The translations under genes were made by a program, and so were the position numbers. From Thermoanaerobaculia bacterium (GTDB lineage: Bacteria > Acidobacteriota > Thermoanaerobaculia > Multivoradales > JAHZIX01), in assembly GCA_027069135.1 (NCBI GenBank), contig JALXFE010000590.1:1-35634 (forward strand): a stretch of DNA of 35,634 nt, given 5' to 3'. Positions 1 through 35,634 of the stretch are shown here, in pieces. The first letter of the stretch is position 1; each line of letters begins with the position of its first letter. A model generated the notes under the pieces. The model was not told where the DNA came from and searched no databases. It saw nothing but the letters and a program-made list of their open reading frames with translations.

Positions 1-3
1 AGA

Positions 4-807
4 ATGCGGGGCATGGGGAGAAGCCTCTTATTCTGCGCTGGCGCCGTGGCCGGGCTCGTGTTGGCGACGGCTGGGCCGGTGGCGGCGTGGACACCGACGA
101 GTCAGCTGAAGATCGCGGAGTCGGCAGCCGGGTTGGCGCCGCCGGATTTGCTGCGGCAGATCGCCCGGCACCGGAAGGAGTACCGGGACGGGGTGCTGGA
201 CGCCTACCGGGATGCGGACTCCGACAGCCATTTCAAGGATCTGGGAGGACGTGGGACGCTGGATGCGGCTTGGTTGCGGGAGGTGGACGAGGTGATCGCC
301 GCCATCGAGGGGCACTTGCCCTTTCCCACGGTGGTCTACCGGCTGGGGCGCATGGCTCATTTTTTGACGGATGCCAACAATCCCCTGAACGCTTCCTCCG
401 CAGATCCTATGGAGCCGAAGTATTTCTCGGATTTCTCCCGCTATTTGGAGAGTGCGGAGCCGCGGGTTCAGACCGTGTTTTATGGCCTACGGATGGATTT
501 GGCGCGGGGGCCGAGTCTGGCGCCCCTGCTGCGGGAGACCTTGAAGCGAAGCCGGGAGTTCTATCCACTGGTGGGCAAGGAGTATCGCCGCATCGGCTCC
601 TTTGACGGGCGTAGGAATTTCGACGACCGCTCCACTGCATTCGGTATCGCCTCTCTCTGCTACAGCCATGCGGTCAGCGATTTGACGGAGACTTTGCGAT
701 ATATCTGGCTTCGTGCCGGCGGTACCGACAGCCGGCCCTATGTGCCTCCCCGGGGCAAGCTTCGGGTGCTTGTGCCCCGCACACCGTTACGCGCTCTCGA
801 CCGCTGA
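4..807 (+). CDS. Secreted zinc-dependent phospholipase C / S1-P1 nuclease-like protein (divergent)
   Basis: This 267-residue protein begins with a signal peptide of about 28 residues ending VAA/W. The mature chain would start at Trp, as in zinc-dependent phospholipases C, where the N-terminal Trp is itself a zinc ligand. Around residues 118-127 the segment AHFLTDANNPLN resembles the HxxxD...H zinc-binding helix of the PLC/S1-P1 nuclease fold, but the usual trailing His is Asn and no downstream HxxxE pair is evident. The enzyme may therefore have changed metal ligands or be inactive. Likely periplasmic. The stop lies 7 bp before the purH start, so the two are probably co-transcribed. The start is close to the window edge, so an upstream RBS cannot be judged; an in-frame ATG at 13 is an alternative start. 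Fold assignment is moderate; substrate is unknown. Confidence 0.55.
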   Translation: MRGMGRSLLFCAGAVAGLVLATAGPVAAWTPTSQLKIAESAAGLAPPDLLRQIARHRKEYRDGVLDAYRDADSDSHFKDLGGRGTLDAAWLREVDEVIAAIEGHLPFPTVVYRLGRMAHFLTDANNPLNASSADPMEPKYFSDFSRYLESAEPRVQTVFYGLRMDLARGPSLAPLLRETLKRSREFYPLVGKEYRRIGSFDGRRNFDDRSTAFGIASLCYSHAVSDLTETLRYIWLRAGGTDSRPYVPPRGKLRVLVPRTPLRALDR

Positions 808-814
808 GGAACCC

Positions 815-2410
815 ATGAGCTCAGAAGATAAGGATGAGATCTTGATTCTGCCTGTACGCCGCGCGTTGATCTCTGTTTCGGACAAGACTGGTCTGGCCCC
901 GTTTGCCCGGGGCCTTCACGAGTTGGGAGTAGAGATCGTCTCTACCGGCGGGACCGCTCGGTTTCTCGACAAAGCGGGGGTTCCCGTGCTCCCGGTGGCG
1001 GAGCTGACGGGCTTCCCCGAGATTCTCGACGGCCGGGTCAAGACGCTGCATCCACGGATTCACGGGGGCTTATTGGCGGACCGCTCCCGCGCTTCCCATT
1101 TGGGGCAACTCAAGGAGCACGGGATCGCCCCCATCGATCTGGTCGCTGTGAACCTCTACCCCTTCGAGCAGACGGTGGCGGCGGGGGAGGCTTCCTTCGA
1201 AGAGACCGTCGAGATGATCGACATCGGGGGCCCGACGATGGTGCGCGCTGCGGCGAAGAATCACCAAGGGGTGGTCGTGGTGGTGGACCCGGCGGACTAT
1301 GGATCGATTCTCGAGACCCTGGCCGGCGACGAGCGGAGCGTTCCACCGGCCCTTCGGCGGGGTCTTGCGGCCAAGGCGTTTCGCCATACCCGGGATTACG
1401 ACACCGCCATCGCCTCCTGGATGGAGGCCCAGGGGGGTGAGGCGCCGAAACCGACGGCACCGGAGGGGTTCCCCGACGAGCTGCATTTTTCTCTCGTCAA
1501 GGAGATGGAGCCCCGCTACGGTGAGAATCCCCACCAGGAAGCCGCGATCTATCGCTATCGGGGAGGCCCGGGGCTTTTTGGTGGCTTTCGCCAGCTCCAG
1601 GGCAAGGAGCTTTCCTGGAACAACTTGCTGGATGCCGACGCGGCCCGCAAGATGGCTTCCCAGCTGGAAGACCCGGGGGTGGTCATCGTCAAGCACAACA
1701 ATCCCTGTGGCGTCGGAGTCGGGCGCACGCCGAAATCCGCCTACGAACGAGCGCTGGCGACAGATCCGATCTCTGCCTTCGGATCGGTTATCGCCTTCAA
1801 CCGGCCCGTCGGCGGCAAAGTGGCCAAGGTGTTGAAGGAGCTCTTCGTGGAGGTCGTCCTCGCTCCGAGTTTCGACGAAGAAGCCCAGCAGATCTTCGCC
1901 AAGAAGAAGCGGCTTCGCTTGCTCGAATGCCCGGCGTTCGAGCCCGCCGGAGATCCCTGGGATCTACGGACGGTGAGCGGAGGTTTCTTGGCCCAGGGCC
2001 TCGATGCCGGCACCGACGAGGCTTCCAGTTGGACCTGCCCGACGAAGAAAAAGCCCACGGCGGCCCAACGTAGGGCTCTGGCCTTCGCCTGGAAGGTCTG
2101 CCGCTACGTGAAATCAAACGCCATCGTCCTCGCGAACCGGGTTCAGACGGTCGGCATCGGCGCCGGCCAGATGAGCCGGGTGGATTCCTGCCGCCTGGCG
2201 ATCGAGAAAGCCCAGCTGCCGACCGAGGGAAGTGTTGCGGCCTCGGACGCGTTCTTTCCTTTCAGAGATGGCCTGGACGTCCTGGCCAAGGCCGGGGTGG
2301 TGGCCATCGTGCAGCCCGGTGGCAGCATGCGGGATCAGGAAATCATCGATGCCGCCGACGAGCAGGGCCTGATTCTGCTCCACACCGGACGGCGCCATTT
2401 CCGGCATTGA
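815..2410 (+). CDS. purH: Bifunctional AICAR formyltransferase / IMP cyclohydrolase
   Basis: PurH catalyses the last two steps of de novo purine synthesis (AICAR to FAICAR to IMP) in the cytoplasm. The 531-residue length matches the family (about 520). The N-terminal MGS-like cyclohydrolase domain starts with RRALISVSDKTGL and contains STGGTA and GRVKTLHPRIHGG. The formyltransferase domain carries the KHNNPCG motif near residue 290, SNAIVLA, and the C-terminal GGSMRD and RHFRH signatures. The ATG at 815 is chosen because GAGGA at 806-810 sits just upstream and the product then starts as other PurH proteins do; an in-frame upstream extension into the previous gene is not convincing. The gene overlaps nothing and is followed after 32 bp by the LolA-like gene. 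Confidence 0.97.
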   Translation: MSSEDKDEILILPVRRALISVSDKTGLAPFARGLHELGVEIVSTGGTARFLDKAGVPVLPVAELTGFPEILDGRVKTLHPRIHGGLLADRSRASHLGQLKEHGIAPIDLVAVNLYPFEQTVAAGEASFEETVEMIDIGGPTMVRAAAKNHQGVVVVVDPADYGSILETLAGDERSVPPALRRGLAAKAFRHTRDYDTAIASWMEAQGGEAPKPTAPEGFPDELHFSLVKEMEPRYGENPHQEAAIYRYRGGPGLFGGFRQLQGKELSWNNLLDADAARKMASQLEDPGVVIVKHNNPCGVGVGRTPKSAYERALATDPISAFGSVIAFNRPVGGKVAKVLKELFVEVVLAPSFDEEAQQIFAKKKRLRLLECPAFEPAGDPWDLRTVSGGFLAQGLDAGTDEASSWTCPTKKKPTAAQRRALAFAWKVCRYVKSNAIVLANRVQTVGIGAGQMSRVDSCRLAIEKAQLPTEGSVAASDAFFPFRDGLDVLAKAGVVAIVQPGGSMRDQEIIDAADEQGLILLHTGRRHFRH

Positions 2411-2442
2411 GGACGGCGAGGTTACGACAGGCAGGAGGCTTC

Positions 2443-3066
2443 ATGAGACGGATTCGATGGGTGGCGGTTCTTTGGGCGGCCCTGCTCCTACCCGGGACGG
2501 TGGCAGCGGAAGACCCCTGGCAGACTCTGGAGGTGGCCCGCAGAGGACTTGCCGAGAATGGGCCGACGATCGCGGACTTTGTCCATACCTACAAGGCCGC
2601 GGACTTCGATGCAACGGATCGGGAAACCGGCCGGTTGGCCCTTTCGCTCCCCCGTTGCCTACGCTGGGATTATTTGGATCCGGACCCGAAGAATATTCTG
2701 ATTTGTGACGACCAGGTCTATGCTTGGAATCCGGAAGACGGCGCCGGACACCACTACGAGGTGGACCCGGATCGTGAGGCGGGCCTGGATCTGCTGCTGC
2801 TTTCGACGGAAGACCTCAGGTTGCGCTACCGGGCCGATGCCAAGGATACGGAGGACGGCCTCACCATCATCACCCTTCAACCGATGGAAGGGGCCCAGAT
2901 CAAGCTCGGCCGGCTGGTGATCCAGAAAGCGACCTCCCGATTGGTGGCGCTCGAGTACGAGGATCTCGGCGGCGGAGCCTCTCGCTTCGAAATTTCCGGG
3001 TATCGGGGGCTCGAAGATCAGAAGCTTTTCGAACCGCCCACGGATGTCGAATGGACGGACCGATAG
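2443..3066 (+). CDS. LolA-like outer-membrane lipoprotein carrier protein
   Basis: The 207-residue product has a cleavable signal peptide (RRIRWVAVLWAALLLPGTVAA). It then shows the LolA pattern: a helix, GRLALSLPRCLRWDY near residue 66, then CDDQVYAWNPEDG, and beta strands throughout. LolA ferries lipoproteins across the periplasm from LolCDE to the outer membrane; this member is diverged, so a broader LolA/LolB-fold role is possible. The ATG at 2443 is preceded by GGCAGGAGG, a strong RBS; an in-frame TTG at 2407 overlapping purH lacks one. It sits between purH and a secreted unknown protein with short spacing, suggesting one operon. Confidence 0.75.
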   Translation: MRRIRWVAVLWAALLLPGTVAAEDPWQTLEVARRGLAENGPTIADFVHTYKAADFDATDRETGRLALSLPRCLRWDYLDPDPKNILICDDQVYAWNPEDGAGHHYEVDPDREAGLDLLLLSTEDLRLRYRADAKDTEDGLTIITLQPMEGAQIKLGRLVIQKATSRLVALEYEDLGGGASRFEISGYRGLEDQKLFEPPTDVEWTDR

Positions 3067-3109
3067 GTCCCCAGAAATTTTCAGCCAAGGAAACAGAAAC
3101 GGAACCACC

Positions 3110-3763
3110 ATGATGGAACGCCTCACGAAGCTCCGGCCTTGTTTGCTCTTCGTTCTCTTCCTCCTACCCTTAAACCCGGCGGCGGCGAAAGGTCGGGAAC
3201 GCGGGGAGAAGGTGGTGTTCACCGGCCTGGCGACGGATGCGTCGGGGCGCCCCCTTCAAAAAGTCCAGGTCATCCTGGAGTCCGCCCGCCGGAAGTTCCT
3301 GGCCCGCAAGCTCCGACGGGAAACCGTGGATACTTTCCGCGTCAGCACCGAGACGGACGGGGACGGCGCCTACACGATCACCTGGCCCTGGAATGACTAC
3401 TACAACCACTACGAGCTGTTGGTGGCGATTCCCTATCGCAAGGGCCATCAGGAGACCCTTCAGATTCTCGCCCGCTATGAGATCACGGACAAGGCCAAGG
3501 ATGGCAATCCCGTGGTCTCTTCCCTGGTCGTGGCGGATACAACCTTCCTCAATACCCTTCGCCGTTTCCTGGCAGACCTGGATACCGAGGATGAGAGAGA
3601 TCTCTACCAACGTATGGGGAAGCCGGACAAGGTCGAAAATGTGGGTTCCCGGGGAGAGGTGGAGTCCAGCTGGTGGTATTTTGACGCTGGCCGAGTCTTT
3701 CGTTTCGAGGCCGGAGACTTGGTCCAGGAGAAGAGCTTCGATCCGGTCAAGAAATTCCAATAG
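3110..3763 (+). CDS. Secreted protein, carboxypeptidase-regulatory-like N-terminus and BamE-like C-terminus
   Basis: About 217 residues with a signal peptide (LLFVLFLLPLNPAAA). Residues about 34-130 look like a carboxypeptidase-regulatory/transthyretin-type beta-sandwich (TGLATDASGRPLQKVQVIL, then DGDGAYTITWPW). The last 50 residues (RMGKPDKVENVGSRG, then SWWYFDAGRVFRFEAG) resemble the 'G.P...W.Y....F..G' pattern of BamE/SmpA-like modules. Neither match is strong and no function is assigned. Tandem ATGs at 3110 and 3113 make the exact start uncertain; only a weak AAGGAAA lies upstream. The stop is 3 bp from the stop of the convergent gene. A surface or periplasmic role alongside the preceding LolA-like gene is plausible. 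Confidence 0.6.
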   Translation: MMERLTKLRPCLLFVLFLLPLNPAAAKGRERGEKVVFTGLATDASGRPLQKVQVILESARRKFLARKLRRETVDTFRVSTETDGDGAYTITWPWNDYYNHYELLVAIPYRKGHQETLQILARYEITDKAKDGNPVVSSLVVADTTFLNTLRRFLADLDTEDERDLYQRMGKPDKVENVGSRGEVESSWWYFDAGRVFRFEAGDLVQEKSFDPVKKFQ

Positions 3764-3766
3764 TCC

Positions 3767-4828
3767 CTAACGACCCTCTTGAGCGTGACGCACGGCGGCA
3801 TCCGTGGGGGTCACCAGCGGCGGAGCCCAGACTTTGAAACCCGACGGGGTGTCGGCAGGGGCGGCCTCGGGAAGCTCCCTGTCGTCTGCAATGTCGACAA
3901 AGGCCCCGGTCAGATCGTCGAAGCCTTGGACCCGCGCGTACCTGAAGCGCTGCGGTCGAGCGTCCCGCCACCTCGTTTCGCCGGGACCGAGAACCACGGC
4001 CACCGCCCGGGAATCCTCTACCGAGAATGTCTCATGGTCTGCGTAGACAATCTTTCCCAGACGCGGGGATCCCTCGGCCAGCTCGAGGTTGAGGTAGCCA
4101 ATGACGGGCCTGCCCCAATCTAGGAGGAGATCCGCCGGGACCGAAGGAGAGGCCTCGGTGGTCTTCGGGGGCAGCGCCGCCGGAGCTTCAAGAAGCGCCG
4201 GAAGCTGGCGCTGCGGTCCGATCTGCGGAATGCCCCACCGACCCACCGGGGCCCGGCCCCAGCTACGGGGTTTCTCTCCCGCCTGCAAGGGCCGCCAGCC
4301 CCGAATTTCCGCCAGACTCACCCGGGGCAAGATCACCCAGGAGGTGTCGGTCTGAAGCAGGGTTTTTCCGCCGCCGTCAGCCTCGACGCTCGAAAGGCTC
4401 GCCAACAGCCCCCCCCCTCCCCGCTCACTGCGCAGCTGGACCACGATCCGATTGCTGCCGGTGCGTAATACCTCGGAGACGTCGAATCGATCCATCGGCA
4501 TGCCGAGCCAGTAGCGGTTGCCGCCGAGAAAACGCCCGTTGAGGGTGAGGCGGTACTCCTCGTCGGCGACAATGAGGAGGCGGGCCTGGTCTGGCACCGA
4601 GGGAAGGTAGAAGTCTCGAGCCGCAAAAAAAGAAGTGGGGCGAGGGCCTCGAGGCAGCTCCTCAGGGCTCCAGATCCATTCAGCCCCGGCCACGGCATGC
4701 CCCTTGGCCCTGACATCTCGATAGAGACTTTCGGCTCCCATCAGCAGCAAGAGCAAGCTTCCCCACAGCCACCAACGAGGAGGCTTGGACAGATTTCCTG
4801 TCCGGGAGGTTTGAGTAGGTGCCAGCAC
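3767..4828 (-). CDS. Membrane-anchored alpha-L-rhamnosidase N-domain-like protein without catalytic domain
   Basis: A 353-residue protein with one N-terminal membrane segment (WWLWGSLLLLLMGAESLY, residues about 19-36). The rest resembles the beta-sandwich N-terminal region of bacterial alpha-L-rhamnosidases: AEWIWSPE, FFAARDFYLP, LTLNGRFLGG, and an 'F DVSEVLRTGSNRIVV' stretch. The downstream region (LDWGRPVIGYLNLEL, then FRYARVQGF) continues that architecture, but the (alpha/alpha)6 catalytic barrel is absent. This may be a sugar-binding or scaffold protein exposed in the periplasm. The start is a GTG at 4828 with no clear RBS; the true start may be slightly downstream. ubiB ends 73 bp upstream on the same strand. 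Confidence 0.6.
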   Translation of the reverse strand: MLAPTQTSRTGNLSKPPRWWLWGSLLLLLMGAESLYRDVRAKGHAVAGAEWIWSPEELPRGPRPTSFFAARDFYLPSVPDQARLLIVADEEYRLTLNGRFLGGNRYWLGMPMDRFDVSEVLRTGSNRIVVQLRSERGGGGLLASLSSVEADGGGKTLLQTDTSWVILPRVSLAEIRGWRPLQAGEKPRSWGRAPVGRWGIPQIGPQRQLPALLEAPAALPPKTTEASPSVPADLLLDWGRPVIGYLNLELAEGSPRLGKIVYADHETFSVEDSRAVAVVLGPGETRWRDARPQRFRYARVQGFDDLTGAFVDIADDRELPEAAPADTPSGFKVWAPPLVTPTDAAVRHAQEGR

Positions 4829-4901
4829 GCGGATGATTCGTTGGGGATAGCTTGAATAGGGACGTTTCGAGCTCGACTCGGCGACGAAGAATTCTCCGGG
4901 A

Positions 4902-6593
4902 CTACATTCTACCGTGCTTGAGGATGGAAACTAGAAGCCAAAAGGCCATGACCGCGGCGACCACGAATCCCGCCAACCCCACCAGCGGGATCTCATGCCA
5001 GAGGGGCGGTAGTCCCGCCAAGACGATGAGGGATGAGCCGATGACCAGAGCCGCTAGGACGATGGCGAAGGCCAATCGGTTGCTGACCCGGTCGAGGGTG
5101 GAGAGCACCGGCTCCAGACCCCCGACCTCGAAACCCATTTTCGCGCGCCCGGAACGAATATGCTCGAGAGCGTTCTTCACCTCTCCCGGAAGGTCTCTGA
5201 GCAGGCCCAGGAAGGTGCCGCCGGAGGTGATCAGCTCGAAAATCCAGCGTTTCGGATAATAGCGCTCCCATTGCAGTCTTTCCAGGAACGGCGCCGCATG
5301 TGCCGCGATCTCAAAATCCGGATCGAGTTTCCGGCAAAGGCCCTCGACATTGGCCAGGGCTTTGATAGTCAGAAAGAAGTCCGCAGGTATGGAGAGTTGG
5401 TTTCGAGCTGCGAGCTCAAGTATCTGCCGCAGGACGGCGCCGAGGCGAAGATCCTTGAGGGGCTGGAAGAAATGACGATCGGCGAATTCCGCCAGATCCC
5501 GTTGCAGCGGCCCTCGATCTGTATCCACCGCGGAGCAAAGTTGCAACAGAGCCTCGGCCATCTCCTCCGGGCGTCGCCGGACGATTCCCGCCAACAGGTC
5601 TGCCAGGTTTTCTCGACGGCGTCGATTCAACCGGCCCATCATCCCGAAATCCAGATACCCGAGGACACCGCCGGGGAGGACCAGAAGGTTCCCCGGATGA
5701 GGGTCGCCATGAAAAAATCCGCTGACGAAGATCTGCGCCATGGTCAGCTCGGCGATCTGGGTGGCGACTTCGCCAGGATCGACACCGAGCTCCCGAAGGC
5801 CCTCCCGATCCGAAATCTTCACCCCTTCTAAGTAGTCCATGGTCAAAACCGCGCGGGTGGTCAACTCCCGTTGGACCCGTGGCACCCGAACCCGCTCATC
5901 GTCGGCGAATTGTTCGGCGAAACGTTCCTGGTGGGCCGCCTCCAAGCGGTAATCGAGCTCCTTCTCAAGGGAGACTCCCAGCTCCTCCACGACTCGTGAA
6001 GGCCGATGGACTTCCCAACCTTCGACCCGGCGCTCTACCATGTGGGCGAGGTTGCCCATGATCTCAAGATCCACACGGATGGTCCGACGCAAGCCGGGGC
6101 GCTGCACTTTGATCACCACCTCCCGACCGGAGACGGTACGGGCCCAATGGACCTGGCCGATGGAGGCCGCCGCCAGGGGGATCTCCTCGATTTTCTCAAA
6201 GAATTCCTCCGGAGACCGCCCCAGCTCCTCCTCGAGAATCTTGCGCACCTGTTCAAAGGGCATCGAAGGCACATGATCCTGAAGCAGAGCCAACTCGTCC
6301 AGGACGTCCACCGGCAGCAGGTCCGGGCGCGTCGACAGCAATTGCCCCGCCTTGACAAAGGTAGGCCCCAGTTCTTCGAGCAAACGGCGGAAGCGCTCCG
6401 CCCGACTGAGATTCTTCAATGCCTCGGGCCCCGGGAGGTGCCGCAGGCTGCCTTTCAGAATGCCGTCGAGCTTGAGGTTCTTGAGCACGTCGTAATAGCC
6501 GTGCCGGAGCAGAACCCCGAGGATCTGCCGATACCGCTGGGCGTGGCGATAGGTACGTCCCATGGTCTCGGTGGTGGTTCGGATGGATACCAA
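4902..6593 (-). CDS. ubiB: ABC1/UbiB-family atypical protein kinase
   Basis: UbiB/AarF proteins are membrane-tethered atypical kinase-fold ATPases needed for ubiquinone or other isoprenoid quinone metabolism. The 563-residue product shows the family signatures: KAGQ (residues 81-84, the KxGQ motif), the alanine-rich AAASIGQ loop (141-147), [17 protein letters not shown] and LDFGMMG (the Mg-binding DFG). Two hydrophobic helices at the C-terminus (about residues 510-560) are the membrane anchor. A TTG start at 6593 is supported by GGGAGGAG six bases upstream; an ATG 10 codons in (6563) has no such site. The gene is divergent from kdsB. Whether the organism uses ubiquinone or menaquinone cannot be told here. 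Confidence 0.92.
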
Positions 6594-6667
6594 GCGTCAC
6601 TCCTCCCACCGAGGATATCCGATGCACCGGCGGGACGCTCCTCGGGAGCTGCCTGGCCTGCGGGCGG

Positions 6668-6697
6668 TTGACACTCCCGCACCCGCCGCCTTATTGT
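6668..6697 (+). promoter_or_regulatory. Candidate sigma-70 promoter for the Kdo operon
   Basis: TTGACA at 6668-6673 and TATTGT at 6692-6697, separated by 18 bp. A transcript would begin near 6704, upstream of the preferred kdsB start at 6754 but downstream of an ATG at 6622. It therefore helps decide the kdsB start. The assignment rests on consensus matching only. Confidence 0.5.
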
Positions 6698-6753
6698 GGG
6701 ACGTGCCCCCGGAAAAGATTACTCCCGAAAAATCTCTATCCTCCAAGACTGAA

Positions 6754-7491
6754 GTGTCGGCGCAATACCCTGTGGTCGGTGCGATTCCGGCCCGCTACGC
6801 ATCGAGCCGCCTGCCCGGCAAGGCATTGGCTGAAATCGCTGGGCGCCCAATGATCGAGCATGTCTACCGCCGGGCCCAGGAGGTCGAGGGGTTGGACCGT
6901 CTGGTCGTTCTTACGGATGACGAGCGTATCCTCGAGGCGGTGGAAGGATTTGGCGGCGAAGCTCAGATGACGCCTGAGGATTGCGCCAGCGGTACGGACC
7001 GCATCGCCTGGGCGGCTCGCAACTGGACTGCGGCGGCCATTGTCAATATTCAAGGCGACGAGCCCCTCATCGATCCCGAAGGCGTGAGCCGCCTGGCCCT
7101 CCACCTGCGCGATTTTCCCGACGATCCCCTGGTCACGCTGGCGGCACCGGCGACGGAGCAGGAGCTTCAGGAGCCAAGCTCGGTCAAGGTTGTGCTCGAT
7201 CGGCGAGGGTACGCTCTCTACTTCAGTCGGGCTGCGATACCCTATGGTCGGACGCCGGGGATCATCCGGCCTCTGAAGCATATTGGAATCTATGGGTATC
7301 AGCGCCGAGCCTTGCTCCATATGGCAGGGCTTACGCCGACGCCCCTTGAACAAACCGAGGGCCTGGAACAACTTCGGGCTCTCGAAAATGGCATGCCGAT
7401 CCGGGTTTTGGAGGTTCGCGAGGCCTCCCCCGGAGTCGATACGCCGGAAGATTTGGAGCAGGTTCGACGGCTCCTGGAAGATAAGGCCTAG
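6754..7491 (+). CDS. kdsB: 3-deoxy-manno-octulosonate cytidylyltransferase
   Basis: KdsB activates Kdo with CTP to give CMP-Kdo for lipid A glycosylation in the cytoplasm. The nucleotidyltransferase signature is clear: VVGAIPARYASSRLPGK at the N-terminus, VNIQGDEPLIDP in the middle (the metal- and nucleotide-binding loop), then IGIYGYQR and the C-terminal EASPGVDTPEDLEQVR. The frame is open from further upstream. An ATG at 6622 has GAGGA before it but adds about 44 unusual residues and lies upstream of the best promoter. The GTG at 6754 gives 245 residues, the family length (E. coli 248), though it lacks an obvious RBS. First gene of the kdsB-pyrG-kdsA-kdsD-kdsC operon. Confidence 0.93.
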   Translation: MSAQYPVVGAIPARYASSRLPGKALAEIAGRPMIEHVYRRAQEVEGLDRLVVLTDDERILEAVEGFGGEAQMTPEDCASGTDRIAWAARNWTAAAIVNIQGDEPLIDPEGVSRLALHLRDFPDDPLVTLAAPATEQELQEPSSVKVVLDRRGYALYFSRAAIPYGRTPGIIRPLKHIGIYGYQRRALLHMAGLTPTPLEQTEGLEQLRALENGMPIRVLEVREASPGVDTPEDLEQVRRLLEDKA

Positions 7492-7533
7492 GATGATGTG
7501 CAACGCGGTGAACCGATGACAAGGAGACGTTGA

Positions 7534-10022
<2,489 letters not shown>

Positions 10023-10033
10023 GCTAACACCCT

Positions 10034-11026
10034 GTGAGTACCCAACAGCCATCGCCAACCTCCCCACGTCCGCCGAAGGAAGTGGCCCGAGAAGTCCTCG
10101 AGATCGAGGCCCAGGCCATCCTCGGCCTGCTCCCCCATCTGGACGAGAGCTTCGACCAAGCCGTCGAGATGATCCGTAACGCCCCCGGTCGGGTGGTGTG
10201 CAGCGGGATGGGCAAGAGCGGCCTGGTTCTTCAAAAAGTCGCTGCGACCCTGGCTTCGACAGGCACCCCGGCCTTTTTCCTCCATCCGGCGGAAGCCATC
10301 CACGGAGACCTGGGAATGATGGTCGCCGGAGATGTCGTGTTGGCGGCTTCGTACTCCGGCGCGACCGAGGAGCTCCTGCGCTTGGCGGAGACTCTGAAAC
10401 GCCTGGGCGTCCCCATGATCGCCATGACCGGCAGCTCCAAGAGCCCGCTGGCCCGCCACGCGGACCTCCACCTACCGGTCCCCATCGATCGGGAGGCCTG
10501 CCCCTTGAACCTGGCCCCTACGGCCTCCACCACGGCGACGCTGGCCCTGGCGGACGCCCTGGCCATGGCGCTGCTCGAAGCTCGAGGTTTCACCCCGGAG
10601 GACTTCGCCCGCCTCCACCCCGGGGGACGGCTGGGAAAACGCCTCTTGAAAGTCCGCGAGCTGATGCACGCGGGCGAGAGCCTGCCTCGGGTAGAAGGGG
10701 ATACCCCGATGCGCGAAGCCATCTACGAGATGTCCAAAAAGGGGTTGGGTATTACCGCCGTGACCGGTGGCGACGGCGAGCTCCTGGGGTGTATCTCCGA
10801 CGGTGACCTGCGCCGGCTCCTGAGCGAAGACGAAGCCCTGCTGCAACGCCGGGCCTGCGAGTGCATAGAGGGGCTTCCCCGGACCATCGCCGGCGAGGAG
10901 TTGGCCCCGGCAGCGCTCAAGATCATGGAGGATCACCGCATCACTTCCCTCTTCGTGTGCGACGAGCAAGGGCGACTCGAGGGGCTGGTTCACCTCCACG
11001 ACCTCTGGGGTCTGGAGCTCTTCTAA
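10034..11026 (+). CDS. kdsD: Arabinose-5-phosphate isomerase (KpsF/GutQ type)
   Basis: KdsD interconverts ribulose 5-phosphate and arabinose 5-phosphate, the substrate of KdsA. The 330-residue protein has a SIS sugar-isomerase domain (VVCSGMGKSGLVLQKVAATLASTG; then ASYSGATEE; then PTASTTATLALADALA) followed by two CBS domains (about residues 210-330), the usual architecture. The GTG start at 10034 is the first start after the kdsA stop; no strong RBS is seen, and coupling to kdsA is likely. kdsC follows 3 bp after the stop. Confidence 0.95.
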   Translation: MSTQQPSPTSPRPPKEVAREVLEIEAQAILGLLPHLDESFDQAVEMIRNAPGRVVCSGMGKSGLVLQKVAATLASTGTPAFFLHPAEAIHGDLGMMVAGDVVLAASYSGATEELLRLAETLKRLGVPMIAMTGSSKSPLARHADLHLPVPIDREACPLNLAPTASTTATLALADALAMALLEARGFTPEDFARLHPGGRLGKRLLKVRELMHAGESLPRVEGDTPMREAIYEMSKKGLGITAVTGGDGELLGCISDGDLRRLLSEDEALLQRRACECIEGLPRTIAGEELAPAALKIMEDHRITSLFVCDEQGRLEGLVHLHDLWGLELF

Positions 11027-11029
11027 GCG

Positions 11030-11557
11030 ATGGGCACCGAGGAATTCGAGTGTCGGGCGAGGGCGCTCAAATGGCTGTTGACGGATGTCGACGGCGTGCT
11101 GACGGACGGTCGTATGGTCTACGGCCCCGACGGTGAGGCCCTGAAGATTTTTCACGCCCGGGACGGTCTGGGCCTGAAGATGGCCCAACGAGCCGGTTTG
11201 GGAGTGGGCCTACTCTCCGCCCGGGGCGGGCCGGCGGTGGAGCATCGAGCCCGGGAGCTCGGGCTCGACGTCGTCCTACTGAAGAAAAAAAACAAGCTCG
11301 CCGCTTTCAACGCCTTCCTGGAAAAGCACCAACTCACCGCCGAGGAAATCGCCTTCATCGGGGACGACTTACCGGACCTACAAGTCCTGGCCGCCTGTGG
11401 CCTGGCCCTATGCCCCGCGGATGCAGCCCAGCCCGTCAAGGACATAGCAGATACCGTTCTCCTGCTGCCCGGAGGCCGAGGCGCCGTGCGAGAAGCCGTC
11501 GAGAAAATCCTCAGCGCCCGTGGGGACCTCGAAGGTATCCACTCAAGCTTCCGCTAG
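11030..11557 (+). CDS. kdsC: Kdo-8-phosphate phosphatase (HAD family)
   Basis: KdsC removes phosphate from Kdo-8-phosphate to release Kdo. The 175-residue product is a capless HAD hydrolase of the tetrameric KdsC type: the catalytic motif LTDVDGVLTDG near residue 18, HARDGLGLKMAQRAG, LLSARGGP, the conserved Lys region KKKNKLAAF, and GDDLPDLQVL for metal binding. It closes the Kdo operon. No clear intrinsic terminator follows before the next promoter at 11594. Confidence 0.95.
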   Translation: MGTEEFECRARALKWLLTDVDGVLTDGRMVYGPDGEALKIFHARDGLGLKMAQRAGLGVGLLSARGGPAVEHRARELGLDVVLLKKKNKLAAFNAFLEKHQLTAEEIAFIGDDLPDLQVLAACGLALCPADAAQPVKDIADTVLLLPGGRGAVREAVEKILSARGDLEGIHSSFR

Positions 11558-11593
11558 AACGATCTTTCTCGGCAGACGCTCCAATCGATTATG

Positions 11594-11622
11594 TTGACAT
11601 ATCAAAATTCAGGAAATACCAT
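11594..11622 (+). promoter_or_regulatory. Candidate sigma-70 promoter before the Cys-rich secreted protein
   Basis: TTGACA at 11594-11599 and TACCAT at 11617-11622 with a 17-bp spacer, in a locally AT-rich stretch. Transcription would start near 11630, giving a short leader to the AAGGAG box and ATG at 11670. Confidence 0.55.
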
Positions 11623-11669
11623 GAGTAGGTTCAAAGATAGTCCATAGATCCTCACCAAGGAGATCACCC

Positions 11670-12449
11670 ATGCAGCCACGGATCCTCGGCTTTCTCACCT
11701 TGGCTCTCGTTCTCTTCGCCGGGCCTTCTCTTGCAGGTACCTCTGCAGCCCCTGCGACGCAGGATGGTGCAGATGTCTACTACGGTGAATTGGCGATCCG
11801 CTCGGTCGGCAACGGCTATCTCATCGCCATCGAGGGAGATTGGGGAAGCCGGAATTTCTTCTTCCGTTCCTTAGACTCGATAGAGACCCTCGCCGAGATC
11901 GAGGACTCCGGGAAGGTGGTGTACTCCCCGCGAGAACTTCTGGTCATTCTCCCCACGGCCAAGACCCTGGTTCGGCTCGTGGTCCCAAGAGAAGACGAAG
12001 GTGGTCTCAAGCCCCCTGAGGTCTTCGGAATGTGGTCCCAAGAGCAGCACGCTACCTTCCTCTCTCGCGTCGGGGCGGAGCGCTTGGTCGAGAATGTGGA
12101 AGGCTACGAGCTAGCCATCCTGGACCAGGTTCGACCGGGGCTCGAGGTGGGCGCGTTGTCGAGCTACTCGCAGAATCAGCTCGAAGCTACCGTCCGGACG
12201 AGCCGGGGTCTGGCGGGCGAGGCAGAGCTGGGGAATCCCGCAAACCCTCTCTTCTTTCCTACACCGCCGGAGGATCCCAACGGCGGTGGAACCTGTACCT
12301 CCGGCGGTCCGGGGTCGGATAGCTGCTCGAAGACCTGTACCAGCAGTGATAGCTGTTCCGTTCACTGCCGTTCGGGCCTGTTCTACGCTTGCTGCTACTG
12401 CTCCTCCAATGGCTTTGCCTACTGCTCCTGTCGCCTCTCCTCCCCATAG
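11670..12449 (+). CDS. Secreted protein with cysteine-rich C-terminal tail
   Basis: A 259-residue protein of unknown function. Residues 1-22 form a clear signal peptide (LGFLTLALVLFAGPSLAG). The central part (about 30-200) is mixed alpha/beta with no recognised domain. The last 51 residues (209-259) hold ten cysteines in a Ser/Gly/Thr-rich setting, including GGPGSDSCSKTC, DSCSVHC, YACCYC and YCSC. The body before it has no cysteine, so the tail is a separate module, likely disulfide-bonded or metal-binding after export. The order GGxGSxSCSxxC / CSVxC / ACC recalls small Cys-rich tails I associate with other secreted bacterial proteins, but I cannot verify the family. The start has AAGGAG upstream and its own promoter. 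Confidence 0.8.
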   Translation: MQPRILGFLTLALVLFAGPSLAGTSAAPATQDGADVYYGELAIRSVGNGYLIAIEGDWGSRNFFFRSLDSIETLAEIEDSGKVVYSPRELLVILPTAKTLVRLVVPREDEGGLKPPEVFGMWSQEQHATFLSRVGAERLVENVEGYELAILDQVRPGLEVGALSSYSQNQLEATVRTSRGLAGEAELGNPANPLFFPTPPEDPNGGGTCTSGGPGSDSCSKTCTSSDSCSVHCRSGLFYACCYCSSNGFAYCSCRLSSP

Positions 12450-12505
12450 CCAGCCTTCTCAACCATGTGCAAGCGAGGGTGGGTGATCCGGGGACCCGTT
12501 GCCGG

Positions 12506-12514
12506 TGGTAAACT
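12506..12514 (+). promoter_or_regulatory. Extended -10 element for a probably leaderless sulfatase gene
   Basis: TGG followed by TAAACT at 12509-12514, then 8 bp to a GTG start at 12523. Transcription from this element would start at or next to the GTG, giving a leaderless mRNA; no Shine-Dalgarno sequence is present. There is no convincing -35. The same arrangement appears at 22163-22180 and at 35247-35264 (minus strand). Confidence 0.4.
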
Positions 12515-12522
12515 CCGCGGTC

Positions 12523-14406
12523 GTGCGAAAGCTACCGATTCTCCTCCTGGGCCTCCTGCTGATCATCTCCTTGGGTTCCTGCGAAGCGCCGCCTAGAAAG
12601 AGCGAGCCCCTTTCCTGGGAGCGGTACGACCTGTGGGCGAACAAGCCGGAGGTGGAGGTCGCTGCACCCCATGCCCGAAAGTCTTGGATTCGGCGGATCG
12701 CCTACTATGGCAGTCGGGAAATCCGTGATCCGAAGAAGGTCCCGCCTTATCAATTCAAGCGCATCAAACAATTGCCTGCCAGTGAGATTCGAGCCCTGGA
12801 ACAGGTTCTCGGGAGCCGCCTGCGCTGGACTCTGACAGTGGGCGAAGACGCCTTCTTCTCATTCATCCCCTTGCGGGACCAACGCCTCCCCCTGCCGGTA
12901 GCGTACCGGGTCTCGGTCCGGATCCCGGGCGGCGAGGAGTCCCTCCAGGCGAGAGTGCCGGCACCGGTCCTCGTCCCGCCGGGTCAGGCTACCGAGTATG
13001 TCGACCTCGGCGAATTCGCCGGAGAGCCCATCGAGCTGATCCTCGAGCTCGAAGCGCCGAAGACCAAGCGAGATCTCATCGGTCGGGGACGGGGTCTGTG
13101 GGGAAGCCCCGCGGTCACGAGCCGTAAGCCTCGATCGGTCGAGCGCCCCGGCTCAGCGCAGCGGCCCAACATCCTCCTGATCGGTGTCGATACCTTGAGA
13201 GCCGACGCCCTCGGAGCCTACGGGGCCAGCCCCAGCGTGACCCCGGCCCTCGACCGGCTGGCCGCCGAGAGCGATGTATGGCTTCAGACCGTCTCCTGCT
13301 TCAACGTCACGAACCCGAGCTTTCTTTCGTTGATGACGGGCCTCTACGGCAAGAATCACGGGGTGTATAACCTGACGACCAAGCTACCGGAGAAGCATGA
13401 CACGCTGGCCGAGGCCTTCTCCGAAGCTGGCTATGGAACGCTGGCGGTGATCTCCGCTCGCCATCTGGGCCCCCAAGCTTCCGGTATTGGCCAGGGCTTC
13501 GATGAGATTTTCCGCTCCGATCGCCATTACACGGCGGAATTGGCCGTCGATCTGACGATGGATTGGATCGCCCAGCAGGACACCCCCTTCTTCGCTTGGC
13601 TCCATCTCTTCGATCCACACACCCCCCACACGCCGCCGGCTCCCTTCGCCTATGGGTTTCGCACCGACGAACCCACCGGCATGCGGCCACCTACCGGTTG
13701 GACATTGTTCCGCAACCCGGGCATTCCTCCCTATGTCCATCGAGGCCTGGGAGGCCAAAAGGATCTTTATGCCGGCGAAATCGCCTACCTGGATCGGCAG
13801 ATCGATCGACTCCTGGACTTCCTCGAAAGCCGTGATTTGCTGGAAACGACCCTTCTGGTATTCATCGCCGACCACGGTGAAAACCTCGAGGACCATGGCA
13901 TCCTCTATGGGCATCATGGCCTTTTTGAAACCACGACTCGGGTGCCATTGATGATCCGGTGGCCGGGCCCGCGGCGACCGGGCCGGCGGCTCGAGGGCTT
14001 GGTTCAGAACGTAGACGTCTTCCCCACGATCCTCGAGGCGGCAGGCATCGAGGGCAAGGAGAGTGATGGCCAGAATCTGTTGGAGATCACCGGGGAAGGC
14101 CACCGGGGGCGAAGGGCCGCCTTCAGCGAACACGCTCACAAATCCGGGGTTCGGGTCCGGACCCAGGATTTCTCCTACGTTCGAAGCCACGGGAACCCGT
14201 TCATCAAGGACGGAAACTATCTCTATGATTTGAGAACCGATCCACAGGAGAGCCTCAACCTGGCGGGTACCGGCCATCCTCAAGAACCAGAGATGGAACG
14301 TCTTCTCACGGGTTGGCTTGCGGCCCGCCGCAAGGTAGACCCTCTGCGACCCGGCGAGTTGAGTGAAGAAGACGTGGATCGGCTCCGAGCCCTCGGCTAT
14401 CTATGA
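12523..14406 (+). CDS. Sulfatase-fold lipoprotein (alkaline phosphatase superfamily)
   Basis: A 627-residue lipoprotein: hydrophobic N-terminus then a lipobox LGSC with Cys20. Residues about 20-205 are an extra N-terminal region without a recognised domain. The sulfatase domain then starts at RPNILLIGVDTLRADALGAYG (metal-binding Asp). The nucleophile segment reads VTNPSFLSLMTGLYGKNHGV. Where formylglycine sulfatases have CxPSR, this has Thr-x-Pro-Ser-Phe, so Thr may be the nucleophile as in phosphoglycerol and phosphoethanolamine transferases. The second metal site ADHGENLEDHG is intact, and the chain ends LRALGYL, common in these proteins. GTG at 12523 starts at the signal peptide; a TTG at 12499 adds eight residues. 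Substrate unknown. Confidence 0.85.
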   Translation: MRKLPILLLGLLLIISLGSCEAPPRKSEPLSWERYDLWANKPEVEVAAPHARKSWIRRIAYYGSREIRDPKKVPPYQFKRIKQLPASEIRALEQVLGSRLRWTLTVGEDAFFSFIPLRDQRLPLPVAYRVSVRIPGGEESLQARVPAPVLVPPGQATEYVDLGEFAGEPIELILELEAPKTKRDLIGRGRGLWGSPAVTSRKPRSVERPGSAQRPNILLIGVDTLRADALGAYGASPSVTPALDRLAAESDVWLQTVSCFNVTNPSFLSLMTGLYGKNHGVYNLTTKLPEKHDTLAEAFSEAGYGTLAVISARHLGPQASGIGQGFDEIFRSDRHYTAELAVDLTMDWIAQQDTPFFAWLHLFDPHTPHTPPAPFAYGFRTDEPTGMRPPTGWTLFRNPGIPPYVHRGLGGQKDLYAGEIAYLDRQIDRLLDFLESRDLLETTLLVFIADHGENLEDHGILYGHHGLFETTTRVPLMIRWPGPRRPGRRLEGLVQNVDVFPTILEAAGIEGKESDGQNLLEITGEGHRGRRAAFSEHAHKSGVRVRTQDFSYVRSHGNPFIKDGNYLYDLRTDPQESLNLAGTGHPQEPEMERLLTGWLAARRKVDPLRPGELSEEDVDRLRALGYL

Positions 14407-14410
14407 GATC

Positions 14411-15400
14411 CTAGCCTTCGCTCCGCCCGTCCTCGTCCTCTTGCGGTTCTTCGTCCTCCTCTTCCAAGGATTCTGAATACCGCTCCCAACGATCCAGATC
14501 GAGATCCTCCACGGCCTCCCCGGTAGACTCTTCGGTGTCTCCGGTGTCTCCGCTGCCCTCGCCGCCGTCCCCTTCATCCCCAGCTCCGGCATCCTCCCGA
14601 GAGGCCACATCGATCCTTGTCTCCTCGGGAGAGGGGGTCGTCTCGATGTCAGCTCCAGGGACTCCTGCCGCGGCTTCATGCTCGTCTTCGAAAGACCTGC
14701 GAACGGTGACCCTCGCTAGCTCTAGGATCCCAATCTTTCCACGGGCATCATGGTCGAAAAACACCAGATCCCGACCGGAATGCTCCGCCCTGGCACCGAC
14801 TTGGGCGGGCTTCGCCGATGGGTACTCGCCGCTATCGTCCAAAGAAAAGATCTGCCGATCGGTGATGAGAAAACTCGTCCCGACAAAGATGCCGGCATCG
14901 TCGAACAAAGGATAGGCCACCGGATTCTCAGCTGCGAGGAAGGTGCCTTCTTGTGTCGAAAGACTCGCAGCGAAAGTGAGGAAACGGCTCACTTCGGCCT
15001 CCGTATCCAGCACAAAGGTGTGACGGCTCCGCTCTCCGGAGGCGAGAGCCCTCTCTTTGAGGGTGAGGATGGTGCTCGAGGCCCCACCGCCGTCGGCGGC
15101 AAATTCTGCCGCCAGGACTTCGGCTCTTCCGGTGGTCGCCAGCCATGACAACCCCTCGGAGAGATCTGAATCCCGGTCGTAGATGTCGAGGGTGCCGTCG
15201 TGAAATCCGATCCAAGGGGAATTGATCGTGAGGTCATCTGACGACAAATTCTGGAACGTGACGACGACTTCGATCTCCTCGGCGAAGCCGACGGCGGCGC
15301 CCGTCGCGAAGAGGCCCGTGGCGAAGAGGCCCGTGGTGAAGAGGCCCGTGGTGAAAAGGCAGCCAAGTCCCATGAGGCGGCAGCCCGAAACGTAGCTCAT
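14411..15400 (-). CDS. Spondin-domain secreted protein with acidic C-terminal tail
   Basis: A 329-residue protein. The N-terminal 42 residues form a long hydrophobic segment with tandem LF(T/A)TG repeats, probably a signal peptide. Residues about 45-160 match the bacterial spondin-N pattern: VVVTFQNLSS, SPWIGFHDGTLDIYD, then LSEGLSWLATTGR. The last 100 residues are acidic and low-complexity (Asp/Glu/Gly/Ser). Spondin-N domains occur in extracellular and surface proteins; the function of this one is unknown. Its ATG overlaps the tatC stop (ATGA), so it is translationally coupled to tatC, yet it lacks a twin-arginine motif. The stop is 4 bp from that of the convergent sulfatase gene. Confidence 0.72.
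   Translation of the reverse strand: MSYVSGCRLMGLGCLFTTGLFTTGLFATGLFATGAAVGFAEEIEVVVTFQNLSSDDLTINSPWIGFHDGTLDIYDRDSDLSEGLSWLATTGRAEVLAAEFAADGGGASSTILTLKERALASGERSRHTFVLDTEAEVSRFLTFAASLSTQEGTFLAAENPVAYPLFDDAGIFVGTSFLITDRQIFSLDDSGEYPSAKPAQVGARAEHSGRDLVFFDHDARGKIGILELARVTVRRSFEDEHEAAAGVPGADIETTPSPEETRIDVASREDAGAGDEGDGGEGSGDTGDTEESTGEAVEDLDLDRWERYSESLEEEDEEPQEDEDGRSEG
15306..15360. repeat. 15-bp tandem repeat in the spondin-protein signal peptide
   Basis: About 3.6 copies of a 15-bp unit (GCGAAGAGGCCCGTG on the plus strand; units at 15306, 15321, 15336 and a partial at 15351). On the minus strand it encodes the pentapeptide LF(T/A)TG. Being a multiple of three, copy-number change alters the length of the hydrophobic core without a frameshift. 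Confidence 0.9.
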
Positions 15401-16230
15401 GGGGATTCCCCGGGGGATTCCCCACCCGACTCGGGGGATTCCCCAACCGACTCGGGATCAAGATTCTTCTTGCGCCGCCACTCCACGACCATCGCCGCTA
15501 GGACCCCCAGCAGGTAGAGCCCCAGAGTCGGCAGTGCGAAGACCAGGAGATTCACGATATCGGGAGTCGGTGTGATGACTGCAGCAGCGACGAAAATCAG
15601 CACCACGGCCCACCGAAAATGCTTGATCAGAAATTGAGGGCTCACGACTCCCACTACGGAAAGCAGGAAGATGACGATCGGAAGCTCGAACATCAATCCC
15701 AGCCCCAAGATCACCGTCATCAGGAATCTCAGGTAGTTCGAGGCAGCGATGACCGCCTGAAAGTCCTCTCCCATCCCGAGCAGAAATTGGACCGCGAAGG
15801 GAAAGGCCACGAAATAAGCGAAGGCTCCCCCGGAGACGAAAAAGAGGGTGCCGACGAAGATGAAGGGCAACGCCCAGCGCTTTTCCTTCGCATAGAGACC
15901 CGGGGACACGAAACCCCAGAGCTGAGCGATCAGATAGGGCGAGGCGAGAAATATAGCCGCCAAGGCCGAAGTCTTGAAATAGAGGAGAAAAGGCTCGCTG
16001 ACCGAGAAGAAACTGAGCTTCTGGTCTCCCGGAAGGTAGGGAACAATGGGGGCCTCAAGGAAGCTGAACAGCTCCCGATGAAAATGCCAGCAGATCCCGA
16101 AAGCGACGGCGAATCCCACAGCGGAGCGAAAGATCCGTTTTCGCAGCTCTTCTAGGTGGTCCAGAAGGGACATGGAGGGAAGAGAATCCGGGTCTTCCGC
16201 TGCCTTCGAGCTGGAGAGTTCCTTTGCCAT
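15397..16230 (-). CDS. tatC: Sec-independent protein translocase TatC
   Basis: TatC is the twin-arginine signal-peptide receptor of the Tat pathway in the inner membrane. The 277-residue protein has six predicted membrane helices and the conserved N-terminal MSLLDHLEELRKRIFRS with the cytoplasmic Glu region. It also has the periplasmic FLLYFKTSALAAIFLASPY stretch and the ITPTPDIVN motif. The C-terminal tail is extended with GESP repeats encoded by GGGGATTCCCC repeats at 15401-15444. tatA lies 17 bp upstream. Confidence 0.97.
   Translation of the reverse strand: MAKELSSSKAAEDPDSLPSMSLLDHLEELRKRIFRSAVGFAVAFGICWHFHRELFSFLEAPIVPYLPGDQKLSFFSVSEPFLLYFKTSALAAIFLASPYLIAQLWGFVSPGLYAKEKRWALPFIFVGTLFFVSGGAFAYFVAFPFAVQFLLGMGEDFQAVIAASNYLRFLMTVILGLGLMFELPIVIFLLSVVGVVSPQFLIKHFRWAVVLIFVAAAVITPTPDIVNLLVFALPTLGLYLLGVLAAMVVEWRRKKNLDPESVGESPESGGESPGESP
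15401..15453. repeat. Direct repeats in the tatC C-terminal tail
   Basis: GGGGATTCCCC, itself a palindrome, occurs at 15401-15411, 15413-15423 and 15434-15444, the last two within a 21-bp direct repeat containing CCGACTCGGG. It encodes GESP/ESGGESP repeats on the minus strand. Confidence 0.85.
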
Positions 16231-16247
16231 CGAAGTTGTAGGGCTGC

Positions 16248-16682
16248 TCAGCTCCCTGGGCTGCTGTCGGTGCCAGCGGTAGCATCTTCAGGATCCGAGG
16301 CCTCGGCGGAAGCGGGGTCGGAGGATACAGGGTCGGAGGATACAGGGTCGGAGGATACAGGGTCGGCCCCATCACCTCGGGCGACGGACCCGGGAGGGCG
16401 CTCGGGCGACGGACCCGGAGAATCACTCTCGACGGTAGACGGCGCAGATTCGGTCTTCTTGGGACGCGAGGTCGAGACCCGCCGGGGGCCCGAACCGCGT
16501 TCCTCCTCGTCGAGGCTCAACTCCGCATTGAAGGTCCGGCGTAATTCGTTGGAGGCACGCCGAAACTCCCCCATCGCCCGACCGACCAATTTCCCAGCCT
16601 CAGGCAAGCGCTTGGGGCCGAAAATCAACAGCGCCAACACCATGATGAAGGCGATTTCGGCGAAGCCTAGAGAACCCAGCAT
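16248..16682 (-). CDS. tatA: Sec-independent protein translocase TatA/B
   Basis: A 144-residue TatA/TatB-type protein: one N-terminal membrane helix (GFAEIAFIMVLALLIFG), the Phe-Gly hinge, PKRLPEAGK and an amphipathic helix (GRAMGEFRRASNELRRTFNAEL). The remaining 80 residues are a charged, Ser/Pro-rich tail with SSDPV repeats. TatA multimerises to form the export pore; TatB is a partner of TatC. The single copy here could serve both roles; FGPKRLPEAG fits TatA or TatB. It heads the tatA-tatC-spondin operon and is divergent from ctpA. Confidence 0.9.
   Translation of the reverse strand: MLGSLGFAEIAFIMVLALLIFGPKRLPEAGKLVGRAMGEFRRASNELRRTFNAELSLDEEERGSGPRRVSTSRPKKTESAPSTVESDSPGPSPERPPGSVARGDGADPVSSDPVSSDPVSSDPASAEASDPEDATAGTDSSPGS
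16321..16365. repeat. 15-bp tandem repeat in the tatA tail
   Basis: Three perfect copies of GAGGATACAGGGTCG (16321, 16336, 16351) preceded by a partial copy, encoding SSDPV units on the minus strand. A second repeat, GGGCGACGGACCCGG, occurs twice at about 16380 and 16404. Confidence 0.95.
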
Positions 16683-16760
16683 GACGAACGCCGTAGGAGT
16701 AGAGGTGGTTTCATGGAGTACATCAAAATCTCGAGACAGGCCTGGTGATAAGCTAATCTA

Positions 16761-18413
16761 ATGAGAAGACCTTGGCGCAACACTGCAATCGTCCTATTTG
16801 TTTTCACCGTTCTTCTCGGCTCGTTCTACAGCCGCCGCCTTCAGGCGCTGGACGACGATACCCGAGAGTCTATGAGATTGTACACCGAGCTTCTGAACGC
16901 CGCTCATGAGAGCTACGGAACCGAGGTCCACTACAAAGATCTCGTCTACGCCTCGATCCAGGGGGTGACTCGCGCCCTCGATCCCCACACCTACTTCTTG
17001 GCGCCGCAGGCCTACGACGGCATGCGGGAACGCCAGCGCAGCAGTTTCTACGGTCTCGGGATCCTGGTCGGCCAGCGCAACGGCCGAGTTACGGTGATCA
17101 CGCCGATCGAAGGGGGGCCTGCTTCCCGCCTGGGGGTCCAGGCAGGAGACATCATCGACACGATCGACGGCGAGAGCACAGAGCCCATCTCTTTGGATCA
17201 GGCCGTCCAGAAGCTCAAGGGGCCCAAAGGCTCTACGGTGACCATCACGATTCTTCGCCGCGGTATGGACAAGCCTTTGGAGCTGAACGTCGTTCGAGCG
17301 GAGATTCCGCTGACGACCGTGAGGTACTCCTACATGCTCACCGCGGACACGGGCTACATGCGGATTACCGATTTCAACCGCGGTACCGGCAAAGAAGTGA
17401 CCACCGAGCTCGCCCGCCTCCGTGAAATGGGCATGAAGCGATTGCTCTTGGATCTGCGCAACAACGGCGGTGGGCTGTTGGACCAGGCCATCGAGGTCGG
17501 TGAACAATTCGTACCCAAAGGCTCGAAGATCGTAGAGACCCGGGGGAGGACCCGAAGCTCCCACCAGACCTTCTACGGGAATAATCCGGAACAGCATCTC
17601 GAGGTTCCCGTGGTCGTCCTCGTCAACCGCGGAACGGCTTCGGCCGCCGAGATTCTTGCCGGTGCCATCCAGGATCACGATATCGGCATCATCGCCGGCA
17701 CTCCGACCTGGGGAAAAGGCCTCGTCCAAACGGTGTACAGCCTGTCCTACGGAGCGGGTCTGGCCTTGACGACGGCAAAGTACTACACCCCCTCCGGTCG
17801 GCTCATTCAGCGGGATTACTCATCCTACTTTGACTACTACGCCTACAATCCCCTAGAGGATGATTCCGAGACCGCCGAAGGAGGCCAAGGAATCCAGCCA
17901 CCCCCCCCGGGAGAATCCTTTCACACCGATTTAGGGCGTTCGGTCTACGGTGGCGGCGGAATCACGCCGGATGTGGTCGTCGCGCAGAATCAGGTCTCTC
18001 CTTTTCTTCAACTTCTCCACGGACGCAACGCCTTCTTCGATTTTGCGGTCGAGTACCGCCGGAAGGCCCGGCCCGCCAAGAACGAGGAGTGGACGCCCTC
18101 TGACAAGGTCCTCACCGAATTCGCCCGATGGTTGGACAAAGAGGAGCTCGGGGAAGAAAAAGAGATGCTCGAGGCCTTTGCCGAGGAGGAGACCGCGACT
18201 TACGCCCTGCGGCAGATCCGGGCGGAGGTCTTCAACGCCACCTTCGGTCAAGATGCCTGGCATCGGGTGCTGGCCGCCGGTGATCCGCAAATTCAAGCAG
18301 GATTGGAGCTCTTCGACAAGGCCGCAGAGCTCCTGAAGACCCGCAAGGAATTGCAGGATCCCCGACAGGCCTCCTTCGAGGCCGACCGGGGAGATGGCAG
18401 CTCGGGGATCTGA
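16761..18413 (+). CDS. ctpA: C-terminal processing protease, S41 family
   Basis: A 550-residue membrane-anchored or periplasmic serine protease that trims or degrades envelope proteins. It has an N-terminal signal anchor (NTAIVLFVFTVLLGSFY) and a PDZ domain (about residues 95-180; GLGILVGQ, SRLGVQAGDIIDTIDG). The S41 catalytic domain carries the Ser in GTASAAEILAGAIQDHD and the Lys in WGKGLVQT. About 150 residues follow the catalytic domain, longer than in many CtpA proteins, with a Tyr-rich and then a helical region. The ATG follows TAAGCT by 6 bp without a clear RBS, so the mRNA may be leaderless. Divergent from tatA. Confidence 0.94.
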   Translation: MRRPWRNTAIVLFVFTVLLGSFYSRRLQALDDDTRESMRLYTELLNAAHESYGTEVHYKDLVYASIQGVTRALDPHTYFLAPQAYDGMRERQRSSFYGLGILVGQRNGRVTVITPIEGGPASRLGVQAGDIIDTIDGESTEPISLDQAVQKLKGPKGSTVTITILRRGMDKPLELNVVRAEIPLTTVRYSYMLTADTGYMRITDFNRGTGKEVTTELARLREMGMKRLLLDLRNNGGGLLDQAIEVGEQFVPKGSKIVETRGRTRSSHQTFYGNNPEQHLEVPVVVLVNRGTASAAEILAGAIQDHDIGIIAGTPTWGKGLVQTVYSLSYGAGLALTTAKYYTPSGRLIQRDYSSYFDYYAYNPLEDDSETAEGGQGIQPPPPGESFHTDLGRSVYGGGGITPDVVVAQNQVSPFLQLLHGRNAFFDFAVEYRRKARPAKNEEWTPSDKVLTEFARWLDKEELGEEKEMLEAFAEEETATYALRQIRAEVFNATFGQDAWHRVLAAGDPQIQAGLELFDKAAELLKTRKELQDPRQASFEADRGDGSSGI

Positions 18414-18493
18414 CGGTCGAAGACGGGCATCAAGGAAATCAGCATCACACCGGTCGGCGCCGCGCCCCTACACATCGCCCGGGAGCGTTTGCG

Positions 18494-18660
18494 CTAGCAG
18501 CCCGTGGCAGAAGTCAGGCGCTAGCGAGAGCGAGGAGTATTCGAGCCGAATCAAGACGGAAAACCGCAGATGATTCTTAGAATCATCGAGGTTTGACAAC
18601 GAAGATTCGGCCGAATAGAACCGCTCGGAGCGCGGTTCGACTTTTGCCACGGGCTGCTAG
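18494..18660. repeat. 167-bp imperfect palindrome (MITE-like)
   Basis: The outer 22 bp (18494-18515) and the last 22 bp (18639-18660) are inverted repeats with 21 of 22 matches; the shared core is CAGCCCGTGGCA. Further in, 18538-18553 pairs with 18604-18618 with one indel. The centre is a perfect 8-bp hairpin, GATGATTC-TTA-GAATCATC, at 18569-18587. The centres of the arms and of the inner hairpin coincide within one base, so the whole element folds on itself. It resembles a miniature inverted-repeat element; no gene or terminal duplication was identified. Confidence 0.8.
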
Positions 18661-18698
18661 GACGTCCCTACGTCGTAAGGGGACGGTTGTGCGGAGAG

Positions 18699-18713
18699 GT
18701 AGGGGCGCCCTAC
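18699..18713. repeat. GTAGGG/CCCTAC palindrome
   Basis: Six-base arms GTAGGG and CCCTAC around GCG. The arms match the ends of the element at 18742-18798, suggesting a degenerate or solo copy. Confidence 0.6.
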
Positions 18714-18741
18714 GGTTAGAGCTACCACCGTGAACTCTATT

Positions 18742-18798
18742 GTAGGGACAGGTCTTGTGCCTGCCCTCGACCAGGGCGACCACAAGGGTCGCCCCTAC
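18742..18798. repeat. REPIN-like pair of GTAG-headed hairpins
   Basis: The plus strand reads GTAG at 18742 followed by a hairpin (18745-18766, one bulged A). The minus strand reads GTAG at 18798-18795 followed by a perfect 8-bp hairpin, GGGCGACC/GGTCGCCC with a 5-base loop (18774-18794). A GTAG foot followed by a hairpin is the known layout of REP sequences, and two in inverted orientation make a REPIN/BIME. A REP-associated-type transposase begins at 35422. I recall closely similar GTAGGGGCGACC repeats in other genomes but cannot check that here. Confidence 0.7.
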
Positions 18799-18889
18799 GC
18801 CTGGTAGTTAGGAAACTTGACCGGAAAGAGAGTATCTACGTCCTATCGAGAGAAACGGGCGGGCACGGACCCCGCTGAGGAACGTCTCG

Positions 18890-20092
18890 TCAGTTGTTGA
18901 TGAAGAAGTTCCGCTCTCCCACCAACGTTCGGCCGGTGGGGGTGGCGTTGTCATTGACGAAGACTTGCAGCTGGTGAGGCCCATTCTCGAAGGCCCGGGT
19001 ATCCAGTCGGAAGGAGTACCCCGGAGTCAAGCTGTCCGGAAAGCCCGGAAAGCGACTCGAGACACCCGGACGAGCACCACCGCGGATCGCGGAGCCGACC
19101 TCGGCGCCGTCGATCCAAATCTCGACATCACGAATGCCCTCGAAATCCAGCGCCCAGCCTACGATGTCGAGAGTACCGGTATGGTTGCTGCCGTCCAGAG
19201 GCCGTCCGATCCGACCGAAGGCCCCCTCGTTGCCGATATCGTCATCGCAGAGAAACACTACGGGGATCTCGTCGACATTGGAGAATTGGCCGGAGATGTC
19301 TCCAACCCGGATGGTTAGGACGTGGAACCCCCGCACGAACCCGATCTCTAGGAGCCTACCGATATCCATGGCAAACCGGAATCCCGAATTCGGTGAGTCC
19401 TTAAGCCCCGGAAAGGCCTGCTCGATATCGGTCCGAACGAGGCCCTGGCAGTTGGTCAACCCACCGGCTCCGGCGTTGAAGGTGCAATCTGTCCGGGTAT
19501 TGGCGAAGATCGAGCCGTCGATGAGCAGCTCTACGAAGCCGACCCCTTCGTCCCCTATTTCGACGCCGACGTCGAGAGCCCACCCCTCGACGACGCTGTA
19601 CCGGCGCCGGGAATCCTCAGGGTTGCAGGAGCCGAAGAGCTGGGCGTTACGGTTCGGAAAGTCGATCCTCCCGAAAGGCACCAGCAGATGCTCATTGTTG
19701 ATGAACTCGAGCTCTTTGCTCCGAACGAAGGAGACCTCTCCCGTCCGGCTGGTGCACCGGGGCTGAACCGTGTGTATTCCGTTGAGAAAGCGGGCGGAAT
19801 TGAGTTGAAAAGCGAATCCGGAATTCAGCGAAGCGGGAATTCCGGGGAAGGCGCGGTTGACGTCGGGACGCTGGCGGCCATAGGAGGCCCGGCCGACGAG
19901 CTGTCCGTCGACGAAGATATCGACGGCGGAAATCCCATCGTCATCGAGGCACCACCCGTGGAGGGGAAGAACCCCGGTCCCGGATGTGGCTCCTCCGGCG
20001 ATGCCACCCAGGGCTCCGAAGGGCGCTGCTCCAAAGACGGGAGACGCCAAGCACAGAAGGCATACGAATCCGAATAGCTTCGTACGGCTCAT
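18890..20092 (-). CDS. Secreted protein with three Ig-like repeats
   Basis: A 400-residue exported protein: signal peptide (LFGFVCLLCLASPVFG) followed by three related units at about residues 40-130, 165-270 and 300-395. Each has the order 'GW.LD......V.I.VDG..VG', 'RPDV...FPG.P.S...GF.F.LD' and 'F.NG.H.L.V'. These are beta-rich, Ig-like modules found in secreted and surface proteins; the function is unknown and adhesion or matrix binding is a guess. The middle unit is diverged and carries cysteines. GGAGGATCAGGAAA precedes the ATG, and the leader contains a perfect 8-bp hairpin (20112-20139). Confidence 0.78.
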   Translation of the reverse strand: MSRTKLFGFVCLLCLASPVFGAAPFGALGGIAGGATSGTGVLPLHGWCLDDDGISAVDIFVDGQLVGRASYGRQRPDVNRAFPGIPASLNSGFAFQLNSARFLNGIHTVQPRCTSRTGEVSFVRSKELEFINNEHLLVPFGRIDFPNRNAQLFGSCNPEDSRRRYSVVEGWALDVGVEIGDEGVGFVELLIDGSIFANTRTDCTFNAGAGGLTNCQGLVRTDIEQAFPGLKDSPNSGFRFAMDIGRLLEIGFVRGFHVLTIRVGDISGQFSNVDEIPVVFLCDDDIGNEGAFGRIGRPLDGSNHTGTLDIVGWALDFEGIRDVEIWIDGAEVGSAIRGGARPGVSSRFPGFPDSLTPGYSFRLDTRAFENGPHQLQVFVNDNATPTGRTLVGERNFFINN

Positions 20093-20111
20093 TTTCCTGA
20101 TCCTCCAAGAG

Positions 20112-20139
20112 CGGCAGCCGGGGGCGCAAGAGGCTGCCG
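20112..20139 (-). promoter_or_regulatory. Stem-loop in the leader of the Ig-like protein gene
   Basis: CGGCAGCC (20112-20119) pairs perfectly with GGCTGCCG (20132-20139), about 20 bp upstream of the ATG on the minus strand and just upstream of the GGAGG box. In that direction it is preceded, not followed, by a T-run, so it is not a simple terminator. A mRNA-stabilising or regulatory hairpin is possible. Confidence 0.4.
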
Positions 20140-20311
20140 AAAAAGTCTTCTATCTCCGTCCTCTATAGACTTGGGTCTAAAGTGTTACATGAGATTTTCG
20201 CGGGATTCTATCTCCCGTATACGCACAAGTCAATGTCTCTCACCGGCCAGCAGAGCCCGGTTCTCAAAAAAGCGGCTCGACGGACCCGCGAGTGGATCGC
20301 TCCGGCCTCTG

Positions 20312-21247
20312 TTACTCCACCCGGTTTTCCTGCCCCGTCAAGTAGGCGGCGACCAGATCCGGCAGGTGGTCCAGATCGTAGCCGCCCTCGAGAACGGAGA
20401 GCATCCGCCCCTCGCAGGCTTGGTCCGCGAAGGCAGCCAACCGTCGCCCCAACCAATGGAAAGTGTCGATCTCCAGCCGGAAACCTCCCAATGGATCTCC
20501 CTTCCAGGCATCGAATCCCGCCGAAACGACGAGAGCTCCCGGCTGGAATCGTTCCATGGCCGGCAGAATCTCTTCGTCTACAGCAGCTCTGAAGGTCTCA
20601 TCACCGGTTCCCGCGGGTAGCGGTATGTTGACCGTCGAACCCTCGCCTTCACCCCGTCCGATCTCCTGCCGCTCTCCCGTTCCCGGGTAAAAGGGGGCTT
20701 GATGGACGCTTCCATAGAACACGTCGGCCCGTCCTTCGAAGAGATGCTGGGTACCGTTGCCGTGGTGGACGTCGAAATCGAAGATCGCCACCCGGGCGAC
20801 CCCATGCCCAGCCCGTAGATGCTCAGCGGCGATGGCCGCGTTGTTCAGATAGCAAAAGCCCATGGCGGTGTCGCGCTCGGCATGATGCCCGGGCGGACGA
20901 ACGGCCGCAAACGCTTTCCGGCCGGAGGCGCCGCGAACCCAATCGGCGGCCGTTACGGCGGCCTCGGCGGCTCCCCAGGCACCGGACCAGGTCCCCGCCG
21001 AAAGGGGATTGTCCGCTGAGTCAAGAATTCCGTCCCCCCTCTCCACCGCCCGCTTGAAGCGCTCCAAGTACCGGGGGTCATGGAGCCTCGCGACCACATC
21101 GGCGGCGGATTCGTGAGGACATTCACCTTGGAGGTTCCAACCAGCGCTCCGCAACATCGCCAAGAGGTCTTCGAGACGCTCCCCCCTCTCGGGGTACCCG
21201 GCTGGAGAAACATGAGCTTGGCACCGGCTGTCCGTGAAGATCTTCAT
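20312..21247 (-). CDS. Histone deacetylase / acetylpolyamine amidohydrolase family protein
   Basis: A 311-residue zinc hydrolase of the HDAC superfamily. The conserved motifs are clear: RPPGHHAE (the active-site His pair), GFCYLNNAAIAAEHLR, and IFDFDVHHGNGTQ with the zinc-binding Asp and His. SVHQAPFYPGTG, VVSAGFDAWKGDPLGG (second zinc Asp) and VLEGGYD follow. Bacterial members remove acetyl groups from small amines, acetoin-related substrates or protein lysines; the substrate here is unknown. The ATG lies 12 bp after the sigma-factor stop, so the two form a likely operon. No strong RBS is seen. Confidence 0.93.
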   Translation of the reverse strand: MKIFTDSRCQAHVSPAGYPERGERLEDLLAMLRSAGWNLQGECPHESAADVVARLHDPRYLERFKRAVERGDGILDSADNPLSAGTWSGAWGAAEAAVTAADWVRGASGRKAFAAVRPPGHHAERDTAMGFCYLNNAAIAAEHLRAGHGVARVAIFDFDVHHGNGTQHLFEGRADVFYGSVHQAPFYPGTGERQEIGRGEGEGSTVNIPLPAGTGDETFRAAVDEEILPAMERFQPGALVVSAGFDAWKGDPLGGFRLEIDTFHWLGRRLAAFADQACEGRMLSVLEGGYDLDHLPDLVAAYLTGQENRVE

Positions 21248-21259
21248 GATCTCGGTATC

Positions 21260-21964
21260 CTAACAACCGGGTGAGGCTTTGCCGCGGCCGGGAAGACGGA
21301 GGCCTTGATCCTCCAGACCTCGCCGGATTCGATGAATGACGGAGTCGATAGCACTGACGCTCAATTTGAACTCCAGATGCCGAGAAATCTCGCGGCTGGT
21401 CCGCCCCTCGACCAACGCCCAGTGGAGGATTCGCAGATTGCGGAGGCCGTGGCTACTGCGCGCAGCTATGACCCGGCAGCCCCGTAGGAGCTCCTGGGAG
21501 CGTTCCTTCTGTAGGGCCTCCAACTCCGGGGTCGAGGAGTAGTGGGAGATGGATTCCTGCACGGATACGTCGGTGCTCGAGGCCGCTACCTTGATCATCC
21601 GTCCTCCTCGCTTCTGGGCCGAGCCGTGGCGAAGGGTATCTACCACCACGGACCAGGATACGCGCCGAAGGAATCTGCGCGCTTGGCCCTCCCGGCGTCC
21701 ACGGAATTGCTGCAGCCGTCGTCGACCTTGCTCCAATAGACGGCAATAGACTTCCTGCTCGGCTTCCTCGATGTCTTCGATCGTGAAGGGAGCCCGGCAC
21801 CGATAGAAGGCACCCCGAATACTCGCCCTCAGAAGGCGCCCATAGGTTTGAATGAACATTTCCCAACAAACGGAATCTTCTAGCCTCTGTCCGGTAGAGG
21901 GAACTCTGTGGAACCCACTGACCGCGCAGCGATGAAAGAGATGGACAGTTGAATTCGAGGACAT
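21260..21964 (-). CDS. ECF-like RNA polymerase sigma factor (divergent)
   Basis: A 234-residue protein that I read as a sigma-70-family factor. Residues about 30-110 look like region 2 (WEMFIQTYGRLLRASIRG, then IEDIEEAEQEVYCRLLEQG, then RFLRRVSWSVVVDTLR). Residues 150-225 look like region 4 with a helix-turn-helix (LRNLRILHWALVEGRTSREISRHL, then SAIDSVIHRIRRGLE). The match is divergent, and the 'D.VQE....L' signature is present as 'EEAEQEVYCRLL'. No anti-sigma factor gene is adjacent; the downstream partner is the HDAC-family gene. The ATG is only 2 bp from a hairpin that contains the likely RBS, so translation may be conditional. Confidence 0.7.
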   Translation of the reverse strand: MSSNSTVHLFHRCAVSGFHRVPSTGQRLEDSVCWEMFIQTYGRLLRASIRGAFYRCRAPFTIEDIEEAEQEVYCRLLEQGRRRLQQFRGRREGQARRFLRRVSWSVVVDTLRHGSAQKRGGRMIKVAASSTDVSVQESISHYSSTPELEALQKERSQELLRGCRVIAARSSHGLRNLRILHWALVEGRTSREISRHLEFKLSVSAIDSVIHRIRRGLEDQGLRLPGRGKASPGC

Positions 21965-21966
21965 GA

Positions 21967-21993
21967 CTCCACTCCCGCAATAGAGGAGTGGAG
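21967..21993 (-). promoter_or_regulatory. Hairpin masking the sigma-factor ribosome binding site
   Basis: On the minus strand CTCCACTCC (21993-21985) pairs perfectly over 9 bp with GGAGTGGAG (21975-21967), with a 9-base loop. The 3' arm contains the only Shine-Dalgarno-like sequence and ends 2 bases before the ATG at 21964. When folded it would hide the RBS, as in RNA thermometers or other translational switches. Confidence 0.6.
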
Positions 21994-22162
21994 ATGCGAT
22001 ACCGAGGGCTTCGAGGAAGCCACAGAATTCGCGGACAAAGGCGAATGGAAGACAAGCCCTTCAACCTTAGCATACTTAGTTTTCTTTATCTTCCACCGTG
22101 ACCTGAGATCTTCGGACCCGCGATCTTGGGGCAGGCCTCACCGTCGATGAGCCGGCTCGACT

Positions 22163-22171
22163 TGCTACAAT
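22163..22171 (+). promoter_or_regulatory. Extended -10 element for a leaderless sulfatase gene
   Basis: TGC plus TACAAT (22166-22171), then 8 bp to the ATG at 22180. The predicted transcription start coincides with the start codon and no RBS exists. The -35 region is weak. Confidence 0.5.
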
Positions 22172-22179
22172 CGCCCGCC

Positions 22180-23565
22180 ATGCGCAGATCTCTCCCCATC
22201 CTTCTGGCCACGCTCTCCCTCGCCAGCTGCACCGCTCCGGAAACGGCGCCGACTCGTCCGGACCTGGCCGGCGCGGCCGCTGGGCGAAATGTCGTCCTGC
22301 TCAGCATCGATACGCTACGAGCGGATCGGCTGAACGCCTATGGCTACGCCGAAAGGACCACCAGCCCACGACTGGATGCGCTCCTGGGCTCGGGCATCCA
22401 ATTCGAGGACGCCTCGGCTCCCCGCTCGATCACCTGGCCTTCCTTGGCGTCCGTCTTGACAGGCCTCTATCCCAGCGGTCATGGGGTCATCCAAAACGGC
22501 TACGAGTTGCCGGACGACCTCCCGACCCTGCCGAAGTTGCTCCGGGACTCCGGCTATTCGACCGCAGCCTTCCTCAGCAATATGTGTCGGGCAAACCACC
22601 AGGGATGGGATGAGTTTCGCTGCTCCCAGGGCCGTGACACCCGAGCCTCCGAATGGGCCCTCAAGTGGGTCGAGAGCCGGGATGCAGAGAATCCCTTCTT
22701 TCTTTGGATCCATCTCTTCGGCGCCCATCCGCCCTACTACAACGGAGGACGACTGGCCGCTGAGGAGCTCGATCCGGGATACGTCGGCGATCTTGCCCCC
22801 AAGAAGAGATTTCTCGATGCGGTGATGAAGGAAGGCCTCGAGCTCTCGGCGGCAGATCGTCGCCATCTGGACGCCATCTACGACGCCTCAGTCATCGGAA
22901 CAGACCGCATCGTCGGTGGCATTCTCGAGGGTCTGACCGCATCCGGAGCCTTAGAGAACACCATCGTTGTGGTGCTCGCGGACCACGGCGAGGAGCTCTA
23001 CGACCATCACAAATACCTCTATCACGCCTGCTCTGTGTACCAGACGGCGCTTCACGTCCCGTTGGGCATCAGTGCTCCGGGCCTCCTCCCTCAAGGCCAA
23101 CGGGTACGCCAGACGGTGGAGTTGATCGATGTCGTCCCGACCCTTCTCGATCTACTCGGCATCGCTCCCCCGGCGGGCCTCCACGGTGTGTCGTTGCGGC
23201 CGTATCTGGAACGCCCTGAAGCGGGAGGCCGCGGCAAGCCTGCCTATTCGGAGTACGGGGACTTGAGGATCCACACAGTGCTGGCGGATGGCTGGAAACT
23301 CATCGACAACCCCGACTCCCTCACTCCCTATTGCTTCGCCGGGGGTCCGCCGGACCTCTACCCCATCGAAGAAGCGGAGCTTTACGACCTACAGCAGGAC
23401 CCCTTGGAAAGCAGAAATCTTGCCGAGATGAACCCGGGGCGGGTCTCTCGGATGCGGGAGCTGATCCGAAAACGCTTTGTGGATTTGCAGAGCCGGGACG
23501 AGGCCCAGGAGCTTCCGGAGGACCTCAAGAAAGAGCTCCGAAGCCTGGGCTACGTCGCCCCATAA
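22180..23565 (+). CDS. Sulfatase-fold lipoprotein (alkaline phosphatase superfamily)
   Basis: A 461-residue lipoprotein with lipobox LASC (Cys17). The catalytic domain opens with NVVLLSIDTLRADRLNAYGY and has the nucleophile segment ITWPSLASVLTGLYPSGHGV, where Thr-x-Pro-Ser takes the place of the formylglycine CxPSR motif. It continues with FLWIHLFGAHPPY, the metal site VLADHGEELYDH, and the C-terminal LRSLGYVAP ending shared with the sulfatase at 12.5 kb. It lacks that protein's long N-terminal region, so the two are paralogues rather than a recent duplication. The ATG at 22180 starts exactly at the signal peptide. Substrate unknown. Confidence 0.87.
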   Translation: MRRSLPILLATLSLASCTAPETAPTRPDLAGAAAGRNVVLLSIDTLRADRLNAYGYAERTTSPRLDALLGSGIQFEDASAPRSITWPSLASVLTGLYPSGHGVIQNGYELPDDLPTLPKLLRDSGYSTAAFLSNMCRANHQGWDEFRCSQGRDTRASEWALKWVESRDAENPFFLWIHLFGAHPPYYNGGRLAAEELDPGYVGDLAPKKRFLDAVMKEGLELSAADRRHLDAIYDASVIGTDRIVGGILEGLTASGALENTIVVVLADHGEELYDHHKYLYHACSVYQTALHVPLGISAPGLLPQGQRVRQTVELIDVVPTLLDLLGIAPPAGLHGVSLRPYLERPEAGGRGKPAYSEYGDLRIHTVLADGWKLIDNPDSLTPYCFAGGPPDLYPIEEAELYDLQQDPLESRNLAEMNPGRVSRMRELIRKRFVDLQSRDEAQELPEDLKKELRSLGYVAP

Positions 23566-23577
23566 GGTGATCCCAAC

Positions 23578-23604
23578 AAAAAAGGCAGCCGCGATGGCTG
23601 CCTT
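23578..23604 (-). terminator. Intrinsic terminator after rpmG
   Basis: Stem GGCAGCC/GGCTGCC with a 5-base loop (23584-23602). On the minus strand it is followed by a run of six T (23583-23578), as expected for an intrinsic terminator of the tRNA-rpmG unit. Confidence 0.85.
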
Positions 23605-23630
23605 GAATCGTCGTCTGTAACCGTAAGGAC

Positions 23631-23786
23631 CTAGCGGAGCTTCTGTTCCTTGAACTCCACGTGCTTGCGGATCTTCGGGTCGTATTTCTTGAGAATCAGC
23701 TTCTCGGTGCTGCTTCTCTTGTTCTTCGTCGTGGTGTAGAAATAACCGGTCCCAGCGGTAGAAACCAGTTTGATCTTTTCGCGCAT
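23631..23786 (-). CDS. rpmG: 50S ribosomal protein L33 (zinc-free type)
   Basis: A 51-residue protein: [20 protein letters not shown], then [17 protein letters not shown] and a basic C-terminus. It matches bacterial L33 in length and sequence. The CxxC pairs of the zinc-binding form are absent (GTGYFYTT replaces the first), so this is the cysteine-free type, like the E. coli protein. It lies downstream of two tRNA genes on the same strand and ends at an intrinsic terminator, so it is probably read through from the tRNA promoter. Confidence 0.96.
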
Positions 23787-23816
23787 GACGGCTACTCCTA
23801 AGAAAAAGTGACGAAT

Positions 23817-23893
23817 TGGCGGGGCCGACGGGACTCGAACCCGCGACCTCCGGCGTGACAGGCCGGCATTCTAACCAGCTGAACTACGACCCC
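23817..23893 (-). tRNA. tRNA-Asp (GTC)
   Basis: A 77-nt cloverleaf: acceptor GGGGTCG pairs with CGGCCCC, the anticodon loop reads CTGTCAC (anticodon GTC), the T loop is TTCGAGT, discriminator G, and CCA is encoded. It lies 34 bp downstream of tRNA-Val, in transcription order, and 30 bp upstream of rpmG. Confidence 0.97.
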
Positions 23894-23927
23894 GCTTGCT
23901 TCGTTTCTGCGACCGTTCTTACCAGAA

Positions 23928-24002
23928 TGGTGGGAGGTGTGGGACTTGAACCCGCGACCCCCTGCGTGTAAAACAGGTGCTCTACCACTGAGCTAACCTC
24001 CC
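23928..24002 (-). tRNA. tRNA-Val (TAC)
   Basis: A 75-nt cloverleaf: acceptor GGGAGGT pairs with ACCTCCC, the anticodon loop reads TTTACAC (anticodon TAC), discriminator A, and CCA is encoded. First of the tRNA-Val, tRNA-Asp, rpmG cluster. Confidence 0.97.
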
Positions 24003-24019
24003 TGGCCGCCAGGGCGGCA

Positions 24020-24049
24020 ATGGTACTCAAAGGCTGTGCTTCAAGTCAA
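24020..24049 (-). promoter_or_regulatory. Promoter of the tRNA-Val/tRNA-Asp/rpmG unit
   Basis: On the minus strand TTGACT (24049-24044) and TACCAT (24025-24020) with an 18-bp spacer. The predicted start is about 10 bp upstream of tRNA-Val. Consensus match only. Confidence 0.55.
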
Positions 24050-24198
24050 CGGCATTCTTTGCGATCCGGCGCGATGATCTCGGGCACACCCCTTCTGAGC
24101 CTTCCGTGAGACAATAGAATGACCGCAAGCACCGAGCGAACGGTGCCGCAGGCTTGGCCTCACCCCACCAACCAACGCACGGAGGTTTCTCTAAGAAA

Positions 24199-24804
24199 AT
24201 GCATACGCTGCCCGACCTGCCCTATGCCTTCAACGCCCTCGAACCGCATATAGACGCCAAGACGATGGAAATCCACCACGGCAAGCACCACAACGCCTAC
24301 GTGACGAACCTCAATAACGCCCTCGAAGGCCACGCGGGCTTGGTGAGGAAGAGTCTCGAGGACCTCCTGGGGGATCTGAACAGCGTCCCGGAGAGCATCC
24401 GCGGCGCGGTCCGAAACAACGGTGGCGGCCACGCCAACCACAGCTTGTTCTGGCCGACCATGAGCCCCGACGGAGGCGGAGCCCCGAGCGGCGACCTCGC
24501 CGCCGCCATCGAGCGGGACCTCGGCGGCTTCGACGCCTTTAAGAAGGCTTTCGCCACTGCCGCCGGAACCCGTTTCGGTTCTGGCTGGGCGTGGCTCAGC
24601 GTCGCCGACGGCCACCTCGAAGTCTCCTCCACACCTAACCAGGACAGCCCGTTGATGGAAGGAAAGACCCCCATCCTGGGCCTGGATGTCTGGGAGCACG
24701 CCTATTACCTGCACTACCAGAATCGGCGTCCGGACTACGTCAAGGCTTGGTGGAATGTCGTCGACTGGGATGTCGTGGCCTCCCGCTTCGCAGCCCAGGC
24801 GTAG
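24199..24804 (+). CDS. sodA: Superoxide dismutase, manganese type
   Basis: A 201-residue Fe/Mn superoxide dismutase. The four metal ligands are visible in [15 protein letters not shown] and [23 protein letters not shown] and NQDSPL (Gly and Gln arrangement) are typical of manganese enzymes, while [17 protein letters not shown] is the family C-terminal signature; metal choice is inferred. No signal peptide, so cytoplasmic. The ATG at 24199 has GGAGG at 24181-24185, a 13-bp spacing that is on the long side. An in-frame upstream start at 24154 has no RBS. Confidence 0.96.
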
Positions 24805-24845
24805 CCCGAGCCTACGCGGGCAGAACCCAAGTCGCTTCGCACCCC

Positions 24846-24872
24846 AAGGCGGCCCCTCTCGGGCCGCCTTTT
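24846..24872 (+). terminator. Intrinsic terminator of sodA
   Basis: A 10-bp perfect stem AAGGCGGCCC (24846-24855) and GGGCCGCCTT (24861-24870) with a 5-base loop, followed by TT and a pyrimidine run. The 3' arm is repeated twice more downstream. Confidence 0.85.
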
Positions 24873-24902
24873 CTCGGTCCGCCTTTTCTCGGGCCGCCTT
24901 TA
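24858..24902. repeat. 15-bp tandem repeat of the terminator 3' arm
   Basis: CTCGGGCCGCCTTTT at 24858, CTCGGTCCGCCTTTT at 24873 and CTCGGGCCGCCTTTA at 24888, then a decayed copy to about 24918. The copies can pair alternatively with the single 5' arm at 24846-24855. Confidence 0.9.
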
Positions 24903-25115
24903 TCTCGGGCCACCCTTTCCGGCCGATCCCCCTATCTGAAACATCCGGACGGTATTCCGGAGCCTCTCCTCACCCATGGCTCCGCCGTGGAATCCGGGAA
25001 CAGAAGACCTAAAGTTTGAATATACAGAAGCTTACACCTATCAGCTCACCAAGTGATCAACAATGCCAAGGGTTCTTTGCGCCACCTCAAGAAAAAATCA
25101 ACCCCCAAGACCTAG

Positions 25116-25127
25116 ACTATGCATAGT
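25116..25127. promoter_or_regulatory. Candidate operator upstream of the ArsR-type gene
   Basis: ACTATGCATAGT is a perfect 12-bp palindrome, followed after 4 bp by ACTATGG, about 93 bp before the ATG. ArsR-family regulators bind short palindromes, often their own; this is a positional guess. Confidence 0.35.
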
Positions 25128-25219
25128 TCACTATGGAGCCATCATCATGGAGCAAATCAGACGGCCGGCAGCCCCTTGGATTCCATAGCCGGATGATTTC
25201 ACCGAAGGAGGATTTCCGA

Positions 25220-25534
25220 ATGCAGATCGCAACGGCTTTACCAGGCCGCAAACGCCAGCTGACCAAAGTCTTCAAAGCTCTGTCCGACGGAACGCGCCAG
25301 GAAATCCTGCGCCTCCTCGAGGGCAGCCAGCGCACGGTGGGAGAGATTGTGGGTAACTTCAGCCTCTCCCAGCCGACGATTTCTCGGCATCTTGCGGTAC
25401 TCAAGGAAGCGGACCTGGTGGTAGACCAGCGTCAAGGACAGAACGTCATATACCGCCTGAACGACGAGACTCTCTCCGCCTCGATGCGCGGTTTCTTCGG
25501 TCAATTCCGAAGCTGCCAGCACTCTCTTCGCTGA
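25220..25534 (+). CDS. ArsR-family transcriptional regulator
   Basis: A 104-residue winged helix-turn-helix protein: TKVFKALSDGTRQEILRLLEG, then TVGEIVGNFSLSQPTISRHLAVLKEADLV and QGQNVIYRLNDE. The recognition helix is SQPTISRHLAVLKEAD. The CxC metal site usual in helix alpha3 of arsenic/zinc sensors is missing (only one Cys, near the C-terminus), so it is probably not a classic metal sensor and more like SdpR-type autorepressors. The ATG at 25220 has a strong AAGGAGG 8 bp upstream; longer upstream frames do not. No target operon is adjacent. Confidence 0.9.
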   Translation: MQIATALPGRKRQLTKVFKALSDGTRQEILRLLEGSQRTVGEIVGNFSLSQPTISRHLAVLKEADLVVDQRQGQNVIYRLNDETLSASMRGFFGQFRSCQHSLR

Positions 25535-25554
25535 TAGACGACGGGCAGCGACGA

Positions 25555-25594
25555 GCAGCGACGAGCGGTCGCCCCCCTCCGACCGCTTCGCTGC
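25555..25594 (+). terminator. Strong hairpin after the ArsR-type gene (possible terminator)
   Basis: Left arm 25555-25571 (GCAGCGACGAGCGGTCG) pairs with right arm 25580-25594 (CGACCGCTTCGCTGC) across an 8-base loop with a small bulge. No T-run follows, so termination is not certain. The left arm lies in a 10-bp direct repeat (GCAGCGACGA twice). Confidence 0.4.
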
Positions 25595-25640
25595 GACTCG
25601 TGGAGTGACGCATCGGCTAGCGAAAACCACTCTTCGCATC

Positions 25641-25646
25641 TATAAT
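25641..25646 (+). promoter_or_regulatory. Consensus -10 box upstream of the CAU tRNA
   Basis: TATAAT matches the -10 consensus exactly, but the -35 position (TAGCGA) is poor. It would start transcription near 25653 and give a leader of about 90 bp before the tRNA at 25745. Confidence 0.45.
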
Positions 25647-25744
25647 CCCCTCCTCGACAGGAGTGAAGGGCCGATTCCGGCTCTCTCCCAAACAGTCCGG
25701 AACTTTCCGTGGGCGCTTCGTGCCCCTTAAGGTTCGTCAGTTTC

Positions 25745-25821
25745 GGCGGTGTAGCTCAGCTGGTTAGAGCGAGCGACTCATAATCGCTAGGTCATGGGTT
25801 CAAGTCCCTTCACCGCCACCA
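25745..25821 (+). tRNA. tRNA with CAT anticodon (elongator Met most likely; Ile2 not excluded)
   Basis: A 77-nt cloverleaf: acceptor GGCGGTG pairs with CACCGCC, the anticodon loop reads CTCATAA (anticodon CAT), discriminator A, and CCA is encoded. A CAU anticodon belongs either to elongator tRNA-Met or to tRNA-Ile2, in which C34 is modified to lysidine by TilS. The acceptor GGCGGTG and G4/G5 favour elongator Met, while the anticodon arm AGCGA-CTCATAA-TCGCT looks like E. coli Ile2. tilS starts 56 bp downstream. Initiator Met is excluded because the first acceptor pair is formed. Confidence 0.85.
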
Positions 25822-25877
25822 GCCTCGTGTTTCCCGGTGCCCCGCGGCCCCGTGGAGACACCCTTGATGGTCCCGAC

Positions 25878-27284
25878 GTGTCTGTTCTCAGGGCTGCCCT
25901 CACCGAATTCTTCTCCACCTCCGCTCCCGTAGGAGCCGGCCAGCTCGTATTGGTGGCGTTTTCCGGCGGCCCGGACTCGACAGCCCTCCTGGCCGGCCTG
26001 CGAGAGCTTTCCGAGATTCACAAATTTCAGGTCCAGGCGGCTCATGTCGATCACGGCCTGGATCCCGACTCGGCTCGAAGGGCGTCGGCGGCCCAGGCTC
26101 TTTGTGACTCCCTGGGCGTCCCGTTCCATCTCCTCAACCCGACGGACCGACCGGCCCCCGAAGAAAGTCTCGAAGCTGCCGCGCGCCGCATTCGCTACAG
26201 CGCCCTCGAGACCCTTCGCATCACTCTCGGAGCCCGCTATATCGTCACGGCCCATCACCGGGACGATCAGGCGGAGACGGTGCTTCTCCGCATGAAGTTC
26301 GGCAGCGGTCTCCAGGGCCTCGAAGCGATTCGTGCCCGTTACGGCCGGGTTCTGCGTCCGCTTCTTACCGTGCCCCGGAAGGATCTTCTCGAAGCTGCCC
26401 GAATTCAAAATCTCTCCTTTTCTTCGGATCCGACCAACCGGGATTTGAGGCGACCGCGCAATCTCCTCCGCCATCACGTCCTCCCGAATCTGGAAGGGAC
26501 GGTCCCCAACCTTCGCCAACGGCTCACGGCCCTTGCTTCGAGCAGCGGCCGGGCTCGCCGCGTCTGGAACCGGAGGCTCTTCCATCATTTGAGCCCTCGG
26601 CCGGTGGTGGGAGGATGGGGAGTGCCCCTCACCACGCTCCGAGGCTTGCCGTCTGAAGTTCGATCCATAGCCCTCGCTCTGCTCCACCACCTGGCCGGCA
26701 ATTCCTACCCCCCGACCCGTGCGGCCCTTCGAGAATTGTCTCGACAGTTGGAGAGAGATGGTAGAATCGGGGTCGACTGTGGGGCTCATCTGCGCTGGGA
26801 GCGGCGGGGAAAGCTCCTCGTCGTGGCGCCCTGTGCAACCCCAACACCCTTTTTCTCATATACTTTGCAGGTACCGGGGGAGGTACGGATCGATGAGCTC
26901 GGGTTGAGCTTCCGCCTCTCGCTGGTTTCGGAGGTAGGTTTGCCCGACTCTTTGAGAAGTGCGGGCAGGAAAAGGCCCCCTTCGGGGCCCCTCGAAGTCG
27001 TCCAACGGGCGCTCTTCAACCAGGCACTCACCGCTGGCGATGTAGTGACTGTGCGTAATCGTCGGCCCGGCGATACGGTGCGGCCTCCCGGGGCACGGAC
27101 TCTTCGTCCCTTGAAGGATTTGTTCACCGACCGCCCGGTGCCGCTCCGGTCGAGAGACCGGCAGGTTTTGGTATGCGTGCGGGGTGTCATTGTCTGGATC
27201 CCCGGTTTCGGCGTGGACGACCGTTTCCGACCCCACCCTTCGGGGAAACTTTGGCTAGCGGAGATTTCTGCTGATGAGCAGTGA
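25878..27284 (+). CDS. tilS: tRNA(Ile)-lysidine synthetase
   Basis: TilS converts C34 of tRNA-Ile2 (CAU) to lysidine so that it reads AUA. The 468-residue protein has the N-type ATP pyrophosphatase P-loop LVAFSGGPDSTALL, HVDHGLDPDS, TAHHRDDQAETVLLR and RPLLTVPRKDLL in order. The C-terminal substrate-binding part contains VRNRRPGDTVRPPGA and LKDLFTDRPVPLRSRDRQVLV. It is slightly longer than E. coli TilS (432). The frame runs into the tRNA, so a start after it is needed; GTG at 25878 is preferred over GTG at 25827, but no strong RBS is seen. The stop overlaps the hpt start by 11 bp, and the CAU tRNA precedes it. Confidence 0.93.
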   Translation: MSVLRAALTEFFSTSAPVGAGQLVLVAFSGGPDSTALLAGLRELSEIHKFQVQAAHVDHGLDPDSARRASAAQALCDSLGVPFHLLNPTDRPAPEESLEAAARRIRYSALETLRITLGARYIVTAHHRDDQAETVLLRMKFGSGLQGLEAIRARYGRVLRPLLTVPRKDLLEAARIQNLSFSSDPTNRDLRRPRNLLRHHVLPNLEGTVPNLRQRLTALASSSGRARRVWNRRLFHHLSPRPVVGGWGVPLTTLRGLPSEVRSIALALLHHLAGNSYPPTRAALRELSRQLERDGRIGVDCGAHLRWERRGKLLVVAPCATPTPFFSYTLQVPGEVRIDELGLSFRLSLVSEVGLPDSLRSAGRKRPPSGPLEVVQRALFNQALTAGDVVTVRNRRPGDTVRPPGARTLRPLKDLFTDRPVPLRSRDRQVLVCVRGVIVWIPGFGVDDRFRPHPSGKLWLAEISADEQ

Positions 27285-27810
27285 AACAACGATCTTGTAC
27301 GACACCGAGGAAGTACAGGCCGCGGTTCGTCGCCTCGGCTCTGAGCTCGACGAAAACCTGGGGGAGGAGCCCCTATTGATCTCCCTCCTCAACGAGTCCG
27401 TCCTGTTCATCGCCGATCTGGTTCGGTCTATCGAGCGCCCCATTCGCTACGAATTCATCCAGGTCGGCTACTCCGCCGATGACACCGACGGCGAGATCCT
27501 CAACATCGAGTACCCGATGCCTATCGATTTGAACGGAGCGGATGTGATCCTGGTCCGCGATCTCGCCACAACCGGCGTCATCGAGAGCTATCTGGTTCCA
27601 CAATTTCTCCAACATGGAGCCCGACGAGTCCGGGTCGCGGCGCTGTTGGACGTTCCGGATCGCCGCACCACTGATTTCGAGACGGACTTTCGCGCCCTGA
27701 CCGCACCGGCGGACACAGGCACGCTGGTCGGCTACGGCATGAAACACGAAGGCCGCCACGGCAACAAAGGCCATATTTCTCAGCTACCCTCAACGACGCC
27801 CGGAGCATAA
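27274..27810 (+). CDS. HPRT-fold protein with degenerate active site
   Basis: A 178-residue homologue of hypoxanthine phosphoribosyltransferase by length, position and pattern (ISLLNESVLFIADLVRSI, VILVRDLATTGVIESYLVP, LLDVPDRR, GYG). Key residues are altered. The PRPP loop VEDxxDTG is VRDLATTG, so the first acid is Arg and the general-base Asp is Thr. The purine-contacting Lys of LLDKP is Val, and the GYGxD Asp is replaced (GYGMKH). The usual RG of the RGS loop is NE. Catalysis as HPRT is unlikely. It starts inside tilS and precedes ftsH, the order seen in B. subtilis, where HprT and TilS are reported to affect ftsH expression. A structural or regulatory role is my inference. Confidence 0.8.
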   Translation: MSSETTILYDTEEVQAAVRRLGSELDENLGEEPLLISLLNESVLFIADLVRSIERPIRYEFIQVGYSADDTDGEILNIEYPMPIDLNGADVILVRDLATTGVIESYLVPQFLQHGARRVRVAALLDVPDRRTTDFETDFRALTAPADTGTLVGYGMKHEGRHGNKGHISQLPSTTPGA

Positions 27811-27831
27811 GCTCGAGGAAGGGAACGATCA

Positions 27832-29811
<1,980 letters not shown>

Positions 29812-30810
29812 ATGATTTCCTCTGAGACGAGGGATCGGCGGGGTGCTCCGACGCACCCCGATTCGGGTAGCCCGCGCAGTATCGCCATGAGCCCTCCAAC
29901 CGCCGCCGCGAGCCTTTCGCCCCACGCCCTCCGCCTGCCCGGGGACCGCTCCCTGAGCCTGGGCGGTCGTACCCTCATCATGGGGGTCCTCAACGTCACC
30001 CCCGACTCCTTCAGTGACGGTGGCCGTTGGCTCGAACCGGAGGCTGCCATCGCTCACGGCCGGAGGATGCTGCAGCAGGGTGCGGACCTTCTCGATATCG
30101 GCGCTGAGTCCACCCGACCGGGCGGCGGAGTCTACGGCGAGGGAGCGAGCCGCGTCCCGGAAGACGAAGAGCTCCACCGCCTCCTGCCGGTGCTCGAGGG
30201 GCTGCGCAAGGAAACCGACGCACCTCTGTGCGTCGATACGCGCAATGGAGGGGTCGCTCGCCGGGCCCTGCAGCATGGCGCCGACCTGATCAACGACATC
30301 TCATTGCTCAGCGATCCCGCCCTGGGCCGCGCCACGGCGGAGGCCGGGTGCCCCCTGATCCTGATGCATAGCCGAGGTGCCGTGGGATCGATGCAGAAGG
30401 GAATCCGTTTCGAGAATCTCCTCGCCGAGGTCCTCGAAGAGCTTGGGGCCGCGACCGAGGCGGCGGTCGCCCTCGGGAACTCTCGAGATCAAATCATCCT
30501 GGATCCGGGGATCGGCTTCGGCAAGACCTACGAGCAGAATCTGGAATTGGTGGGAAACCTAGGGTACTTCCGTCGACTGGGGCAGCCCCTCCTCCTCGGC
30601 ACCAGTCGCAAGAGCTTCCTCAGAAACTTCGGCGCGGAAATCGGCCAAGAGCCCCTGCCGCCGGGAAAGAGACTTCCTGGAAGCCTTGCGACAGCGGCCT
30701 GGGCCGCCGCCCAGGGGACAGAGATTCTCCGGGTTCACGATGTCGCCGAGACGGCCCAATTCCTCCGCGCCTGGTACGCCGTTGAAGAACGAAGCGAGGC
30801 CACCCCATGA
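29812..30810 (+). CDS. folP: Dihydropteroate synthase
   Basis: FolP condenses p-aminobenzoate with dihydropterin pyrophosphate in folate synthesis. The TIM barrel motifs are clear: MGVLNVTPDSFSDGG, GADLLDIGAESTRPGG, VDTRN, LINDIS, LDPGIGFGKT and LLGTSRKSFL. With the ATG at 29812 it has 332 residues, about 50 longer than most FolP; that ATG directly follows the ftsH stop. An ATG at 29887 would remove 25 residues, and neither start has an RBS, so the start is uncertain. Its stop overlaps the cdaA start by 4 bp. Confidence 0.94.
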   Translation: MISSETRDRRGAPTHPDSGSPRSIAMSPPTAAASLSPHALRLPGDRSLSLGGRTLIMGVLNVTPDSFSDGGRWLEPEAAIAHGRRMLQQGADLLDIGAESTRPGGGVYGEGASRVPEDEELHRLLPVLEGLRKETDAPLCVDTRNGGVARRALQHGADLINDISLLSDPALGRATAEAGCPLILMHSRGAVGSMQKGIRFENLLAEVLEELGAATEAAVALGNSRDQIILDPGIGFGKTYEQNLELVGNLGYFRRLGQPLLLGTSRKSFLRNFGAEIGQEPLPPGKRLPGSLATAAWAAAQGTEILRVHDVAETAQFLRAWYAVEERSEATP

Positions 30811-31592
30811 CTCTCGGAGATTGGACGAGCCCGCTTACCCTCCACGACTTCCTGGACGTCCTCGTCGTCGCGATCATCGTCTACAACCTGCTGCTCCTCA
30901 TCCGCCGGACGCGAGCCGTACAGATGCTCTTGGGCATCGCCTTCTTGGCCCTCCTTTATGGAATCGGGCAATTCGGCGAGCTCCCGACGCTCCAAGCCCT
31001 GCTCGGAGATCTTCCCATCCTCCTGCCGGTGGCGGTGATCGTCCTCTTCCAGAGCGAAATCCGCCGTGCCCTGGCAACCTTTGGCCGAAATCCCTTTTGG
31101 GGGATGGGCAAGCAGGAAAAAGTTGCCCCGACCTTCGACGACGTCGTCTTGGCGGCCCACACGCTCGCCTCTCGCAAGATCGGCGCCCTGATCGTGATCG
31201 AGCGCGAGGAGGGGCTTCGCAACTATGTAGAAAACGGCGTCCTGCTCGACGCCGCCCTCTCCTGCGATCTCCTGATCAGTCTGTTCCACACCACGTCTCC
31301 CCTCCATGACGGGGCGGCGATCCTCCAGGATGACCGCATTGCCGCGGCCTCCTGTTTCTTACCGCTGACCAGCAACCCGGAGCTGTCGCTGGAGTACGGA
31401 ACCCGCCATCGGGCCGCCTTGGGAATCTCTGAGGAAACGGACGCTGTAGCCGTGGTGGTCTCCGAGGAGAACGGAAGTATCTCCCTGGCCGTCGAAGGGC
31501 GCATGATCTCCAATCTCGAGTCCAAGGATCTGCGCAACGAGCTCTATTTCCACCTCGTGACCAACCTGTATCCTCAGGGGCGGAGGGTCTAA
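30807..31592 (+). CDS. cdaA: Diadenylate cyclase (CdaA type)
   Basis: CdaA makes cyclic di-AMP from two ATP. The 261-residue protein has three membrane helices (about residues 15-85) and a DAC (DisA_N) domain with the catalytic DGA (168-170) and RHR (200-202) motifs, both intact in SPLHDGAAIL and YGTRHRAALG. The ATGA overlap with folP and the gap of one base to cdaR indicate a tight operon. The order cdaA-cdaR-glmM is the standard one in Gram-positive bacteria; here it sits in a diderm genome. Confidence 0.96.
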   Translation: MTLGDWTSPLTLHDFLDVLVVAIIVYNLLLLIRRTRAVQMLLGIAFLALLYGIGQFGELPTLQALLGDLPILLPVAVIVLFQSEIRRALATFGRNPFWGMGKQEKVAPTFDDVVLAAHTLASRKIGALIVIEREEGLRNYVENGVLLDAALSCDLLISLFHTTSPLHDGAAILQDDRIAAASCFLPLTSNPELSLEYGTRHRAALGISEETDAVAVVVSEENGSISLAVEGRMISNLESKDLRNELYFHLVTNLYPQGRRV

Positions 31593-31593
31593 G

Positions 31594-32280
31594 TTGAAAG
31601 ACGAAAGCAGTCGTCTCGGCCTGAAGTTCTTGTCCGTCGCCCTGGCTATCGCCCTCTGGTTCGCCGTCAACCTGAGTCGTCCCAACCAGCAGAGTCAACG
31701 CCTGGTGGAAGCCTCGGTGAGCTACAACACGCCGCAGAATCTGGTGCTGATGGACCGGGTCTCGGAAGTTGAGGTCTGGCTCCGAGGAAACGAAGCCGCC
31801 GTCACCACGTTGAATCCCCAGATGGTCGGCGTCCTCTTGGACCTGAGCGAAGCGCGGATCGGGACCATGGAGGTGCGCCTGGGCCCGGAGAACGTCTTCT
31901 CTCCGGAGGGTGTCGAGGTCATCTCCGTGGAGCCGACCGTCATCAGCCTGGAATTCGACTATCGGGAGCAACGCCAGCTTCCCGTGCGCGAAGTTCTGGA
32001 GGGAGAGCCCGCCGCCGGCGCGAGGATCATTTCCCGCAAGGTCGAGCCGGATCAAGTCACCGTCAATGGTCCCAGGTCCGTCCTGGAACGAACCCGGAGC
32101 CTCTCGACGGAACCCGTCCACCTGGATACTCATGCGCTGACCTTCGAGCAAAGCGTCGCCGTCCAGGTGCCTCACCACCTGATCTCCATTCAGCCGACGA
32201 AAGTCACGGTGCGGGTCGAGTTGGAGCTCGAAACCCCGGATGTTCCCGGCGCCGAAGAAGGCTCGGCGGAGACCTCCTGA
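31594..32280 (+). CDS. cdaR: CdaR/YbbR-domain regulator of CdaA
   Basis: A 228-residue protein: a short cytoplasmic tail, one membrane helix (LKFLSVALAIALWFAVNLS), and two YbbR-type repeats outside the membrane (about residues 32-115 and 120-205; RVSEVEVWLRGN, then VTVNGPRSVL). CdaR proteins bind and modulate CdaA. The TTG start at 31594 comes one base after the cdaA stop and has GGAGGG upstream. GlmM follows after 2 bp. Assignment relies on topology, repeats and context as much as on sequence identity. Confidence 0.9.
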   Translation: MKDESSRLGLKFLSVALAIALWFAVNLSRPNQQSQRLVEASVSYNTPQNLVLMDRVSEVEVWLRGNEAAVTTLNPQMVGVLLDLSEARIGTMEVRLGPENVFSPEGVEVISVEPTVISLEFDYREQRQLPVREVLEGEPAAGARIISRKVEPDQVTVNGPRSVLERTRSLSTEPVHLDTHALTFEQSVAVQVPHHLISIQPTKVTVRVELELETPDVPGAEEGSAETS

Positions 32281-32282
32281 CC

Positions 32283-33629
32283 TTGAGCAAGCACCATCGA
32301 TGGTTCGGAACCGACGGCATCCGCGGCGCCTTTGGCGAGACGCCCCTGGACCGTCCGACGGTCACCACTCTGGGCCGCTGCCTGGGAGACCACCTGCGCC
32401 GCCGTCTCGGTCGCCCGCCCCACGTCATCCTGGGCGGTGATTCTCGTGATAGCACGCCGACCCTGTGTCGGTGGCTCGCCGCCGGCCTCACGGCGGGAGG
32501 CGCCTCCTATGGCTACGGCGGAGTCCTACCGACCCCGGCGGTGGCACACCTGGTCGCTCACACCGGCTCCGATGCCGGCATCGCGGTCTCCGCCAGCCAC
32601 AACCCGCATCCGGACAACGGCATCAAATTGGTCGATTCCGCCGGGTTCAAATGGCCTTCGGCCGAAGAAGCGGAGCTCGAGGACGCCTTGAGAAGCAGCG
32701 CACCGCCGGAGGTCCGGGACTCCCACCTCACCCCCGACGGGAGCCTTCTCGATGCCTACCTCGAGCATCTCCTCCGGACACTCCCGGGAGAGGCCCCGCT
32801 CCAGGGACTACGCATCGCCCTCGATACCGCCAACGGCGCGGCTTCCGCCTTCGCCGGGGATGTCTTTGAGACCCTGGGGGCCCAGATCGAAGTGTTCCAT
32901 GCGTCGCCGGACGGCCACAACATCAACCGCGATTGCGGCTCGACCGCGCCCGAGGATCTCGTCCGGCGAGTCGCCGAGGGCTGCAAAGATCTCGGCGTCG
33001 CCTTTGATGGCGACGCCGACCGTGCCCTCCTCGTCGACGACCAGGGGCGCCTCCAGGACGGCGACGCCATGCTCTACCTCTGGGCCAGCACGCTGATCGA
33101 TGAGGGGAAGCTGGAACCGCCGAGCATCGTTGCCACCACGATGAGCAATCTCGGGCTCGAGCGAGCCCTGGCGCACCGAGGGGTCGACCTGGTGCGCTGC
33201 GGGGTCGGTGATCGACAGGTGGTCAGAGCTCTCCGGCAGGAAGGCCTCGTCCTCGGGGGAGAACAAAGCGGACATCTCGTCCACCTGGGCCTGTCCAGCA
33301 CCGGCGACGGCATGTTGACGGCCCTCCGGATGGCCCACATCGTCGCCCGATCCGGTCGGAGTCTCTCGGAGCTCCTCGAAGGCTTCGAACGATTCCCTCA
33401 GATCCTCGTCAATACTCCCGTGGGGCGAAAGGTCCCCTTCGAAACCATCCCCCGCATTCAAGCCGCGGCCCGGGAGGTGGAATCTGCCCTCGGCACGGAA
33501 GGCCGCCTCGTCCTGCGCTACAGTGGCACCGAACGCCTCGCCCGGGTGATGATCGAAGGCCCGCACCAACAGACCATCGAAAAGCTAGCCCAGGGTCTCG
33601 CCGACACGATCCATGAAGAGTTGAGTTAA
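32283..33629 (+). CDS. glmM: Phosphoglucosamine mutase
   Basis: GlmM interconverts glucosamine 6-phosphate and 1-phosphate, on the way to UDP-GlcNAc for peptidoglycan and lipid A. The 448-residue protein has the N-terminal GTDGIRGAFG, the phosphoserine loop SASHNP with Ser105, the metal loop FDGDADRA and the C-terminal RYSGTERLARVM. The start is a TTG at 32283, coupled to cdaR. The stop TAA overlaps the stop of the convergent small gene by 4 bp. Confidence 0.97.
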   Translation: MSKHHRWFGTDGIRGAFGETPLDRPTVTTLGRCLGDHLRRRLGRPPHVILGGDSRDSTPTLCRWLAAGLTAGGASYGYGGVLPTPAVAHLVAHTGSDAGIAVSASHNPHPDNGIKLVDSAGFKWPSAEEAELEDALRSSAPPEVRDSHLTPDGSLLDAYLEHLLRTLPGEAPLQGLRIALDTANGAASAFAGDVFETLGAQIEVFHASPDGHNINRDCGSTAPEDLVRRVAEGCKDLGVAFDGDADRALLVDDQGRLQDGDAMLYLWASTLIDEGKLEPPSIVATTMSNLGLERALAHRGVDLVRCGVGDRQVVRALRQEGLVLGGEQSGHLVHLGLSSTGDGMLTALRMAHIVARSGRSLSELLEGFERFPQILVNTPVGRKVPFETIPRIQAAAREVESALGTEGRLVLRYSGTERLARVMIEGPHQQTIEKLAQGLADTIHEELS

Positions 33630-33850
33630 CGCTCGATCTCGAACTCGGCGGCATCGAGCTCCGGAGGCTCCGGCTCGCGGCTGATGATGACCGTGCCCCG
33701 GATCGACAGGAGGGTACGGTGTTTCTTCTCACCGAAGGTGAGATTGACCTCATAGAAGCCTTCCGGGGCCACCCGTAACAAGGTTCCGCGCCCTCCCTTG
33801 AGACCCAACGTAGAGTTGTGGATCAGGACTTCTTCCGGTAGCTCCATCAC
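33626..33850 (-). CDS. Small protein of unknown function (74 aa)
   Basis: A 74-residue protein with no cysteine and mostly beta-strand prediction (KGGRGTLLRVAPEGFYEVNLTF, then KHRTLLSIRGTVIISRE), followed by an acidic tail (EPEPPELDAAEFEIER). No family is recognised. Its ATG overlaps the stop of the NtrC-type regulator (ATGA-type overlap), so the two are translationally coupled, and it may assist or tune that regulator. It is unusually well positioned for a spurious frame, and its stop overlaps that of glmM. Confidence 0.65.
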   Translation of the reverse strand: MMELPEEVLIHNSTLGLKGGRGTLLRVAPEGFYEVNLTFGEKKHRTLLSIRGTVIISREPEPPELDAAEFEIER

Positions 33851-35247
33851 GAGGCCTCCTCGGCGTCGGGGGTGGCGTCTTCCAATTTATATTCCTTGAG
33901 CTTCCGCTGGAGGGTCCGAAGACCTATGCCCAGCAGCCGAGCCGCTTCCGCCCGGTGGCCTCCGGTCCGTTCGAGAGTTTCCTCGATGGCCTGCCTTTCG
34001 ATCTTCGCCATCGTGCGAAGCTCGCCGAAGGGTGGCTGCACCGGCAGATCCGTCGGTTCTGAAGCCGAAGCGTCCAGCAGCTCCCGAGGAAGATCGGAAA
34101 CTTCGATGATATTGCCCCGATGGAAGACCATCACCGACTCCAGGACGTTGCGTAGCTCCCGAACGTTTCCGGGCCAGCCATATCGAGAGAGAATTGCCAT
34201 GACCTCTTTCGAGAGGGTCGGCGCCTCCCTCCCGTGCTCCTCGGCAAACCCTTGAAGGAAGTGCTCCGAGAGGAGTGCCAGATCCCCGCCCCTATTCCGC
34301 AGAGGTGGAATCGCCAGGGTCACGACCTTCAGGCGGTAGAGCAGATCCTGCCGAAAACGCCCTTCCGCCACCTCTTTCGCCAAGTCTCGGTTGGTCGCAG
34401 CGACCAGCCGGAAATCGACATCGATGACTTCACTGCCGCCCACCCGCATGATTTGGCGCTCTTCCAGGACCCGTAGCAACTTCACCTGAAGCTCCGGCAC
34501 CAGCTCGCTGATCTCGTCAAGGAAAAGCGTTCCCTTGTGGGCGAGCTCGAACTTACCGATCTTCCGGGTCACCGCGCCGGTGAAAGATCCCCGCTCATGG
34601 CCGAAGAGCTCGCTCTCGAGAATATCCATGGGAATCGCGCCACAGTTGATCGCCAGAAAACGCTCTTCGGCCCGCGGGCTCGCCTGGTGGAGGGCTTTGG
34701 CCACCAATTCCTTACCGGTACCGCTCTCCCCCGTGATGAGCACCGTCGATCGGGTCGGCGCCACCGCCCGGATCTGGTCAAAAAGGTGCTCCATGACCTC
34801 CGATTCGCCGATGATGCTCTCGAAACCATAGCGTTTGTCGAGCATCTCCCGGAGGCTGCTGACCTCCTCCTTGAGCTCCTTGCGCTCGATCAGATTACGG
34901 ACCCGCTGGCGCAGCTCGTAGAGATCCACGGGCTTTGTGAGGTAATCGTCCGCACCGACCCGCATGGCCTCGACGGCAGACTCGATAGAGCCGAAGCCGG
35001 TAACCAGCATCACGCCAAGATCGTACTCTCGCTCCCGTACTTCCTGCAGAAATCCGAGGCCGTTCAACCCCGGCATCTTCAGATCGCAGACCACGAGCCG
35101 GACGCTGTCGCAGCCTTCCAGGAACTCGAGGGCCTTGCGAGCATCGTCGAAAGTGCGTACTTCGAAACCGGTTTTCTCGATAGCGATAGCCATCGACTCT
35201 CGGGAACCGGTCTCGTCATCAATAACCAAAATTTGAGGATCTGCCAT
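33847..35247 (-). CDS. NtrC-family sigma-54-dependent response regulator
   Basis: A 466-residue cytoplasmic regulator: receiver domain (ILVIDDE; phosphoacceptor Asp in VVCDLKMPGLNG; KPVD), AAA+ sigma-54 interaction domain (GESGTGKE Walker A; the GAFTGA-like GSFTGA; LFLDEISEL Walker B; the RWPGN-like motif is YGWPGNVREL) and a Fis-type helix-turn-helix (HRAEAARLLGIGLRTLQRKLKEY). No histidine kinase is in the window. The ATG at 35247 starts just before the receiver domain; a GTG at 35265 is in frame. An extended -10 element lies 8 bp before the ATG, as for the two sulfatase genes. Confidence 0.95.
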   Translation of the reverse strand: MADPQILVIDDETGSRESMAIAIEKTGFEVRTFDDARKALEFLEGCDSVRLVVCDLKMPGLNGLGFLQEVREREYDLGVMLVTGFGSIESAVEAMRVGADDYLTKPVDLYELRQRVRNLIERKELKEEVSSLREMLDKRYGFESIIGESEVMEHLFDQIRAVAPTRSTVLITGESGTGKELVAKALHQASPRAEERFLAINCGAIPMDILESELFGHERGSFTGAVTRKIGKFELAHKGTLFLDEISELVPELQVKLLRVLEERQIMRVGGSEVIDVDFRLVAATNRDLAKEVAEGRFRQDLLYRLKVVTLAIPPLRNRGGDLALLSEHFLQGFAEEHGREAPTLSKEVMAILSRYGWPGNVRELRNVLESVMVFHRGNIIEVSDLPRELLDASASEPTDLPVQPPFGELRTMAKIERQAIEETLERTGGHRAEAARLLGIGLRTLQRKLKEYKLEDATPDAEEAS

Positions 35248-35255
35248 GGCCGGCC

Positions 35256-35264
35256 ATTCTGGCA
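35256..35264 (-). promoter_or_regulatory. Possible extended -10 element for the NtrC-type gene
   Basis: On the minus strand TGC then CAGAAT (35261-35256), then 8 bp to the ATG at 35247; no RBS is present. Weaker than the sulfatase cases and listed for comparison. Confidence 0.3.
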
Positions 35265-35379
35265 CAAGGCGGGCTCCGGCTGAAGGCTCTCTCGCCGAAT
35301 CGGTCCGATACTCCCCAATACTCGGCTGCCCCCTCTGGAAATACCCCGAATTCCGCCGTTTTCCCCAAATTCTCCCCCC

Positions 35380-35394
35380 GGATCTGCAAGATCC
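35380..35394. repeat. Short hairpin upstream of the transposase gene
   Basis: GGATCT-GCA-AGATCC, a perfect 6-bp stem with a 3-base loop, 28 bp upstream of the transposase ATG. It may be a remnant of an element end. Confidence 0.35.
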
Positions 35395-35421
35395 TGCTCC
35401 TACCTTCCGTCCTTAAGGAGT

Positions 35422-35634
35422 ATGAAGCACTTACCTAGGTATCTACCGCCCGGCACTTTCCTTGCCGAAATCACCCAACGCTGCCTCCTGGGTTTCCATC
35501 TGCTGAGACCCTCCAAGAGGCTCAATCTCCTCGTCGCGGGCGTCGTCGCCCGGGCCCTGGAGAAGTACCCCGTCGAGGTCATCGGTCTGGCCGTGCCCTC
35601 CAACCACTATCACCTGATTGCCACCGGTACGAGC
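35422..35634 (+). CDS. REP-associated tyrosine transposase-like protein (IS200/Y1 family), truncated by window end
   Basis: The first 71 codons of a protein that continues beyond the window: MKHLPRYLPPGTFLAEITQR, then HLLRPSKRLNLLVAGVV and GLAVPSNHYHLIATG. This matches the N-terminus of Y1/HUH transposases, including the HxH of the HUH motif (HYHL) after a Pro/Ser-Asn-His pattern. Such single-domain enzymes without their own terminal repeats are often REP-associated (RAYT) and act on GTAG-headed REP hairpins like that at 18742-18798. An AAGGAG at 35415-35420 is only one base from the ATG, so the start is approximate. Confidence 0.75.
   Translation, partial: MKHLPRYLPPGTFLAEITQRCLLGFHLLRPSKRLNLLVAGVVARALEKYPVEVIGLAVPSNHYHLIATGTS

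Follow-up and report, generated by a model that had tools for sequence, protein, structure and literature searches.

A class-wide HPRT-like gene between tilS and ftsH in Thermoanaerobaculia is predicted to encode a pseudoenzyme

Results

Gene organization of the tilS-ftsH locus

The window analyzed here is the whole stretch of 35,634 nucleotides from a bacterium of the class Thermoanaerobaculia (Acidobacteriota). On its forward strand an ORF of 178 codons with an ATG start (positions 27274–27810) encodes a protein with a predicted HPRT fold, probably a pseudoenzyme. This ORF overlaps by exactly 11 bp the end (27284) of tilS, the gene for tRNA(Ile)-lysidine synthase (25878–27284, forward strand; PF01171 and PF11734; TIGR02432 at 162 bits, over the cut-off). 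As listed, the tilS ORF opens at 25794, within a tRNA gene; the earliest in-frame start beyond the tRNA is GTG 25878, which we take as the probable tilS start. On the other side, ftsH, which encodes an ATP-dependent zinc metalloprotease (27832–29811, forward strand; TIGR01241 at 862.7 bits; PF01434 and PF00004), begins with a TTG codon at 27832, 21 bp past the stop of the HPRT-like ORF, and is followed by folP, cdaA, ybbR and glmM. An earlier note, made from the letters of this DNA, had proposed the order tilS-hpt-ftsH with an 11-bp tilS overlap, and the ORF coordinates agree with it.

A tRNA gene with anticodon CAT lies directly upstream of tilS (25745–25821, forward strand; ARAGORN; Rfam RF00005 at 71.6 bits). 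Its anticodon arm resembles that of tRNA-Ile2, the substrate of TilS, a likeness that does not separate Ile2 from elongator tRNA-Met identity. The window's genome holds one other non-initiator CAT candidate, on a different contig (C302). Near tilS, a CAT tRNA is found in 23 of the 26 order and class loci scanned, on the opposite strand in one locus (L090). Further upstream, a tRNA-Asp/tRNA-Val pair (23817–24002, reverse strand) is syntenic in five loci (L133, L134, L137, L139 and L140). Between this pair and tilS we recognized by eye the genes of an Fe/Mn superoxide dismutase and of an ArsR-type HTH regulator (24199–24804 and 25222–25534, forward strand).

Fold and family membership

The window protein matches PF00156 at 37.9 bits (gathering threshold 26.3) and TIGR01203 at 76.6 bits (76.2 in the genome search; E 1.8e-21). 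The latter score, about 76 bits, is below the curated TIGR01203 cut-off of 150 bits, while the canonical copy of the same genome scores 209.2, above it. The AF2 model, built from 11 sequences, has a pLDDT of 82.3 and a pTM of 0.77. With this model the best solved matches of Foldseek are bacterial HGPRTs (TM about 0.8), and the best 50 solved entries of VIA-align are all HPRT-type (Z 18.7–21.2; rmsd of 2.3 over 169 residues for the top match). The two profiles, the model and the structure matches all agree with an HPRT fold, as had been claimed, and judged from sequence and model the HPRT-family match is not a chance one.

Active-site residues

Residues were mapped by alignment to solved HGPRTs (2geb/1r3u and 4rht) and to L001, the canonical HPRT of the window's genome. 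The functional roles of the positions corresponding to E133, D137, K165, D193 and R199 (human numbering) are ones that we take to be established. The window protein has the motifs IADLVRSI (46–53), VRDLATTG (94–101), LLDVPDRR (124–131) and VGYGMK (152–157). In loop I the triplet N40-E41-S42 (27391–27399), which is GGS in most of the order, stands in place of the canonical K-G-(A/S), so that N40 replaces the loop I Lys. The Ser-Tyr of the flexible loop II is absent together with the whole SSYG motif. In loop III, the PRPP loop (27553–27576), the first acid of the pair E/D-D is R95 and the catalytic Asp is T99. The base-binding Lys is V127 (27652–27654), and in the stretch VGYGMKHEGRHG (152–163; 27727–27762) the metal-contacting Asp is K157 and the PPi-contacting Arg is G163. 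The second PRPP acid (D96), the TG turn, R131 and VGYG are retained. All these codons lie on the forward strand.

The alignment bears out the motifs and the lost catalytic residues quoted in the earlier note. Its list of losses was right but short, since the loop I Lys, loop II and the PPi Arg are gone too. From these residues the window protein is very probably a pseudoenzyme, and we infer that it makes neither IMP nor GMP.

HPRT of Bacillus also binds (p)ppGpp. Glu99, Asp100, Lys131 and Arg165 of B. anthracis Hpt-1 contact both the substrates and ppGpp, and the same residues are cited for B. anthracis/B. subtilis HPRT (PMC6783271). Changing residues with side-chain contacts greatly weakened pppGpp binding by Bacillus HPRT, in which loop II also belongs to the dimer-dimer interface (PMC6783271). 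The equivalents of Glu99, Lys131 and Arg165 in the window protein are R95, V127 and G163, and loop II, with its part of the tetramer interface, is lost. A role as (p)ppGpp sensor appears unlikely because these contact residues are missing.

Conservation of the locus and of the substitutions

A search of 59 relatives with the window protein as query gave 21 further orthologues with 38–56% identity and, set apart from them, canonical copies at 25–32%. tilS precedes all 22 orthologues of the order (the window's included), and ftsH also follows 21 of them, the last locus (L022) ending at a contig edge. The approximately 38 distinct loci from the rest of the class that were fetched and read are likewise all tilS>HPRT>ftsH. 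Where matches at this locus carry a name, they are Acidobacteriota, and several are titled Thermoanaerobaculia. The literature searched yielded no report of inactive HPRT paralogues in bacteria or of a tilS-ftsH HPRT locus in Acidobacteria.

We compared 61 class sequences (23 from the window's order and 38 others) with 27 canonical HPRTs. Where 27/27 canonical HPRTs have Glu as the first PRPP acid, 61/61 class sequences have Lys or Arg. The catalytic Asp and the metal Asp are each kept in 1/61 and the PPi Arg in 0/61, versus 27/27 canonical HPRTs for each of the three; the Ser-Tyr of SSYG, present in 27/27 canonical HPRTs, is lost in the class clade. The third residue past the TG turn, E104 in the window protein (27583–27585, forward strand), is Glu in all 61 class sequences and Leu in 26 of the 27 canonical HPRTs. 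The association of K/R with this Glu, although perfect, counts as one event in these sequences because it is confined to one clade.

Other positions differ between the window's order and the rest of the class. The loop I Lys is present in 36/38 class members outside the order versus 0/23 within it. At the base-binding position the members outside the order have Arg (22/38) or Lys (13/38), and those within it have Leu, Val, Ile or Met (23/23) and never Lys (0/23). Within the order the position of the metal Asp is Lys in 22/23 and that of the PPi Arg is Gly in 23/23. By this distribution, the HPRT active site at the tilS-ftsH locus decayed stepwise. Of the window copy and its relative from the same genus, the former is the more derived (NES for SGS, NKG for NLP). 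The summed charge at eight catalytic positions goes from about 0 in canonical HPRTs to about +2.

Matching losses are thus common to 22/22 order orthologues and to some 38 more class loci, as a check proposed in the earlier note had asked, and a recent or sequencing-derived change is ruled out by substitutions shared class-wide.

Intact hpt genes elsewhere in the genomes

In the window's genome (7.17 Mb, 97.5% complete) PF00156 matches at nine places. One of them, on contig C137, is the intact hpt whose presence the earlier note had suggested looking for: this copy, L001, has LKGS, SSYG, EDIVDTG, LLDK, VGYGLD and YRNLPF. Another, on contig C123, looks by eye, from the listed ORFs, like PyrR beside pyrB.

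The assemblies compared are mostly MAGs. In a profile search of 149 class genomes, a second HPRT-type gene was found in most genomes outside the gene-less families, and a working-type hpt is separate from the tilS-ftsH copy in most class genomes. Residues lost, an enzyme encoded elsewhere and purifying selection (see below) are thus found together, as in a pseudoenzyme paralogue, with the exception of four class genomes that have no second copy. These four (G129, G132, G092 and G145, at least 90% complete) gave no match to a canonical hpt, and the one copy that they show is of the degenerate type, at tilS-ftsH. Their single-copy state may mean that salvage is absent, that contigs are missing or that the class-type protein retains some activity. 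Such activity, if any, may be found in the class members that retain more of the site.

Ancestry, selection and loss

A tree of 97 sequences (182 columns, short search), in which several inner branches are weak, separates the canonical hpt clade (SH-aLRT 99) from the class tilS-ftsH copies (100), with the clade of the window's order inside the latter (100). The earlier note held that relatives with an intact loop at this locus would indicate a recent or sequencing-derived change. Such relatives are present, since tilS-ftsH copies of other acidobacterial lineages (L127, L129, L153 and L154) have an intact-looking PRPP loop, but that origin does not follow, because the tree puts the change at the base of the class. 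From its topology the active-site change is placed as ancient. Two genomes of other acidobacterial lineages (G223 and G233) have no hpt besides the tilS-ftsH copy, which looks active in both (172 and 162 bits on TIGR01203, above the cut-off). Thus, as far as these sequences tell, the tilS-ftsH locus once held the enzyme.

Two further tilS-ftsH copies (L147 and L148) have VGGILDTG or IGDVLDTG and have lost the loop I Lys. Two HPRT-like copies without a tilS match nearby (L144 and L145) carry, like L147 and L148, one or the other of these PRPP loops together with LLEDS or ILENA in loop I. These four sequences apparently represent a separate loss of PRPP-binding acids. The L144 copy lies beside transport genes and may have moved.

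Between near orthologue pairs of the HPRT-like gene dN/dS is 0.08–0.33 (Nei-Gojobori), which indicates that the protein is under purifying selection and makes a pseudogene by neutral decay unlikely. The gene has nevertheless been lost repeatedly. In 18 genomes of the same order that have no HPRT gene, tilS lies directly before ftsH, and no HPRT remnant was detected between the two at E 0.1. On an FtsH tree the pattern of presence and absence requires about 6 changes, at least 3 of them on well-supported branches. The HPRT-like gene is dispensable, and any role that it has is non-essential, because it was repeatedly lost without disturbing tilS-ftsH.

Discussion

With somewhat better than even confidence, we favor the following reading: an HPRT paralogue in the tilS-ftsH operon was inactivated in ancient times, and purifying selection has maintained it there because its product serves TilS as a partner without catalysis. 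The parts of this reading are not equally firm. That the copy probably persists for a purpose unrelated to purine salvage is drawn from the rebuilt active site held class-wide and from the working copy elsewhere in most genomes, and the pattern fits a non-enzymatic role that outlived catalysis. That the partner is TilS is an evenly balanced proposition, made by analogy with B. subtilis. The protein would be made by translational coupling at the overlapping tilS and HPRT genes and would act as a non-catalytic partner of TilS, as B. subtilis HprT complexes with TilS; most likely it would stabilize or modulate TilS. The tilS-ftsH operon's output could be affected in this way or through the transcript that the genes share. 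The loss of loop II, a dimer-dimer interface in Bacillus HPRT, may free a surface, and together with the gene overlap it favors the TilS partnership. A search of the loci found no natural TilS-HPRT fusion. The single candidate (L137) is an artefact of a broken frame.

In the old pocket three acids are gone and basic residues have appeared, with D96, the [ST]-[GA] turn, R131 and VGYG still in place. Since the elements on the 5'-phosphate side are kept and the pocket is basic, binding of a phosphate, a nucleotide product or a nucleic-acid backbone in place of Mg-PRPP is plausible and even probable. These same features could also belong to an enzyme with another reaction, either type I PRT-like or nucleotide-hydrolysing, in a rebuilt pocket with K/R for Glu and the invariant Glu opening the next helix. 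The replaced residues are indeed conserved (K/R and E104 in 61/61 sequences, K157 in 22/23 and G163 in 23/23 within the order), some class genomes have only the tilS-ftsH copy, and adenine-type PRTs work without the HPRT catalytic Asp. However, in the window's order nothing remains of the PPi/Mg half of the site (loop I Lys, loop II Ser-Tyr, metal Asp and PPi Arg), and no characterized type I PRT known to us carries Lys or Arg where the PRPP motif has its first acid. We consider such an enzyme rather improbable. Still less probable is a decaying relic carried along by translational coupling in the operon with no function of its own. The repeated gene losses and the derived state of the window copy would suit a relic, but the low dN/dS, the open frames in nearly all orthologues, the preserved fold and the fixation of new residues throughout a class argue against it.

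The earlier note had pointed to an influence on ftsH expression. B. subtilis is the only species from which the TilS-HprT complex is known as an activator of ftsH (Lin et al. 2014, cited in PMC8152036). Were it to operate here, a TilS-HPRT complex would bind DNA upstream of ftsH and activate it, regulation having outlived catalysis. The gene order and the overlap match those of B. subtilis, where the complex activates ftsH (PMC8152036), and the gain of about two positive charges at the catalytic positions could suit nucleic acid. Nevertheless tilS-ftsH is kept in several lineages without the HPRT gene. The gap before ftsH measures 21 bp, and a scan for sigma-70 type promoters, which acidobacterial promoters may not fit, gave 0 promoter-like sites near ftsH versus 0.5 expected; no clear inverted-repeat pair was seen before ftsH either. 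For these last reasons the TilS partnership is more likely here than a direct action on an ftsH promoter, and we regard direct control of ftsH transcription by the window protein as unlikely.

Returning to the non-catalytic partner of TilS, a more specific form can be put forward tentatively, as a possibility that falls short of even: the class-wide HPRT branch may have changed from an enzyme to a subunit that lacks catalysis and is dedicated to the lysidine-tRNA/FtsH operon, and a K/R-Glu pair may form within the molecule at the old PRPP site. If true, the regulatory function of TilS-HprT and purine salvage would have been separated naturally in this branch. The tilS-hpt-ftsH order recurs in distant bacteria without clear reason, and in B. 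subtilis the enzyme and regulator roles are hard to tell apart because the same protein does both. In this class the enzyme role appears to have moved to another gene, and the operon copy, without an active site, is still at the locus, so that a non-enzymatic role becomes directly testable; natural presence/absence pairs inside one order serve as controls. An automatic annotation as hypoxanthine phosphoribosyltransferase would probably be wrong for the class tilS-ftsH clade.

Comparison with known systems

The bacterial HPRT/HGPRTs (TIGR01203; B. anthracis Hpt-1, 3h83/6d9q; T. tengcongensis, 1r3u/2geb) resemble the window protein in fold and length, and also in the second acid of the PRPP loop, the [ST]G turn, the VGYG strand and the base-loop Arg. 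They differ from it at the first acid, the catalytic Asp, the loop I Lys, SSYG, the base Lys, the metal Asp and the PPi Arg, all replaced in the window protein. Inactive or repurposed PRT-fold paralogues are already known. PyrR and PurR are type I PRT-fold regulators with a role other than purine salvage; as is predicted for the window protein, they keep the PRT fold for a non-salvage role. In contrast to the class clade, they keep the acidic pair of the PRPP motif; the clade carries K/R-D and arose separately, within HPRT.

The TilS-HprT system of B. subtilis shares with the window the tilS-hpt-ftsH order and overlapping tilS and hpt genes (PMC8152036). HprT is a working enzyme there, whereas here the operon copy is degraded, the enzyme is separate and no ftsH promoter is evident. 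Finally, APRT1 of T. brucei is reported to be a kinetically inactive isoform beside an active one (PMC8836349). In that respect it resembles the present case, an inactive paralogue (inactivity being predicted here) alongside an active one. It differs in that the class clade is K/R-D and of separate origin, within HPRT.
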